Shown here piece by piece: positions 1-64,000 of a stretch of 64,000 nt of DNA (position 1 is the stretch's first letter; the number at the start of each line of letters is the position of its first letter). Source of the DNA: Sedimenticola hydrogenitrophicus (GTDB taxonomy: Bacteria; Pseudomonadota; Gammaproteobacteria; Chromatiales; Chromatiaceae); the NCBI RefSeq assembly GCF_029017505.1, contig NZ_JAQGEI010000017.1, positions 1-64,000 on the forward strand. Reading direction: 5' to 3'. The position numbers were made by a program, and so were the translations under genes. The notes under the pieces are model-generated. The model was not told where the DNA came from, searched no databases, and saw nothing but the letters and a program-made list of their open reading frames with translations.

Positions 1-235
1 TGTCCTTCCGTCCGGTAACGGCGGACCATATTGTCCCAGGCTTAGCCTGGAACGGCGGCCTGTGCGTCATGCCAGGCACACGTCTGGATTCCGGCCTGCG
101 CCGGAATGACGGTGGCTCTTGGCTTAAGTAAGTGCCATTCGGCCATGATCGGGCATTGTTCATGAAGCGACGTATGCACGCAAACAGACTTCCGGCATCC
201 TGCATGTTATGTGCAAAGTTATTGCGAAGTTAGCA
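1..235. other. Intergenic region with a short palindromic repeat
   Basis: No credible gene is seen here. Positions 88-107 form a perfect hairpin (ATTCCGGC, short loop, GCCGGAAT) of a kind common between genes in proteobacteria. The region lies downstream of the leftward slipin gene, so the hairpin could mark the end of that transcript, but there is no T-run to call it a terminator. Confidence 0.5.
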
Positions 236-1030
236 TTATTCGCCTTCATTGCGTTCATCCACCGCCACGCTCGCCCCGCCCCCTTTACCGGTCCACTGGT
301 TGATCAGGTCGATCGGCAGGGGAAACACGATGGTGTGGGTATTCTGGCCGGTGATCTCGGTCAGGGTCTGCATATAGCGCAACTGCAGCGCCTGCGGCTG
401 TTTGGCCAGTATCTGCGCCGCCTGCAGCAGCTTTTCCGACGCTTCCAACTCACCCATGGCGTGGATCACCTTGGCGCGTCTGGAACGCTCCGCCTCCGCC
501 TGCTTGGCGATGGCGCGGATCATGCTTTCATCCAGATCGACATGCTTGATCTCCACATTGGCGACCTTGATACCCCAGGCGTCGGTCTGTTTGTCCAGGA
601 TCTGCTGGATATCGATATTGAGTTTGTCACGCGCAGAGAGCATATCGTCAAGCTCATGCTGGCCCAGGACCGAACGCAGGGTAGTCTGGGAGAGCTGGCT
701 GGTCGCCTCAAGATAGTTCTCGACATGGATGATCGCCCGTTCCGGGTCCACCACCCGGAAATAGATCACGGCGTTGACCTTGACCGAGACGTTATCCAGC
801 GAGATCACATCCTGGGTCGGCACATCCATGACCAGCGTCCGCAGATCAACCCGGACCATCTGCTGGATCACCGGCACGACGATGATCAGACCCGGCCCCT
901 TGACCCGATAGAAGCGCCCGAGCATGAAGATGACACCCCGCTCATACTCGCGCAGGACGCGGAACATCATGATCAACATCATGACGATGATGACCAGTAA
1001 GGTTAAGACAAAGTAGTATCCGCCCGCCAT
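236..1030 (-). CDS. Slipin/stomatin-family SPFH membrane protein
   Basis: A 264-residue protein with one N-terminal membrane segment (about residues 5-25) followed by an SPFH/band-7 domain (residues about 30-190; [13 protein letters not shown] and the [15 protein letters not shown] region are typical). An Ala/Glu-rich helical stretch follows ([17 protein letters not shown]), as in bacterial stomatins. Such proteins form oligomeric rings on membrane microdomains and pair with NfeD partners. The start at 1030 is chosen because GGAGGAG lies just upstream, inside the end of nfeD, and only one base separates the two genes. They are therefore almost certainly co-translated. The assignment to the slipin class rests on the NfeD neighbour and on length. 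Confidence 0.9.
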
Positions 1031-1031
1031 C

Positions 1032-2507
1032 TCACTCCTCCAGCTTGTCGACCACAAGGGTTAGTCCATCGATAGCCTTGACCCGGACCCGGTCGCCGGG
1101 GGCCAGCGGTTCACTACAGCGCACCGACCAGAGCTCGCCCTCGTAACGGGCCAGGGCCAGATCGGCATTGACTTGTTCGATGGTCACACACTGATCGATC
1201 GCCAGGTCCGCACCGTAGACCCGGGGGCGTCGATGGGAACGCATCGCCATGCCCAGCACCATGAACAGCATCGCACCGGTCATCAGCGCCAGTGCCACGA
1301 TTACCGGCATGGCCACCTGGTAGGCGGGGATGTCGGTATCCATCAACATAATCGAGCCGATAACGAAGGCGATCAGCCCGCCGATGCCGAACACGCCGAA
1401 ACTCGGCATCATCACCTCGGCGGCGATCAGCCCCACGCCGAGCAGCATCAGCGCGAGACCGGCATAGCTGACCGGCAGTATCTGGAAGGCGTAGAGTGCC
1501 ACCAGCAGGCAGGTTGCGCCGAGGATGCCGGGCAGGCCGAAGCCGGGGTTGGAGAACTCGAAGATCAACCCGTACAGGCCCAGCAGCATCAACACATAGG
1601 CGACATTGGGATTGGTGATCACGGCGAGGAACTCACTCCGCCAGTCCGGGTCGTGGACCACCCGTGGGGCGGTGGCGAGATCAAGCGTGACCTCCCGCTC
1701 GCCGATCTTCACGCGCTTGCCCTGCAGCGCCTTCAACAGCGTCTCGGTATCGGCCGCCACCAGGTCGATCACCCCCAGCTCCAGGGCGCGGGCGGCGCTC
1801 AGGCTCGCCCCCTGGCGCACCGCCTTTTCGGCCCAGTCGGCATTGCGCCCGCGCAGCTCGGCAAGGCTGCGGATGTAGGCCACGGCATCGTTAGTCACCT
1901 TGCGCTCCATCGCGCTCTTCGGCAGTGGGGAGTCCGCGGCGTCGTCATCCTTGCTATCGGCATCACCTTGCGCGGTCGCATCACCCTGTGCGGCCTGATC
2001 TTTCGAGGTCCCATCGGCAGGTGGGGTCTGATCCTTCGATGACGGCTCCTTCGGGGCCGGACGCTCCCGCTCCGGCGGCGGACTCATCGGTGTACCGATC
2101 GAGACCGGGGTCGCCGCGCCGAGATTGGTGGCCGGCGCCATCGCCGCGACATGGCAGCTGTAGAGCAGGAAGGTCCCGGCACTGGCGGCCCGCGCCCCCC
2201 CGGGCGCCACATGACAGATCACCGGAACCGGTGAGGCCAGCACCCCCGCGATCATATCGCGCATGGAGCTGTCCAGCCCGCCAGGGGTGTCGATGCGCAC
2301 CAGCACGGCCGCCGCCTCCGCTTCCACCGCCCGCTCGAGCCCACGCACCAGATAGTCGGCCGTAGAGGGCCCGACCACGCCATCGAGTTTCAGCATCCAT
2401 AGCGCCCCGGGCGGTGGCGTCTCCGGCTCCACCGCCGCTACCGGCGTCGTCAGCACCGCCAACAGAAACCACATCAGCAGCCCGAGTCTGGTATCCAGTC
2501 CGTTCAT
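1032..2507 (-). CDS. nfeD: NfeD-type membrane serine protease (long form)
   Basis: A 491-residue protein. A signal peptide comes first, then a ClpP/SppA-like serine protease domain with the catalytic serine in [12 protein letters not shown], a downstream lysine in [13 protein letters not shown], four to five membrane helices (about residues 300-430), and a C-terminal OB-fold NfeD domain ending in [20 protein letters not shown]. Between the serine and lysine motifs is a roughly 60-residue low-complexity insert rich in Pro, Lys, Asp and Gln, with repeated SKDQ. Long NfeD proteins cleave stomatin partners in archaea, and the slipin gene follows directly. The start at 2507 is preceded by AGGCAGG. 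The frame stays open further upstream through a repeat element, but that extension is probably not translated because this start gives a clean signal peptide. Confidence 0.9.
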
Positions 2508-2643
2508 ACCTGCCTCACCTTCTACCGAGTTAAGTATAGAAGGCTCAGCCCGGATGTTGCGCCTGGAAGTCATCCGCCAGCGGATTAGGGGGGTCTGTTC
2601 CCGGAGACGGATCACATCGGGGCGGGGGAGGATACCGTCTATA

Positions 2644-2804
2644 AGGACCCGCGCAAGAATAAGTTCCTGTATTCGGTCGCCCCTGGACCCCGCTGGCGGC
2701 GTTACGCTTTTTGGCAAGGGAGCGGCCATTGCCTGCAAAGCGTGCCTTGCCAGCGGGGCCCAGGAACGCCCTCGGTACTACGGAATTATTCTTGCGCGGG
2801 TCCT
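2644..2804. repeat. 161-bp inverted-terminal-repeat element, copy 1 (MITE-like)
   Basis: The element has a perfect 19-bp terminal inverted repeat, AGGACCCGCGCAAGAATAA at 2644-2662 and its complement at 2786-2804. Inside is a second nested inverted repeat built on CCCCGCTGGC and GCCAGCGGGG, so the whole unit can fold into a long hairpin. A copy of exactly the same length lies at 28514-28674, with about 15 differences by eye. Two of the differences in the left arm are matched by compensating changes in the right arm. It lies in the 5' leader of nfeD. There is no coding capacity for a transposase. Confidence 0.9.
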
Positions 2805-2858
2805 AAGGAGTGAGCAATCCGCGGCCGGTCTGCCGGTTCACTCAAACCCGACAGACTC

Positions 2859-4325
2859 CTAGTCCGGCCCATGGCTGCCCGCCACATGACATTGATTTCG
2901 GCCCGCGCTTTTGGCGGCATAGAGGGCGTGGTCAGCGCGGGCCAGCAGCTCACGGGGTTCCTCTTTGTAACGGTAAGTCGTAATGCCGATACTGACCGTC
3001 ACCTGGAGCGATACTTTCCGAAACAGGAGTACCGACTGCTCAACCAGTACTCTTAAACGCTCAGCGATCTCCTGTGCCTGCTTCAGGTCGGTGTTGGGCA
3101 GGAGTATGACAAACTCCTCGCCCCCATAACGGGCGATGACATCAAATTCCCGAAGGCCCTCGAAAAGCACCTTGGCGGTATTGATCAGCAACTGATCACC
3201 GGCGACATGACCATAATGATCATTCACCTGCTTGAAGTGATCGAGATCGAGAATCAGCAGGCTCATGGCGATTTTCTCGCGATTGGTCCTGCCCAGTTCC
3301 CGATGTGCCAAGCGGAAAAACTGCCGGCGATTGTAGATCCCGGTGAGTGGATCGTGGGTTGCCAGCTCCCGCAGCATCTGCTCCTGCTGTTGACGGCGAC
3401 CGATATCCATGCGGATGATCCAGCCACTGATCACGACCATGAGCAGAAAGGTCGCAGTCAGGGGCAAGGCGATCCGGTGGGAGGTGTTCTTTGCCGGAGA
3501 GCGTTCATCCCAGGCCAGGGTGAGCCGGGATTTCGCCTCCAGGTCCTGGAGGGTATGGGACAGGGCCGGGTCGATGGCGGCCCCGCCCGCAAAACGCAGA
3601 TTGGGGATTTTATAAAGCTCACCGATGGTCGCAATATATTCGGCATCGATGCTCCTGGCGATCAACAGGTAGGCACCGTCCGCCGCCGGGCTGCGCTCAA
3701 ACTCGGGAGTGAAGGTATCCACCGCCAGCAGCATCAATTGCCCGTCGAGCTCTATAAAGGCATTTTGGGGATCGGGCCGGCTGGTGTCCGTGCGGATAAC
3801 GGGGACCAGTTTATCGAGCCCGGCCCGCCTGAGATCGGCCAGTACCCCGGTGGCTTGCTTTCCGTCACGAAAGGCGATCGCTTCGCTATTGTCGCCGCGC
3901 ACGGCAATGGACAGGGCGATCGAGAGATTGTCAGCCATGTAGGTGCCGATATTTTCATCGGCCCATTGCGGATCGGGTTGCTGTATCAGGTTTTTATGGG
4001 CCACATCCCAAAAGGCGTATTCAGTGAGCAGATCGCCCAGCCGTCTCGATTCGATATCCAGGGCAACCTCAACCCGGCTCTTCATCTCGGCCCGGGCCTG
4101 GTTATCGATGCTTTGGGTGGCGAAGCGGAAGATGAGGTAATAGCCGCCGAAACTGATGCAGAGCACCAGCAGCAGGAGGACAAAAATACGCCGCCCTGAA
4201 TCGCTCTCCTGATAGCGCGCGGGGAAATCGTTGGGGTTGTTTTCTGATCTGTTCACAAGCTGCTGTCGAATCGCACTCGTCTGCTTATCAACCCAGACCC
4301 GTTCATGACGGGAAGTTAATGACAA
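2859..4325 (-). CDS. CHASE4-GGDEF diguanylate cyclase
   Basis: A protein of up to 488 residues. A membrane helix (about residues 47-67) is followed by a periplasmic CHASE4-like sensor domain (YAFWDVAHKN is the characteristic motif), a second helix (about 290-305) and a cytoplasmic GGDEF domain (about 320-480). The active-site loop reads RYGGEEF, an accepted active variant. The product-inhibition I-site RxxD (REFD) sits five residues before it. It should therefore make cyclic di-GMP in response to an extracellular cue. The start is uncertain: TTG at 4325 has no clear ribosome binding site, and a GTG at about 4256 would remove only the cytoplasmic lead. Confidence 0.9.
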   Translation of the reverse strand: MSLTSRHERVWVDKQTSAIRQQLVNRSENNPNDFPARYQESDSGRRIFVLLLLVLCISFGGYYLIFRFATQSIDNQARAEMKSRVEVALDIESRRLGDLLTEYAFWDVAHKNLIQQPDPQWADENIGTYMADNLSIALSIAVRGDNSEAIAFRDGKQATGVLADLRRAGLDKLVPVIRTDTSRPDPQNAFIELDGQLMLLAVDTFTPEFERSPAADGAYLLIARSIDAEYIATIGELYKIPNLRFAGGAAIDPALSHTLQDLEAKSRLTLAWDERSPAKNTSHRIALPLTATFLLMVVISGWIIRMDIGRRQQQEQMLRELATHDPLTGIYNRRQFFRLAHRELGRTNREKIAMSLLILDLDHFKQVNDHYGHVAGDQLLINTAKVLFEGLREFDVIARYGGEEFVILLPNTDLKQAQEIAERLRVLVEQSVLLFRKVSLQVTVSIGITTYRYKEEPRELLARADHALYAAKSAGRNQCHVAGSHGPD

Positions 4326-4646
4326 GGGTCACAAAAATGGTAAGACCACTTTCCATCCGATACACCTCTTTGCGTAGCCTAGTTAAACATACATTCCGGC
4401 AGGCTGTACCGTTTTTTATTACTTTATTCGCTTATTTCCCACTGCCAGGTGAAGATCCCACGGAGTGTGAGTGACACCGTTTCAGGCACGTTGCAATCCC
4501 GTCTCCTCCACACGCCAAGCGCAACCACCTATCAAAAATGTAATCTCCAGGTCAGCGTCCTGTTGGGACCACCCCCCTAAGATAGCGCCACGGTTTCCCG
4601 AAATACCGAGTAAATTCACTAACCAAACCGTTTAAGGAGATTCATC
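4326..4646. promoter_or_regulatory. Divergent intergenic region
   Basis: This 321-base gap separates the leftward cyclase gene from the rightward secreted-protein gene, so it must hold both promoters. No defined operator, hairpin or RNA gene was recognised. AAGGAGA at about 4634-4640 is the ribosome binding site of the following gene. Confidence 0.4.
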
Positions 4647-5012
4647 ATGTCTATCAAGAAATCTGTCATTGCCCTGACCCTCAGCGCATTCATCGTTCCC
4701 GCTGCCTTTGCTGACAGCGGCTGGAGCTGGGTCGGTGGTCAGATCGGCTGGGCGCCCCACGCCACGCCCAGCAGCAAAAGCCGTGCCGAGGTGAATCAGG
4801 AACTGGAGAATTTCCGCGATAATCCAGTGGATGCCGCCGGTTGGAGCTACGCCGGGAATGAGCTAGGGTACCTGCCACCCCAGCACAGCTACCGTATTGA
4901 AAACGGCAAGCTGGCGCATGATGATAAGATCGATCACGGCACTTCCCACCCCGTCACGGCCATGGCCGAGGAGGAACGCCGCCAGTATGAAGCGTCGTAC
5001 CCCAATGGCTGA
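4647..5012 (+). CDS. Small secreted protein, DUF4148-like
   Basis: A 121-residue protein with a clear signal peptide (MSIKKSVIALTLSAFIVPAAFA, cleaved before DSGWSW). The mature part holds two similar tryptophan-containing segments, WSWVGGQIGWAP and WSYAGNELGYLPP, separated by SRAEVNQELENF. The latter resembles the xRAEVxxEL signature of DUF4148-type periplasmic proteins. An internal W-S-W/Y repeat of this kind suggests a small repeated fold. AAGGAGA is well spaced before the ATG. Function is unknown, and it stands alone with no operon partner. Confidence 0.75.
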   Translation: MSIKKSVIALTLSAFIVPAAFADSGWSWVGGQIGWAPHATPSSKSRAEVNQELENFRDNPVDAAGWSYAGNELGYLPPQHSYRIENGKLAHDDKIDHGTSHPVTAMAEEERRQYEASYPNG

Positions 5013-5456
5013 TTTGCTCTGATTAGAAGTGTGCGTTGTCCCGGCCAACAGGCCGGGCGGCGCGATTACCACCAATCCCCGACAACCGCCGCTCGGCGGG
5101 AGTCTTCGCTCGAAGTCCCATCAATTGCGATCGAGACAGTTCGTGTCGCTCACAACAGCCCGCTAGTTCGCCGGAATATGCTGCGCTAATCCAACCTACC
5201 CTAGCCCGTCGGTTGGGGAAGGAACGAACCCCAACATCAGGGCGCACACGCATTAAACCCCAGTCTATGGACTCGCCACGATCGGTCAAGCCCGACAGAC
5301 TCCCAGTAGCCTTCCAATTTAATATTGCCGGGTAAAGCTGTTTGAGTTTCGTAGGGTGGATAAGCCGTTAGGCGCATTCCATCCTCAGGTCCGTAAACGG
5401 TACATCCTTGCACCACTCCTCACCCTACAAAAGTACTTTATCAAATTGAAGTAGTA
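5013..5456. other. Intergenic region with repeat fragments
   Basis: This 444-base gap contains no gene with a convincing start or family signature. Positions 5376-5414 match, in inverted orientation, 36 of 39 bases at 35686-35724. Positions 5290-5303 (CCGACAGACTCCCA) match the end of the same large element found at 35605-35812. The gap therefore looks like a graveyard of that repeat family. Confidence 0.6.
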
Positions 5457-8400
5457 CTACTCGCCGAGTTCACGGCTTTTCCACAGGTAATAAACCGTCG
5501 GCAGCACCAATAAGGTAAGCACCAGGGCGCTGGCCATACCGCCGACCATGGGGGCGGCGATGCGACTCATCACTTCGGATCCGGTACCGCTGCCATACAT
5601 GATCGGCAGCAGGCCGCCGATAATGGCGGCGGCGGTCATCATGACCGGGCGTACGCGCAAAACCGCGCCATGCAGTACCGCGTGCTGCAGGGTCTCCCTT
5701 CTGGGATGCACCCCCTGCTTCTCGCATTTGGCCTGCATCTGCAGGTACGCCTGATTGAGATAAACCAGCATGATTACGCCGATTTCCACCGCCACGCCGG
5801 CCAGTGCAATGAAACCAACGCCCACTGCAACAGAGAAGTTGTAGCCCAGCAGATACATCAGCCAGACCGAGCCAACCATGGCCAGGGGCAGGGTGCTGAG
5901 GATCATGACCACCTCGGTAAAGCGGCGGAAGTTCATGTACAGCAACACCACGATGATCGCCAGCGTCATCGGCACCACATAGGTCAGCTTCTCCTTGGCG
6001 CGCAGCATATATTCATACTGCCCGGACCAGACCACGGAATAGCCGGCGGGCAACTTGAGCTGCTCATCCACCACCACCATGGCGTTCTGGACATAGCTAC
6101 CCACATCCACCCCCTCGATATCGACGAAGGTCCAGCCATTGAGGCGCGCATTTTCGCTCTTGATCGCCGGCGGGCCGTCCTCCACGTAGACACGGGCGAC
6201 ATCGGCGAGCGCGATGCGCTGGCCGCCCGGCGTGACGATGGGCAACAGCGCCAGTTGCTCGGGCGAACTGCGGTAGTCCTGCGGATAGCGCAGGTTGATC
6301 GGGTAGCGCTCCAACCCCTCGATGGTCTGGCTGACGTTCATGCCGCCAATGGCAGTGGAGACAATCTGCTGCACATCGGCGATATTGAGGCCGTAACGCG
6401 CCGCCCTGGCGCGTTCGATATCCACCTTGATATAGCGGCCGCCGGCCACCCGTTCGGAATAGACCGAGGCGGTGCCCGGGACATCCTTAAGGATCTGTTC
6501 CAATTGCTGGCCGATCTGCTGGATCTGGGCAAGATCCTCGCCCGCCACCTTGATCCCCACCGGCGTCTTGATACCGGTGGCCAACATATCGATGCGGGTC
6601 TTGATGGGCATTACCCAGGCGTTGGTCAGTCCCGGCAGTATGACCAGCGCATCCAGTTCCTTTTTCAATTTCTCCGTTGTCATGCCTGCACGCCACTGCT
6701 CCCTGGGCTTGAGCTGGATAAAGGTCTCGACCATGGTCAGCGGCGCGGGGTCGGTAGCGGTTTCCGCCCGGCCTATCTTGCCAAACACGGTTTCCACTTC
6801 CGGCACCGTGGCGATCAGCTTATCGGTCTGCTGCAGCAGTTCACGCGCCTTGCCGATGGACAGGCCCGGATAGGTGGTGGGCATGTACATCAGATCACCC
6901 TCGTCCAGCGGCGGGATGAACTCGCTGCCGATTTTGTTCACCGGCCAGAAGCCGATAAGCGTAACCAGCAACGTCAGGAACAGCGTTGATTTGGGGAAAT
7001 GCAAAGCACCTTTTAGCACCGGCATATAGGCACGGATCAGGATCCGGTTGATCGGGTTTTTATGTTCGGGAAGCACCTTGCCGCGAATAAACAACCCCAT
7101 CAGCACCGGTACCAGGGTTACCGACAGCGCCGCACTGGCGGCCATGGCGTAGGTCTTGGTGAAGGCGAGCGGGGAGAACATGCGCCCCTCCTGCGCCTCC
7201 AGGGTAAACACCGGCACGAAGCTGACGGTGATGATCAGCAGACTGAAAAACAGCGCCGGCCCCACTTCGGCCGCCGAATCGGCCACCAGGCGCCAGCGGT
7301 TCTCCCTGGTCAGCGGTGTGCGCTCCATATGCTTGTGCATGTTCTCGATCATCACGATGGCGCCGTCGATCATGGCGCCGATGGCAATCGCGATGCCCCC
7401 CAACGACATGATATTGGCGTTGAGTCCCTGCCAGTGCATGATGATGAAGGCGGTGAGTATCCCCACCGGAAGACTGATGATGGCGACCAGCGACGAGCGC
7501 ACATGGAACAGGAACACCATGCACACCAGGGCGACGACGATGAACTCCTCCAACAGCTTGTGCCAGAGGTTTTCCACCGCGCGCTCGATCAGGCCGGAGC
7601 GGTCGTACACCGTGACGATCTCGACGCCATCCGGCAGCCCCGCCTTGAGTTTTTCCAGTTTGGCCTTGACCCCGTCGATGGTCTTCTGGGCGTTTTCCCC
7701 AAAGCGCATGACGACGATGCCACCGACGGTTTCACCCTCGCCGTTAAGCTCGGCGATGCCCCGGCGCATCTGCGGTCCCAGTTCGATATCGGCGACCTCC
7801 TTGAGCAATAGCGGCGTGCCGTTGGCATCCAGCCCGAGCGGAATATTGCCCAGGTCTTCGATATTATGGATATAGCCGGTGGCCCGCACCATGTACTCGG
7901 CCTCCGCCATTTCCACGACCGAGGCACCCACCTCCTGATTGCCGCGCTGGATTGCCGTCTGGATGTGGGACAGCGGCATGCCGAAGGCACGCAGCTTTTC
8001 CGGGTTCACCATCACCTGATACTGCTTGATCATGCCGCCGAGCGCGGCCACTTCGGAGACACCGGGCACGGTTTGCAGTTCGTATTTCAGAAACCAGTCC
8101 TGCAGGCTGCGCAGTTGACTGAGGTCGTGCCTGCCGGTTTTGTCTACCAGGGCATAGAGGTAGACCCAGCCGACGCCCGTGGCATCGGGTCCCAGTTGCG
8201 GCCGCGCATTGGGCGGCAGCGTCGGCGCCACCTGTGACAGGTATTCCAACACCCGAGAGCGGGCCCAATAGGCGTCTGTCTTGTCATCGAAAATCACGTA
8301 GACGTAAGAGTCGCCGAAGAAGGAGTAGCCGCGCACCGTCGCCGCGCCCGGCACCGACAGCATGGCGGTGGTGAGGGGATAGGTGACCTGATCTTCCACC

Positions 8401-8579
8401 ACCTGGGGCGCCTGGCCCGGGTAGCTGGTCTTGATGATCACCTGCACGTCGGACAGATCCGGTAGCGCGTCCACCGGCGTATTTTTCAGCGAGTAGAGGC
8501 CCACCCCAACCAGAATCAGGGTCGCCAGCAGCACAAAGAAGCGATTGTTGACGGACCAGCGAATGAGGGCTGCAATCAT
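5457..8579 (-). CDS. cusA: Copper/silver RND efflux pump, inner-membrane component
   Basis: A 1040-residue heavy-metal-efflux RND transporter, close to the usual length of about 1045. LPDLSDVQVIIKT near the N-terminus and the SPLAFTKTYAM region are typical of the family. The sequence VMPIKTRIDMLATGIKTP carries methionine positions that line the Cu(I)/Ag(I) path in CusA. That, rather than the acidic CzcA pattern, argues for monovalent copper or silver. Twelve membrane helices are expected. It would export metal from the periplasm and cytoplasm using the proton gradient, as a trimer with CusB and an outer-membrane channel. Its start is 1 base from the cusB stop, so the two are co-translated. 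Confidence 0.95.
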   Translation of the reverse strand: MIAALIRWSVNNRFFVLLATLILVGVGLYSLKNTPVDALPDLSDVQVIIKTSYPGQAPQVVEDQVTYPLTTAMLSVPGAATVRGYSFFGDSYVYVIFDDKTDAYWARSRVLEYLSQVAPTLPPNARPQLGPDATGVGWVYLYALVDKTGRHDLSQLRSLQDWFLKYELQTVPGVSEVAALGGMIKQYQVMVNPEKLRAFGMPLSHIQTAIQRGNQEVGASVVEMAEAEYMVRATGYIHNIEDLGNIPLGLDANGTPLLLKEVADIELGPQMRRGIAELNGEGETVGGIVVMRFGENAQKTIDGVKAKLEKLKAGLPDGVEIVTVYDRSGLIERAVENLWHKLLEEFIVVALVCMVFLFHVRSSLVAIISLPVGILTAFIIMHWQGLNANIMSLGGIAIAIGAMIDGAIVMIENMHKHMERTPLTRENRWRLVADSAAEVGPALFFSLLIITVSFVPVFTLEAQEGRMFSPLAFTKTYAMAASAALSVTLVPVLMGLFIRGKVLPEHKNPINRILIRAYMPVLKGALHFPKSTLFLTLLVTLIGFWPVNKIGSEFIPPLDEGDLMYMPTTYPGLSIGKARELLQQTDKLIATVPEVETVFGKIGRAETATDPAPLTMVETFIQLKPREQWRAGMTTEKLKKELDALVILPGLTNAWVMPIKTRIDMLATGIKTPVGIKVAGEDLAQIQQIGQQLEQILKDVPGTASVYSERVAGGRYIKVDIERARAARYGLNIADVQQIVSTAIGGMNVSQTIEGLERYPINLRYPQDYRSSPEQLALLPIVTPGGQRIALADVARVYVEDGPPAIKSENARLNGWTFVDIEGVDVGSYVQNAMVVVDEQLKLPAGYSVVWSGQYEYMLRAKEKLTYVVPMTLAIIVVLLYMNFRRFTEVVMILSTLPLAMVGSVWLMYLLGYNFSVAVGVGFIALAGVAVEIGVIMLVYLNQAYLQMQAKCEKQGVHPRRETLQHAVLHGAVLRVRPVMMTAAAIIGGLLPIMYGSGTGSEVMSRIAAPMVGGMASALVLTLLVLPTVYYLWKSRELGE

Positions 8580-8580
8580 T

Positions 8581-10173
8581 TCACTGCCCCTTCTTTTCGC
8601 TGGTCATCATGGTCATGCCCTGATGCTGGCTGTGATCCATCTCCGGCAGCGTTGCGCGTCCTGTACCCTGTTGCTGGCTATGGTCCATGGCCAGAACATT
8701 GTCATCCTGGGCAGCATCATCGGGTATATGCACTTGACCAACCCGGTACTCGCCACCCGCGCCCTTGATGATTTCGACATGCAGGCTCATACCGGCTCTC
8801 AGTGCGCTTAGATCGACCCGCGTATCCACCAGGAAATCCATAGTCATGGCTGGCCACTGCCAGACTTCGATCGCCTCGTGCGCCAGGGTCACCATGCGGT
8901 GATCCGCAATCAGGCCCTCGATGCGTGCCGCCACCCAGGCCTCATCCGGTACGGCTTCTTCATCCCCTTGTTGACTCATGCGCTTGAAATCCGAACTTTT
9001 GCTGGATTCGGAATCGAGCAGGAACTGCGCCGAGGTAACGATCTGTTCGCCCTCTTCAAGCCCGGACAGGATCTCCACCTGCCGGTCACTGATACGGCCA
9101 ACCGTCACCTGAATCGATTTGTACTTGCCCTCACCCAGTGCCATGACCACGCGTGACTGGCCGCCGGTTCGGATCAATGCCTCTCGCGGAACAAACAGCG
9201 TCTCCTGGAGTTGACGCGGACTGATCACCAACTGGGCAAACATGCCCGGCTTGAGTACGCCGTCGGCATTGTCGAATTGGGTGCGGATCCGGGCGGTGCG
9301 CGTTTTGCTGTTAAGGCTCGGGTAGACGTAATCAATAGTACCGCTCCAATCCCGGCCCGGAAGATAATCCAGGCGCATGCTGACCTCATCGCCTGAGGCA
9401 ATCAGCGCCGCCTGGCGTTCGAACACTTCGCCGACCACCCAGATGTGCTCCGGCACGCCGATACTCATCATCCGCATGCCCGGCTTGACAAACATGCCTT
9501 CCCGCACGTCGAGATTGTCCAGTACGCCGGATCGTGGTGCGTAGAAAGTGATGGTTTGGCGCACCTTTCGGCTCTTCTTCAAATCCGCAATCACCGAACG
9601 GGGCAACTGCAAGGCCGCGAGCCGATCCTGTGCGGCCCTGACAAGCCGTGGATTGTCCCGCTTGAGGGCCAGTACCAGCTCCTCCTGGGCATTGACCAGC
9701 GTGGGTGAATAGATGGCGTAGAGTGGCGCGCCCTTGGCGACCGGATCCCCCTCGGCCTTGACATACAGCTTCTCGATCCAGCCTTCCACCCGTGGATGAA
9801 TATGCACCAGTTCATCCTCGTCGTATTGCACATAACCGACGGTCTGAATTTCCGTTTCGATTGCGCCTCGTTCGACGCGGGTGGTGCGCACCCCCAGGTT
9901 GTTGATGACATCGGACGATATGCGCACCGTGCCGGGAGTGTCGCCAGCTGCGGCCTCTTCATACACCGGGATCAGGTCCATACCCATGGGTGACTTGCCC
10001 GGTTTGTCACGTTTGTAGTTCGGGTCCATCGGCGCGACCCAATAGAGCGGCGGACGATCACCGCTTTCAGTCTGGGCCGCCACGTTCAAACCGTCGCCCG
10101 CCGTCCATACCCCGGCGGCACCCGCCAACGCACCGATGGTGACCAAACCTAGTGTTTTCATCATGTTCTTCAT
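8581..10173 (-). CDS. cusB: CusB periplasmic adaptor fused to a CusF metallochaperone domain
   Basis: A 530-residue membrane fusion protein. After a signal/anchor sequence comes a metal-binding motif (YWVAPMDPNYKRDKPGKSPM), then the barrel-sandwich, lipoyl and beta-barrel adaptor domains (to about residue 395). From about residue 410 a CusF-like domain follows. His432, Trp440, Met443 and Met445 (AHEAIEVWQWPAMTM) have exactly the spacing of the Cu(I) ligands His36, Trp44, Met47 and Met49 of E. coli CusF. The tail is rich in His and Met (MDHSQ repeated). The fusion would hand copper directly from chaperone to pump. It is the middle gene of the cusC-cusB-cusA transcript. Confidence 0.93.
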   Translation of the reverse strand: MKNMMKTLGLVTIGALAGAAGVWTAGDGLNVAAQTESGDRPPLYWVAPMDPNYKRDKPGKSPMGMDLIPVYEEAAAGDTPGTVRISSDVINNLGVRTTRVERGAIETEIQTVGYVQYDEDELVHIHPRVEGWIEKLYVKAEGDPVAKGAPLYAIYSPTLVNAQEELVLALKRDNPRLVRAAQDRLAALQLPRSVIADLKKSRKVRQTITFYAPRSGVLDNLDVREGMFVKPGMRMMSIGVPEHIWVVGEVFERQAALIASGDEVSMRLDYLPGRDWSGTIDYVYPSLNSKTRTARIRTQFDNADGVLKPGMFAQLVISPRQLQETLFVPREALIRTGGQSRVVMALGEGKYKSIQVTVGRISDRQVEILSGLEEGEQIVTSAQFLLDSESSKSSDFKRMSQQGDEEAVPDEAWVAARIEGLIADHRMVTLAHEAIEVWQWPAMTMDFLVDTRVDLSALRAGMSLHVEIIKGAGGEYRVGQVHIPDDAAQDDNVLAMDHSQQQGTGRATLPEMDHSQHQGMTMMTSEKKGQ

Positions 10174-10243
10174 GTTCGATTCCTAAGCCACTTGCTTTGT
10201 AATGAGGCGGTCAATTGTGCTTTTCAGGTTCAAGCGCCCGCTT

Positions 10244-11563
10244 TCACCCGTTCACCGTGGGCACCTGGGCAAGCAGGTACCTGATCTGCGCGATGGTTTT
10301 TTGCCGGTCCACCGCGATGGCAAGGGCGTCGATTTTGGCGTTGAGCTCGGCGATGCGCGAGCGCACGGCTTCCGCGAAGTCGCCATCGTCGTTGTTGTAG
10401 GCGCCAAGGGCGGCCTCGGCCTGTTCGCTCATCTGCGGCAGCAGTTGCCGCTGGTAAAGCGTTTGGCGCTGGTCCAGGCGCTTGAGTTGCGCTCGTGCCA
10501 TTTCCAGTTTCGCCATCAGCTGCCGGACCAGGAGTAATTTGTCGGTTTTAACGGCCTCGGCACGGGCCACGGCGGCGCTGACGTCCCTGTCCTGCCGGTT
10601 GGAAGTGAACAACGGCAAATCAAAACTCACGCCGACGGAAAACAGATTGGCGCGCTCACGCCCCAGCGGGTCGTCGGCGCGATAACCGTATTGCGCGGTT
10701 ACGCCCCATTCCGGCTTGTACTTCTGCCGGGCCAGTTCGACCCCCGTTGCCATGGAATCGATCCGGCGGTCCTCGGCCTGCACCGCCGGATGCAGGCGCA
10801 GCCATTCATACCAAGGTTGCTGGGAGAGTGGCTGGGAGAGTGGCCTGTTATCCGTCAACAGTGCCGGTGCGGGCAGCTCCAGCATGGGCAAAGGGCCGGC
10901 GGGGGTACTGTCCGCGAACTCGCCAACCCATTCGGACAATTGTTGTTGCGCCGATTCCTTCTGCTGGTTCAGTGCGGTCAGGCGATCATCAAGGCGCGTC
11001 AACTCCAGTTGCGCGCGGATCACATCCTGCTGGCGGGACCGTCCGAGGGCCGTGGCATAACTCGCCTCGGCGGCATCCACCAGCTGTTCGAACAGGGCGC
11101 GATCGTTTTCAATCAGGCGAATGCTTTCCTCGGCCTTGAACGCCTCCAGCCACAGCTGGCTCACGGTGGCGGCCACCTTGGCCTCGCGATCCATTCGCAG
11201 TAACGGCTGCTGCAAGCTGGATTGCTGCTTCTGTTGCCGTGCGAGCGCCCGACTGTCACCGCGTGGAAACATCTGCGTGACACCCACTGTAAGCTGTGTC
11301 ATCGCCTCCTGGCCTAGATCGAAGCTGTCGGTGGGCAGGTTGGCCGCCATTACGCTGACCCTGGGGTCAGGCAGCGTGGCGGCGGAAACGGCCTCGTCCG
11401 CCAGCGCCGTCTCCTGATGACGGCTGCCAGTGAGCCAGGGGTCGGTGGTGACGGCTATCCGGATCGCCTTGTCAAGCGTCAACCCCGCCGTCTCGGCATT
11501 GATCGTCATCCATGGCATGGTGGCACCAAGCACGATGATCAACGCATGCGTAAGCACTCGCAT
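10244..11563 (-). CDS. TolC-family outer-membrane channel of the Cus pump
   Basis: A 439-residue outer-membrane efflux protein with a signal peptide (MRVLTHALIIVLGATMPW, then NAETAG). The two halves are rich in long helices with Ala/Gln/Leu heptads, as in the TolC barrel-tunnel fold. The start at 11563 is chosen because AGGAG lies upstream and the signal peptide begins there; longer forms have a polar lead that would spoil it. It precedes cusB by about 70 bases on the same strand and is the expected third partner (CusC role). No N-terminal lipobox is seen, unlike E. coli CusC. Confidence 0.9.
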   Translation of the reverse strand: MRVLTHALIIVLGATMPWMTINAETAGLTLDKAIRIAVTTDPWLTGSRHQETALADEAVSAATLPDPRVSVMAANLPTDSFDLGQEAMTQLTVGVTQMFPRGDSRALARQQKQQSSLQQPLLRMDREAKVAATVSQLWLEAFKAEESIRLIENDRALFEQLVDAAEASYATALGRSRQQDVIRAQLELTRLDDRLTALNQQKESAQQQLSEWVGEFADSTPAGPLPMLELPAPALLTDNRPLSQPLSQQPWYEWLRLHPAVQAEDRRIDSMATGVELARQKYKPEWGVTAQYGYRADDPLGRERANLFSVGVSFDLPLFTSNRQDRDVSAAVARAEAVKTDKLLLVRQLMAKLEMARAQLKRLDQRQTLYQRQLLPQMSEQAEAALGAYNNDDGDFAEAVRSRIAELNAKIDALAIAVDRQKTIAQIRYLLAQVPTVNG

Positions 11564-11708
11564 TATTATAACTCCTGGAATTATTGCCGGGCGGTTTCCA
11601 CCCAGGCAGGAATTTCTGGCCACTGTTTTTGTTCAGCGACAACATATGGCCGAATACCTTTGTGTTCCCACAGGGCCGGGGCGCATGTGGCAGCCCCGTC
11701 CCATGGAA

Positions 11709-12227
11709 TCAGTTAACCGCGACCTTACCCACCATGCCGGCTTCCCGGTGGCCCGGTTGCAGGCAGGCGAAATCGACCGAACCGGATTGAGTGAACTGCC
11801 ACACCAGGGCGCCACTCTGTCCGGAATTGAGATTGATCAGGTTCGCTTCGGTATGCTTCATGCCCGGCATCTGGCGCATCATTGCGGCGTGCTTGTTGAA
11901 TTCATCCTGGGTTCCGATCACCAGCTCGTGCGCTACCTTGCCCTGGTTCTTGAGGAAGAAACGCACGGTCTCCCCCTTGTTGACGCGAATATTGCTCGGC
12001 GTGAAACGCATGTTGTCATCCATGGTGACTTCGATGGTGCGACTTGCCTGTGCGGATTCCCCCGGCTTTCCCGCCACCGCGGCGTGCTTATCCTTATGCA
12101 TCCCGGCCATGTCATGGCCTTGCGGCATCTGATGGTCGTCCATACCATGATTGCCGGCGTTATCACCCGCCGCCAAGGCAAGGGCAGGCAACGCAGCCAG
12201 AACCAGAATTGAAATTCTCTTCTTCAT
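11709..12227 (-). CDS. Periplasmic cupredoxin (blue copper protein)
   Basis: A 172-residue secreted protein. A signal peptide (MKKRISILVLAALPALALAA) is followed by a His/Met-rich stretch (NHGMDDHQMPQGHDMAGMH) and a cupredoxin domain from about residue 60. The type-1 copper ligands are visible: His in VAHELVIG, then Cys, His and Met in FACLQPGHREAGM. The Met/His-rich lead probably binds extra copper. It is the promoter-proximal gene of the leftward copper operon and is divergent from the cusRS regulators, so it is likely copper-induced. It could act as a copper carrier or as a mild oxidant of Cu(I). Confidence 0.92.
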   Translation of the reverse strand: MKKRISILVLAALPALALAAGDNAGNHGMDDHQMPQGHDMAGMHKDKHAAVAGKPGESAQASRTIEVTMDDNMRFTPSNIRVNKGETVRFFLKNQGKVAHELVIGTQDEFNKHAAMMRQMPGMKHTEANLINLNSGQSGALVWQFTQSGSVDFACLQPGHREAGMVGKVAVN

Positions 12228-12430
12228 AAACCACCTTGTAATCGGGTTGAAATATCGTTGGGTATCTGTTGAACATACCGAAGCATCCGACTTCGGCGGT
12301 GCCATTCTGCTTGCCTAAAACCAACAGGAAACTGGCGGGAGGATTACATTTCTGTAATCTTTGCGATCCGCGGCCGGAAGTGGCGTAATATGCACCGGCA
12401 GTTGCGGCGGCATCCTGGTGGAGAGAGCTT
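12228..12430. promoter_or_regulatory. Divergent copper-response control region
   Basis: The gap between the cupredoxin operon and cusRS contains GATTACA-TTTC-TGTAATC at 12342-12359. This is a perfect 7-bp inverted repeat with a 4-base spacer. It resembles the TTACA-n4-TGTAA operators used by CopR/CusR-type heavy-metal response regulators. A site between the two divergent units could serve both. The palindrome is seen directly; binding is inferred. Confidence 0.7.
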
Positions 12431-13108
12431 ATGAAAATCCTGGTGATGGAAGACGAACCGAAAACAGGCACTTACCTGAAAAAGGGTTTGACCGAGGCCG
12501 GCTTCATGGTCGATCTGGCGGTCAATGGCCTGGATGGTCTTCATCTTGCACTTACCGAGGCCTATGATCTGGCGATACTCGATGTCATGGTGCCGGATAT
12601 TGACGGCTGGCAGGTATTGCATGGGATACGGCGCGCCGGCAAGGAGATGCCAGTACTGTTCCTGACCGCCCGCGATCAAGTTGAAGACCGGGTCAAGGGC
12701 CTGGAACTGGGCGCGGATGATTACCTGGTAAAGCCATTCGCCTTTACGGAACTGCTGGCGCGTGTGCGAACGCTGTTACGTCGCGGCGCGAAAACGAAGG
12801 AATCCACGTCGTTGAAGATTGCCGATCTTGAACTGGACCTCTTGCGGCGTCGGGTGGTCCGTGCGGGGAGACGCATCGACCTGACCGCCAAGGAGTTCGC
12901 CTTGCTGGAGTTATTGCTCCGTCGTCAGAGGGAAGTGTTGCCCCGTTCACTGATCGCATCACAGGTCTGGGACATGAACTTTGACAGCGACACCAACGTT
13001 ATCGAAGTGGCCATCAAGCGCCTGCGCATGAAGATTGACGATGGTTTCGAACCCAAATTGATCCACACGGTGCGCGGCATGGGCTACGTACTGGAGGTTA
13101 CGGATTGA
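12431..13108 (+). CDS. cusR: Heavy-metal response regulator (CusR/CopR type)
   Basis: A 225-residue OmpR-family regulator. The receiver domain (1-120) has its phosphoacceptor Asp in [13 protein letters not shown], the conserved Thr in LFLTARD, and Lys in YLVKPF. The winged-helix DNA-binding domain (about 128-222) ends in the usual VRGMGYVLE. Its strong similarity to CusR/CopR/IrlR proteins, and its position opposite a copper-efflux operon, make copper or silver the likely signal. Its stop overlaps the cusS start by 4 bases. Confidence 0.93.
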
Positions 13109-14508
13109 GTCTGTTACAGAGTCGATCGCTGACGCTTCGCCTGACCTTGTGGTTCGCATTGTTGTCGGCACTCGTGCTGTCGCTGCTCGGGTGGTACGTC
13201 ATGCACTCGCAGGAACACCATTTTGAAGAGCAGGACCTGGTGGTGCTAAGCGGCAAAATGAAACAGGTCAGGCACATCCTCGAAAAGGCTCTGGCAACTC
13301 CCCGTGGTGAAACGTTTACGAGTCGGTTGGATGACGCGTTGATCGGGTATAACAATCTGGTCATTGCCGTTATCGGACCAGACTGGCGATGGGTACGCGC
13401 CAATGCCGAACTCGAGCCGCCCCCAAAATTACTAGACCATTTCACTGCGACAGGTTCGGAATATCTGGTCAAATGGACGGCCGACAATGGACTCGTATGG
13501 CGCGGCATATCAGAAACACACATCTCCAAGGGTGGTGCCGGCTCCCCCTATACCGTGGTGATTGCCACCGAGATATCCGATCACGAACATTTCATGCGCT
13601 CTTTCCGCAAAAACCTTAGGGTGTTCATAGCGCTGACCACCATCGCAACGGGCCTGCTTGGCTGGCTGGTCGTCTGCTGGGGGCTGGCGCCGCTTCAGTC
13701 GATCAAGCGCCAGGCCAAGGACATTACCGCGAATCGGCTGCACGCGCGCCTGCCCGCGGAGACAATGCCCCTGGAACTGGCCGACCTGACCAGCACCCTG
13801 AATGAAATGCTCTCCCGGCTGGAGGAGTCGTTTCAGAGACTGTCGGATTTTTCGTCCGACCTCGCCCATGAACTGAGAACACCGGTGAGCAATCTGCTGA
13901 CCCAAACTCAGGTCACCCTGTCGAAAACAAGAACGGTCGAGGACTATCGGAACATACTGGCCTCCAACGAGGAGGAGTTTGAGCGCCTGTCCCGTATGAT
14001 CAGCGACATGCTGTTTCTCGCCAAGGCGGATAACCAGCAGCTCATCCCGAAACGGCAACAACTCGAACTGGCTGATGAGGTGGCAGAGCTACTGGAGTTC
14101 TATGACGCACTGGCGGAGGAGAAGGAGATTCAAATCTCGGCCGAGGGGGATGGGGCCATCCTCGGCGATCGTCTCATGTTGCGTCGGGCCATCAGCAATC
14201 TGCTGTCCAACGCGCTTTGCTATACACCGGCAGGTGAGTCCGTAACCATCAGAATCGGCAAGCAGGAAGATGGCTCGGTTCAGCTGACCGTGGAAAACAC
14301 CGGCCCCTGTATCCCGGACGAGCATCTGCCCCGACTCTTCAATCGCTTCTATCGGGCCGACAGCGCACACCACCGGAAGACCGAGGGTTCGGGACTGGGC
14401 CTGGCGATCACCTGCTCCATATTGAGCGCCCATGGCGGCGATGTCATCGTGAGTTCGGCCGATGGCATCACGCGCTTTACCCTGCTGCTGCCGTCAAGTG
14501 TTGAATAA
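13105..14508 (+). CDS. cusS: Heavy-metal sensor histidine kinase (CusS type)
   Basis: A 467-residue membrane kinase. Helix 1 (about residues 13-33), a periplasmic sensor region, and helix 2 (about 172-195) are followed by a HAMP domain, an H-box [17 protein letters not shown], an N-box ([12 protein letters not shown]) and a G-box GSGLGLAI. It starts at a TTG overlapping the cusR stop, so translation is coupled. The periplasmic loop should sense Cu(I)/Ag(I), and the kinase would phosphorylate CusR. Histidines in the sensor loop ([11 protein letters not shown]) are plausible metal ligands. Confidence 0.93.
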
Positions 14509-14670
14509 TCGAATCCTCACCTGAAGCCCTGAACTCATGGACAAAGTTAACTACTGCCAGCATGGGTGAGCACCTCAACGGCGCCACAACACCTTGAGCC
14601 GCCCAAGACGGCTGAACAACTTTTCGTACCCACGGCGCCTACCCGATCCCGGATCGGTAAAGGATCATTA

Positions 14671-14749
14671 CTCTCGCCAAGACGCCAAGCACGCCAAGGA
14701 AAACCAATTCCTTCCCTTAATCTTTGCGCTCTTGGCGTCTTGGCGAGAG
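14671..14749. repeat. Inverted repeat, CTCTCGCCAAGACGCCAAG family, copy 1
   Basis: CTCTCGCCAAGACGCCAAG at 14671-14689 is repeated as its exact complement at 14731-14749, giving a 19-bp perfect stem with a 41-base loop. A second, more diverged copy is at 41689-41781. The rest of the 383-base gap between cusS and the CPBP gene shows no credible gene. Confidence 0.85.
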
Positions 14750-14891
14750 TCCATTTGCCATATGTCAGCCAGAGGCGCTCGACCCATGCATAGGTCAAAC
14801 CTGACTAGTCCCCCGGCTGAACCGGGGGATTACCCCTGGGATTTATTCACCAAACATGATCGCCCGAACGGTTGATTCTCCGTGACGGGAG

Positions 14892-15785
14892 TTATTCCGT
14901 ACAAGCCTGCGCGGCTTTCGGCCGGCGCCAGAAACGATAGACCAGGAGGGTATGGATCAGCAGGCCGGCCGCCGACAGGTAGCCGATCATGCCGTCGTAG
15001 CTGCCCACCAGGAAGCTGAAGGCACTGTCGGGATTGAGGTCGCTGAACTTGCGCACGGTCTTGATGACAAAAACGAACCCCGCATGCAGGCCGATGCAGT
15101 AGGCGATGTTGCCGGTGCGCTCGCGCACCACCGCGAAGAAGACCCCGAGGCCGAACAGGGCGACGAATGAGTCGAATATCCGCCATTCGGCAAACTGGGA
15201 GAAGGCGCCGGAGAGTATCAGCAGGCCGCTGTACCAGGCCTGCGCCTCGGCGCCGGCAAGCGGCGGCGGGTCGATGAAGTGCAGACCGGCATAGAACAGG
15301 CTGGAAAGCAGCATCGTCACCACGAAACCGTGATCACGGCGGATGGCCCCGAACAGCCCGCCGCGGAAAAAGGTCTCTTCGATAAAACCGATCAGCAGAC
15401 CGCCGATCAGGGCCACCAGGGTGGTTTTCAACAGCAGCGGCAGCCACGCCTCGGTGGGGAAATCGATACTGCGTACGCCGAACAGGAACAGACCGGCGCT
15501 CAGCAGCAGCAGGATCGACAGGCCACTGAGCCAGCCCTTGAGCAGATCGCTTACAAACGCGGATCTCGGCAGGCCGTAACCCAGGCCGATTTTATTATTG
15601 ATGGCGAAGTGGCGAAGAATCAGGATAAAGCCCGGTATCGCGATCAACTTGGCCACGGTATTGATCAGTTTATGCGGCCCCTTGCTCATGCTCTCCTGCA
15701 GCAGGCCGTAGAGGGGATGGTTGAGCAGGGCGCTGAGCAGCAGCGACACCAGCATGAGCAGGATAAAGTAGGCAAAGGCGCGCAT
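14892..15785 (-). CDS. CPBP-family intramembrane metalloprotease homologue
   Basis: A 297-residue polytopic membrane protein with about eight hydrophobic segments. The three CPBP (Abi) motifs are present in order: EExxxR as IEETFFRGGL, FxxxH as FYAGLHF, and the last His motif as IGLHAGFVFV. The glutamates and histidines are the presumed metal ligands of a site within the membrane. Family members process prenylated proteins in eukaryotes. In bacteria they are linked to bacteriocin self-immunity or unknown maturation roles, and no neighbour here points to a substrate. It stands alone on its strand. Confidence 0.85.
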   Translation of the reverse strand: MRAFAYFILLMLVSLLLSALLNHPLYGLLQESMSKGPHKLINTVAKLIAIPGFILILRHFAINNKIGLGYGLPRSAFVSDLLKGWLSGLSILLLLSAGLFLFGVRSIDFPTEAWLPLLLKTTLVALIGGLLIGFIEETFFRGGLFGAIRRDHGFVVTMLLSSLFYAGLHFIDPPPLAGAEAQAWYSGLLILSGAFSQFAEWRIFDSFVALFGLGVFFAVVRERTGNIAYCIGLHAGFVFVIKTVRKFSDLNPDSAFSFLVGSYDGMIGYLSAAGLLIHTLLVYRFWRRPKAAQACTE

Positions 15786-15930
15786 CTATTACGTAAGCTC
15801 CGGTGCGAATCGGTGGCTGGTTGGAGACGGGTCAGCCGCGTATTCTACCGGAAACCGGCTCGTGACGACATGCTGAAACAGGCGTCGCCCGGGACGGCGT
15901 CATCTAGCGCTGGGCGGGATGAGGATCTGC

Positions 15931-16287
15931 CTAGCCCGCCTTCGCGCAACGATTAGTAGCATCGGACACGGCCGAGTATATCTCCGTATGCCGACGAATG
16001 ATTTTTTCTCGATCGGCCTTGTCCGCCGCCGCCGTCTCCGCCTGGGCAGCCTTTACGAGCGTCTGGTAGTTCTCGCCGCTCAGGACATCCTTCGCTTGAT
16101 CCGCCCAGCAATCACAGTAGCTATTACCGTACTCACGCTTGAGCCAGCCGATGCCCTGGCTCGTTTCGCAAGAGGCCATTAGGACAGCACGACTGTCAAT
16201 CGGATCGCCGCCCCCGCAGGCCGTCAAACCAGTCAATACCACGAAAGCGAAACAATTGCGAAAACTGCCCATGTTGATGGTTTTCAT
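15931..16287 (-). CDS. Small lipoprotein, function unknown
   Basis: A 118-residue protein with a lipoprotein signal peptide. The hydrophobic stretch ends at the lipobox LTAC, with the lipidated cysteine followed by Gly-Gly-Gly. The mature part has four further cysteines (ASCETSQ, YCDCWADQ, NRCAKAG), which could form two disulfides, and a helical C-terminal half (YQTLVKAAQAETAAADKADREK). AAGGAGAT precedes the ATG. No family is recognised. Confidence 0.75.
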   Translation of the reverse strand: MKTINMGSFRNCFAFVVLTGLTACGGGDPIDSRAVLMASCETSQGIGWLKREYGNSYCDCWADQAKDVLSGENYQTLVKAAQAETAAADKADREKIIRRHTEIYSAVSDATNRCAKAG

Positions 16288-16412
16288 AACTTATCTCCTT
16301 TGGTAACCACTCACAAGGCGATAGACCGACAAGACAGGCCAATCACGTACAGACCGGGTGAGTAACTACCTCATTTCTTGATGAATTCCCCGACCTCGAT
16401 ATTGGTTTGCCG

Positions 16413-17006
16413 CTATTTTGCCAATACCATGTTTGGTGCATTGGCCGCGCCGAAAATTGCTTTTTCGCGCAGCCACGCAACTATTCCACAGGGAATGGTG
16501 GCTATTGCCAGACCTATCAAGATTGCGAATAGAAGAGCCAACAAGTACTTCCCTCCTGTGTGATTTTGATCTACAGCATAGATGCCAAACAATATGCCAA
16601 GAACGAAGTACGCGACCTTGGGATAGACCAGCTTCTTCAACTTGCCGTATGTATAGAACTGGTTTGTTGTTTGATTGTGGACTTGAAACCAAAGATCTTC
16701 TCCCAAACGCCACAGTGTCACCTTATGACCCTCCCGACATGGCGCTACCAAATCCACAAGTTCAAGCGCGTGCTCAGTTCCATCATCCTCCTTCAGGAAG
16801 ATCGTCTGATAGCGAATCGTTTCGGATTTTATCTCGCCTTGGACTGGCGCAACGGTGCCATAGGTGGAATTTGTTCCGCCGCCATAAATCTTGCCACTCA
16901 CCTCCGTTTCGCTGCGCGTACTCTCACTCTGGACAGTTCCGGAAAGCCTGTACACCGCAAATTTATACATCAGCTTTTTACCTTTGTAGACGTTTTCTAT
17001 CGGCAT
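16413..17006 (-). CDS. Uncharacterised membrane protein with two C-terminal helices
   Basis: A 197-residue protein. A soluble N-terminal part of about 125 residues (beta-rich, with charged and Thr/Ser segments and a KEDDGTEHALELVDLVAPCREGH-like core) is followed by two membrane helices (about residues 135-180). The start at 17006 is chosen for AAGGAGAC upstream. Codon use is visibly more AT-rich here than in the neighbouring housekeeping genes, which hints at recent acquisition together with the following zinc-ribbon gene. No family is recognised. Confidence 0.65.
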   Translation of the reverse strand: MPIENVYKGKKLMYKFAVYRLSGTVQSESTRSETEVSGKIYGGGTNSTYGTVAPVQGEIKSETIRYQTIFLKEDDGTEHALELVDLVAPCREGHKVTLWRLGEDLWFQVHNQTTNQFYTYGKLKKLVYPKVAYFVLGILFGIYAVDQNHTGGKYLLALLFAILIGLAIATIPCGIVAWLREKAIFGAANAPNMVLAK

Positions 17007-17131
17007 CGGAATGTCTCCTTTTTTTGATTCAATTAGCGCCAGCCGTAATCGGCGCATTTGCAGTGAGCGTAGCGAACGAAAAATGCGTCCGAGTTTACGG
17101 CTTCGGTAGGCATTCAATTCTCCGCTTGACT

Positions 17132-17629
17132 CTATGTCGACCTCTCAATTATTGCTGAAATAATCCCGCCTACGAACGCTAACCCTAGCACCCCAACAGC
17201 GATAAAGAACATCCATTTCATAGTTGCCGGGATCATCTTCCTGAATAACACGGTCAAAACTCCTGAAACACCCATGGCCATGAAAAACCAGATTGGGGAG
17301 TCTTTCGTGTCTAGGCTTACCGCGATCCCTGACACGTGCACAAACGAGAGTAACAGTCCGGTGCAGATAAGCCAGAACCCGACAAACGAGAATACCGGAT
17401 GCAGGAACAGAGCCATGACCATCATGATGAGTCCTTCGCCCAGCTTCCGACCTTCGTACGCGGGGTCTGTCCCTCTGATAACGACCTCCTTCGGGCCAGA
17501 ACTCTGGCTGACCGAATCCCAAAGCGATTGTTTCGTAGTGGCAACCTGAAGGGGGGCGCCGCAGTTCGGACAAGACGCCGCCTTGTCCGAAACCTCCTTA
17601 TTGCATTCTTCGCAATTAACCAAGGCCAT
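17132..17629 (-). CDS. Zinc-ribbon membrane protein A
   Basis: A 165-residue protein starting with a zinc ribbon (NCEECNKEVS and SCPNCGAPL, four cysteines as CxxC pairs). A linker of about 45 residues and four hydrophobic segments (about residues 68-160) follow. Zinc-ribbon plus membrane helices is a common bacterial architecture with no defined function. AGGAGGT precedes the ATG. It lies in a same-strand series with the gene at 17689-18030, which has a related N-terminus. Confidence 0.75.
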   Translation of the reverse strand: MALVNCEECNKEVSDKAASCPNCGAPLQVATTKQSLWDSVSQSSGPKEVVIRGTDPAYEGRKLGEGLIMMVMALFLHPVFSFVGFWLICTGLLLSFVHVSGIAVSLDTKDSPIWFFMAMGVSGVLTVLFRKMIPATMKWMFFIAVGVLGLAFVGGIISAIIERST

Positions 17630-17688
17630 ATTCTTTACCTCCTCAGATGAAAATGATGAGCTCTTGCTGACCGCCTAACAGACGTATA

Positions 17689-18030
17689 TCAGGCGTGACG
17701 GGGCTGGAACCATCGGGGGCCAGTTACATACAGCCGGTAGGCGGCATAGAGTGAAAACGGGATTCCGATGACGGTGATCGCCGGCACCGCCACCCCCCAG
17801 ATCAGGGTGCCCGTTTTTCCGAACACACCGTAGCGGGGTTCGTACAGGTAGCCTTTCTTCGCCTGGCAACTGGGGCAGGTTGTGGCATGGCTGCTGACCA
17901 GGGTCATGCAAAACGGGCACGACTCCTGTTCGGGGCCGGGGGTCCGTGGCACCGGCGCGCCGCAGGTCGGGCATGTGGCGGCCGCGTCAGAGAGGCGGTT
18001 TCCACACTCTGTACATTCGATAAGCGCCAT
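17689..18030 (-). CDS. Zinc-ribbon membrane protein B (double ribbon)
   Basis: A 113-residue protein with two zinc ribbons. The first (ECTECGNRLSDAAATCPTCG) is nearly the same as the start of the 17132-17629 product. The second is SCPFCMTLVSSHATTCPSC. One or two hydrophobic segments follow (about residues 72-100). The related ribbons and adjacency point to duplication of the ribbon module. AGGAGGAGAGG lies before the ATG. Function is unknown. Confidence 0.75.
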   Translation of the reverse strand: MALIECTECGNRLSDAAATCPTCGAPVPRTPGPEQESCPFCMTLVSSHATTCPSCQAKKGYLYEPRYGVFGKTGTLIWGVAVPAITVIGIPFSLYAAYRLYVTGPRWFQPRHA

Positions 18031-18167
18031 TTCCTCTCCTCCTTGCGATATGAAAGCAACCGCCCAACCCTGATACGGTACAAGGTCGTACTCAACGCTG
18101 TTTTAGCCAAGTAATCCGGGAGAAACACCTCCCAATCGGGAGGGTTCGTTTCTTGAAGAGGGACCGG

Positions 18168-19319
18168 TTACCGCGCCTGGTGCTGGCGCAGCATGATCTG
18201 TTCCGATAGCAGCAGACGGACCAGCTCCGCCTGCCGGTCGACGCCGGTCTTCTGGAAAATCCCTTTCAGGTACCAGCGAGCGGTTTGGTAGGTGATGCCT
18301 GCCTTGCCCGCCGCCTGGCGCAGGTCACAACCACGACTCAGGTCCTGCGCCAGTCGGGCCTCCGTGGAGTTGAACTGAAAACGCTGCCGCAGCCAATCCG
18401 TTGAGATGAGGGAATCACATTCCGGATCGTTCAGGATCAGCGCGACGGCCGCCTTCTCCATCAAAAATGGTCCCGAATCTCCACAAGACAGGGGAACGAG
18501 TATGGCGCAGAGGGGCTGCTTTCCATCCGGCCGGCGCAGGCTGACCATGTGCGCCGCGCCCGGGGTGTCTCCATAGCGCGCCGCCAATGCGCAACGCATC
18601 GCCCCATTCAGTTTTCCCTGGTCCTTACGGTGACTGGCGGCCACTCGGGACTCCCTGGTCAACACGCCATCATGCCGCCCGAGCAAAGCTTCGGCAAAAC
18701 GGTTGGCCTGCAGGATATGTCCTGCCGGGTCGAGAAACACCACCCCCAGTGCCATCCGATCGACGACACCCTGCAGGTCGTCGATCATGGAGCGCTGAAT
18801 CGAAAGTCGCCGCGCCACGCACACCGCATTGGCAAGATGACCGGCGATCCACTTGAAACGGGCAACATCATGCGTTGAGAACGCCCCCATCTGCCGTGGC
18901 CGATAGAGAAAGCACTTGGTCTGGGAGTGACTGTCCACGTACAGATTGACACCCAGGGTATGGATGAAATCCTGGGGTTTCATCCAGTCGTTGTACAACT
19001 CCGTCTTGTGATAGAAGCCCGGCTGCTTGTAATAACGATCGAGCGAGGCGTCGGTGCGGACGCACCCCTGCCGTTGTAGTGACGGGACCGCTTGCCAGGG
19101 GTTGTCGAGCAGGAAGTGGGCAATGTAGGTCTCCAGCAGTTCCGCATCGATACCCCGCAGTTCGGTCAGCGACACCCGCCCCGAGTAGGGGTGGGCGGTA
19201 TAAATGCCCGAGGCGATACAACCGAATTTCTGCTCCATGGACTCCATGACAAGCGACCAGCCGGACGCGTCGAGTGCCGCCGCGTAGATCTGGTCGATTA
19301 GCTGCTGATGCCGCTCCAT
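18168..19319 (-). CDS. PAS-containing LuxR-type transcriptional regulator
   Basis: A 383-residue protein. The N-terminal and middle regions form a ligand-sensing part with a PAS-like segment (about residues 185-240; VDRMALGVVFLDPAGHILQANRFAEALLG). A C-terminal LuxR helix-turn-helix follows (about 310-375; FNSTEARLAQDLSRG, then TYQTARWYLKGIFQKTGVDRQAELV). Proteins with this layout are solitary regulators without a receiver domain. The signal is unknown. The neighbouring BASS transporter gene, divergent at 19613, is a possible target. GGAGCCTGATT precedes the ATG. Confidence 0.85.
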   Translation of the reverse strand: MERHQQLIDQIYAAALDASGWSLVMESMEQKFGCIASGIYTAHPYSGRVSLTELRGIDAELLETYIAHFLLDNPWQAVPSLQRQGCVRTDASLDRYYKQPGFYHKTELYNDWMKPQDFIHTLGVNLYVDSHSQTKCFLYRPRQMGAFSTHDVARFKWIAGHLANAVCVARRLSIQRSMIDDLQGVVDRMALGVVFLDPAGHILQANRFAEALLGRHDGVLTRESRVAASHRKDQGKLNGAMRCALAARYGDTPGAAHMVSLRRPDGKQPLCAILVPLSCGDSGPFLMEKAAVALILNDPECDSLISTDWLRQRFQFNSTEARLAQDLSRGCDLRQAAGKAGITYQTARWYLKGIFQKTGVDRQAELVRLLLSEQIMLRQHQAR

Positions 19320-19612
19320 AATCAGGCTCCTGGTGGCCGCTCAACACGCCAGTGGTGATCCGCCCCTTTCCCCGGCTGACGCCCACTTGAAAAACAGTTC
19401 GCTTTCAATGTGAATAGGCGCTAATGCGGAAGAAGTTAACGGCTATTCCCCCCTATAATAGTCAGGATTTACAATTACTCAATCACCAACCCGATGGCGG
19501 CACTGCGCTACCCCCTGGGGAAGACAATTTCCCACGCCAGGTGCTACAGTAGATTCCATCAGGGTTGCCATGCGGCGGCCCGCGCAACCCCCGATGCGTG
19601 AGGGCTACGGCC

Positions 19613-20485
19613 ATGGAAGCGGGTATTCCGATACAAGTACTGCTACCGCTGGTGATCGCCGCGATGATGCTGGGCGTCGGCATGAGCCTGCGGATAAGCG
19701 ACTTTACCGCCCTGCTGGGCATGCCGCATGCCGCCGGGATCGGTCTGGCGACCCTATTTGTGGTATTCCCCGGATTGGCCTTTTTGGTAGCCGGGGCCTT
19801 CTCGTTGACGGCCGAGCTGAGTATCGGCCTGGTGCTGCTGGCGGCCAGTCCGTCGGCCTCGACGTCAACCCTGTTCACCTACCTGGCGCGGGGTGATGCC
19901 GCCCTGTCACTGACGCTGACCGCGGTCAGCAAGCTGCTTCCCGTGGTCACCATCCCCCTCTACGTCAGCATCGCCGCGCGCCTGTTCGCCGATACCGATA
20001 CCGCGTTGACCCTGGGCTTTGCGGATATTTCGGAACGCGTGGTGCAGATGGTACTGCTGCCGACCCTGATCGGTATGGCGCTGCAACATTTCGCCCCCGC
20101 TTTTACCGACAGAGCCAGACCCTATGTAATTCGGATCGCGGTGACCGCGCTGGTCCTGCTGATCGCGGCACTGGTATACCGCGAACGCCAGAAACTACCG
20201 GATATGCTGTTGGCCGCCGGTCCCGCCGCCTTGACCCTGTGCCTGCTGGGCATGGCTTGTGCCTATGCCCTGGCCCTGGCGGCGAATCTGCGCCAGCAGC
20301 AGACCACCGCCATCGTGATCGAGACCGGCATGCAGAGCGGCGGCACCGCGATCGCCATCGCGGCGGGCCTGTTGGCGGCACCGGCCATGGCGGTACCGGC
20401 GGCGGTCTACTCCCTGATCATGTATCTGGTGACGGCTGTTTTCGTCCATCTGCGACGCGCCACCCTGTCCAGGGCAGCGGCGTGA
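19613..20485 (+). CDS. BASS-family (bile acid:sodium symporter-like) transporter
   Basis: A 290-residue membrane protein with about nine to ten hydrophobic segments. The family signature ETGMQSGGTAIAIA near residue 240 corresponds to the ETGxQN-type helix break of the BASS fold. An earlier segment, LAASPSASTSTLFTYLARGDAALS, matches the conserved sodium-site region. Bacterial members carry sodium with pantothenate, pyruvate or other organic anions; the substrate cannot be read here. The start at 19613 is preferred because upstream residues are polar and lack a better ribosome site. Confidence 0.85.
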   Translation: MEAGIPIQVLLPLVIAAMMLGVGMSLRISDFTALLGMPHAAGIGLATLFVVFPGLAFLVAGAFSLTAELSIGLVLLAASPSASTSTLFTYLARGDAALSLTLTAVSKLLPVVTIPLYVSIAARLFADTDTALTLGFADISERVVQMVLLPTLIGMALQHFAPAFTDRARPYVIRIAVTALVLLIAALVYRERQKLPDMLLAAGPAALTLCLLGMACAYALALAANLRQQQTTAIVIETGMQSGGTAIAIAAGLLAAPAMAVPAAVYSLIMYLVTAVFVHLRRATLSRAAA

Positions 20486-20495
20486 GGCATCAATT

Positions 20496-21527
20496 TCAGC
20501 GCAGTTTGACACTGATATCCCGGTGCGGTCTTCCATCCCGAATCAAATCCGCGAAGCGCACCGGACGCTTGGCTTCCGATGAGAGCCGCAGGCTTCCGCC
20601 GGCCAGCTGAAACTGCTGCAACGCCTCAATACCCGACTTATCCAGAACGTCCGCCATACTGGCCTGCATAGCCGCTGCCGACTCCTGTTCGGCCACCCGC
20701 AGCGCATCGATCTCCCACCCCTCATTCAGCGCCTTGGCATAGTTGAATTTTTCCAGCGCATCCAGATAGGCCAGGTTTTGAATAAAACCGTGATCCGTGA
20801 CCCGTGCCTCCAGCGCACGGAACTCCACCCGGCCGAACTCCTCGATCAGCCGCCCGGGATTGGTCATGGCACCGCTCACCAGCTCCTCAATCTTCACCTC
20901 CACCAGCCGGCGCGCGCGCCCCAACTCCAGTTCGATGGTGGACCCTGCGATCTGCTCGGCGTCGAACTCCAGCGCCACCGTCAGCACATCCTCGCTCTGG
21001 TCATAGTGGTATGAGACGGTCCCGGCCAGCCGTGTCCGGTCGATGCCCAGCTGGCGAAAAACCGCCAGGGGCGCGGCGCCGAATTCATACAGCAGGTTCT
21101 GTTGCCGGTCATCAGGTGTCGGGTTGGTAATGATTTCAAAACCGCTGAAGCGCAGTTCAAGCCGGTCATCTCCGCTCACGCCCTTGAGACTCAGGCTGTC
21201 CAGCTTCCCGGACACCTTTTTCTGCGCGGGGTTACCCACCGCGCCGAGCATGGCAAGCGGATTGAGACTGGTCGGGGCTTTGCGGGAGCCGCCGGATTCG
21301 AACAGCACCAGATCCAGGTCCACATCCCGCAGGGAAATGGTATCGGAGAGTGGCGAGTAGGAGATATCCCGGTAGCGGATCGCATCCTGCAGCCGGTTAT
21401 CATAGAGATAGTCTTCAAACTGTTCGACGCCGTAACTGGCGGTGTAGAAATAGCCCCCCAGCAGCAGCACACCCAACAGCGCCCCGCTGGCACCCAGAAC
21501 CAGCCGTTTGTTCTCCATGATCTTCAT
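20496..21527 (-). CDS. Membrane-anchored periplasmic protein, unknown
   Basis: A 343-residue protein with an N-terminal membrane anchor (about residues 8-28). A periplasmic part of about 310 residues, rich in beta strands (alternating hydrophobic pattern in ISYSPLSDTISLRDVDLDLV), is followed by a more helical C-terminal third. It loosely resembles bacterial DUF945/AsmA-like envelope proteins in pattern, but no signature supports a family. It is the last of three closely spaced leftward genes (11-base gap to the previous one). GGAGAC precedes the ATG. Confidence 0.65.
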   Translation of the reverse strand: MKIMENKRLVLGASGALLGVLLLGGYFYTASYGVEQFEDYLYDNRLQDAIRYRDISYSPLSDTISLRDVDLDLVLFESGGSRKAPTSLNPLAMLGAVGNPAQKKVSGKLDSLSLKGVSGDDRLELRFSGFEIITNPTPDDRQQNLLYEFGAAPLAVFRQLGIDRTRLAGTVSYHYDQSEDVLTVALEFDAEQIAGSTIELELGRARRLVEVKIEELVSGAMTNPGRLIEEFGRVEFRALEARVTDHGFIQNLAYLDALEKFNYAKALNEGWEIDALRVAEQESAAAMQASMADVLDKSGIEALQQFQLAGGSLRLSSEAKRPVRFADLIRDGRPHRDISVKLR

Positions 21528-21538
21528 GACGTGTCTCC

Positions 21539-23473
21539 TCAGCGCCTGCCAAGCGCGGCGATATCCAGGTCGCTGTCGCCATACCAGGTTTTTATCATAG
21601 CGGCCGTATCCAGCTCATCGCGGCACTGTTCGGACTTGCAAGGGACCGCATCCTGGATCGTGATGAGAAACTCCGGCTTGCCTTTCTGGTCCATGCCGAA
21701 GCGGAATTTCGGATCCAGCCGAAGCAGCATCCAGCCATCAATTTTCACGGACGTTTCGTTGTAGTCCACGCGCATCGGGTAGGGCTTTTGCACATGTCCG
21801 TCATCACCCTTCACCAACAGATACAACGGACTGTTCTGCACCACATCGCCATCCACGGCACGTTTGGCGAATTGTGCCGGATGGGTAAACTGCACCGATC
21901 CCGCCAGGGGGTTGCCACCCACCGGTTTTTGCGCGCTGAAATCGACCTTCAGCGGATCCAGCCGGCCGGGTTCCATCATCAGGGTGGCGTAGAAACGCAA
22001 CTGATCGTACCGCGAGGCCGCCGCAAGTAGCTGGTACTGCTGCTCCAGGCGCTCCTGGTGGCGGGCGCGCAACGCCTCCTGGCGCTGTTTCTCGGCCTCG
22101 ATACGGCGCTGTTCGGCCAGTGCCTGGCCCGCGCGCATGGCGGCGTAGTCCTTGGTGATGGTCAGGCTCCAGGGCATGCCCCGGGCACGCACCGCACGCC
22201 CCTCCTTGTGCAGCGATGGATCGAGGCTGGCGATGCTGAGCGCCAGCTGTTTATGGCCGGGCGCATTGTGCAATTGATCGACAATGGTGAAATTGACGTT
22301 GCCGACATGGTCCGTGGAAGGGTACCCCAGCAGGGTTTTATTCATCTCGGCCAGGGATTTCGCCAAGGCGGAGTTGTGGGGGTTGCGCTGCAACTCTCCA
22401 TTATCGGTCAACACGATGAACGGGGTGGCCGTATCCAGTCGCCAATCGTTGTACGGCGTGTAGTAATAGCCGGCAAAATAGTGCACCCGCAGATCACGGT
22501 CCTCGCCGGCCCATACCAGCAACCGGTGGGTCTCCACGTTGACCCGGCGACGATTGTCTAGTTGACGGGTAAACGAACGGGCCACGATCTGAGCGGGACG
22601 CGTGCCGCGCTGGAAGTTGTAGCCATCGAACCAGCTGCCGTCCAGCCGGGTGAATGGCTGCTTCTGCCCCGCGTAATAGAGCGTGGCACGGACATTCTTC
22701 AGGGCATTGGCCGACTGGAGATAGCCCGCCGTGCAGCGTGACTCGCCGCTGACCTTATAATCGGGATTCAACTCCGTCTTCACCTCCGCCAGGGTACGGA
22801 TCAGGCAACCGTCCTCCTGACCGGGAATTTCGATCATCGGCGGCAGATCGGGGGGTGCAATCACCGGTTCGCCGGGTTTCCAACCGGCGATCTCCATTTG
22901 TAGCGCCGGCTCGGCAAGGGAGTCCGCGGATTCAGGAACGGCCACGGCTTGAGGTACGGAAACGGGTGCCGCCGGTATCACCACTGGTCCCGGGCTTGTC
23001 GTGGGTGTTTCGGCCATGATGACCGGTACTGCCGCGGAGGGCGTTTCGCTTGGCGCCGTGGAAGCGGCCGGCGACGGCCCGGACGCCGGTATCCGGCTGG
23101 CGGGGGATGGCACCTGCGCCACGCCAGCCGTCGCTTGCTGCTGGATACGCCATCCGTATTGCTTCCCGGCACTGCCACTCCAAACCAGCCGGTCACCGTT
23201 CATACCGGTGATGGACAACCGCTCGGCGTCGGGGCATTCCCGGGCCATCACCTGGCCAAGGCGCTGGATAATGTCGCCATAGTCGGGCGTGGCGAATTTT
23301 CCGGCGTCCGCAGCGTCGACCCGCATCCTTACCTCCGGCGCGCACCAGGTATCCCCCAGGGCGGTAAACGACATCCCCAGGGATTTGCTATGCGCCAGCA
23401 TCTTGTCCGCGCTGGCCGTGCTGCTGAAACAGAGCAACAGGGCCAAACTAATTGAACCGACTTTCCCGCACAT
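21539..23473 (-). CDS. Large secreted protein with coiled coil, unknown
   Basis: A 644-residue protein with a signal peptide (MCGKVGSISLALLLCFSSTASA). A Pro/Ala/Ser-rich linker (about residues 110-190) connects an N-terminal domain with two cysteines to a large middle domain. A charged coiled-coil stretch (EQRRIEAEKQRQEALRARHQ) lies around residue 460. The C-terminal region ends with two cysteines (PCKSEQCRDE). No family is recognised. It is the middle gene of a three-gene envelope operon, 12 bases after the preceding lipoprotein gene. Confidence 0.65.
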   Translation of the reverse strand: MCGKVGSISLALLLCFSSTASADKMLAHSKSLGMSFTALGDTWCAPEVRMRVDAADAGKFATPDYGDIIQRLGQVMARECPDAERLSITGMNGDRLVWSGSAGKQYGWRIQQQATAGVAQVPSPASRIPASGPSPAASTAPSETPSAAVPVIMAETPTTSPGPVVIPAAPVSVPQAVAVPESADSLAEPALQMEIAGWKPGEPVIAPPDLPPMIEIPGQEDGCLIRTLAEVKTELNPDYKVSGESRCTAGYLQSANALKNVRATLYYAGQKQPFTRLDGSWFDGYNFQRGTRPAQIVARSFTRQLDNRRRVNVETHRLLVWAGEDRDLRVHYFAGYYYTPYNDWRLDTATPFIVLTDNGELQRNPHNSALAKSLAEMNKTLLGYPSTDHVGNVNFTIVDQLHNAPGHKQLALSIASLDPSLHKEGRAVRARGMPWSLTITKDYAAMRAGQALAEQRRIEAEKQRQEALRARHQERLEQQYQLLAAASRYDQLRFYATLMMEPGRLDPLKVDFSAQKPVGGNPLAGSVQFTHPAQFAKRAVDGDVVQNSPLYLLVKGDDGHVQKPYPMRVDYNETSVKIDGWMLLRLDPKFRFGMDQKGKPEFLITIQDAVPCKSEQCRDELDTAAMIKTWYGDSDLDIAALGRR

Positions 23474-23485
23474 GACAAGCCTCCT

Positions 23486-24337
23486 TCAACCCAGCTCCCA
23501 GACGCCATCCGGCTTCTGACACGCCTGGGCGGTCTCGTTCTCCGTACCCTGGTCGGTGGTGACGCTGATCTGCACATCGCGGCAACCCAGTTGCGCGGTT
23601 ACGGTTGATGTGGTCGTCTCCATGCTGTCCAGGTCAATACCGGCAAACGCCTCCTGACGGGGCAGGGATTCAAGCTCGACACTGTCCAGATCGATACCCT
23701 CGGCCTTCGCCTGCTCGATGGGGTTATAGGGTGTGACATAGTCGCCATGCACATAGCCGACCGTCACCCCTTTCTTGGCCAGCATCAGCCAGCCATTTTC
23801 GGTACGCCCGGCGGAATCGACCCGGTCACCGGGTTGCAGCGTAGTGATGGTTTGATAGCGGGTACCCGGGCCGGATCGCACCCGCAGGGCCGAGGTGGTC
23901 TGATACTCCCGGCTCTCCAGGCGGATGTTGGGAACAGCCTCAACCGTCGCCAGTCGCTTCACTTCGCGGGTTTCGCTTTTGTAGCTGATTTCCCCGGTCT
24001 TTATCTCCGCCGCGGCACCGCTGCGATCACTCTGCCAGGTGGAGACCGAGGCGGTTGGCTGATCCAGTACCTCGATAGTCTGCGCCGCCAGCGCCTGACG
24101 GTCCCGCTCATCCAGGTTCCGACCGATTACCTTGCCGGCATAGAATCCCAGCGCCCCGCCGATGGCGGCACCGAGCCAGCGGTTGTTGCCGCCCGCCACC
24201 TTGGCACCGATCAGCGCGCCGCCGACCGCCCCCAGGGTAGAGCCCATATTCTCCTTGCTCAGGCTACCCGTGGTGCTGTTGCAGCCCACGGCAAGCACCG
24301 CCACGATCGGTACCGCATAACGAAGTTTTCTGTTCAT
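23486..24337 (-). CDS. Glycine-zipper/SH3 lipoprotein
   Basis: A 283-residue lipoprotein. The signal peptide ends in AVGCNS. A glycine-zipper membrane segment (MGSTLGAVGGALIGAKVAGG and AAIGGALGFYAG, about residues 30-72) resembles the rickettsia 17-kDa antigen type. A bacterial SH3 domain follows (about 145-205; ALRVRSGPGTRYQTITTL, then GYVHGDYVTPY), which often binds peptidoglycan. Near the C-terminus are two similar short segments (GIDLDSVE and GIDLDSME) and two cysteines. The start at 24337 is chosen because GGAGG lies 8 bases before it. It leads the three-gene operon. Confidence 0.75.
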   Translation of the reverse strand: MNRKLRYAVPIVAVLAVGCNSTTGSLSKENMGSTLGAVGGALIGAKVAGGNNRWLGAAIGGALGFYAGKVIGRNLDERDRQALAAQTIEVLDQPTASVSTWQSDRSGAAAEIKTGEISYKSETREVKRLATVEAVPNIRLESREYQTTSALRVRSGPGTRYQTITTLQPGDRVDSAGRTENGWLMLAKKGVTVGYVHGDYVTPYNPIEQAKAEGIDLDSVELESLPRQEAFAGIDLDSMETTTSTVTAQLGCRDVQISVTTDQGTENETAQACQKPDGVWELG

Positions 24338-24534
24338 TGTCTGCACCTCCCTAGCGAACCGGCTTAGCGAACCGGAAATTCATTGGCATCCTTCATTCGC
24401 CACAACGACCGGCCCATCCTGGCCTGCATTTGTCACTGCCACAGCTTCATTATGCGTAAGGGTGCGTATTCGGCACCTCCCAATTGGGAGGGTGAACCGG
24501 CGACTGGGCAAGGCGACGCGCAACAGCTGGAAAC

Positions 24535-25181
24535 GGTTTCCACGGCATTCACGGCCGCGCCCTGCCCATCGCCAGCGGACTGAAGGCGGCGCGGCCCGAA
24601 CTGACGGTACTGATGGTCGGCGGTGACGGTGACGGCTTCTCCATCGGTGGCAATCACTTCATACATGCCTGCCGGCGCAACCTGGACCTCACCTACATCG
24701 TCATGGACAACCAGGTCTACGGCATGACCAAGGGGCAGGCCTCGCCCACCACGCCGCCGAACTGGAGCGGCAGCCGGCTGACGCCCCACGGCACCGGACT
24801 ACCCGGTTTCAACCCGGCCGCTATCGCTCTGGCCGCGGGCGCGGGCTTAATTGCGCGGGGTTTTTCCGGCGATCCTGGCGGACTGACCGAGCTGCTGGTC
24901 CAGGGGATCGAGTATCCCGGCTTCGCCTTTATCCATGTGCTGAGCCCTTGCGTCACCTACCATCCGGAACAGCGGGCGTGGAAACAGACCGTGCATGAAC
25001 AGACCGGGGCCACCACCGCCGATCCGTTGCTGGCGGCCCAGCGCCTGCAACAGGGGGATCAGCTGGCCACGGGGATGTGTTCCGGGCGCCACCCCCTGCC
25101 GGATCCTCCACACCGGCTCGCGGAGGGCCGGTCACCACCGACCAGCTGGCGGCTCGGTTTTTTGTCCCGGATAAAAATTGA
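24535..25181 (+). pseudogene. korB remnant (2-oxoacid:ferredoxin oxidoreductase beta subunit)
   Basis: The reading frame from 24535 encodes a clear thiamine-diphosphate domain: GFHGIHGRALPIASG, the metal/TPP motif VGGDGDGFSIGGNHFIHACR, VMDNQVYGMTKGQASPT, then GFAFIHVLSPCVTYHPEQ. The usual first 60 or so residues, with the cysteine motif and a start codon, are missing. Near 25071 the frame breaks: the original C-terminus seems to continue in another frame to a stop at 25179-25181 (ending QLAARFFVPDKN). No korA lies upstream. It is a truncated, frameshifted gene and should not make an enzyme. Confidence 0.85.
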
Positions 25182-25284
25182 CTCCGACCCGGTAAAGTAC
25201 TGTCGGCGGCGCTATGCCTGAGGGGCAGTCTTTTCCATATTTCGCCCGCATATCCTGGCCTCGGCGGCACAAGTCTCTCCCTGG

Positions 25285-25320
25285 AATAAAAAGGCCCCGT
25301 GTTAGCGGGGCCTTTTTATT
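25285..25320. terminator. Strong bidirectional rho-independent terminator
   Basis: A perfect 15-bp stem (AATAAAAAGGCCCCG and its complement) with a 6-base loop and an A-run and T-run on the two sides. It lies 17 bases past the stop of the leftward ferredoxin gene and would end that transcript. Confidence 0.9.
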
Positions 25321-25337
25321 CCGGATTGCAGACAGGA

Positions 25338-25613
<276 letters not shown>

Positions 25614-25627
25614 TCATATCTTCTAAG

Positions 25628-26605
<978 letters not shown>

Positions 26606-27202
26606 TCAGCGGGTATAGAGCGCATAGGCCACCTGACCGGCCTTTTTCTCTTTCAGTCTGATCCAGTGCGGGGGGAGTTCGGGGGATGGGCCGTGCAGGT
26701 CCCACTCCAGGTAGATACGCGGATCGCTCCCCAGCCAGCCGCGTCGCTCCAGTTTGCCGCAGCACTCCGTGAGCAGGTGGTCGGCGAAGGGCGGATCGAG
26801 GAAAACGATATCGAACGGTTGTGCCGGCTGGTCGAGCCAGTGGGTGGCATCGGCCTGATGGATGGCGATCGACGCCATCCCGAGCAGCGCCCGGTTGGCC
26901 TCCAGCTGGCCGGCCACTCGCGGATCCTGCTCCAGCAGGGTCACCGCTCCGGCGCCGCGGGAAGCCGCCTCAAAACCCAGCGCGCCGCTGCCGGCAAACA
27001 GGTCCAGACAGCGCGCCCCGGGCAGCAGCGGCTGCAGCCAGTTGAACAGGGTCTCGCGGGTGCGATCGGCGGTGGGACGCAATCCGGGACTGTCGGGAAA
27101 CTCCAGGCGCCGCCCGCGATGCGTCCCGCCGATCAGGCGTATCTGGTTGCGCTGTCCGGAACCCGGCCCGCAACCCGGGCCGGGCCGTCGCCGTTTTACC
27201 AC
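26606..27202 (-). CDS. rsmD: 16S rRNA (guanine966-N2)-methyltransferase
   Basis: A 198-residue SAM-dependent methyltransferase. The N-terminal IRLIGGTHRGRRLEFP and LRPTADRTRETLFNWL are RsmD hallmarks. The SAM-binding motif LDLFAGSGALGFEAASRGA and the catalytic DPPF in FLDPPFADHLL are intact. It modifies G966 of 16S rRNA in the assembled 30S subunit. It is 5 bases downstream of the M16 peptidase gene on the same strand, a conserved gammaproteobacterial arrangement next to ftsY. Confidence 0.95.
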   Translation of the reverse strand: MVKRRRPGPGCGPGSGQRNQIRLIGGTHRGRRLEFPDSPGLRPTADRTRETLFNWLQPLLPGARCLDLFAGSGALGFEAASRGAGAVTLLEQDPRVAGQLEANRALLGMASIAIHQADATHWLDQPAQPFDIVFLDPPFADHLLTECCGKLERRGWLGSDPRIYLEWDLHGPSPELPPHWIRLKEKKAGQVAYALYTR

Positions 27203-27207
27203 CGGGT

Positions 27208-28698
27208 TCAGTTGGCCGGCGCCGGCTTCTGCTCATCGCCCACCACCACGGTGAGCAATTGATCCGGCTTGATGCGGCGCTGGAAGGCATCGCGGATCTG
27301 TTCGCTAGTGACGCTGTTGACGTTGTCGACAAAGGTATCGAGATAGTCCAGCGGCAGGTCATAGAAACCCAGCATGGCGATATACTCCAGGATCTTGCTG
27401 TTACTGGCGATGCGCAGCGGGAATCCACCGGTGATATTCTGCTTGGCGGCGGTCAGCTCCACTTCGCTCGGTCCCTGCTCGATAAACCGGGCCAGGGTCT
27501 GGCGGATCACCTCCAGGGTCTCCACGGCCTTGGCATTCTGGGTCTGGGCGCCAATCAGGAACGGGCCGTTCCGGCGCATGGGTGAGAAGTAGCTGTAGAC
27601 ACTGTAGGAGAGGCCCCGTTTCTCCCGCACCTCGTCACTCAACTGGGAGACCAGGCCACTGCCGCCGAGGATATGGTTGCCCACGTAGAGCACGAAATAG
27701 TCCGGATCACCCCGCTGCATGCCGGGTTGCCCCATCAGGATATGCGACTGGCTGGAGGGGAACGGCAGGATCAGGGTGCGCGAGGCCTGCAGATCGGACA
27801 CCTGAGGCAGTTCGGGCGCCCGTTCTCCCGGCTGCAGACCGCTGGTGACCAGCTCCGCCAGACGCTCGGCCTCGGCGCGCTCCACCGCGCCGACAATGGC
27901 GATCACCGCATTCTTCGCCACATAGTATTTTTTATAGTGGGCGATCACATCCTCGCGGCTGACGCGCGCCAGGGACTCCTGGGTGCCCTCCACCTGGGCG
28001 GCATAGGGATGCTCCCCGAACAGGGTGTGCATAAAGGTCCGCTGGGCCACCGTGCCGGGTGACTGCTCGTCATGATTCAGCGACACCAGCATCGCCTTGC
28101 GGTTGCGCTCGAAGGCCAGCGGATCGAACCGGGGCGCGCCCAGCACCTGGGCCACCGTGTCCATGGTCTCGGTCAGCGCCCGCTTCTCGGTCAGGGTGCG
28201 CACGGTCAGCCAGGCCATGTCACGCTGAGAACTGGCCGACATCTTGGCACCGACGCTGTCCAGCCGCTGGGCGATCGCATCGGCATCCCAGTCACCGGCC
28301 CCCTCTTCCAGCAGTGCACTGGTAAGGGAGGCGACACCGGGAATGGCCCCGCGCGCACTACCGCCATCGAATACCACCCGCAGATCCAGCATGGGCAGCT
28401 CCGGGGCCGGTACGAACAGCACCCGGGCGCCCTTTTCGGTGACCCAGCTCTGGATCGCCGGCGCGGCCCAGAGCTGGACCGGGAGCAGCATCAACAACAT
28501 TACCAGCATGCTAAGGGCTCGCGCCAAAATAAGTTTCGGTATTCGGTCGCCTCTGGACCCCGCTGGCGGCGTTACGCTTTTTGGCAAGGGAACGGCCATT
28601 GCCTGCAAAGCGTGCCTTGCCAGCGGAGCCCAGTTACGCCCTCGGTACTGCGAAATTATTCTTGCGCGAGCCCTAAATCCCATCGTCTTAACTCCCAT
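27208..28698 (-). CDS. M16-family protease homologue, non-catalytic partner, with repeat-derived N-terminus
   Basis: Up to 496 residues. The region equivalent to the HxxEH zinc motif reads SLTSALLEEGA, with no histidines, so it is probably the inactive half of a two-protein M16 pair with the gene at 28688. The middle shows the M16 hinge and second half (REKRGLSYSVYSYFSPMRRNGPF). The ATG at 28698 has a good AGGGGGA site and overlaps the upstream gene by 11 bases, but the next 50 or so codons lie in the 161-bp repeat. The hydrophobic signal (LVMLLMLLPVQLWAA) begins only at about residue 65. An internal start at 28509 would give a normal signal peptide but lacks a ribosome site. Confidence 0.85.
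   Translation of the reverse strand: MGVKTMGFRARARIISQYRGRNWAPLARHALQAMAVPLPKSVTPPAGSRGDRIPKLILARALSMLVMLLMLLPVQLWAAPAIQSWVTEKGARVLFVPAPELPMLDLRVVFDGGSARGAIPGVASLTSALLEEGAGDWDADAIAQRLDSVGAKMSASSQRDMAWLTVRTLTEKRALTETMDTVAQVLGAPRFDPLAFERNRKAMLVSLNHDEQSPGTVAQRTFMHTLFGEHPYAAQVEGTQESLARVSREDVIAHYKKYYVAKNAVIAIVGAVERAEAERLAELVTSGLQPGERAPELPQVSDLQASRTLILPFPSSQSHILMGQPGMQRGDPDYFVLYVGNHILGGSGLVSQLSDEVREKRGLSYSVYSYFSPMRRNGPFLIGAQTQNAKAVETLEVIRQTLARFIEQGPSEVELTAAKQNITGGFPLRIASNSKILEYIAMLGFYDLPLDYLDTFVDNVNSVTSEQIRDAFQRRIKPDQLLTVVVGDEQKPAPAN
28514..28674. repeat. 161-bp inverted-terminal-repeat element, copy 2
   Basis: The same length as the copy at 2644-2804. The ends AGGGCTCGCGCCAAAATAA (28514-28532) and the complement of AGGGCTCGCGCAAGAATAA (28656-28674) pair at 17 of 19 positions. 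It sits inside the 5' part of the M16 reading frame, which stays open through it. Confidence 0.9.
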
Positions 28699-30079
28699 GA
28701 CGTCCCCCTGTCGAGCTGCGCACCGGTTTGCCGTTGTCCATCGGCAGCGGTTCCAGCAGGGTTACGGTCAGATTCTCATCCCGCAGGTACCGTTGCGCCA
28801 CCTCGCGCACCTGTTCCGGGGTTACCTTCTTCAACTCCTCCACGTACTGGTCGATCAATCGCCAGTCGAGCCCGATGGTCTCCAGCGTGCCGATCTCCAT
28901 CGCCTGATAGAATACCGAATCGAGCTCGAACACCTTGGAGGCGATCACCTGGGTCCGCACCCGCTCCAACTCCTCCTCGGTCACCGGATCGCTGCGCAGG
29001 CGGGCGATCTCCTCACGCAGCGCCTTCTCCAGTTCGCCGATGTCGCGGCCCCTGGCCGGGGTCCCGTCGAGCGTCAGCATCCCCGGCAGGCGGGTGAAGG
29101 CGTTGTAACCGGCACCGGCCGAGACGGCCACCTCGCTGCCGCGGACCAGATTGCGGCTGAAGCGGGCGCTGTTGCCGCCATCCAGGATCGCCACCAGCAT
29201 CTCCAGGGCATAGGGCTCCCAGGGACGCTCCGCCGAGGTCGCTGCCGGGGTCTTGTAGCCCATCAGCAGGTAGGGTTCATTAGCGGGTATTTTGATCACG
29301 GAACGGACCTCGCCCTTCTGTGGCGGCTCCCGCAGCGGCTTGAGTACCGGTAGCTGCTCCTGCTTCAGCGGACCGAAGTACTTCCTGGCCAGTTGGAATA
29401 CGGCTTGCGGGTCGACATCCCCGACTACCACCAGGGTAGCGTTGTTGGGTGCATACCAGCGCCGGTACCAGGCGGCCAGATCCTCCACCCGCATCTGTTC
29501 CAGGTCATTCATCCAGCCGATAACCGGGTTGGCATAGGGCAGGCTACGGTAGCTCAGTGCCGTGAACTGTTCATAGAGCTGCCCGGTCGGTTTATCCTCG
29601 GTACGCAGGCGGCGCTCCTCCTTTACCACCTCGATCTCCTTGGCGAACTCCTCGGCCGGCAGGGTCAGATTGCGCATCCGGTCCGCCTCCAGCTCCAGGG
29701 CAATCTCCAGCCGGTCGTTGGACATGGTCTGGAAATAGGCGGTGTAATCGCGCCCGGTAAAGGCGTTCTCGCTGCCGCCGTTAGCGGCAATGATGCGGGA
29801 GAACTCACCGGGCGGATGGCTCTCGGTCCCCTTGAACATCATGTGCTCAAGGGCATGGGAGAGGCCGGTGAAGCCGTCCGGCTCGTAGGAGGACCCCACC
29901 TTGTACCAGACCTGGGAGACCATGATCGGTGCCCGGTGATCCTCCTTGACGATCACTTTCATGCCGTTATCGAGCATGGTCTCGTGCACCAGATTTTCCG
30001 TCACCAGGGATTCGGCCAATACCGGGCCGGCAAGCAGCAGCAACGCTGCACTAAGGAGTAGTCTCATAATGTGTTCCAT
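28688..30079 (-). CDS. M16-family zinc metallopeptidase (pitrilysin-like), catalytic
   Basis: A 463-residue secreted peptidase. Signal peptide MRLLLSAALLLLAGPVLAES, then the inverted zinc motif HxxEH in LSHALEHMMFKG with the distal glutamate expected in the GGSENAFTGRDYTAYF helix region. The second M16 domain carries the R/Y pair-like segment of the family. It should degrade small peptides in the periplasm together with the downstream non-catalytic homologue. The start at 30079 (MEHIMRLLLS) has AGGG upstream; 30067 is an alternative. It is divergent from ftsY, as in many gammaproteobacteria. Confidence 0.93.
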   Translation of the reverse strand: MEHIMRLLLSAALLLLAGPVLAESLVTENLVHETMLDNGMKVIVKEDHRAPIMVSQVWYKVGSSYEPDGFTGLSHALEHMMFKGTESHPPGEFSRIIAANGGSENAFTGRDYTAYFQTMSNDRLEIALELEADRMRNLTLPAEEFAKEIEVVKEERRLRTEDKPTGQLYEQFTALSYRSLPYANPVIGWMNDLEQMRVEDLAAWYRRWYAPNNATLVVVGDVDPQAVFQLARKYFGPLKQEQLPVLKPLREPPQKGEVRSVIKIPANEPYLLMGYKTPAATSAERPWEPYALEMLVAILDGGNSARFSRNLVRGSEVAVSAGAGYNAFTRLPGMLTLDGTPARGRDIGELEKALREEIARLRSDPVTEEELERVRTQVIASKVFELDSVFYQAMEIGTLETIGLDWRLIDQYVEELKKVTPEQVREVAQRYLRDENLTVTLLEPLPMDNGKPVRSSTGGRHGS

Positions 30080-30280
30080 GACACCCTGTGCCCGACATCG
30101 GCGCAACAGGGATAGGTTGATTCCCCGCAAAATGTTACGATCCGACTTTAGCATTTAAAACCGGCCTGCGGATTATTTTCACAGTGCGGCATTGGATCCA
30201 ACATTGGGTCCAGCACCGGATTCCCTTACAAGAGACAAGAGCTGTTGTCATCAGTTCAATGGCATAGCGGATAAACCAGC

Positions 30281-31294
30281 ATGTTTGGATTTGGAAAGAA
30301 AACACCCCCCCAGGAGACCCCGGGCGAGCCCGTCAGTGCCCCGGCACCGGAGCCGGAGGTGAGGCCAGAAGGGAAAGAGGGCCTGTTTGCCCGCCTCAAG
30401 AACCGGCTGGTAAAGACCCGCAGCAACTTCACCGATGGACTGGCCAACCTGGTACTGGGCCGCAAGAGCATCGATACCGACCTGTTGGAGGAGCTGGAGA
30501 CCCTGCTGCTGATGGCGGATGTGGGGGTGGACGCCACCAGCCGCATTATCGATGACCTGACCGGACGGGTAAGACGCAAGGAGCTGTCCGACCCGGAACG
30601 CCTGACGGCGATACTGAAGCAACAGCTGGAGCAGATCCTCAACCGCTGTGACCAACCGGTCCGCCAGGCCGAACCCGGCAGACCCCAGGTGATCCTGATG
30701 GTCGGCATCAACGGGGCCGGCAAGACCACCACCATCGGCAAGCTGGCCAAGCGGCTGCGGGACGAGGGGCAGAGTGTCATGCTGGCCGCCGGGGATACCT
30801 TCCGCGCCGCCGCGGTGGAGCAGTTGCAGAGCTGGGGCGAGCGCAACGGCATCCCGGTGGTGGCCCAGCACACTGGCGCGGACTCCGCCTCGGTGATCTT
30901 CGACGCCCTGCAGGCGGCCACCGCACGCGGTATCGATGTGCTGATTGCCGATACCGCCGGACGCCTCCACACCAAGGGCAACCTGATGGAGGAGCTGGCC
31001 AAGATCGCCCGGGTGATGAAGAAGATCGATCCCGACGCCCCCCACGAGGTGATGCTGGTGGTGGATGCCACCACCGGACAGAACGCGCTCAATCAGGCGG
31101 TCCAGTTCAACCAGACGGTGGGCCTGACCGGCATCACCCTGACCAAGCTCGACGGTACGGCCAAGGGCGGCATCGTCTTCGCCATCGCCGAGAAGCTCGG
31201 TCTGCCGATCCGCTTTATCGGGGTCGGCGAAACCATCGAAGACCTGCGCCACTTTGACGGCACTGAATTCGTCAACGCCCTGTTTGCGGAATAG
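30281..31294 (+). CDS. ftsY: Signal recognition particle receptor FtsY
   Basis: A 337-residue SRP GTPase. A short acidic/proline-rich A region (residues 1-35) is followed by the N domain (about 38-125) and the G domain. Motifs are G1 GINGAGKTTTIGKLAKRL, G3 DTAGRLHTKGNLMEEL and G4 TKLDGTAKGG. It docks ribosome-SRP complexes at the membrane and Sec translocon. The A domain is much shorter than in E. coli, which is common outside enterics. It is first in ftsY-ftsE-ftsX. Confidence 0.97.
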   Translation: MFGFGKKTPPQETPGEPVSAPAPEPEVRPEGKEGLFARLKNRLVKTRSNFTDGLANLVLGRKSIDTDLLEELETLLLMADVGVDATSRIIDDLTGRVRRKELSDPERLTAILKQQLEQILNRCDQPVRQAEPGRPQVILMVGINGAGKTTTIGKLAKRLRDEGQSVMLAAGDTFRAAAVEQLQSWGERNGIPVVAQHTGADSASVIFDALQAATARGIDVLIADTAGRLHTKGNLMEELAKIARVMKKIDPDAPHEVMLVVDATTGQNALNQAVQFNQTVGLTGITLTKLDGTAKGGIVFAIAEKLGLPIRFIGVGETIEDLRHFDGTEFVNALFAE

Positions 31295-31314
31295 ACCCAA
31301 CACAGCCACTTCCT

Positions 31315-31992
31315 ATGATCCACTTTGACAACGTCACCAAACGCTACCCCGGCGGACATGAGGGGTTGAGCAACGTCAGCTTCCATATCGATCCGGGCGA
31401 GATGGTGTTTCTCACCGGACACTCGGGTGCCGGCAAGAGCACCCTGCTCAAGCTGATCGGACTGCTGGAGCGGAGCACCCGGGGGCAGGTGCGGGTGGCC
31501 GGGCGCAACCTCACCCGGCTGGGCCGCGGCCAGATCCCCTATCATCGCCGCGAGGTGGGCATGATCTTCCAGGATCACCGCCTGCTCCATGACCGCACGG
31601 TGTTCGACAACGTCGCCATGCCGCTGGTGGTGGCCGGCCTCGGGCATATCGAGATCGGCCGCCGGGTGCGCGCCGCGCTGGACAAGGTGGGGCTGCTCTG
31701 CAAGGAGAAAAACCTGCCGGTCACCCTCTCCGGCGGCGAGCAGCAGCGGGTCGGTATCGCCCGCGCGGTGGTGAGCAAACCGCCCGTGGTACTGGCCGAT
31801 GAGCCCACCGGCAACCTGGACCCGGCCCTCTCCCGGGAGATCATGAACCTGTTCGAGCAGTTCAACGATGTCGGCGTCACCCTGCTGATCGCCACCCACG
31901 ATCTGGAGCTGATCTCGCATATGAACCGGCGCATCCTGGTACTGGATAAGAGTCGCCTGGCCCGGGACAACGCCGCCGAGTCGGTCAACTGA
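31315..31992 (+). CDS. ftsE: Cell-division ABC transporter ATPase FtsE
   Basis: A 225-residue ATPase with Walker A GHSGAGKSTLLKLIG, Q-loop FQDHRLLHDRTVF, signature LSGGEQQRVGIARA, Walker B VVLADEPTGNLD and switch His in LLIATHDLELI. With FtsX it controls peptidoglycan hydrolases (through EnvC/amidases) at the division site. Its stop overlaps the ftsX ATG by 1 base. Confidence 0.97.
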   Translation: MIHFDNVTKRYPGGHEGLSNVSFHIDPGEMVFLTGHSGAGKSTLLKLIGLLERSTRGQVRVAGRNLTRLGRGQIPYHRREVGMIFQDHRLLHDRTVFDNVAMPLVVAGLGHIEIGRRVRAALDKVGLLCKEKNLPVTLSGGEQQRVGIARAVVSKPPVVLADEPTGNLDPALSREIMNLFEQFNDVGVTLLIATHDLELISHMNRRILVLDKSRLARDNAAESVN

Positions 31993-32963
31993 TGCGCAGA
32001 CCCCGCAAGCGACAGTCGGCCCGCATCAGCCCCCGCAGTACGCTACGTGCGGATGTCTGGCTGATGCGCCACCTGCAGGTGGCGCTGGCCAGCCTGGGAC
32101 GCCTGATCAGGACCCCCCTCTCCACCCTGATGACCACCCTGGTGATCGGCATCGCCCTGGCGCTGCCGTCCGGCCTCTACCTGCTGCTGGGCAATGTGGA
32201 ATCACTCAGCGGCCACTGGGACGGCGCCGCCAGCATCTCGCTGTTCCTGACCCAGGAGACCAGTGACGCGCAGGCAGCCAGCCTGGCCAGCCAACTGCAG
32301 CGCGACCCGGCCATCACCCGGGTCCGGCTGATCGGCCGGACCGAGGCGCTGGACGAGTTCCGCCGGCTCAGCGGCTTTGCCGGTGTCCTGGATAGCCTGG
32401 AGGAGAATCCCCTCCCCTCCCTGCTGATTGTTGAACCGGCCGCGGAACGGGCCGAACCGGCCGCGGCCGAGGCGCTGCTCGCCAGGCTCAAGCAGTACAG
32501 CGAGGTGGAGTTTGCCCAGCTCGATCTGCAGTGGGTCCGACGCTTTCACGCCATTACCGAGATCGCCCGGCGCGGTGTCATCATCCTGGCCACACTGCTG
32601 GGACTCTCGGTACTGCTGATTGTCGGCAACACCATCCGTCTGGAGATCCAGAACCGGCATGCCGAAATCGAGATTACCAAGCTGATCGGCGGCACCAACG
32701 CCTTCATCCGGCGACCCTTCCTGTACAACGGCGCCTGGTACGGTCTGTTTGGCGGCATCTCCGCCTGGCTGATGGTCGGCATCTCCCTGTTGCTGCTGGA
32801 CAACCCGGTCGAACAGCTGGCCGGACTCTATCAGAGCGGCTTCCGGCTCAGCGGCATCGATTTCACCACCCTGCTGATCCTGCTCGGCGGCAGCACCCTG
32901 CTGGGGCTGATCGGCTCGTGGATTGCCGTGGGCCGCCATCTCCACGAGATCGAACCCGCCTGA
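31992..32963 (+). CDS. ftsX: Cell-division permease-like protein FtsX
   Basis: A 323-residue membrane protein. A basic cytoplasmic N-terminus is followed by helix 1 (about residues 47-66), a periplasmic loop (SLFLTQETSDAQAASLASQL and after, which should bind EnvC), and three C-terminal helices (about 195-215, 245-268, 290-312) with the FtsX motif NTIRLEIQNRHAEIEITKLIGG. It works with FtsE. Confidence 0.96.
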   Translation: MRRPRKRQSARISPRSTLRADVWLMRHLQVALASLGRLIRTPLSTLMTTLVIGIALALPSGLYLLLGNVESLSGHWDGAASISLFLTQETSDAQAASLASQLQRDPAITRVRLIGRTEALDEFRRLSGFAGVLDSLEENPLPSLLIVEPAAERAEPAAAEALLARLKQYSEVEFAQLDLQWVRRFHAITEIARRGVIILATLLGLSVLLIVGNTIRLEIQNRHAEIEITKLIGGTNAFIRRPFLYNGAWYGLFGGISAWLMVGISLLLLDNPVEQLAGLYQSGFRLSGIDFTTLLILLGGSTLLGLIGSWIAVGRHLHEIEPA

Positions 32964-32982
32964 CAGGGAACCAATCCGGCCA

Positions 32983-33009
32983 TTAGCACTCCTACCCCCC
33001 GAGTGCTAA
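32983..33009. promoter_or_regulatory. CIRCE element 1 (HrcA operator), perfect
   Basis: TTAGCACTC-N9-GAGTGCTAA, a perfect match in both arms (32983-32991 and 33001-33009) and in spacer length to the controlling inverted repeat bound by the heat-shock repressor HrcA. It lies 68 bases upstream of the rpoH start. Confidence 0.95.
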
Positions 33010-33015
33010 TATGTA

Positions 33016-33042
33016 GTAGCACCCTATATGCAAGGGTGCTAA
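33016..33042. promoter_or_regulatory. CIRCE element 2, degenerate but symmetrical, overlapping a promoter
   Basis: GTAGCACCC-N9-GGGTGCTAA. The change from T to C in the left arm is matched by A to G in the right arm, so symmetry is kept. A perfect -10 hexamer TATAAT follows at 33043-33048. The second operator therefore covers the region where the -35 box should lie and could block rpoH transcription. Confidence 0.8.
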
Positions 33043-33076
33043 TATAATACCAGACCAAATAACTAGGGTATTTCAG

Positions 33077-33925
<849 letters not shown>

Positions 33926-33931
33926 ACCATC

Positions 33932-33961
33932 GCGGAACATGAATAATATTTCATGTTCCGC
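33932..33961. terminator. Hairpin just downstream of rpoH
   Basis: A perfect 11-bp stem (GCGGAACATGA and its complement) with an 8-base AT loop begins 7 bases after the rpoH stop. No T-run follows directly, so it may be a transcript-stabilising end rather than a classical terminator. Confidence 0.55.
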
Positions 33962-34450
33962 ACTGCTACTTTCACCAACAGGCAAAATATTTCACGCTTC
34001 CGACACAAAAAAAGCAGAAAAAAACTATTTTTACTTGCGTTTGTAACTGTATTTTTTATTGTACTTACAGTCAGTTAGAGAAATTTCCTGCCTCTATAAT
34101 AGCGTTCTGTATTTTTCCGCACCCTGTTGACCCCACATACCCTAGCCGTTATGCTCACTGCTCGAATCCTTAAACAGTGGCATTTAAAGGGTTTTTGTCT
34201 CGGTTCAGCGTGAACTACGAGTTGCTGACACGCCCTCATAACGGCATTAACCCACATGCAAAACCCCGAGTCACATGAATTATTTTTCATTACCTCCGGG
34301 TTGCGTGGCTCAATTTACCATAGGTTTCGCACGGTAATAATTAGAATGTATAGTAGTGAACTGCGTTGACGGTGTACGGCATGCCGCTATCCTTCAAGTG
34401 CACGACTCACAAGAACTTACAGACAGAGCATTGAGGAGTGATCAAACGTT
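33962..34450. promoter_or_regulatory. Upstream region of the Liv transporter operon
   Basis: This AT-richer gap has no credible gene. A possible sigma-70 promoter is TTGACG at 34376-34381 and TATCCT at 34398-34403, with 16 bases between them. A small inverted repeat TTACC...GGTAA lies near 34315-34337. GAGGAGTG before 34451 is the ribosome site. No clear copy of the GATACAA motif was seen here. Confidence 0.4.
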
Positions 34451-35599
34451 ATGAATATTAAAAAAAGCGCAACCGCCCTGGCCATCGGCGTCGCACTCAC
34501 CCTGGGCGCGGCAGGACAAGCCCTGGCGGCGGAGCCGATCAAGATCGGCACCTTCCTGGCCGTGACCGGCCCGGCATCGTTTCTCGGTGATCCGGAGCTG
34601 AAGACCCTGCAGCTGTACATCGACAACATCAACGCCAAGGGTGGCATCGACGGCCGCCAGGTGGAGCTGATGCACTATGACACCGGCGGCAACGCCAAGG
34701 AGGCGGTCAACTTCGTCAAGCGCCTGATCCAGAAGGACAAGGTGGATGTGATCGTCGGCGGCTCCACCTCCGGCTCCAGCCTCTCGGTGATGCCGCTGGT
34801 GGAGAAGGCAGGGATCCCCTTCATCTCCCTCGCCGGGGCGGTCAGCATCATCGAGCCGGTGCAGAAGTGGACCTTCAAGACCCCCCATACCGACCGCATG
34901 GCGGCACAGAAGATCTACGAGGACATGAACCGCCGCGGCATCACCAAGGTGGCCCTGATCAGCGGCAACGGCGGCTTCGACAAGTCCGGGCGCAACCAGA
35001 GTCTGGCGATGGCCGCCAGTTACGATATCGAGATCGTCGCCGATGAGCAGTACGGCGCCAAGGATACCGATATGACCGCGCAGCTGGCCAAGATCCGCGA
35101 CACCGACGCCCAGGCGATCCTCAACTTCGGCTTTGGTTCCGGTCCGGCGATCGTCACCAAGAACGTACGTCAGCTCGGCATCACCCTGCCGCTCTACCAG
35201 TCCCACGGCGTCGCCTCGAAGAAGTACATCGAGTTGGCCGGTGAAGCGGCCGAGGGCGTACGCCTGCCGGCGGCCGCCCTGCTGGTGGCCGATCAACTGC
35301 CGGAGAGCGATCCGCAGCGCCCTGTGCTGCTCGGTTACAAGAACCTCTACGAGGCCAAGTTCGGCGATGTCTCCACCTTCGGCGGCCACGCCTATGACGG
35401 GCTGATGATCGCCCTGGAGGCGATCGACCGCGCCGACTCCACCGACAAGGCCAAGGTGCGTGACGAGATCGAGAAGACCAGCAAGTTCCCCGGCACCGGC
35501 GGGGTGTTCAACATGAGCCCGAGCGACCACATGGGCCTTGGCCTGGACGCCTTCCAGATGTTGGAGATCAAGAACGGTGACTGGACCATCGTGAAGTAA
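34451..35599 (+). CDS. Periplasmic substrate-binding protein of a Liv-type (HAAT) ABC transporter
   Basis: A 382-residue type-1 periplasmic binding protein with a signal peptide (MNIKKSATALAIGVALTLGA ending in QALA). FLAVTGPASFLGDPELKTLQ and the GGSTSGSSLSVMPLVEKAGIPF region are typical of the LivK/aromatic-acid branch. Family members bind branched-chain amino acids or aromatic acids. With phenylacetate genes downstream, an aromatic acid or phenylalanine is the likely ligand, but this is inference. It is followed at some distance by the permease and ATPase genes. Confidence 0.92.
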   Translation: MNIKKSATALAIGVALTLGAAGQALAAEPIKIGTFLAVTGPASFLGDPELKTLQLYIDNINAKGGIDGRQVELMHYDTGGNAKEAVNFVKRLIQKDKVDVIVGGSTSGSSLSVMPLVEKAGIPFISLAGAVSIIEPVQKWTFKTPHTDRMAAQKIYEDMNRRGITKVALISGNGGFDKSGRNQSLAMAASYDIEIVADEQYGAKDTDMTAQLAKIRDTDAQAILNFGFGSGPAIVTKNVRQLGITLPLYQSHGVASKKYIELAGEAAEGVRLPAAALLVADQLPESDPQRPVLLGYKNLYEAKFGDVSTFGGHAYDGLMIALEAIDRADSTDKAKVRDEIEKTSKFPGTGGVFNMSPSDHMGLGLDAFQMLEIKNGDWTIVK

Positions 35600-35604
35600 G
35601 TCGT

Positions 35605-35812
35605 GGCAGCCTGTCCCGCTTGACCGATCATAGCGAGGGAAAGCCGATTTGAGACAGATTTTTCGATCTTTCGAGGCCAGCAGTGGTGCAGGGATGCACC
35701 GTTTACGGACCTAAGGATGGAATAGTGGACCTATTTAACGAGAAAGATCGGAAAATATGGCCAAATCCGGCTTTTCCGCAGTAGATCAGCGTTAAGTCCG
35801 ACAGGCTGCTAG
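35605..35812. repeat. Large imperfect hairpin element of about 200 bp
   Basis: The ends CAGCCTGTC (35607-35615) and GACAGGCTG (35800-35808) pair. Inner arms pair as well: AAGCCGATTTG with CAAATCCGGCTT, and CGATCTTTC with GAAAGATCGG. The centre contains the 39-base sequence also found inverted at 5376-5414. It separates the binding-protein gene from the permease gene. Apart from this element the 387-base gap has no gene. Confidence 0.75.
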
Positions 35813-35986
35813 GGCGACGGCCGGCGGTCCGGTGACGACACCGGACCGCCGACTGCCCGCAGGGAGCGGCGTCGCCACCCAACCAACCCGTTTTACAACC
35901 CGGGAGTGCCGCAGCTCCAACCTGCCGCAAGCACGTCTACTTGCGCAGGTGCGGCTCGCTGACCTCCCCGACACAGGATTTTTCGG

Positions 35987-36868
35987 ATGTTCGATCAGAT
36001 CCTCCAGTTTCTGCTCACCGGGATCACCGTCGGTTCGACCTACGCCCTGGTGGGGCTCGGCTTTGCCATTATCTACAACGCCTCGGACGTGGTGAACTTC
36101 TCCCAGGGTGAATTCGTGATGATCGGCGGCATGAGCGCGGTCGCGCTCTCCGCCGGCGACGCCGGCCTGCCCCTGTGGGCCGCCGCCATCGGCGCCGTGC
36201 TGATCACCACCCTGGTGGGGATGGCGCTACAGCGCTTCGCCATCGCCCCGGCCCGCGGCGCCTCGGTAGTCACCACCATCATCATCACCATCGGCGCCTC
36301 CATCTTCCTGCGCGGCGTCGCCCTGCTGGTGTGGGGCAAGGACCTGTTCGCCCTGCCGCCGTTCTCCGGCAACACGCCGATCCAGATCGGCAACGCCACC
36401 GTACTGCCCCAGAACCTCTGGGTCATGGGTGGCGGCGTCGCCCTGGTACTCGGCACCCAGTACTTCTTCAACCGCACCACCCTGGGCAAGGCGATCCTCG
36501 CCTGCTCCTGCAACAAGACCGCCGCCCACCTGGTGGGGATCAATGTCGGTGTCATGTTGCTGCTCGCCTACGGCATCGCCGCCGCCATCGGCGCCATGGC
36601 CGGCATCCTGGTCGCCCCGATCACCTTCACCTCCTACGACACCGGCGTCATGCTCGGCCTCAAGGGCTTCTCCGCCGCCATCCTCGGCGGCATGGGCAAC
36701 CCCATGGGTGCGGTCGCCGGCGGCCTGCTGCTGGGGCTGATCGAGTCCCTCTCCGCCGGCCTTATCTCCTCCGGTTACAAGGACGCGATCGGCTTCATCA
36801 TCCTGCTGCTGGTGCTGTTCTTCCGCCCCAGCGGCCTGTTCGGCAAGGCCTCGGTCGAGAGGGTATAG
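35987..36868 (+). CDS. livH: Liv-type ABC transporter permease 1 (LivH-like)
   Basis: A 293-residue membrane protein with about eight helices. The starting motif LTGITVGSTYALVGLGFAIIYNASDVVNFSQGEF is the LivH signature, and GLKGFSAAILGGMGNPMGAVAGG is the conserved cytoplasmic loop that meets the ATPases. It forms the channel with LivM. One base separates its stop from the livM start. Confidence 0.95.
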   Translation: MFDQILQFLLTGITVGSTYALVGLGFAIIYNASDVVNFSQGEFVMIGGMSAVALSAGDAGLPLWAAAIGAVLITTLVGMALQRFAIAPARGASVVTTIIITIGASIFLRGVALLVWGKDLFALPPFSGNTPIQIGNATVLPQNLWVMGGGVALVLGTQYFFNRTTLGKAILACSCNKTAAHLVGINVGVMLLLAYGIAAAIGAMAGILVAPITFTSYDTGVMLGLKGFSAAILGGMGNPMGAVAGGLLLGLIESLSAGLISSGYKDAIGFIILLLVLFFRPSGLFGKASVERV

Positions 36869-36869
36869 T

Positions 36870-37899
36870 ATGAAGCGCCTGAGCGGATTATTTCTTCTGG
36901 CGGCGGCTATTGTTCTGCTGCCGATCCTGTTTCCGGATAACTATTTCGTCACCGTGGTCGGCGTCACCGCCGGCCTCAACGCCATCCTCGCGGTCAGCCT
37001 CAACCTGCTGATGGGCTATGCCGGGCAGATCTCCCTGGGCCACGCCGCCTTCTTCGGCCTCGGCGCCTACAGTTCGGCCATTTTGACCGCCCGCTACGGC
37101 TGGAACCCCTGGCCCGCCCTGCTGTTCGGTCTCGCCTTCACCGGCGTCATCGCCTATATCGTGGCGCGCCCGATCCTCCGCCTCAAGAGCCACTACCTGG
37201 CCATGGCCACCCTCGGCCTGGGCATCATCGTGCACATCTTCATCGTCCAGTTGGGCTGGCTCACCGGCGGCCCCGACGGCCTCGGCGGCATCCCCACCCT
37301 GTCGTTCTTCGGCTGGGCCGTGGACAGCGACCAGCGCTGGTATATCGTCATCGGCGCCCTGCTGGTGGTGGTGGTCTGGCTGGCCCTCAACATCATCGAC
37401 TCGCGCAGCGGCCGTGCCCTGCGCGCCCTGCACGGCTCAGAGGTGGCCGCCGAGATGATGGGCATCAACACCGCCGCCACCAAGACCGGCGTGTTCGTGC
37501 TCGCCGCCCTGATCGCCGCGGTCGCCGGCAGCGTGTTCGCCCACCAGCAGGCCTTCGTCAGCCCCGACTCGTTCAGCTTCTTCTTCTCCATCGAGCTGGT
37601 CACCATGGTGGTGCTCGGCGGCATGGCTTCCACCTACGGCGCCGTGCTCGGCGCCCTCATCCTCACCTTCCTGCCCGAGTTGCTGGTGGTGTTCGAGGAT
37701 TACGAGGTGATGATCTTCGGCGCCATCCTCATGGGCACGATGATCTTCCTGCCCCAGGGGCTGTTCGTCGGATTGCGTGAGCTGCTGCGCAAACTCCGGC
37801 GTCCGGCAACACCCACCACGCGCAAGCCGGCCCCGCAGGAGCCGGCGTCGCACAAGCCCACCCCACGGAAGCCAGCCTCGCAGAAGGAGGAGAAGCGTC

Positions 37900-37913
<14 letters not shown>
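36870..37913 (+). CDS. livM: Liv-type ABC transporter permease 2 (LivM-like)
   Basis: A 347-residue membrane protein. NLLMGYAGQISLGHAAFFGLGAY is the LivM signature, and SIELVTMVVLGGMASTYGAVLGA is the coupling loop. The last 45 or so residues form a Pro/Lys-rich tail (repeated KPA, TPRKPASQK) that is unusual for the family. The tail overlaps the start of livG by 14 bases and contains its ribosome site, so the tail may exist partly for coupling. Confidence 0.94.
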
Positions 37914-38662
<749 letters not shown>

Positions 38663-38673
<11 letters not shown>

Positions 38674-39385
38674 GGCCCTGTTACAGGTGGAGGGACTGAC
38701 CTCCCATTACGGACCCATCCAGGCCCTGCACGGGATCTCCCTGGAGGTGCACCCCGGGGAGCTGGTGGCCATGGTGGGCGCCAACGGCGCCGGCAAGACC
38801 ACCCTGCTGCACACCATCTCCAATGTGCACAAGGCGAGCGGCGGCCGGGTAGTCTTCGACGGCCGCGAGATCACCCGTAGCGCGCCGCACAAGATCGTCC
38901 GCTCCGGCATCTGCCACATCCCCGAGGGGCGCCAGGTGTTTGCGCCGCTGAGCGTGGAGGACAACCTGCTGCTGGGCGGCTTCACCCAGCGCCGGGATAA
39001 GGCCTGGATGGCCGAGGAGATGGCGCGCATCTACGCCCTGTTCCCGATCCTCCAGGAGAAGCGCCGCCAGGCGGCCGGCACCCTGTCGGGTGGCCAGCAG
39101 CAGATGCTGGCGATGGGCCGGGCGCTGCTCGGTCGGCCCAAGCTGCTGCTGCTGGACGAGCCATCCATGGGGCTGGCGCCGCTGCTGGTGGCGGAGATCT
39201 TCCGCGTGGTGCGCGAACTCAACGAACGGGGCGTGACCATCCTGCTGGTGGAGCAGAACGCCAAGGCGGCGCTGGGCATTGCCGATCGCGGCTACGTGCT
39301 GGAGACCGGCCGGGTGGTGCTCACCGCCGATGCCGACACCCTGCTGGCCGACGAGGCGGTGCAGAAGGCCTATCTGGGGCATTGA
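38663..39385 (+). CDS. livF: Liv-type ABC transporter ATPase 2 (LivF-like)
   Basis: A 240-residue ATPase: Walker A GANGAGKTTLLHTI, signature LSGGQQQMLAMGRAL, Walker B LLLLDEPSMGLAP and LLVEQNAKAALG, the LivF form of the switch region. It completes the five-gene transporter. Confidence 0.95.
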
Positions 39386-39431
39386 TAGCACTTGGACCGG
39401 CGCCGGCCCGGGAATGGACAAGGCACCCCCC

Positions 39432-39560
39432 GTAGGAGCGGCTTCGCCGCGAACACCTTCGCGCCAGAGGCGCCCCTACAGATGATCCGGGGTCGGATAC
39501 ACCCCCTTGTAGGAGGCCCGCCCCGGGCCGATGTTCGCGGCGGGGGCGCCGCTCCTAAAC
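39432..39560. repeat. Two GTAGGAGCGGC-type hairpin repeats
   Basis: The first (39432-39480) reads GTAGGAGCGGCTTCGCCGCG and ends in GGCGCCCCTAC. The second (39509-39559) begins TGTAGGAGGCCCGCC and ends GGCGCCGCTCCTA. Both are REP-like GC-rich palindromes between livF and the CBS gene. Confidence 0.8.
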
Positions 39561-39627
39561 AGGCGCCGCCCCGTATGCTGCCGGGACAGGACCATTACTA
39601 ATCGAAATAACCGAGGTTGAAGACGCT

Positions 39628-40287
39628 ATGTATGTGGAACAGATCATGACCCGCGAAGTGGATACCGTGACGGCGGATATGAAGCTCAGTCATGCCGCCC
39701 AGGTGATGCGCGACAAGGGCCGGCGTTACCTGCCGGTGGTGGATGACAACAACCACCTGATCGGCCTGTTCAGCCAGAAGGAGCTGGACCGGGCCGGACC
39801 CTCGGCCATTACCACCCTGTCGGTGGGCGAGGTCAACTATCTCACCTCCAAGGTCACCGTCGGCGAGCTGATGGTGCGCCAAGTGATCACCTGCACCCCC
39901 GACACCCTGGTGGAGGAGGCCGGCCAGCTGATCCGCGACAGGAAGATCGGCAACCTGCCGGTGATCGCCGACGGCGAGCTGGTGGGGGTGGTCAGCGAGA
40001 CCGACATCCTCGACTTCTTCCTCGACATCATGGGCTGCGGCCTGGACAACACCACCCGCATCGCCGTCAGCCTGCCCAACAAGGCGCGCGCCCTCGGCGG
40101 CCTGCTGCACCAGATCAACGACGCCGGCGGCTATATCGCCACCGTCGTCTCGCCGGTCTCCCAGATCGGCAGCCCCCAGCGCGTCGCCATCGTGCGCTAC
40201 ATCGCCGATGAACCGGCGGCGCTGGACAAGCACCTGCAGGAGATCGGCTACGAGCTGATCACCGAGGTCCTGCCGAAAAAAGACTAG
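39628..40287 (+). CDS. CBS-pair and ACT-domain protein (AcuB-like sensor)
   Basis: A 219-residue soluble protein. Two CBS domains (about residues 5-62, VEQIMTREVDTVTADMKLSHAA; and 78-135, VGELMVRQVITCTPDTLVEEAG) are followed by an ACT-like domain (about 140-215; RIAVSLPNKARALGGLLHQINDAGG). CBS pairs bind adenine nucleotides and ACT domains bind amino acids. Its position between an aromatic/amino-acid transporter and the phenylacetate genes suggests that it senses energy or an aromatic amino acid such as phenylalanine and tunes a partner. The partner is unknown. Confidence 0.88.
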   Translation: MYVEQIMTREVDTVTADMKLSHAAQVMRDKGRRYLPVVDDNNHLIGLFSQKELDRAGPSAITTLSVGEVNYLTSKVTVGELMVRQVITCTPDTLVEEAGQLIRDRKIGNLPVIADGELVGVVSETDILDFFLDIMGCGLDNTTRIAVSLPNKARALGGLLHQINDAGGYIATVVSPVSQIGSPQRVAIVRYIADEPAALDKHLQEIGYELITEVLPKKD

Positions 40288-40324
40288 GACTGCGCTTTAC
40301 CCACAAATACCGATGAACACACGT

Positions 40325-40480
40325 GTAGGATGGGTGGAGGCGCGGCGCCCTTGTTGAAGGCTATTCGCGGCGGTCAGGCGCGCCGTAACCCATCTTCGGA
40401 CGCGGTTGCAGGTGCACGATGGGTTGCGCGCCGAAGACGGAGCCGACGGAGAGTTCACGGAGGCGCTCCACCCATCCTAC
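40325..40480. repeat. Inverted repeat GTAGGATGGGTGGA element
   Basis: GTAGGATGGGTGGA (40325-40338) is repeated as its exact complement at 40467-40480, flanking about 130 bases with smaller GC-rich palindromes. It fills most of the 367-base gap before paaX. CTAGGAGTCTGTC at about 40522-40535 is a fragment of another repeat family. Confidence 0.8.
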
Positions 40481-40654
40481 GCCTGGATACAGTACGACCC
40501 GCTTACGGGTAAGGGGCAGGGCTAGGAGTCTGTCCGCCTGGTAACTACTCACGGGGTGATTATTCTGCCTTGCGGACTGAGGTATCCATCATGACTCGGG
40601 TTTTGCGGGCTGCTAGAATGCAGCCACGCCAATTCAGCCCGTGACCGAGAAACC

Positions 40655-41602
40655 GTGGCCAGCAACCCCTTTCAACGACAACTCAAGTCCATCCTGGACG
40701 GATTTCGCCAGGAACCTCCCAGCCGCACGCCGTCGCTGGTCGCCACCCTGTTCGGCGATGTGGTGGAGTCCCATGACCGGGAGATCTGGCTTGGTAGCAT
40801 CACCGCCCTGCTGGAACCGCTTGGCGTCAACGAACGGCTGGTGCGCACCGCCGTCTACCGGCTGGCCAAGGATGACTTTGTCGAGAGCAGCAAGATCGGA
40901 CGGCGCAGCTATTATCGCCTGACCGAGAGCGCCCGGAAGAAGGTCAGCGGCTACGACGAACTGATCTACTACCCCTCCAACAAACAGTGGAATGGCGACT
41001 GGATCCTGGTATTCACCGGCACCCAGGGGATCAATGCCAAACAGCGCGCACGGCTGCGCAAGGAGCTGACCTGGCTCGGTTACGGCATCATCGCTCCCAA
41101 CGCCTATGGCCATCCGACCGCACCCATCACCCAGACCCAGGCGATCCTTGCCCAGGTCGGGGTCACCAACCAGGCGGTGGTGCTGCGGGCGAGCAATTAT
41201 GACCCCATGTACGGGCTCGGCACCAAAGGCATGGTGCGTCAGTGTTTCAAGCTGGGCGAGCTGGAGAAGCAGTACGGCGCCTTCATCAAGCATTACCGGT
41301 CGCTGGCCAAGGCGATGCAGCATGCCCGGCATGTGGAGCAGGAGGATCCGGAGCACTGCTTCATGCTGCGCATCATGCTGATCCATCACTACCGCCGCAT
41401 CCTGTTGAAAGATCCCAAACTGCCGGCCGAACTGCTGCCGGACAACTGGCTGGGACAACAGGCGCAGGATCTGTGCGCCGCCATCTATCGCCCCCTGGAG
41501 GCATGCTCCGAACAGCATATCCTGGCGCTGTGCGAGAACCAGGCCGGCCCCTTTCGTCAGACCTCACCCCGGTTCAGTCAGCGGTTTGCGTCTTGGGCCT
41601 GA
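40655..41602 (+). CDS. paaX: PaaX phenylacetyl-CoA-responsive repressor
   Basis: A 315-residue regulator (E. coli PaaX has 316). The N-terminal winged helix (about residues 22-85; SLVATLFGDVVESHDREIWLG, then VRTAVYRLAKDDFVESSKIGRRSYYRL), a central Cas2-like domain (about 95-180) and the C-terminal PaaX domain (to about 300) are in the family order. In E. coli it represses the paa operons until phenylacetyl-CoA binds. The start is GTG at 40655 (MASNPFQ). It stands beside, and points towards, the diiron/reductase genes, and likely acts on the GATACAA sites at 44.3 and 46.6 kb. Confidence 0.95.
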   Translation: MASNPFQRQLKSILDGFRQEPPSRTPSLVATLFGDVVESHDREIWLGSITALLEPLGVNERLVRTAVYRLAKDDFVESSKIGRRSYYRLTESARKKVSGYDELIYYPSNKQWNGDWILVFTGTQGINAKQRARLRKELTWLGYGIIAPNAYGHPTAPITQTQAILAQVGVTNQAVVLRASNYDPMYGLGTKGMVRQCFKLGELEKQYGAFIKHYRSLAKAMQHARHVEQEDPEHCFMLRIMLIHHYRRILLKDPKLPAELLPDNWLGQQAQDLCAAIYRPLEACSEQHILALCENQAGPFRQTSPRFSQRFASWA

Positions 41603-41688
41603 GAGGCACTCGGTACTTCACTGTCCTACAGATAGAAACAAGCAATAATGGCTCACCCGCAGAACTGGCGGGTACGGAGAAAAGGCAT

Positions 41689-41781
41689 TTGCTCTCGCCA
41701 AGAGCGCAAAGACCACAGGAATCGGAATTTAATCGCAGGAATCAGTTTTTCTTGGCGTTTTTGGCGTCTTGGCGGGAGCAA
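41689..41781. repeat. Inverted repeat, CTCTCGCCAAG family, copy 2
   Basis: TTGCTCTCGCCAAG (41689-41702) pairs with CTTGGCGGGAGCAA (41768-41781) at 13 of 14 positions. It lies between the convergent ends of paaX and the reductase gene. It is the second copy of the element at 14671-14749. Confidence 0.8.
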
Positions 41782-41833
41782 AAAACTGCTCTGGAAAAAG
41801 CCGACCCGGAAACAGGCATCCCTCAAGCGGCAT

Positions 41834-42877
41834 TCAAAGCAACCGATCGGCCGCCGGCGTCTCCGGTGACGCCTGCTGCTCAAAGAAGCCCTCGGTATGG
41901 ATCTGCGCCTCCCTGGCCCCCAGCGCCCTGGCGGCGGCGATGCAGGCGTCGACGAACTCGGGGCTGCCGGCGGCATAGACGCTGTGCTTAGAGAGATCGG
42001 GGAACATCTCCGGCAGGATGGCCGGGATCCGCCCCAGCGGCGCCTCACCCTGCTCCCGGGTCAGGGTGCGCACAAATTTGAAGTTGCGGTGTTTCGCCTG
42101 CCACAGGGCAAGCCGGCCGGTGTCATACAGATCGTCATGGGTCGGCGCCGAGAACAGCACCGTCACCGGTTGCCGGTAGCCGCGGCTCAGGGCTGCCTCG
42201 GCCAGGGCCATGATCGGTGCCAGCCCGGTACCGGCCGCCAGGCAGAGCACCGGGGTCTCGGCCGCCGGATCACCGATGAAGGTGCCGTAGGGACCCGACA
42301 GCTTGATCCGGTCGCCCACCTTGAGGTTGTCATGCACCCAGTTGCTGATGCCGCCGCCCTCGACCCGGGCGATCTGCAGGCTGATCTCGCCATCCGGACG
42401 CGAGGCGTTGGCAATGGAGTAGGCACGCGGTGGAATCTGATTGTCAGGATGGTTCACCAGCACGTACTGGCCCGGCCAGTAGCGTAGCGGCTTGCCCACC
42501 GGCCGTAGCCGCAGTTCAATGATACGGTGGGTACGCACCAGCCGCTCCACCACCACGAAGGAGACGTTCTCCCGCGGTGGAAACAGCTTCGGTTGCGCAT
42601 CCTCGGTGCCCCACTCGATCTCCAGCAGATCCGACAGCGGCTTGGCCATGCACATCAGGCCGAAGCCCTGATCCCGCTCCTCCGGGGCCAGCGCCATGTC
42701 CAGCACCATGCCCTGGTCGAACTCGCCCTGCCGGACCTTGATCTTGCATTCGCCGCAGGCGCCGGCACGGCAGTTGTTGGGCAGTGCATAGCCCGCCTTT
42801 TCCAGCGCGGCCAGGACGGTCTCCCCCTGCTGGCACTCCACCTCGTGACCGGATGGATATAATCGGATTTTTTTCAT
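41834..42877 (-). CDS. [2Fe-2S]-flavin reductase with N-terminal ferredoxin domain
   Basis: A 347-residue electron-transfer protein. The plant-type [2Fe-2S] domain comes first (Cys36, Cys41, Cys44 and Cys76; NNCRAGACGECKIK). An FAD domain (IPPRAYSIANAS) and an NAD(P) domain (LCLAAGTGLAPIMALAEAAL) follow. This order matches reductases of bacterial multicomponent diiron monooxygenases and BenC-like reductases. PaaE is the opposite: its [2Fe-2S] domain is at the C-terminus. So this is not a PaaE orthologue, although it lies in the paa cluster and is the likely electron donor for the diiron protein at 43169. An FNR-like reductase for another oxygenase is the alternative. Confidence 0.9.
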   Translation of the reverse strand: MKKIRLYPSGHEVECQQGETVLAALEKAGYALPNNCRAGACGECKIKVRQGEFDQGMVLDMALAPEERDQGFGLMCMAKPLSDLLEIEWGTEDAQPKLFPPRENVSFVVVERLVRTHRIIELRLRPVGKPLRYWPGQYVLVNHPDNQIPPRAYSIANASRPDGEISLQIARVEGGGISNWVHDNLKVGDRIKLSGPYGTFIGDPAAETPVLCLAAGTGLAPIMALAEAALSRGYRQPVTVLFSAPTHDDLYDTGRLALWQAKHRNFKFVRTLTREQGEAPLGRIPAILPEMFPDLSKHSVYAAGSPEFVDACIAAARALGAREAQIHTEGFFEQQASPETPAADRLL

Positions 42878-42929
42878 CAGTTAATACCAGACCATGGGTA
42901 AAGCCGCTCCCGGCCATCCGGCTTGTCGC

Positions 42930-43006
42930 CGCAGGGGCAGGCCCCTGTGCCTGCCCTTTTCCAACGAAGCACCACCATCCGGGCAACCACGGGGGGTTGC
43001 CCCTAT
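42930..43006 (+). repeat. GTAGGGGCAGGCCCC repeat, copy B
   Basis: A diverged copy (begins GCAGGGGCAGGCCCC, ends GGTTGCCCCTATG) in the gap between the diiron and reductase genes, in tandem with copy C. Confidence 0.85.
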
Positions 43007-43037
43007 GCGGCATGGGAAAAAGCCACCGCACCAACCC

Positions 43038-43113
43038 GTAGGGGCAGGCCCCTGTGCCTGCCCTTTTCCAACGAAGCACCGCCTTCCGGGCAACCACGGG
43101 GGGTTGCCCCTAC
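43038..43113 (+). repeat. GTAGGGGCAGGCCCC repeat, copy C
   Basis: A full copy beginning GTAGGGGCAGGCCCC and ending GGTTGCCCCTAC, 31 bases after copy B. The two nearly fill the 291-base gap between the diiron and reductase genes. Confidence 0.88.
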
Positions 43114-43168
43114 GCCAATCCCTGGACAAAACCGGGAGGCGGGTCACCACCCGGTTACCTGGAAATTC

Positions 43169-44194
43169 TCAGAATATCGGAATGATCTCGTCCAGATCAA
43201 TATCCAGCACTTCCTGACCGGTAATGCCCACCTCGGGGATGGCGGGGAACGGGATGTCGTAGCGATCCAGCACCCCCTTCAGATTGAGCATCGCCCTGCG
43301 CCAGTTCTCCAGCTTCTCCTCGACCGCGGGGATACCGAAACCGGCGTTGCGCGCGATCGCCTCCGCCTCACGCTGCACGGCAATGAAATCCTCGGGCAGA
43401 TCCCAGAACTCCATCGGCGGTTCATACAGCACCGCCGACAGGAACAGGTAGCCGGCGCGGATCTGTTTGGTGATGACCGACTTGTTCTCCTCCGGCAGGC
43501 TCGGATAGTCGCGTTCCATCAATGCCATGCAGATGGCCATGTGGCGGCCCTCGTCGCGACCGATATTGCGGAACGCCTCCCGGAACACCTCCTCCTCGCA
43601 GCTCTTGGCCATCTGGTGGAAGATGGTGGCGGCAGCGATCTCGCCCATCAGGAAGGAGCTGAACAGCACCGCCAGGCTGTACTTGGGTACCGCCTGCTTG
43701 TAACCGTTCCAGTAGCGCCCGCCGTTGAAGTAGAGCCACTTGGCGTTGCGCTGCAGTTTCCGCCCCAGTTCGGTCTTGGGGGTGTAGGTCATGGCATCGG
43801 GGTGATCCAGCAGCTTGGTGATGGCGAGACCGCACATCTGCTCATGGTTCTGTTCGTCCCGGGTGACCGAGAAGAAGCAGCGGCGCACCGGATCCTCTTC
43901 ATGGTCCTCGTAGGTCTTGATCATGGCCTCGGCAAACACCGGTGGCGCGGAGGCGTCGAACACCGAGAGCAGGGTCCACCAGTAGGCGATCGACTCACGC
44001 TCTTCCCAGCTGTACTGGTCCGGATCGAAGGTATCCCAGGGCAGTTTTTCCGGGTCCCAATACTCGCGCTGGGCCGCCTCCCACACCTCCTGCATCTTGC
44101 TGGTCTCGCGCACCCAGCTCAGGGGATAGATATTGGGCTGGGGGGTCTCCGGGGGGAACTCCATCTTGTCTGCAAACCGCTCTCTCTCACTCAT
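43169..44194 (-). CDS. R2/BMM-like carboxylate-bridged diiron protein, candidate epoxidase of the phenylacetate cluster
   Basis: A 341-residue soluble protein. Two halves of a four-helix ferritin-like bundle carry all six expected iron ligands: Glu89 (VFAEAMIKTYED), Glu114 and His117 (RDEQNHEQM), Glu185 (LMGEIAAAT), and Glu215 and His218 (RDEGRHMAI). The spacing E-x24-ExxH and E-x29-ExxH fits ribonucleotide-reductase R2 and bacterial diiron monooxygenases. It is not PaaA, PaaC or BoxB by sequence. It sits where paaABCD would be expected, with its own reductase downstream and paaZ upstream, so oxygen insertion into phenylacetyl-CoA is the leading guess. The start at 44194 has GAGGAG upstream. 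Confidence 0.85.
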   Translation of the reverse strand: MSERERFADKMEFPPETPQPNIYPLSWVRETSKMQEVWEAAQREYWDPEKLPWDTFDPDQYSWEERESIAYWWTLLSVFDASAPPVFAEAMIKTYEDHEEDPVRRCFFSVTRDEQNHEQMCGLAITKLLDHPDAMTYTPKTELGRKLQRNAKWLYFNGGRYWNGYKQAVPKYSLAVLFSSFLMGEIAAATIFHQMAKSCEEEVFREAFRNIGRDEGRHMAICMALMERDYPSLPEENKSVITKQIRAGYLFLSAVLYEPPMEFWDLPEDFIAVQREAEAIARNAGFGIPAVEEKLENWRRAMLNLKGVLDRYDIPFPAIPEVGITGQEVLDIDLDEIIPIF

Positions 44195-44301
44195 CGCTCT
44201 CGCTCCTCGACTCTTTGTAACCACACCGCCCAGGGCCGTGCGGATAGACAAACCGCATGCGCCGCGTTGCGGCATGGGAGAAACATAGCAAGCATTCTTA
44301 A

Positions 44302-44345
44302 ACGATACAATATTTTTTATATTTATTTTATTTTTGTATCATTAA
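44302..44345. promoter_or_regulatory. Candidate PaaX operator upstream of the diiron gene
   Basis: GATACAA (44304-44310) and TTGTATC (44334-44340) form a perfect 7-bp inverted pair 23 bases apart in very AT-rich DNA, 110-150 bases before the diiron gene. The longer string ACGATACAATATTTT (44302-44316) recurs exactly at 46584-46598. Binding by PaaX is inferred from context. Confidence 0.65.
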
Positions 44346-44403
44346 AAATCTCGCTGCCAACCCCCCGGTTATCGTCGCGTCCCTGCGACGGAGCGACAGG
44401 CTC

Positions 44404-46425
44404 CTAGGCGGCCTGCCGCTTGGCCACCAGCGTCAACACGTCATACGTGGCGACCAGTTCGCCGCGCTGGTTATGTACCTGGCAATCCCAGCGCACCTCA
44501 CCGTACTCCTCGTTCACCCGCGGCACCTTCTGCTTGCAGGTAAAGGTCACCTGGATGGCATCCCCGGGATAGAGCGGTGTCAGAAAGCGCAGGTGCTCCA
44601 GGCCGTAATTGGCCAGCACCGGGCCCGGTGCCGGATCGACGAACAGCCCGGCGGCCGCCGAGACGATGAAGTAGCCGTGGGCCACCCGCCCCTCGAAGAA
44701 CGGATTGGCCCTGGCCGCCGCCTCGTCCATGTGGGCATAGAAGCGGTCGCCGCTGAACTCGGCGAAATGCTCGATATCCTCCAGGGTCACGACGCGCTGT
44801 CCGCTCACGATGCCCTCGCCAATCTGCAGCTCTTCAATGGACTTGCGGAAGGGGTGTACGCGGTCTTCGATGCGCCGGGCACCCGCTATCCATTTGTCGC
44901 TCACCGCGGTGAGCATGCTGGGCGATCCCTGCAGCGCGACGCACTGCATATAGTGTAGTACACCACGGATACCGCCCAGCTCCTGGCCGCCGCCGGCGCG
45001 GCCCGGCCCGCCATGGATCAGATAGGGCAGCGGCGAACCGTGGCCCGTGGACTCTTTGGCGCAGTCGCGGTTGTTGATCAGCAGCCGGCCGTGCCAGGCC
45101 CCCAGGCCCAGCACCATGGCCCGGGCGAAGGCCTCGTCGTAGGTGAAGATGGAGCTGACCAGGCTGCCCTGGCCCATCCCGGCAAGCCGGATCGCCTCAT
45201 CCACCCCCTCGTAGGGAACCACCGTGCTGACCGGACCGAACGCCTCGACATCGTGCACCTCGCGGTTCTGCAACGGCCGATCGCAATAGAGCAGCACCGG
45301 TTTCATGAAGGCCCCCGCGCCGGGGACCGCCTCGCCCGGGTCGCCATAGACGATTTCGCAGGAGCGGGTCAGCTCGGCTATCCGCTCGCGTACCTCGGCA
45401 CACTGCTCTGTGCTGGCCAGGGCGCCCATGGTCACCCCCTCCCGGTCGGGATCGCCCACCACCACCCGGCCGAGACGTGCCGCCAGCGCATCGATCACAA
45501 AGGGCGCCAGGTGACGCGGCACCAGGGCGCGGCGGATGGCGGTGCACTTCTGTCCGGACTTCACTGTCATTTCCCGCACCACCTCCTTGACGTAGAGATC
45601 GAACTCCTCGCTTCCCGGTGTGGCGTCGGGACCAAGAATGGAGGCGTTGAGCGAATCCGCCTCCATGGTGAAGCGCACCGAATTGTTGAGAATGGCCGGG
45701 TGCCGGCGCAGCATCAGGCCGGTGGAGGCGGAGCCGGTGAAGGTGACCGCATCCTGGCAGGTGACGTGATCCAGCAGGTCGCCGACACTGCCGCAGACCA
45801 GCTGCAACGAGCCCTCCGGCAGAATGCCGGATTCGATCATGTGGCGGACCATCAGCTCGGTCAGGTAGGCGGTTTGACTGGCCGGCTTGATGATGCACGG
45901 CATACCGGCGATGAAGCTGGGCGCCAGCTTCTCCAGCATTCCCCAGCAGGGGAAGTTAAAGGCGTTGATGTGGATCGCCACCCCCTCCAGCGGCACATAA
46001 ATATGCTGGCCGACAAAGCTCCCCTTGCGCGACAGCATCTCTGGCTGGCCGTCGATATAGAGGTGACCGTTTGGCATCTCGCGCCGCCCCTTGCTGGAGT
46101 AGGCGAACAGCGTGCCGGTACCGCCTTCGATATCGATCCAGGAGTCGGAACGGGTGGCACCGGTGTGCCTGGAGAGGGTATAGAACTCCTCCTTGCGCTG
46201 CTGCAGGTAGAGCCCCAGCTCCTTCAGCTTGTAGGCGCGTTCATGGAAGGTCAGCGCGCGCAACGCCGGGCCGCCCACCTCCCGGCCGTAACGCAGCATG
46301 GCGGCGAAATCGAGACCCCGGCTGCTGATCTCGGCCACCGCCTCACCGGTCACCGCGCTGTTCAGCATGACCCCCGGTCCCGCACCTTCGACCCAGGCAC
46401 CACAGGCATAACTCTTCAATCGCAT
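44404..46425 (-). CDS. paaZ: PaaZ bifunctional oxepin-CoA hydrolase/aldehyde dehydrogenase
   Basis: A 673-residue enzyme (E. coli PaaZ has 681). The N-terminal aldehyde dehydrogenase domain (about residues 1-520) has catalytic Cys294 (SGQKCTAIRRA) and Glu256 (FTMEADSLN). The C-terminal MaoC-like hydratase (about 540-670) has YAHMDEAAARANPFFEGRVAHGYF as its hot-dog motif, with Asp and His in place. It opens the oxepin-CoA ring and oxidises the resulting aldehyde to 3-oxo-5,6-dehydrosuberyl-CoA. It is divergent from paaF and heads the leftward unit paaZ-diiron-reductase. Its presence implies that the epoxide/oxepin intermediates are formed. Confidence 0.96.
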   Translation of the reverse strand: MRLKSYACGAWVEGAGPGVMLNSAVTGEAVAEISSRGLDFAAMLRYGREVGGPALRALTFHERAYKLKELGLYLQQRKEEFYTLSRHTGATRSDSWIDIEGGTGTLFAYSSKGRREMPNGHLYIDGQPEMLSRKGSFVGQHIYVPLEGVAIHINAFNFPCWGMLEKLAPSFIAGMPCIIKPASQTAYLTELMVRHMIESGILPEGSLQLVCGSVGDLLDHVTCQDAVTFTGSASTGLMLRRHPAILNNSVRFTMEADSLNASILGPDATPGSEEFDLYVKEVVREMTVKSGQKCTAIRRALVPRHLAPFVIDALAARLGRVVVGDPDREGVTMGALASTEQCAEVRERIAELTRSCEIVYGDPGEAVPGAGAFMKPVLLYCDRPLQNREVHDVEAFGPVSTVVPYEGVDEAIRLAGMGQGSLVSSIFTYDEAFARAMVLGLGAWHGRLLINNRDCAKESTGHGSPLPYLIHGGPGRAGGGQELGGIRGVLHYMQCVALQGSPSMLTAVSDKWIAGARRIEDRVHPFRKSIEELQIGEGIVSGQRVVTLEDIEHFAEFSGDRFYAHMDEAAARANPFFEGRVAHGYFIVSAAAGLFVDPAPGPVLANYGLEHLRFLTPLYPGDAIQVTFTCKQKVPRVNEEYGEVRWDCQVHNQRGELVATYDVLTLVAKRQAA

Positions 46426-46583
46426 CTCTCGCTCCTCCAGCCCGCCAGGGCCTGTTTATCACGCTCAATAAATTTGGACTGTGGGGACGCCCCGAATACT
46501 CCCCGCGGGAAAAGCGGCTATGCTCACTGATGCGTGTGGTCCCGCCACAGACAACCGTGGCTGATAGTAGCCCGCAATCTAAT

Positions 46584-46650
46584 ACGATACAATATTTTGA
46601 CTTTTATATTATTTTTCGTAGTATTTTAAAATCGAGTTGTGATACAACAT
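46584..46650. promoter_or_regulatory. Candidate PaaX operators between paaZ and paaF
   Basis: ACGATACAATATTTT (46584-46598) is identical to the site at 44302-44316. A second copy of GATACAA at 46641-46647 lies inside the small palindrome GTTGT-GAT-ACAAC (46636-46648). Both are in the 339-base divergent gap and could control paaZ and paaF together. AAGGAGA at 46754-46760 is the paaF ribosome site. Confidence 0.65.
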
Positions 46651-46764
46651 CATGCAGGTCTGAAAGCGCATCCCCGTAACCAGGGATTCCGGCAGGGGTG
46701 GCTGACGACAACCCTATAAAGCGCGCGGATAAGTCGCCCTGACCAGCGCGTCCAAGGAGACGAG

Positions 46765-47547
46765 ATGATGGCCTACAGGGATATCCAGGTGGACCCGCCA
46801 CGCAACGGCGTCCAGCTGATCCGGTTGAACCGCCCCGAGGCGCACAATGCGCTGCGCACCGCCCTGCTGGGTGAACTCGCCGAGGCCCTGGCGGCGGCGG
46901 CGACGGTGGATGAACAAGTCCGCGTGGTGCTGCTCAGCGGATCGGAGAAGGTGTTTGCCGCCGGTGCCGACATCAAGGAGATGGCGGCGCTGGACGCGGT
47001 TGGACTGTGGAAGGATCGGCGTCCGCAACACTGGAAGGCGATCCGCGGCTTTCCCAAGCCGCTCATCGCCGCGGTCAACGGCTACTGCCTGGGCGGCGGC
47101 CTGGAGCTGGCGATGCACGCCGACTGCATCATCGCCGGCGAGGATGCCCGCTTCGGCCAGCCCGAGATCAACCTGGGGATCATCCCCGGCGCCGGCGGCA
47201 CCCAGCGGCTGGTGCGCGCGGTCGGCAAGTCCCTGGCCATGAAGCTTATCCTCAGCGGCGAGTTCATCGGCGCGCGCGAGGCCCTGGCCGCCGGCCTGGT
47301 GGCCGAGGTGACCCAGCCGGAACTGACCCTGAAACGGGCCACCGCCCTGGCGGAGACCATGGCGGAGAAATCCCCCATCGCCCTGCGCCTGGCAAAAGAA
47401 GCCATTCTGGCCAGCTTTGAAACCCCCTTGAGCCAGGGCCTGGAACTGGAACGCAAGGCGTTCCTGTTCCTGGCCGCCAGCGCGGACCGCCGGGAGGGCA
47501 TCGAGGCCTTCCTGGAGAAGCGTCCCCCCAAATTCACAGGTCAATAA
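46765..47547 (+). CDS. paaF: 2,3-dehydroadipyl-CoA hydratase
   Basis: A 260-residue crotonase-family enzyme. The oxyanion-hole segments VFAAGADIKEMAAL and VNGYCLGGGLELAMHADCI, and the two catalytic glutamates in FGQPEINLGIIPGAGGTQRL, match enoyl-CoA hydratases and E. coli PaaF. It hydrates 2,3-dehydroadipyl-CoA in the lower pathway. ATG at 46765 or 46768 could be used. It starts the rightward unit, and the next gene is 11 bases away. Confidence 0.93.
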   Translation: MMAYRDIQVDPPRNGVQLIRLNRPEAHNALRTALLGELAEALAAAATVDEQVRVVLLSGSEKVFAAGADIKEMAALDAVGLWKDRRPQHWKAIRGFPKPLIAAVNGYCLGGGLELAMHADCIIAGEDARFGQPEINLGIIPGAGGTQRLVRAVGKSLAMKLILSGEFIGAREALAAGLVAEVTQPELTLKRATALAETMAEKSPIALRLAKEAILASFETPLSQGLELERKAFLFLAASADRREGIEAFLEKRPPKFTGQ

Positions 47548-47558
47548 AAGAGAACACC

Positions 47559-48350
47559 ATGAGTTACCACACGATTCAATTCCAGGTGGCAGACGGCGTC
47601 GCCACCCTGACCCTGAACCGGCCGGAGAGCCTGAACAGTTTCAACACCACGATGCACGGCGAGATCCGCGACGCCCTGAAGCAGGTGCGACAGGACGGCT
47701 CCATCCGCTGCCTGCTGCTTACCGGTGCCGGGCGCGGCTTCTGCGCCGGCCAGGACCTCAACGACCGGGCGGTGGCACCGGGCGAGGCGATGCCCGACCT
47801 GAGCCTCTCCATCAAACAGAACTACAACCCGCTGGTGCGCAGCCTCATGACCCTGGACAAGCCGGTGATCTGCGCGGTCAACGGCGTCGCCGCCGGGGCC
47901 GGTGCCAACATCGCCCTGGCCTGCGATATCGTGCTGGCGGCCCGCTCCGCCAGCTTCATCCAGGGCTTCTCCAAGATCGGCCTGATCCCCGACTCGGGCG
48001 GCACCTGGACCCTGCCCCGGCTGGTGGGCCGTGCCCGCGCCATGGGCATGGCCATGCTCAGCGGCAAGCTGTCGGCCGAACAGGCGGCCGACTGGGGACT
48101 GATCTGGCAGGTGGTAGATGACGACCGGCTGATGGAGGAGGCGCGCAGCCTGGCCACTCACCTGGCCACCCAGCCCACCAAGGGACTGGCGCTGACCAAG
48201 CGGGCCATCAACGCAGCCGGCGGCAACAGCCTGAAACAGCAGCTGGAGCTGGAGTGCGACCTGCAGTACATCGCCGGCTGCAGCCACGACTACCGCGAAG
48301 GCGTCGCCGCCTTCATCGCCAAGCGCCCAGCGGAATTCAAGGGGGAATAG
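47559..48350 (+). CDS. paaG: 1,2-epoxyphenylacetyl-CoA isomerase
   Basis: A 263-residue crotonase-family isomerase (E. coli PaaG has 262). [17 protein letters not shown] and the catalytic-Asp segment [18 protein letters not shown] are PaaG-specific: the aspartate stands where hydratases have glutamate. It turns the ring epoxide into oxepin-CoA, so its presence argues strongly that this organism makes the epoxide. The gap to paaH is 4 bases. Confidence 0.95.
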
Positions 48351-48354
48351 GCTA

Positions 48355-49872
48355 ATGGCCGCACTCACCACGGAACAGACCGTCGCCGTCATCGGTGCCG
48401 GCACCATGGGCGCCGGCATCGCCCAGATCGCCGCCGCCGCGGGCCACCCCACGCTGCTGTTCGACGCCAACCCGGAGGCGATCGGACGCGGCATCGGCCA
48501 GATCGATGCCGGCCTGAAGAAACAGGTCGCCCGGGGGCGGATGAGCGAGGCCGAGCGCGAGAGCCTGCTGGCCAACATCACCGCCGCCACCCGCCTGGAC
48601 GAGCTGAGTGAGGCGGCACTGGTGATCGAGGCGATCCTGGAGGATCTGCAGGTCAAGCAGCAACTGTTCGCCGAGCTGGAATCGCTGTGCGGCGAACAGA
48701 CCATCCTCGCCACCAACACCTCCTCCCTGTCGGTGACCGCCATTGCCGCCAGGCTGGCGCACCCCGGCAACCTGGTGGGCATGCACTTCTTCAACCCGGC
48801 CCCGGTGATGAAGCTGGTGGAGGTGGTCTCCGGCGTCACCACCAGCCCGGCCGTGGCGCAGACCGTGTTCGACACCGCCGCCGGCTGGGGCAAGCACCCG
48901 GTCTACGCCAAGTCCACCCCCGGTTTCATCGTCAACCGGGTGGCCCGCCCCTTCTATGCCGAGGGCATGCGCCTGCTGGAAGAGGGGGCGGCCGATGTCG
49001 CCACCCTGGACGCCATCATGCGCGAGGCGGGCGGCTTCCGCATGGGACCGTTCGAGCTCATGGACCTGATCGGCCACGACGTCAACTACGCCGTCACTAG
49101 CAGCGTCTACGCCGGTTTTTATTACGACCCGCGTTTCCTCCCCTCGCTGATCCAGAAGGAGTTGGTGGATGGCGGGCTGCATGGCCGCAAGAGCGGTCAG
49201 GGTTTCTACGACTACCGCGAGGGCGCAGTGAAAACCTCCGCGGTCGACGCCCCGGCCGCCCCGCCACCCGAGACCATCGAAATCACCGGCGAACTGGGCA
49301 TCGCCGAACCGCTGGTGGCGCTGTGGAAGCAGGCTGGCATCCGCGTCAAACGCACCGAGGGCAACGGCTGGATCCGCATCGGCCATACCCGCATCGCCCT
49401 CACCGACGGCCGCAGCGCCACCCGCCGGGGCGCCGCCGACCACCTGACGGACACCATACTGTTTGACCTGGCCCTGGACTATGCCACCGCCACCCGCTTC
49501 GCCCTGTGTCCCGGGGACAACGCCACGCCCGAGGCGCTGCAGCAGGCGGTCGGACTGTTCCAGGCCCTGGGCAAGCCGGTCTCGGTGATCGCCGACATCC
49601 CCGGCATGGTGGTGATGCGTACCGTCTGTACCCTGGCCAACGAGGCTGCCGACACGGTGTTCCAGCAGGTGTGCGACGTGGCCGGCGCCGACACCGCCAT
49701 GCAGAGCGGGGTCAACTACCCCCTCGGCCCGCTGGCCTGGGCCGAGCGCATCGGCCTGCCACGGGTACTGACGGTGCTGGAGAACCTGCTGCAGGCCTAC
49801 GGCCTGGATCGTTACCGCATCTCCCAGCTGCTGCGCCGCAAGGTCGAGGGCGGCACCCGCTTCTACGCCTGA
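48355..49872 (+). CDS. paaH: 3-hydroxyadipyl-CoA dehydrogenase
   Basis: A 505-residue enzyme, slightly longer than E. coli PaaH (475). The NAD-binding [18 protein letters not shown] is followed by [11 protein letters not shown], the catalytic His in [16 protein letters not shown] and the C-terminal domain ([14 protein letters not shown]). A second, partial 3-hydroxyacyl-CoA dehydrogenase C-domain ends the protein (residues about 380-500; [16 protein letters not shown]). It oxidises 3-hydroxyadipyl-CoA to 3-oxoadipyl-CoA. Confidence 0.95.
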
Positions 49873-49914
49873 AGCCAACCCGCCCCGATTTTTATCCAGA
49901 TAGAGATGCAGAGA

Positions 49915-51126
49915 ATGAACGACGCCTATATATACGATGCCATCCGCACCCCGATCGGCCGTTTCGGCGGCGCCCTCGCCGCGGTGCGCGCCGATGATCT
50001 CGGGGCGATCCCCCTGAAGGCGCTGATGGAGCGCAACCCCGCGGTCGACTGGTCGCAGGTGGAGGACGTGATCTACGGCTGCGCCAACCAGGCGGGCGAG
50101 GACAATCGCAACGTGGCGCGCATGGCGGCGCTGCTCGCCGGCCTGCCGGCGGTGGTGCCGGGCACCACGGTCAACCGGCTGTGCGGCTCCGGCATGGACG
50201 CGGTGAGCATGGCGGCGCGCGCCATCAAGTGTGGCGAGGCGGAGCTGTTGATCGCCGGCGGCGTCGAGTCCATGTCCCGCGCCCCGTTTGTCATGCCCAA
50301 GGCGGAGAGCGCCTTCTCGCGCCGGGCGGAGATTTATGACACCACCATCGGCTGGCGCTTCATCAACCAGCTGATGCAGCAGCAGTACGGCATCGACTCG
50401 ATGCCGGAGACGGCCGAGAACGTGGCGGAGCAGTTCGGCATCAGCAGAGCGGACCAGGATGCCTTCGCCCTCAGGAGCCAGCAGCGCGCCGGCGCGGCCC
50501 AGGCCAGCGGGCGCCTGGCCCGGGAGATCGTGCCGGTGACCCTACCCCAGCGCAAGGGCGAGGCGCGGGTGGTCGAGCAGGACGAGCACCCCCGGCCGGA
50601 CACCCGACTGGAGAAGCTGGCCAGCCTGCCCACGCCGTTCCGCCAGGGCGGTTCGGTGACGGCGGGCAACGCCTCCGGGGTCAACGACGGTGCCTGCGCC
50701 CTGCTGCTCGGCTCCAAGACCGCCGGCGAGCGCTTCGGCCTGGTCCCCAAGGCCCGGGTGGTGGCCGCCACGGCGGTCGGCGTGGAGCCGCGCATCATGG
50801 GCTTCGGTCCGGCCCCGGCCAGCCGCAAGCTGCTGCGCATGACCGGCCTGAGCATCGAACAGATAGACGTGATCGAGCTCAACGAGGCGTTCGCCGCCCA
50901 GGGGCTGGCGGTGCTGCGCGACCTGGGCGTGGCCGATGACGCCGCCCACGTCAACCCCAATGGCGGCGCCATCGCCCTGGGTCACCCGCTGGGCATGAGC
51001 GGCGCCCGCCTGGTCACCACCGCCCTGTACCAGCTGCAGCAGACGGGCGGACGCTACGCCCTCTGCACCATGTGCATCGGCGTCGGCCAGGGCATCGCCC
51101 TGATCATTGAACGTAGCGAGGGATGA
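49915..51126 (+). CDS. paaJ: 3-oxoadipyl-CoA/3-oxo-5,6-dehydrosuberyl-CoA thiolase
   Basis: A 403-residue thiolase, closely matching E. coli PaaJ (401): IRTPIGRFGGAL, the nucleophile in NRLCGSGMDAV, the His in NGGAIALGHPLGMSG and the last Cys in ALCTMCIGVGQG. It performs both thiolytic steps of the pathway, releasing acetyl-CoA and finally succinyl-CoA. An in-frame ATG at 49906 is an alternative start; 49915 gives the usual N-terminus. Confidence 0.96.
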   Translation: MNDAYIYDAIRTPIGRFGGALAAVRADDLGAIPLKALMERNPAVDWSQVEDVIYGCANQAGEDNRNVARMAALLAGLPAVVPGTTVNRLCGSGMDAVSMAARAIKCGEAELLIAGGVESMSRAPFVMPKAESAFSRRAEIYDTTIGWRFINQLMQQQYGIDSMPETAENVAEQFGISRADQDAFALRSQQRAGAAQASGRLAREIVPVTLPQRKGEARVVEQDEHPRPDTRLEKLASLPTPFRQGGSVTAGNASGVNDGACALLLGSKTAGERFGLVPKARVVAATAVGVEPRIMGFGPAPASRKLLRMTGLSIEQIDVIELNEAFAAQGLAVLRDLGVADDAAHVNPNGGAIALGHPLGMSGARLVTTALYQLQQTGGRYALCTMCIGVGQGIALIIERSEG

Positions 51127-51337
51127 CGCAGCGACGGCCGCCAGCGGTATCGGCAAACAAACGATCCGGGCGCAGGCAGACACCGTGCGCATAACACCCG
51201 ACCAAGAACGATGGGCTGCTTTCGGAACGGCTGGCCAGAGGGTAAAGTAGCCTCCCGCACGGTTTCCCCGGAAACAGTATCCCCTGCAACAGAAAGGGCT
51301 TGGTCATCCCTCGTCCCACGTTTAGAATAAGGTTTTT

Positions 51338-51799
51338 ATGTCGACAGAAACAGAACAACAGGCCGAGGCCATCGGCCAGTGGATGGAGCAGCAGGACAAG
51401 TTTGCCCGACTGCTGGGCATCAGACTGGAAGCGGTCCGACCCGGCTATGCCCGCGCCTCCCTGACGGTCAGGCCGGATATGCTGAACGCGGTCCGGGTCA
51501 CCCAGGGCGGCGTCACCTTCACCCTGGCGGATTTTACCTTTGCGGTCGCCTCCAACTCGCACGGCACCACCTCGCTTGCCCTTTCGACCCAGCTCAGCTT
51601 TCCCGGATCGAGCCGCGAGGGTGACCGCCTGGTCGCCGAGGCCCGGGAGGAGAGTTCCACCAAACGCACCGGTCTCTATACTGTGGAGGTAAAGACCGGG
51701 GATGGCCGACTGGTTGGCCTGTTCAGCGGCACGGTATTCCGCCGCTCGGACAAGGTCGCGGAGTGGATGGAAAATAAATCTGACCCGAAGATTTCATAA
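51338..51799 (+). CDS. paaI: PaaI-type hot-dog acyl-CoA thioesterase
   Basis: A 153-residue hot-dog thioesterase. The conserved helix TQGGVTFTLADFTFAVASN has the catalytic aspartate in LAD. The CHGG motif of E. coli PaaI is replaced by TQGG, so the usual histidine is lost. PaaI normally rescues CoA from dead-end ring products. It is separated from paaJ by 211 bases with no other gene. ALSTQLSFPGSSREGDRLVAEA fits the dimer strand region. Confidence 0.88.
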   Translation: MSTETEQQAEAIGQWMEQQDKFARLLGIRLEAVRPGYARASLTVRPDMLNAVRVTQGGVTFTLADFTFAVASNSHGTTSLALSTQLSFPGSSREGDRLVAEAREESSTKRTGLYTVEVKTGDGRLVGLFSGTVFRRSDKVAEWMENKSDPKIS

Positions 51800-51945
51800 A
51801 TTTGTGCTGAGATCGCGCCGGATATTGTTTTCACAAGGAAATTCCCGAAGGAGCGGCGTATCAGTGATTACGGCCGACTGAGGGAATATTTCTTGTGGAA
51901 GCAAGAGACAAGCGAGATCTGTGCAAATTTGTGAAAGATTCGGGC
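51800..51945. repeat. Nested imperfect inverted repeat between paaI and paaK
   Basis: CACAAGGAAATTCCC (51832-51846) pairs with GGGAATATTTCTTGTG (51882-51897). Outside it AAATTTGTGCTGAGATC pairs imperfectly with GATCTGTGCAAATTT. The hairpin starts directly after the paaI stop codon. It could be an mRNA-end structure or another mobile hairpin. Confidence 0.6.
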
Positions 51946-51964
51946 TAATACCGGGGGATAAGCG

Positions 51965-53266
51965 ATGATACTGCATTCCGAGTTCGAGACCATGCCGCGT
52001 GAGGAGCTGGAGGCGCTGCAGCTGAAACGCCTGAAGGCCACGGTGGAGCGCTGCTACCACACGGTCAAGTTTTATCGGAATGCGATGGATGACCTGGGGG
52101 TCAAACCCGAGCACATCCGCCAGCTCAGCGACGTGCGCCACCTGCCCTACACCAAGAAGGAGCACCTGCGGGAGAACTACCCGTTCGGGCTGTTTGCCGT
52201 GCCCACCGAGCAGGTGGTGCGGGTACACGCCTCCTCCGGCACCACCGGCAAGCCCACCGTGGTGGGCTACACCAGGCGGGACATCCGCACCTGGGCCCAG
52301 CTGGTGGCGCGCTGTCTCGCCGCCTCCGGCCTGCATCCCGGCGACCGGTTGCACAATGCCTACGGCTACGGCCTGTTTACCGGCGGCCTGGGGCTGCACT
52401 ACGGCGGCGAGGAGCTGGGAGTGATGGTCACCCCGATGTCCGGCGGCCAGACCCAAAAGCAGCTCATGCTGCTGCAGGATTTCGCCCCCACCGCCATCAG
52501 CTGCACCCCCTCCTACGCCCTCAACCTGGCCGAGACGGCCGAGGAGATGGGGATCAATATCCGCAAGCTGCCGCTCAAGGTCGGCATCCACGGCGCCGAG
52601 CCCTGGACCGAGGAGATGCGTTACGAACTGGAGTCCCGACTCGGCATCGACTGTGTCGACATCTATGGCCTCTCCGAGGTGATGGGCCCCGGGGTCGGCA
52701 ACGAGTGCCTGGAGGCGAAGAGTGGCCTGCACATCTGGGAGGACCACTTCCTGGTGGAGTGCGTGGATGTGGACAGCGGCAAGCCGGTGCCCTATGGCGA
52801 GGAGGGGGAGATCGTCTTCACCTCCCTGACCAAGGAGGCGTTTCCGATCATCCGCTACCGCACCCGGGACATCTCGGTACTGAACCCGGCGCCGTGCAAA
52901 TGCGGCCGCACCCATGTGCGCATGCAGCGCATCACCGGGCGCAGCGACGATATGCTGATCATCCGTGGCGTCAACGTCTATCCGACCCAGGTGGAGGCGG
53001 TGCTGATGCAGAGCGAGACCCTCTCGCCCTTCTACCAGATCGAGCTGTTCCGCGAGGGCAGCATGGACAGCATGGTGGTCAACGTGGAGGGCAGCCCGCC
53101 GCTCATGGAGCAACCGCAGGAGGCCCGCGACCGCACCGCGGCCAAGGTGGTGCGCGACATCAAGGACTTTATCGGCGTTTCCTGTAAGGTGGTGATCAAG
53201 GCGGTGGGCGAGGTGCCCCGCTCCGAGGGCAAGGCGGTGCGGGTGATCGATCACCGGAAGAAGTAA
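51965..53266 (+). CDS. paaK: Phenylacetate-CoA ligase
   Basis: A 433-residue AMP-forming ligase of the usual PaaK length. The phosphate loop is HASSGTTGKPTVVGYT, followed by IYGLSEVMGPGVGNEC and the C-domain hinge ITGRSDDMLIIRGVNVYPTQVE. It activates phenylacetate with ATP and CoA, making the substrate of the epoxidase and the ligand that releases PaaX. Confidence 0.97.
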   Translation: MILHSEFETMPREELEALQLKRLKATVERCYHTVKFYRNAMDDLGVKPEHIRQLSDVRHLPYTKKEHLRENYPFGLFAVPTEQVVRVHASSGTTGKPTVVGYTRRDIRTWAQLVARCLAASGLHPGDRLHNAYGYGLFTGGLGLHYGGEELGVMVTPMSGGQTQKQLMLLQDFAPTAISCTPSYALNLAETAEEMGINIRKLPLKVGIHGAEPWTEEMRYELESRLGIDCVDIYGLSEVMGPGVGNECLEAKSGLHIWEDHFLVECVDVDSGKPVPYGEEGEIVFTSLTKEAFPIIRYRTRDISVLNPAPCKCGRTHVRMQRITGRSDDMLIIRGVNVYPTQVEAVLMQSETLSPFYQIELFREGSMDSMVVNVEGSPPLMEQPQEARDRTAAKVVRDIKDFIGVSCKVVIKAVGEVPRSEGKAVRVIDHRKK

Positions 53267-53313
53267 TCCAACCCCGGGACGGGATACGCAAAGGGGTCGT
53301 GAGACGGACGCAC

Positions 53314-53387
53314 AGGGGTCGGAGTCAAGCCGCGCGAGGCCGGTTGGAAAAAGCCGTCTGCGAGTGGGCGGCTTGACTCCGACCCCT
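53314..53387. repeat. Hairpin AGGGGTCGGAGTCAAGCCG
   Basis: AGGGGTCGGAGTCAAGCCG (53314-53332) and its exact complement (53369-53387) form a 19-bp stem with a 36-base loop in the gap between paaK and iorA. It is another short mobile-hairpin type. A plain terminator is less likely, as there is no T-run. Confidence 0.85.
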
Positions 53388-53466
53388 TCATACTGTCAGC
53401 GGCCAAGTTAACAGCTTCCCGCGTCTGGCGGGGTAGCGCGACTTTAAAGAATCAGAGGTGAATATT

Positions 53467-55368
53467 GTGAGTGCAGTCCCCCCATTGGCCGGATCCAACC
53501 GGCGCTTCATGTCGGGAAACGAGGCCGTGGCACGCGGCGCCTGGGAGGCCGGCTGCAACCTGGCGGCCGCCTATCCCGGTACCCCGGCGACCGAGATCCT
53601 GGAATTCGCCGCCCACTACCCGGAGATGTATACCGAGTGGTCGGTGAACGAGAAGGTCTCCCTGGAGGTGGCCATCGGCGCCTCGCTGGCCGGCAGCCGG
53701 GCGCTCTGCGCCATGAAACACGTCGGCCTGAATGTCGCCTCCGACGCCCTGATGAGCCAAACCCTGGCCGGGGTCGGTGCCGGCCTGGTGATCGCGGTGG
53801 CCGACGACGTCGGCCTCTCCTCCTCGCAGAACGAACAGGACTCCCGCTTCTGGGGCCGCTTCGCCCATGTGCCACTGCTGGAGCCGGCCGACGCCCAGGA
53901 GGCCTACGAATACACCCAGCGGGCGTTCGAACTCTCCGAGAGCTTCAACACCCCGGTCATCCTGCGCCTCACCACCCGCATCTGCCACGTCAAGGGCGTG
54001 GTCAGCTTTGATGAACGCAGCGAAACGAGCCGGGCGGAGGGCTTCGTCAAGGATCCCGGACGCCTGATCATGACACCCAACGTGGCGAAAAAGCGGCTAC
54101 CGTTGATGTTCGAGCGCGAGGCGGAGATCCAGCGCTACAGCGAGTCCAGCGAACTCAATCAAATCATGGCCGGCAGCGACCGGCGGGTCGGCTTCGTCAC
54201 CTCCGGCCCCACCTACATGCATGTCCGCGAGGCCTTTCCCGACGCCCCGTTGATCAAGCTGGGGCTGAGTTACCCGGTCCCCGTCGACAAGATCCGCGAA
54301 CTGGCCGGCCAGGTGGACCGGCTGGTGGTGGTGGAAGAGGTGGAACCACTCCTCGAGACCGAGCTCAAGGCGGCCGGCATCGCGCTGCTGGGCAAGGAGA
54401 TCCTGCCGCGCATCGGCGAGCTCTCCCCCAATGTGCTGCGCCCGGCCATTGCCAGGCTGCTGGGTGAGGCGCTGCCCGAGACCGCCGAACCGGTCAGGGC
54501 GCCGATCGAGATCAAACCGCCGGCGCCGCGCATCGATCCGGCCACCGGCGCCAATGTGTTCCCGCGCCCCCCCACCATGTGCGTGGCCTGCCCCCACCTG
54601 GGCATCTACTACTGCCTGTCGAAAATCCGCAACACCACCATCTCCGGCGACATCGGCTGCTATACCCTGGGTGCCGGGCACCCCTGGAACGCCCTGGACA
54701 CCACCATCTGCATGGGCGCCTCCATGGGCATCGCCCACGGCCTGGACAAGGGCCGGGTCGAGGCGGACAGGGACAAGAAGATCATCGCCGTGATCGGCGA
54801 CTCCACCTTCATGCACATGGGCATGCAGGGGCTGCTCGACATCACCTACAACAAGGGCAACGTCACCATCCTGCTGCTGGACAACCGCGCGGTCGGCATG
54901 ACCGGCGGCCAGGACAACCCGGCCAGCGGCCGCGATATCCATGGCAACGAGGCGATGAAGGTGGATTTCCGTAAGCTGTGCGAGGCCCTGGGGGTGAAAC
55001 CGGAGCGCATCCACGAGGTGAATCCCTACGAGCTGCCGACCCTGTTCACCGCGCTGCGCGACGAGGTGAAGATCCCCGAGCCCTCGGTGATCATCACCAA
55101 CCAGCCCTGCGTGCTGATCGACTACTATGGCGCCCAGCCGGCGCTGACGGTGGATGACGCCAAGTGCACCGGCTGTGGCAACTGCCTGGATATCGGCTGT
55201 CCGGCGATCCTGGTGACGCGACGCGAGACCGTGGTCAAGCCGAACGGCAGCGAGAAGGAGCTGGCCTTCGTCAAGATTGAGAGCGGCGCCTGCACCGGCT
55301 GCAATCTCTGTCCCAAGACCTGCGGTCCGGATGCCATCCTGCCGCTGGCCGATTACATCCGCCAGTGA
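53467..55368 (+). CDS. iorA: Indolepyruvate/phenylpyruvate:ferredoxin oxidoreductase alpha subunit
   Basis: A 633-residue enzyme subunit. The pyrimidine-binding domain (MSGNEAVARGAWEAG, AYPGTPATEILEF), a central domain, the TPP-binding domain (GDSTFMHMGMQGLLDITYNKG, then NRAVGMTGGQDNPASG) and two C-terminal [4Fe-4S] motifs (CTGCGNCLDIGCP and CTGCNLCPKTCGP) are all present. It oxidises arylpyruvates from aromatic amino acids to aryl-acetyl-CoA, feeding phenylacetyl-CoA into the pathway without PaaK. The GTG at 53467 is preferred over 53458 because AGAGG lies just before it. Confidence 0.95.
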   Translation: MSAVPPLAGSNRRFMSGNEAVARGAWEAGCNLAAAYPGTPATEILEFAAHYPEMYTEWSVNEKVSLEVAIGASLAGSRALCAMKHVGLNVASDALMSQTLAGVGAGLVIAVADDVGLSSSQNEQDSRFWGRFAHVPLLEPADAQEAYEYTQRAFELSESFNTPVILRLTTRICHVKGVVSFDERSETSRAEGFVKDPGRLIMTPNVAKKRLPLMFEREAEIQRYSESSELNQIMAGSDRRVGFVTSGPTYMHVREAFPDAPLIKLGLSYPVPVDKIRELAGQVDRLVVVEEVEPLLETELKAAGIALLGKEILPRIGELSPNVLRPAIARLLGEALPETAEPVRAPIEIKPPAPRIDPATGANVFPRPPTMCVACPHLGIYYCLSKIRNTTISGDIGCYTLGAGHPWNALDTTICMGASMGIAHGLDKGRVEADRDKKIIAVIGDSTFMHMGMQGLLDITYNKGNVTILLLDNRAVGMTGGQDNPASGRDIHGNEAMKVDFRKLCEALGVKPERIHEVNPYELPTLFTALRDEVKIPEPSVIITNQPCVLIDYYGAQPALTVDDAKCTGCGNCLDIGCPAILVTRRETVVKPNGSEKELAFVKIESGACTGCNLCPKTCGPDAILPLADYIRQ

Positions 55369-55414
55369 TCCCGGCGCAACCGAAGAATCAACCCATCCGA
55401 ACCGAGAATCCATT

Positions 55415-56011
55415 GTGAGCGAAAACAAAATCACCAATATCCTGGTCGCCGGCATCGGCGGCCAGGGCGTCATGACCGCTGCCGAGATCCTCTCCCAGAC
55501 CGCCCTCTCCCAGGGCTTCGATGTGAAGAAGACCGAGGTGGCGGGCATGGCCCAGCGCGGCGGCGTGGTCACCTCCCACGTGCGTTTCGGCACCCGGGTG
55601 CTGTCACCCGCCATCCCCCCCGGCGAGGCGGATATCCTGGTGGGCTTCGAACCGGCCGAGGCGCTGCGCTGGATCAGTCACCTGCGCCCCAGCGGCGTGG
55701 CCATGATCAATACCACCCGCCAGGAACCGCCGGTGGTGAGTCTCGGCCTGTACGATTATCCGCAGGATCCAATCGGCGAGATCGCCGCCACCGGGATCGA
55801 ATACCACGCCTTCGACGCCGGCGCCATCGCCCGCGAACTGGGCAACTTCAAGCTGGTCAACACGGTGATGCTGGGGGCCATCTCGGCACTGCTGCCGTTC
55901 CCGGCCGAGGCGCTGAAGAACGAGATCCTGGACCGCTTCCGCGGCCGCAAGCCCACCCTGGTGGAGATCAACGACAAGGCCTTCGAGCTGGGCCGCCAGG
56001 CCAGCCTGTAG
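55415..56011 (+). CDS. iorB: Indolepyruvate/phenylpyruvate:ferredoxin oxidoreductase beta subunit
   Basis: A 198-residue gamma-type subunit (ILVAGIGGQGVMTAAEILSQ, KKTEVAGMAQRGGVVTSHVRFG). It pairs with IorA. The GTG at 55415 gives the standard N-terminus. Its TAG stop (56009-56011) lies in the first bases of repeat copy D, so the repeat abuts or formed the gene's end. Confidence 0.94.
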   Translation: MSENKITNILVAGIGGQGVMTAAEILSQTALSQGFDVKKTEVAGMAQRGGVVTSHVRFGTRVLSPAIPPGEADILVGFEPAEALRWISHLRPSGVAMINTTRQEPPVVSLGLYDYPQDPIGEIAATGIEYHAFDAGAIARELGNFKLVNTVMLGAISALLPFPAEALKNEILDRFRGRKPTLVEINDKAFELGRQASL

Positions 56012-56084
56012 GGACAGGCCCCCGTGCCTACCCTTTTTTCCGGACGCCCGGGAACACCGGGCAACCACAGGGGGTTGCCCCTAC
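56008..56084 (+). repeat. GTAGGGGCAGGCCCC repeat, copy D
   Basis: A full copy (GTAGGGACAGGCCCCCG to GGTTGCCCCTAC) that includes the iorB stop codon. Copy E follows 31 bases later. Confidence 0.88.
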
Positions 56085-56115
56085 GCCTGATCCAATATAA
56101 ACGCCACACGGCCCC

Positions 56116-56192
56116 GTAGGGGCAGGCCCCCGTGCCTGCCCTTTTTGCCGGATGCCCAGGAACACCGGGCAACCACGGGGGGTTGCCCCTAC
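56116..56192 (+). repeat. GTAGGGGCAGGCCCC repeat, copy E
   Basis: A full copy (GTAGGGGCAGGCCCCCG to GGTTGCCCCTAC). Together with D it fills most of the 311-base gap between iorB and the class II DAHP synthase gene. Confidence 0.88.
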
Positions 56193-56322
56193 GCCGGATC
56201 CGGAACAACCACCGACCCGAGCCCTCCCCAAGCCGCTCTATTTCGGCTATGCTGGCCGTTGAAACGAACCGGTCGCGCCCCATCCGCACCCATCCGCACC
56301 ACCTGAACCCCGAGTCACATAG

Positions 56323-57660
56323 ATGAATCAATGGCACCCCACATCCTGGCAGGCAAAGCCCGCCAAACAGCAGGCCAACTACCCTTCGCAGGAGGCCCTC
56401 GACGCCACCCTGGAACAGCTCTCCCTGCTGCCGCCGCTGGTCACCTCCTGGGAGATCGAGGCGCTGAAGGGCCAGTTGGCCGCCGCCGCCCGCGGCGAGG
56501 CGTTCCTGCTGCAGGGCGGCGACTGCGCGGAGAACTTCGGTGACTGCAATGCGCAGATGATCACCAACAAGCTGAAGATCCTGCTGCAGATGAGCCTGCT
56601 GCTGATCCATGGGTTGAACAAGCCAGTGATCCGGGTCGGCCGCATCGCCGGGCAGTATGCCAAGCCGCGCTCCGCCGACACCGAGACCATCGACGGGGTG
56701 ACCCTGCCCAGCTATCGGGGCGACCTGATCAACGGGCCCGAATTCACCCCGGAGGCGCGCATCCCCGACCCGGTGCGACTGCTGCGTGGCTATGGCCGCG
56801 CCGCCATGACCCTGAACTTTATCCGCGCCCTGTCGGATTGCGGTTTCGCCGATCTGCACCACCCGGAGAACTGGGACCTGGATTTCGTCGGTCACTCGCC
56901 GCTGGCGGACGAGTACCACCAGGTGGTGGCGGAGCTCTCCCATTCGCTGAAATTCATGGAGACCCTGGGCAGCGGCCGCGACAGCGACCTGAGCCGGGTG
57001 CAGTTCTTTACCAGCCACGAGGGGCTGCACCTGCACTACGAGCAGTCCCTGACCCGCCCGGTGCCCAACCGTCCCGGCTACTACAACCTGACCACCCACC
57101 TGCCGTGGATCGGCTTCCGTACCGCCGCCACCACCGATGCCCACATCGAGTACTTCAGCGGCATCCGCAATCCGGTCGGCGTCAAGGTGGGGCCGGGCAT
57201 GTCGGCGCAGTGGATCGGCGAGCTGACGGAACGCCTGAACCCGGACAACGAGGAGGGCAAGCTGCTGTTCATCCACCGCTTCGGCGCCGACAAGATCGGC
57301 GACGGTCTGCCCGGCCTGATCGAGGCAGTCAAGCGCACCGGGCGCCAGGTGCTCTGGGTCAGCGACCCGATGCACGGCAACACCGAGTCGACCCGGAGCG
57401 GTTACAAGACGCGCCACTTCGACAATATCCTCGCCGAACTTGAACAGGCCATCGACATCCACCGCAGCGCGGGCAGCATCCTTGGCGGCGTCCACTTCGA
57501 GCTGACCGGCGACGACGTCACCGAGTGCATCGGCGGCGCCCGCGGCCTGGACGAGGCAGGCCTGAAACGGGCCTACAAGACCCAGGTAGACCCGCGCCTC
57601 AACTACGAACAGGCGCTGGAGATGGCGCTGGCCATCACCCGCAAGCTGGGGCGGACGTAG
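56323..57660 (+). CDS. Class II (plant-type) DAHP synthase
   Basis: A 445-residue enzyme with class II hallmarks: WHPTSWQAKPAKQQ at the start, LLQGGDCAENFGD, VIRVGRIAGQYAKPRS, FVGHSP, FTSHEGLHLHYEQ and LWVSDPMHGNTESTRSGYKTRHF. It condenses erythrose-4-phosphate and phosphoenolpyruvate, the first step towards aromatic amino acids. It follows iorAB on the same strand, with only repeats between them. A second, unrelated DAHP synthase lies at 58155-59231 on the other strand, so two enzymes with presumably different feedback control are neighbours. Confidence 0.95.
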   Translation: MNQWHPTSWQAKPAKQQANYPSQEALDATLEQLSLLPPLVTSWEIEALKGQLAAAARGEAFLLQGGDCAENFGDCNAQMITNKLKILLQMSLLLIHGLNKPVIRVGRIAGQYAKPRSADTETIDGVTLPSYRGDLINGPEFTPEARIPDPVRLLRGYGRAAMTLNFIRALSDCGFADLHHPENWDLDFVGHSPLADEYHQVVAELSHSLKFMETLGSGRDSDLSRVQFFTSHEGLHLHYEQSLTRPVPNRPGYYNLTTHLPWIGFRTAATTDAHIEYFSGIRNPVGVKVGPGMSAQWIGELTERLNPDNEEGKLLFIHRFGADKIGDGLPGLIEAVKRTGRQVLWVSDPMHGNTESTRSGYKTRHFDNILAELEQAIDIHRSAGSILGGVHFELTGDDVTECIGGARGLDEAGLKRAYKTQVDPRLNYEQALEMALAITRKLGRT

Positions 57661-57934
57661 GGTGCCGGTGAGCTTGCGAACCGCACCAGCCGCCACAGGA
57701 AACGGCGCAAACGCCTTGATGCGGTTCGTTTCACTCACCACATCCTACGATCCATTTCCTCGTTCCCACGCTCCGCGTGGGAATGCATACCGCGGCAATG
57801 GTGGATGCGCTTATCGGCTTAGGCACTCTACGAAGAATATTCGGATACAGGGTGGATAAGCGCCAGCGCATACACCATTTGAATGGCCGCTCCCGCACAT
57901 CCCTGGCCTCCGCGGCATAACTCCATCCCTGAAC

Positions 57935-57972
57935 AAAAAAAACGGCCGCGTTGCGAATTCGCAATGCGGCCG
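57935..57972 (-). terminator. Rho-independent terminator of the class I DAHP synthase gene
   Basis: On the minus strand a strong stem (CGGCCGC paired with GCGGCCG around TTGCGAATTCGCAA) is followed by eight T residues. It lies downstream of the leftward gene ending at 58155. Confidence 0.8.
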
Positions 57973-58073
57973 GTTGCCGTTCCGTGATCAAATCTGTCCC
58001 ATGGTCAGGGTGATGGGCCGAAGGCAGTATCGAAGTAGTGCGATCACCCGGACCGACTCCTCCTTTTGGATTT

Positions 58074-58104
58074 AGGCCGCAATCTCCTTGCGGCCTCTTT
58101 TTTT
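58074..58104 (+). terminator. Rightward rho-independent terminator
   Basis: AGGCCGC (58074-58080), a 9-base loop and GCGGCCT (58090-58096), then C and seven T residues. It could end the rightward transcript from the class II DAHP synthase gene, or shield the two units from each other. Confidence 0.8.
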
Positions 58105-58154
58105 GCCTTCCGCTTTTTCGCCTGGAGTCGGCGTCGCTGACCCCCTTCCGGCGA

Positions 58155-59231
58155 TCACGATCTGATCCGGGCCGGCAGCACGTTTTTCAGTTTCTCCGCC
58201 ATGCCGAGCAGCAGTTTCTCGTTGGTCTCCCAGTCGATACAGGCATCGGTCACCGAGACGCCGTATTTGAGCTGACTCAGATCGGCCGGGATGGACTGGT
58301 TACCGAACTCCAGGTTGCTCTCCAGCATCAGGCCGGTGATCGACTGGTTGCCCTCGATGATCTGGTTGACCACGTTCTCCGCCACCAGCGGCTGCAGTTC
58401 CGGCTTCTTGCTGGAGTTGCCGTGACTGCAGTCGATCATGATGTTCCCGGGTAGACCGGCCTTGCGCAGGGCCTCCTCGCACAGGGCCACGTTGACCGAG
58501 TCGTAATTGGGTCCGCTGTTGCCGCCGCGCAGGATCACGTGACCGCACACATTGCCCTTGGTCTGGATCACCGTCACCTGGCCCTTCTGGTTGATGCCGA
58601 GGAAGCTGTGCGGATTGGCCACCGACTCCAGGGCGTTGATGGCCACCGCCAGCCCGCCGTCGGTGCCGTTCTTGAAGCCCACCGGCATGGAGAGGCCGGA
58701 GGCCATTTCGCGGTGGGTCTGGGACTCGGTGGTGCGCGCGCCGATCGCCGCCCAGGCGAACAGGTCCCCCAGGTACTGGGGATTGAACGGATCCAGCGCC
58801 TCGGTGGCCACCGGCAGCCCCAGCTCGGCCAGCCACACCAGCAGCTCGCGCGCCTTGTGCAGCCCCTCTTCGATATGGAAGCTGTCGTCCATGCGCGGAT
58901 CGTTGATCAGCCCCTTCCAGCCCACCGTGGTGCGGGGCTTCTCGAAATAGATGCGCATGACGATATAGAGGGTATCCCCCAGCTGGTCGTGCAGCTGCTT
59001 CAGGCGCAGGGCATACTCCTTGGCCGCCGCTACATCGTGGATGGAGCAGGGTCCGGTAACCACCAGCAGCCGGTGGTCCTCCTTGTTGAGGATCCGCTTG
59101 ATGGTCTGCCTCGCCTCGATGACATGGCGCTCCCCCTCGGCGGTCAGGGGCAGATGGCGCTTCAGATCCACAGGAGAGATCAGCACCCGCTCGGCGAGCA
59201 GGTTGGTATTGGTCAGGCTGTCTTGGAACAT
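58155..59231 (-). CDS. Class I DAHP synthase (AroF/G/H type)
   Basis: A 358-residue enzyme of E. coli AroG length. VVTGPCSIHD, MRIYFEKPRTTVGWKGLINDP, IGARTTESQTHREMASGL, GFKNGTDG and IMIDCSHGNSSKKP are standard motifs with the metal and phosphoenolpyruvate ligands. Which amino acid inhibits it cannot be told safely. The start at 59231 (MFQDSLTNTN) gives the usual N-terminus; the ribosome site is weak. Confidence 0.95.
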   Translation of the reverse strand: MFQDSLTNTNLLAERVLISPVDLKRHLPLTAEGERHVIEARQTIKRILNKEDHRLLVVTGPCSIHDVAAAKEYALRLKQLHDQLGDTLYIVMRIYFEKPRTTVGWKGLINDPRMDDSFHIEEGLHKARELLVWLAELGLPVATEALDPFNPQYLGDLFAWAAIGARTTESQTHREMASGLSMPVGFKNGTDGGLAVAINALESVANPHSFLGINQKGQVTVIQTKGNVCGHVILRGGNSGPNYDSVNVALCEEALRKAGLPGNIMIDCSHGNSSKKPELQPLVAENVVNQIIEGNQSITGLMLESNLEFGNQSIPADLSQLKYGVSVTDACIDWETNEKLLLGMAEKLKNVLPARIRS

Positions 59232-59429
59232 TGTGGTGCTCGATTGTACAAAAAAGGTCCTGAAGAATAGGAGATTCGCCGCGCTTTTGCCACCTCTGGC
59301 CGGGACAATCTGCTGCAACTGCAGCAGAAAGCGTCAAATAGGAAGTAAAGTATCAGCTCCCGCCGCTCGATCGCCCTGGCGCCGGCACTATATGACCACC
59401 CTGAATGACCAACCGGCGCCGCGCCCGCT

Positions 59430-59888
59430 TCAGCGCTCCATCACATCCACCACCCGGCCACCGGTGATCTGTTTCAGCTGTTCAAAGGTGACCGGCACCC
59501 CGGAGGCATCGTTACCCGCCGCCGGATAGATCAGCGGATACTCGGCCAGGCCGATATCCAGCAGGGTCTCCACCCCCTCGACGCCGAACGGGCAGACCCC
59601 GCCGGGGCGGAATCCGGTCACCGTCTCGGTCTCGTCGCCCCGCGCCATGCGCACCTTGGTGCCGGTCTCGTTCTTCATCTTCTTGCTGCAGACCCGCCGG
59701 TCGCCCGGGCAGACCGCCAGGAAGAAGCTGCCGTTCTTGCCCTTGAACAGCATCGACTTGGCGATCTGGCCCACCGCCACGCCGATGCGCGCCGCGGCCA
59801 GTTCGGAGGTGGGGGTGCTGCCGGGCTCGAACTCCAGTGCACTGAGGCCGTGGCTGTTCAGTATCTGTTTAACACGCTCGGGTATCAT
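59430..59888 (-). CDS. YbaK/EbsC-type aminoacyl-tRNA deacylase
   Basis: A 152-residue single-domain protein of the YbaK/ProX superfamily. The AVGQIAKSMLFK lysine, FLAVCPGDRRVC and the GFRPGGVCPFGV motif are typical. Members hydrolyse mischarged Cys- or Ala-tRNAPro. The 4-base overlap with the gene before it shows co-translation. Confidence 0.9.
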   Translation of the reverse strand: MIPERVKQILNSHGLSALEFEPGSTPTSELAAARIGVAVGQIAKSMLFKGKNGSFFLAVCPGDRRVCSKKMKNETGTKVRMARGDETETVTGFRPGGVCPFGVEGVETLLDIGLAEYPLIYPAAGNDASGVPVTFEQLKQITGGRVVDVMER

Positions 59889-60487
59889 TGCCGGTCCGTT
59901 TGTTCCTGTTGTCGTTGTACAAATTCGATCAGCTCGGGGAAGAAGTAGCGGAAATCCTCCGCCAGTTCGGGATAGTGCCGACGCACCTCCACCAGCGCCC
60001 CGCCCAGTTCATTGGGCTGGCGCAGGCGGGTCGCCATCCGTTCGAATACCAGGCCGACCACCTCCAGTTCCCGGTAGGAGCCGAGCCAGTCCTCCCGTCG
60101 CATGCGCGGCACCAGGGCATGCAGGCGCGCCGGCAGCTGCTCGCGGCGCTGCTCCAGCAGCCGGTAGACGTCGCGGATAAACTCGCCCCGGTCGCGCCGG
60201 GTGAATTCCGCCCAGTAGCGGCTGAGGAAGTGATCGAACAGTATATCAAGGATGATGCCGCTGTAGCGCCGGTAGGGGGCGGCGATTCGCCGCCGGGCGC
60301 GGATCACCCGCGGGTGGTCGTCGGTGAAGCGGTCCACCTGGCGGTGCAGGGCGATGCCCCGCATCACCCCCGGCGACCAGTCCCGGGCCAGGGTCTCCAG
60401 GCGCCCACGGGTGAAATCGGCGATCAGGCTGCCGAGCAGCAGTTCAGGATCGTCGGGAGAGAGGAACAGGTGGGCGAGGTAATTCAC
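59885..60487 (-). CDS. acpH: Acyl carrier protein phosphodiesterase
   Basis: A 200-residue HD-like protein. MNYLAHLFLS, LLGSLIADFTRG, GIALHRQVDRFTDDHP and IILDILFDHFLSRYW are the AcpH motifs with His and Asp metal ligands. It removes the phosphopantetheine arm from ACP. It lies 42 bases downstream of bioD on the same strand. Confidence 0.93.
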   Translation of the reverse strand: MNYLAHLFLSPDDPELLLGSLIADFTRGRLETLARDWSPGVMRGIALHRQVDRFTDDHPRVIRARRRIAAPYRRYSGIILDILFDHFLSRYWAEFTRRDRGEFIRDVYRLLEQRREQLPARLHALVPRMRREDWLGSYRELEVVGLVFERMATRLRQPNELGGALVEVRRHYPELAEDFRYFFPELIEFVQRQQEQTDRQ

Positions 60488-60529
60488 TGTGGCATCCCGA
60501 TTGAATGGTAGAGCGCGCGGAACTCTCGC

Positions 60530-61207
60530 TCAACAATGCGTGGGCAGACGCAGGAATTCGCTGACCGCGCCGGCGCTGGGATCGGCGAGGTGCGGGATCA
60601 CGCCGAGACAGGGGGCATCGAGCCACTGCTGCAGGGTGGCGATGTTGGCCTCGCGCTCGCGCATCGCCGGGTCCACCTGGTTGCCGATCCAGCCGGCCAG
60701 CGGCAACCCGCTGGCGCGGATCGCCTCGGCGCTCAGCAGGGCGTGATTGATACAGCCCAGCCGCAGCCCCACCACCAGGATCACCGGCAGGCCCAGCGAG
60801 ACGGCCAGGTCGGCCAGGGTCCGGTCCGCGCCCAATGGCACGCACCAGCCGCCGGCCCCCTCCACCAACACCCGATCCGCCCCCTCGGCCAGTTGCTCAA
60901 AACAGGCCGTTATGCGGGCAAAGTCGATCTCGCACGCCGCCTGTGCGGCGGCCAGATGGGGGGCGATGGGCGGGTTGAAGCAGTAGGGGTTGACCCGTTC
61001 GTAAGCGGCCGGCCGTGAGGCCTGGGCCTGCAGCCGCAGGGCATCGTCGTTGCGCAGGCCGTCCGCCGTCTGCACGGAGCCGGCGGCCACCGGCTTCATC
61101 CCCAGCACCTGGTGCCCCTGGGACTGCAACAGCCGCATCAGCCCCAGGGTGACGACCGTCTTGCCGCAATCGGTATCGGTACCGGTGATGAAATAACCGC
61201 TGCGCAT
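60530..61207 (-). CDS. bioD: Dethiobiotin synthetase
   Basis: A 225-residue ATP-dependent carboxylase: P-loop FITGTDTDCGKTVVTLGL, MKPVAAGS, EGAGGWCVPLG. It closes the ureido ring of dethiobiotin. It is the last gene of bioF-H-C-D, and the gap to bioC is 6 bases. The usual GTDTxxGKT motif has Cys in place of Val or Glu, which is acceptable. Confidence 0.96.
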   Translation of the reverse strand: MRSGYFITGTDTDCGKTVVTLGLMRLLQSQGHQVLGMKPVAAGSVQTADGLRNDDALRLQAQASRPAAYERVNPYCFNPPIAPHLAAAQAACEIDFARITACFEQLAEGADRVLVEGAGGWCVPLGADRTLADLAVSLGLPVILVVGLRLGCINHALLSAEAIRASGLPLAGWIGNQVDPAMREREANIATLQQWLDAPCLGVIPHLADPSAGAVSEFLRLPTHC

Positions 61208-61213
61208 GCCGAC

Positions 61214-62116
61214 TCAGCCACCCCGGCCGGCCCGGTTCAGATCGCTGCCGATCTGATCCAGGGAGATCGACGGAGCGTTGGAGCGGTGGCCCTCCTCGGG
61301 CGCCCAGGCGTGGCCGTAGACCACCTCGTAGCTGGCCGGCAGCAGGCCGTCCTGGGCGCGGCGGAACTGCTCATAGGCGGCCTGCATCGCCTGCAGCCGT
61401 CCCTTGCCGGTGAGGCCGCGGCGGCGGTCGCTGTTGACATTGTGGGCACCGAGGATCTTCAGCTCCCGCATCAGCCCGCCGACCCGTTCATAGGTCAGGG
61501 TCAGGCGGTCCACGTCCATCACCGGGTCCGCCAGCCCGGCGCGCATCAGGGCATCCCCCACGTCGTGCATATCGATAAAGGTGCTGACGTGCGAGCCGTT
61601 GTCGACGGCGGCCCAGGCGGCGCGCAGCTCCTTCAGGGTGTCCGGGCCGAAGGTGGTGAACATCAGCAGCCCCCCCGGCCGCAGTACCCGGCGGAACTCG
61701 CCGAAGGCGCTGTCCAGGTCATTGCTCCACTGCAGGGCGGCGTTGGAGTAGACCAGATCCACGCTGTGGTCGGCCAGCGGCAGTTGTTCCAGGTCGCCGC
61801 AGATGCAGCGCGGTTTGCGCAGCCAGCCGCCCCGCTTGCGCGCCTGCTGCAGCATTGGCAGGGCGAAATCGAGCGCCACCACCCGGGCCTTGCGGTAGCG
61901 CGCCGCCAGGGCGGCGGTGGCCACCCCGGTGCCGGCACCGATATCCAGGATCACCCGCGGCTGCAGGCGCACCAGTTCCAGCCGGTCGAGCATGCGTTGG
62001 CCGATCTCCCGCTGCAGCACCGCCACCTGGTCGTAGCACTCGGCGGCGCGGGAGAAGGCGCGGCGCGCCTGCCCCTTGTCGATACGGTTGTCGATACGGT
62101 GTTCTCGGTCAGGCAT
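61214..62116 (-). CDS. bioC: Malonyl-ACP O-methyltransferase
   Basis: A 300-residue methyltransferase. SAM motif VILDIGAGTGVATAALAARY, then ALDFALPMLQQARKRGG and LVYSNAALQWSNDLDSAFGEF match BioC. It masks malonyl-ACP so that pimelate can be built by fatty-acid synthesis. It overlaps bioH by 8 bases. Confidence 0.96.
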   Translation of the reverse strand: MPDREHRIDNRIDKGQARRAFSRAAECYDQVAVLQREIGQRMLDRLELVRLQPRVILDIGAGTGVATAALAARYRKARVVALDFALPMLQQARKRGGWLRKPRCICGDLEQLPLADHSVDLVYSNAALQWSNDLDSAFGEFRRVLRPGGLLMFTTFGPDTLKELRAAWAAVDNGSHVSTFIDMHDVGDALMRAGLADPVMDVDRLTLTYERVGGLMRELKILGAHNVNSDRRRGLTGKGRLQAMQAAYEQFRRAQDGLLPASYEVVYGHAWAPEEGHRSNAPSISLDQIGSDLNRAGRGG

Positions 62117-62885
62117 GGTCCGATCCCAGAAAGTGGTTCAGGGCCCGCAGACACTGCCGCGGGTGTGAGAGAAACGGGGCATGGGCGCAGCCCTGCAGAA
62201 TCAGGATCTCGGCGGCCGGCATCAGCCGCTCCAGCGCATCGCCGACATCGGCCGGGACCAAGGTATCGCGCTCACCGAGCAGCCACAGGGTGGGGCAGCG
62301 GAGATCCCCCAGACCGGGCCGCAGATCCACCGTGCGCAGCAGCTCCAGACCGTGTTCCAGCGCCAGCGGGTCGGCCTCGGGGCGCTGGGCGATATCCTGG
62401 CGCAGCAGGCGCAGGGTCTCGCGGGCCGCCTCGTCTCCCTGCACCTGCAGGGAGAGGAAGCGCTCCAGGGTCTGGTGGTGATCCCGGCGCAACGCCCGGG
62501 CGAACTGGGTCAGGGTGGCCGGCGCCATGGCGTGCGGCCACCCCTCGCCCATCACGAAGCGCGGGCTGGCGGTGACCAGCACCAGTGCGCTGACCCGCCG
62601 TGGTGCCCGCAGGGCCGCGCGCAGGGCCAGCTGGCCACCCAGGGACCAGCCGATCCAGACCGCGCGGGCCGGGGCCGCCGCCAGGCAGGCATCGACCCAG
62701 TCATCCAGACCGGCACAGTGGGGATCGTAGGCGCTCGCCCCGTGGCCCGGCAGTTCGACCAGGGTGATGCGATAATCTCGGGAGAGGGCATCCACCACCG
62801 GCGACCAGACCGCCGCGTTCATACCCCAGCCGTGCAGCAGCACCAGGTCCGGCCCGCTGCCGGTGGTCTCGGTATGGAGTTTCAT
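62109..62885 (-). CDS. bioH: Pimeloyl-ACP methyl ester carboxylesterase
   Basis: A 258-residue alpha/beta hydrolase: [14 protein letters not shown], the nucleophile Ser in [15 protein letters not shown], Asp in [12 protein letters not shown] and His in [13 protein letters not shown]. It frees pimeloyl-ACP from its methyl ester. The start at 62885 overlaps the bioF stop by 4 bases (ATGA). Confidence 0.96.
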
Positions 62886-64000
62886 GCCCGCTCCTCCCGG
62901 TCCAGCCGCTCCCGGTCCAGCCACCCCAGCGCCTCCAGCAGCCGATCCACTTGATCGGTGCTGTGGCTGGCGGAGAGGGTCACGCGCAGGCGCGCGCTCC
63001 CTGCCGGCACGGTGGGCGGACGGATGGCGATCACCAGCATGCCCTGCGCTTGCAGCGCCCGGCTCCAGGCCATGGCCCGCTCGGCGTCACCGGCCAGGAT
63101 CGGCTGGATGGCCGTTTCCGAGGGCATCAGGTCGAGCCCCAGTTGAGCGGCCCCCTCACGGAACCGGCCGATCAGCAGTCGCAGCTGCTCGCGCCGTCCC
63201 CCCTCCTCCTGTACCAGGCGCAGGCTGGCCCGGGTCGCCTCAGCCACGGCCGGCGGCAGGGCGGTGGTATAGATGTAGCTGCGCGACTGCTGGATCAGGG
63301 TCTCGATCAGCGCCTCGGAGCCGGCGACAAAGGCGCCGAAGGTGCCGAACGCCTTGCCCAGGGTGCCCATCAGGATCGGCACCGCCTGGTCGTCCAGGCC
63401 GAAATGGTCCACGCTGCCGCGGCCATCACGCCCCAGCACGCCGAGGCCGTGGGCGTCGTCCACCAGCAGCCAGGCCTCCCGCTCCCGGCACAGCTCGGCC
63501 AGTTCCCGCAGCGGCGCCAGATCACCGTCCATGCTGAACACTCCGTCCACAGCCACCAGCGCCTCGCCACTACGCTGGCAGGCCATGCGCCCGGCCAGGG
63601 CGCCCAGGTCATTGTGCGGATAGCGTTTCAGTTCGGCCCGGCTGAGCAGCCCGCCATCGATCAGCGAGGCGTGGTTCAGACGGTCCTGGTAGACACTGTC
63701 GCCGCGCCCCAGCAGGGCGGTGATCACCCCCTGGTTGGCCATGTAGCCGGTGGAGTAGAGCAGCGCGCGGGGGCGGCCGGTGAAGGCTGCCAGCTCCTCC
63801 TCCAGCGCATGATGGGCGGCGCTGTGCCCCGCCACCAAGTGGGCCGAACCGCTGCCGGCACCGTACTGTTCGGCGCCGCGCTGCAGCGCCCGGACCACTT
63901 GGGGGTGATTGGCCAGCCCCAGGTAGTCGTTGCTGCAGAAGCTGAGCAACGCCTCCCCGTCCACCTGCAGCAGCGGTCCCTGGGCACTGCCCAGCACCCG
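62882..64000 (-). CDS. bioF: 8-amino-7-oxononanoate synthase, partial (N-terminus outside window)
   Basis: The visible 373 or so codons lack only the first residues, which lie past the window end. [13 protein letters not shown], the PLP-stacking [10 protein letters not shown], the Lys-PLP segment [14 protein letters not shown] and [14 protein letters not shown] are family motifs. It joins pimeloyl-ACP and alanine. It is the first visible gene of the biotin operon. Confidence 0.96.

Follow-up and report, generated by a model that had tools for sequence, protein, structure and literature searches.

Among the closest described systems is PaaABCDE, the multi-subunit phenylacetyl-CoA epoxidase, whose subunit PaaA belongs to the wide ferritin-like diiron superfamily. 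Bacteria of the genus Sedimenticola reportedly lack paaABCD, according to a 2015 publication. Sedimenticola selenatireducens CUZ reportedly uses both aerobic and anaerobic pathways for phenylacetate (PMC5748585), and PaaA and PaaC are used as markers of the pathway in genome surveys (PMC13186573). BoxB, of the benzoate route, is reported to be unable to catalyse phenylacetyl-CoA monooxygenation (PMC4498308). We analyzed a 64,000-nucleotide stretch of DNA from Sedimenticola hydrogenitrophicus (the window), in which paaX and paaZ flank a diiron oxygenase gene and a reductase gene, the cluster also holding paaF, paaG, paaH, paaJ, paaI and paaK (Table 1). Our best reading of the pair is a non-orthologous phenylacetyl-CoA ring epoxidase with an R2-like fold, and comparative sequence evidence makes it probable that the two proteins act as a two-component phenylacetyl-CoA ring monooxygenase.

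Table 1. Features of the paa cluster in the window.
Feature	Position	Strand	Assignment and evidence
paaX-like regulator	40655..41602	+	PF07848, PF08223, PF20803; TIGR02277 263 of 264.6 bits, just under cut-off
Reductase, 347 aa	41834..42877	-	N-terminal [2Fe-2S], FAD, NAD domains (Pfam); proposed electron donor
Diiron oxygenase, 341 aa	43169..44194	-	R2-like fold; proposed catalytic subunit of phenylacetyl-CoA epoxidase; conserved ligands and model
Inverted repeat CGATAC-N27-GTATCA	44303..44341	.	Between paaZ and diiron gene; proposed phenylacetate-regulon operator
paaZ, bifunctional ring-opening enzyme	44404..46425	-	TIGR02278 1038 bits, above cut-off
paaF-like enoyl-CoA hydratase	46765..47547	+	NF007239 367 of 371 bits, just under cut-off
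paaG, epoxide isomerase	47559..48350	+	TIGR02280 421 bits, cut-off 345
paaH	48355..49872	+	TIGR02279 694 bits, cut-off 669
paaJ/pcaF thiolase	49906..51126	+	TIGR02430 724 bits, cut-off 597
paaI-like thioesterase	51338..51799	+	TIGR02286 108.5 of 118.9 bits, just under cut-off
paaK-like phenylacetate-CoA ligase	51965..53266	+	TIGR02155 608 of 646 bits, just under cut-off
iorA/iorB-like genes (indolepyruvate ferredoxin oxidoreductase)	53458..56011	+	Identity read from the ORFs

The original prediction held that every downstream enzyme of the hybrid pathway is encoded here, and the profile searches bore this out: paaG, paaZ, paaH and paaJ pass their NCBIfam cut-offs, with paaF, paaK and the regulator paaX just under theirs. 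The last two ORFs of the cluster, which we take to be iorA and iorB-like, have counterparts at the equivalent positions of a related locus (L089; 66% and 72%), and their products may form phenylacetyl-CoA out of phenylpyruvate. An upstream ATG would lengthen the diiron protein to 368 residues, but homologues begin at the 341-residue start at 44194. In the GC-rich related loci, where taking the longest ORF produced antisense ORFs, we used GC3-weighted gene calls instead, with some genes still mis-called.

To ask whether an epoxidase is encoded elsewhere, we searched the whole assembly (5.13 Mb in 116 contigs, completeness 100) for PaaA, PaaC and PaaB. The PaaA model TIGR02156 had no match in the genome at E<=1e-40, nor did the PaaB family PF06243 at E<=0.001. 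PF05138, which covers PaaA and PaaC, had a single match in the assembly, at 27 bits (28.7 with in-frame neighbours), to a 496-residue protein. Because this protein is encoded beside a BoxC-like gene, we presume it to be BoxB, both identities having been read from the translations. The absence of paaABCDE noted for the cluster thus extends to the whole genome as regards PaaA, PaaC and PaaB, and within the window's cluster the pair is the only candidate for the epoxidation step.

The reductase carries its Fer2 domain first, followed by the FAD and NAD domains (Pfam), and scores 117.6 of the 420.8 bits required by the PaaE model, in agreement with the prediction of an N-terminal [2Fe-2S] domain unlike PaaE; it is BenC-like at 166 of 430 bits. 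In all 80 of the related loci that we compared (the best 80 of 534) the reductase gene adjoins the diiron gene, a pairing beyond chance.

The diiron protein itself matched no Pfam or NCBIfam family above cut-off. Aligning it with 58 close and seven more diverse homologues, the distant rows coming from a plasmid collection, showed Asp80, Glu114, His117, Glu185, Glu215 and His218 to be invariant in 58/58 and 7/7 sequences, respectively. Most of the R2/BMM-type ligand set that had been proposed (Glu114/His117, Glu185 and Glu215/His218) was therefore retained. Glu89, the remaining proposed ligand, reads E, E, S, R, R, R and R across seven homologues and was rejected in favour of Asp80, so that the diiron ligands are likely to be Asp80, Glu114/His117, Glu185 and Glu215/His218, as judged from the alignment. 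An AlphaFold2 model of the protein (pLDDT 87.7, pTM 0.86) was compared with known structures using Foldseek, and the best 50 matches listed were all R2-like. Among the matches listed, the nearest solved folds were R2 and R2-like oxidases, at a modest TM of 0.38–0.52, and none was a known CoA-ester epoxidase. The four-helix fold and the six conserved Asp, Glu and His residues of the predicted metal site place the protein in the wide R2-like carboxylate-bridged diiron superfamily. A profile comparison with PaaA by hhalign gave no sequence link (probability 0.3%). Because an R2-like model puts the diiron protein and PaaA in the same wide ferritin-like superfamily, we have replaced the term 'non-homologous', originally used for the pair, with 'non-orthologous'.

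In the mechanism that we propose, the diiron protein would bind phenylacetyl-CoA, supplied by PaaK or IorAB, together with O2 at an R2-type Asp/Glu4/His2 site, NAD(P)H would reduce it through the FAD/[2Fe-2S] reductase, and one oxygen atom would be placed onto the ring, yielding the 1,2-epoxide. PaaG would then convert the epoxide to oxepin-CoA, to be opened by PaaZ or by PaaN plus a separate hydrolase. We infer the substrate, the product, the path of the electrons and regulation of the pair by PaaX.

We then considered how the pair is distributed, using the best 80 of 534 places at which it was found, the window's genome not counted. The pair lay beside paaG in 60 of these 80 loci, beside paaZ or paaN in 62 and beside both in 59, and upstream of the diiron gene, at a distance of no more than 1.2 kb, lay PaaN (51 loci) or PaaZ (8 loci); in 17 loci the flanks held neither paaG nor paaZ/paaN. 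The objection that the pair is common away from paaG and paaZ therefore mostly failed, save for those 17. Of 19 genomes in which the pair is located away from paa clusters, 5 have no PaaG above cut-off anywhere. PaaA fell below the TIGR02156 cut-off in 44 of the 80 genomes. PaaB (PF06243) was found in none of these 44, although one added PaaA-positive genome did match, and PF05138 found only BoxB-type proteins in eight of them and a divergent, true PaaA-like protein in another (G757), leaving 43. Most PaaA-less genomes (34 of 44, of which 12 are records not labelled MAG) have paaG together with paaZ or paaN in the same locus as the pair. Azonexus hydrophilus, Dechloromonas denitrificans and Castellaniella defragrans are examples of pair-bearing bacteria in which no PaaA was found.

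The presence of a BoxB-like gene in the window's own genome raised the question of whether BoxAB provides the epoxide. TIGR03225 likewise scored above cut-off in 8 of the 44 PaaA-less genomes, but BoxB was absent from 28 of the 34 in which the paa genes lie beside the pair, and the enzyme's reported failure on phenylacetyl-CoA (PMC4498308) points the same way, so that this explanation is largely refuted and has hardly any probability left.

PaaA was present in the remaining 36 of the 80 genomes, at the same locus as the pair in 20 of these 36. Zoogloea and Dechloromonas sp. H13 are examples that have both. In one of the genomes with both (G653), paaABCDE lies 460 kb from the pair, whose neighbours we read as a meta-cleavage route. 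In Vitreoscilla pVF1 the pair is clustered with paaABCDE, lying between the full paa cluster and hpaH/hpaI genes. Homologues from Variovorax (50%) are encoded with a PaaK-like ligase, a thiolase, MaoC and, in one case, PaaN. Each of these observations would fit a pair that oxidises a related CoA ester or arylacetate, such as hydroxylated phenylacetyl-CoA, feeding the paa route, with epoxidation in PaaA-less genomes performed by other means or lost. We regard this as rather unlikely, since keeping paaG and paaZ/paaN beside the pair in 34 of 44 PaaA-less genomes would make little sense without a supply of epoxide, and no further oxygenase was seen in the window's cluster. On a tree of the diiron proteins, the presence and absence of PaaA are interleaved, with at least 16 changes, of which the starred branches force only three, indicating that the same enzyme occurs both with and without PaaABCDE. 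The idea that the pair stands in place of PaaABCDE is thus consistent with this genome and at least 43 others, but not with the 36 of 80 that also have PaaA or with pVF1. We therefore predict that the pair serves as a second epoxidase or as an alternative one, standing alone here and in at least 43 other genomes and, we propose, running beside PaaABCDE elsewhere.

As a negative control, we looked for PaaG without PaaA in 369 genomes of the class, scoring at most six candidates per genome. A PaaG-like match (E<=1e-95) was found in 21, of which eight lacked PaaA, including the window's own, which has the pair. Excluding that genome, 7 of 20 PaaG-bearing genomes lacked both PaaA and the pair, so PaaG without PaaA is not unique to pair-bearing genomes. 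Two of the seven (G084 and G208) have a divergent PF05138 protein inside the paa cluster; in the other five (G014, G157, G268, G354 and G214) we found no epoxidase candidate and no non-BoxB PF05138 protein, and the regions that we inspected held only part of the paa genes. These five, together with the R2 and R2-like oxidases being the nearest folds, could suggest that the window's cluster is a remnant or uses an unrecognised enzyme, and that the pair is an accessory oxidase of the R2-like ligand-binding type with no catabolic role. We judge this improbable: the five counter-examples show only partial gene sets in the regions inspected, an NAD(P)H reductase accompanies the diiron gene in every one of the 80 loci, and the diiron gene and paa genes have an inverted repeat in common.

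The search for that repeat started from the PaaX motif TGATTC-N27-GAATCA. Allowing up to two mismatches, it occurred in 8 of 79 upstream regions, compared with 3 of 1600 random windows. After viewing the window's own site we altered the motif to YGATAC-N27/28-GTATCA, and with this post hoc motif 68 of 79 loci, which are related sequences, had a repeat of N27 or N28 spacing ahead of the diiron gene, compared with 135 of 3950 shuffles; the N27 form alone, with up to two mismatches, occurred in 58 of 3160 random windows. The repeat was missing in 11 of the 79 loci, and in single loci it also precedes paaA, paaZ, paaG or livK. A PaaX match was absent from the flanks in 42 of the 79 loci, where 5 (N27) and 47-related N28 forms were still found. 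Based on this pattern, we propose that the repeat in the window is an operator of the phenylacetate regulon at which PaaX would act.

Within the library searched, we found no paper naming the pair. The pair offers a named candidate for the epoxidase that Sedimenticola is missing, and for an enzyme simpler than the multi-subunit one. A survey rule based on PaaA and PaaC would miss 43 of the 80 genomes (best 80 of 534), although downstream genes lie beside the pair in 34. More tentatively, and with somewhat less than an even chance of being right, the pair could represent a lineage of CoA-ester ring epoxidases that derives from R2, arose independently of PaaA and BoxB, and has repeatedly replaced PaaABCDE. 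An enzyme with a single subunit may be of advantage to bacteria that meet little oxygen, such as denitrifiers and the chlorate or perchlorate reducers that make O2 internally. In this view the more distant homologues in Variovorax and Nonomuraea, at about 50% identity, may attack other arylacetyl-CoA esters.

If our reading is correct, the pair would be a third solution to the ring epoxidation of CoA esters. It has the same pathway and cluster position as PaaABCDE, and both have a Glu/Asp diiron site with two ExxH-type motifs and need an NAD(P)H reductase. PaaABCDE, however, combines PaaA, PaaC and PaaB where the pair has one catalytic protein, for which PF05138 found nothing even at E 0.1 and which showed no profile similarity to PaaA in hhalign, and PaaE lacks the N-terminal Fer2 domain of the pair's reductase. 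BoxAB resembles the proposed enzyme in that one diiron protein, served by a separate reductase and lacking a scaffold subunit, epoxidises a CoA ester, but BoxB has about 496 residues rather than 341, the diiron protein had no TIGR03225 match at E<=0.01, and the reductase is not BoxA (TIGR03224, 23.8 of 459.2 bits). AurF-type N-oxygenases (PF11583) differ in genomic setting; their profile matches four members of the pair's diiron family weakly (20 to 25.3 of 29.6 bits, with 20 for the window's protein), always under the cut-off. With R2 and the R2-like ligand-binding oxidases the diiron protein shares its predicted fold and a set of R2-type ligands that starts with Asp; its score against the ribonucleotide reductase R2 family PF00268 is 24.6 of 33.6 bits, under cut-off, no ribonucleotide reductase large subunit was seen in the window's cluster, and, unlike R2, its gene sits with a reductase gene in catabolic clusters.

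The original prediction held that the 341-residue diiron protein and the adjoining [2Fe-2S]/FAD reductase could stand in place of PaaABCDE, the usual multisubunit phenylacetyl-CoA epoxidase. A search of the whole assembly agreed: the PaaA/PaaC family (PF05138) gave a single weak match, a 496-amino-acid BoxB-like protein adjoining a BoxC-like gene, and neither PaaA (TIGR02156, E ≤ 1e-40) nor PaaB (PF06243, E ≤ 0.001) was found in this genome. The window's PaaZ, PaaG, PaaH and PaaJ passed the curated cut-offs in the family profile scan, with PaaF, PaaK, PaaX and PaaI slightly under theirs. A GGAG-like site precedes the ATG of the diiron gene at 44194.

Features of the pair and its surroundings in the window
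Feature	Coordinates	Strand	Basis
Diiron protein, 341 aa	43169-44194	-	ORF
Reductase, 347 aa	41834-42877	-	ORF
paaZ, upstream of diiron gene	44404-46425	-	curated cut-off passed
paaX-like gene, facing reductase	40655-41602	+	just under cut-off
paaF, G, H, J, I, K	run on to 53266	+	family profiles
paaK	51965-53266		
Inverted repeat YGATAC-N27/28-GTATCA	44303-44341		
24-base palindromic repeat, five copies	26466-26489, 42933-42956, 43040-43063, 56010-56033, 56118-56141		

The five copies of the palindromic repeat, for which the chance expectation is 0, include two inside the 291-base gap from the diiron gene to the reductase. The genus Sedimenticola has two different paaK genes: PaaK from the window shares 89% identity with its counterpart at another pair locus (L014) and only 54% with the one in S. 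selenatireducens (L009), a locus in which the other paa genes reach 87–91% identity to the window's.

A scan of genome contigs found 534 places with a relative of the diiron protein, of which we analysed the best 80 (L009–L088), mostly from Rhodocyclales, Sedimenticola, Castellaniella, Marinospirillum, Magnetospirillum and MAGs. The reductase adjoins the diiron gene in all of these best 80 loci (gap 3–477 bases). paaG occurred together with paaZ or paaN in 59 of the best 80 (paaG at ≥50% identity in 60, paaZ or paaN in 62), and none of the three genes was found in the flanks of 17, a contrary result. Among the 20 genomes without flanking paaG, PaaG scored above cut-off elsewhere in 14 of the 19 tested (L022 was left out); two Paraburkholderia loci (L042, L056) had only the diiron, reductase and PaaX-like genes together. 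PaaZ adjoins the diiron gene in 8 of the best 80 loci, and PaaN, assigned by TIGR02288 (scores of 904 and 875 bits for the two proteins scanned), does so in 51 of the 54 loci that carry it. We equate PaaN-type dehydrogenases with PacL, which is described as working alongside an oxepin-CoA hydrolase that is a distinct protein (PMC9007349). The pair is rare: a random sample of 369 genomes from the class had it in one, namely the window's genome, and a phylum sample in 2 of 398. Beside the pair at one locus (L057:14858-16216) lies an ORF for a LivF-type ABC ATPase with an N-terminal hemerythrin domain (PF01814), which may be a fusion sensing oxygen or iron.

Many loci carry the inverted repeat ~115 bases before the diiron gene. 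At up to two mismatches it was found there in 68 of 79 loci versus 135 of 3950 shuffled upstream regions, a post hoc count on related loci. At up to one mismatch, 52 of the 62 sites in the best 80 loci precede the diiron gene, the remainder including single sites before paaA (two), paaZ, paaG, livK or paaF. PaaX-like genes lie within 2.5 kb in 35 of the best 80 loci.

PaaA scored above cut-off in 36 of the best 80 pair genomes (21/50 and 15/30). PF05138 matched in 9 of the 44 others, eight matches coinciding with BoxB (TIGR03225) and the ninth, from a Bacteriovoracaceae genome (G757), being a real divergent PaaA-like protein; PaaB was found in none of the 44, with an added control (L047) positive. 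Of these PaaA-less genomes, 34 have paaG with paaZ or paaN in the locus, including 12 records not labelled MAG; 28 of the 34 are without BoxB, 9 of them not MAGs. MAG incompleteness can account for some PaaA absences, though not for those in non-MAG records. On a tree of 87 diiron sequences (39 labelled with PaaA, 44 without, 4 unknown; three rows hand-labelled), the label changes at least 16 times, with starred branches forcing only 3, and therefore PaaABCDE presence varies among close relatives with a near-identical diiron protein. Where PaaA and the pair coexist (36 of the best 80), they share one locus in 20; Nitrincola and two Marinospirillum have the order paaK, diiron, reductase, paaABCDE. 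Vitreoscilla pVF1 also carries both enzymes, and another genome (G653) has the pair in a different gene setting with paaABCDE elsewhere. Of the genomes examined, replacement of PaaABCDE holds for the window's own and for at least 43 more; it does not hold across the whole family. Two further genomes (G084, L089:7112-7948; G208, L090:2325-3140) have a paa cluster with one divergent PF05138 protein (84 bits, 26–27% to PaaA) and no TIGR02156 PaaA; the single PF05138 protein of G757 is similar, and those of G084 and G208 may represent another kind of epoxidase.

Gene content, distribution and the common repeat together make phenylacetyl-CoA ring epoxidation the likeliest function of the pair, and a probable one. 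The abstract of Carlstrom et al. (mBio, 2015) reportedly says that no paaABCD turned up in strains CUZ and NSS, which nevertheless used the aerobic hybrid pathway; that paper may already point to the pair genes. For phenylacetate and benzoate, Sedimenticola selenatireducens CUZ is described as using both aerobic and anaerobic routes (PMC5748585). A 2026 survey uses PaaA and PaaC to mark the pathway and lists configurations that lack the epoxidase; its relevant passages name no replacement (PMC13186573).

In the family profile scan no Pfam or NCBIfam family scored above cut-off for the diiron protein, the top weak matches being PF00268 (24.6 bits against a cut-off of 33.6), rubrerythrin and AurF. 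Its close homologues on GTDB contigs are 78–94% identical, and those in plasmid records and one genome 49–78%. Homologues at ~50% identity from Variovorax (L005, L006, L007) and Nonomuraea (L008) may have a different substrate; near the three Variovorax ones lie the reductase and genes for a Liv-type transporter, a ligase, a thiolase and MaoC-type proteins. Asp80, Glu114, His117, Glu185, Glu215 and His218 are invariant in the alignment, among them every ligand originally named except Glu89, a position that varies among homologues. Phmmer aligns the protein weakly (E 0.14) with the R2 protein NrdF2 and places Asp80 opposite the Asp of the latter's LDT stretch, which is an R2 ligand. A profile comparison with PaaA, whose expected ligands are given as E42, E72, H75, D126, E155 and H158 (PMC4498308), found no similarity. 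An AlphaFold2 model built from 58 sequences (pLDDT 87.7, pTM 0.86) gave 465 Foldseek matches, and all 50 listed were R2 proteins or R2-like ligand-binding oxidases (among the matches listed, best E 5.4e-4, TM 0.38–0.52 by query).
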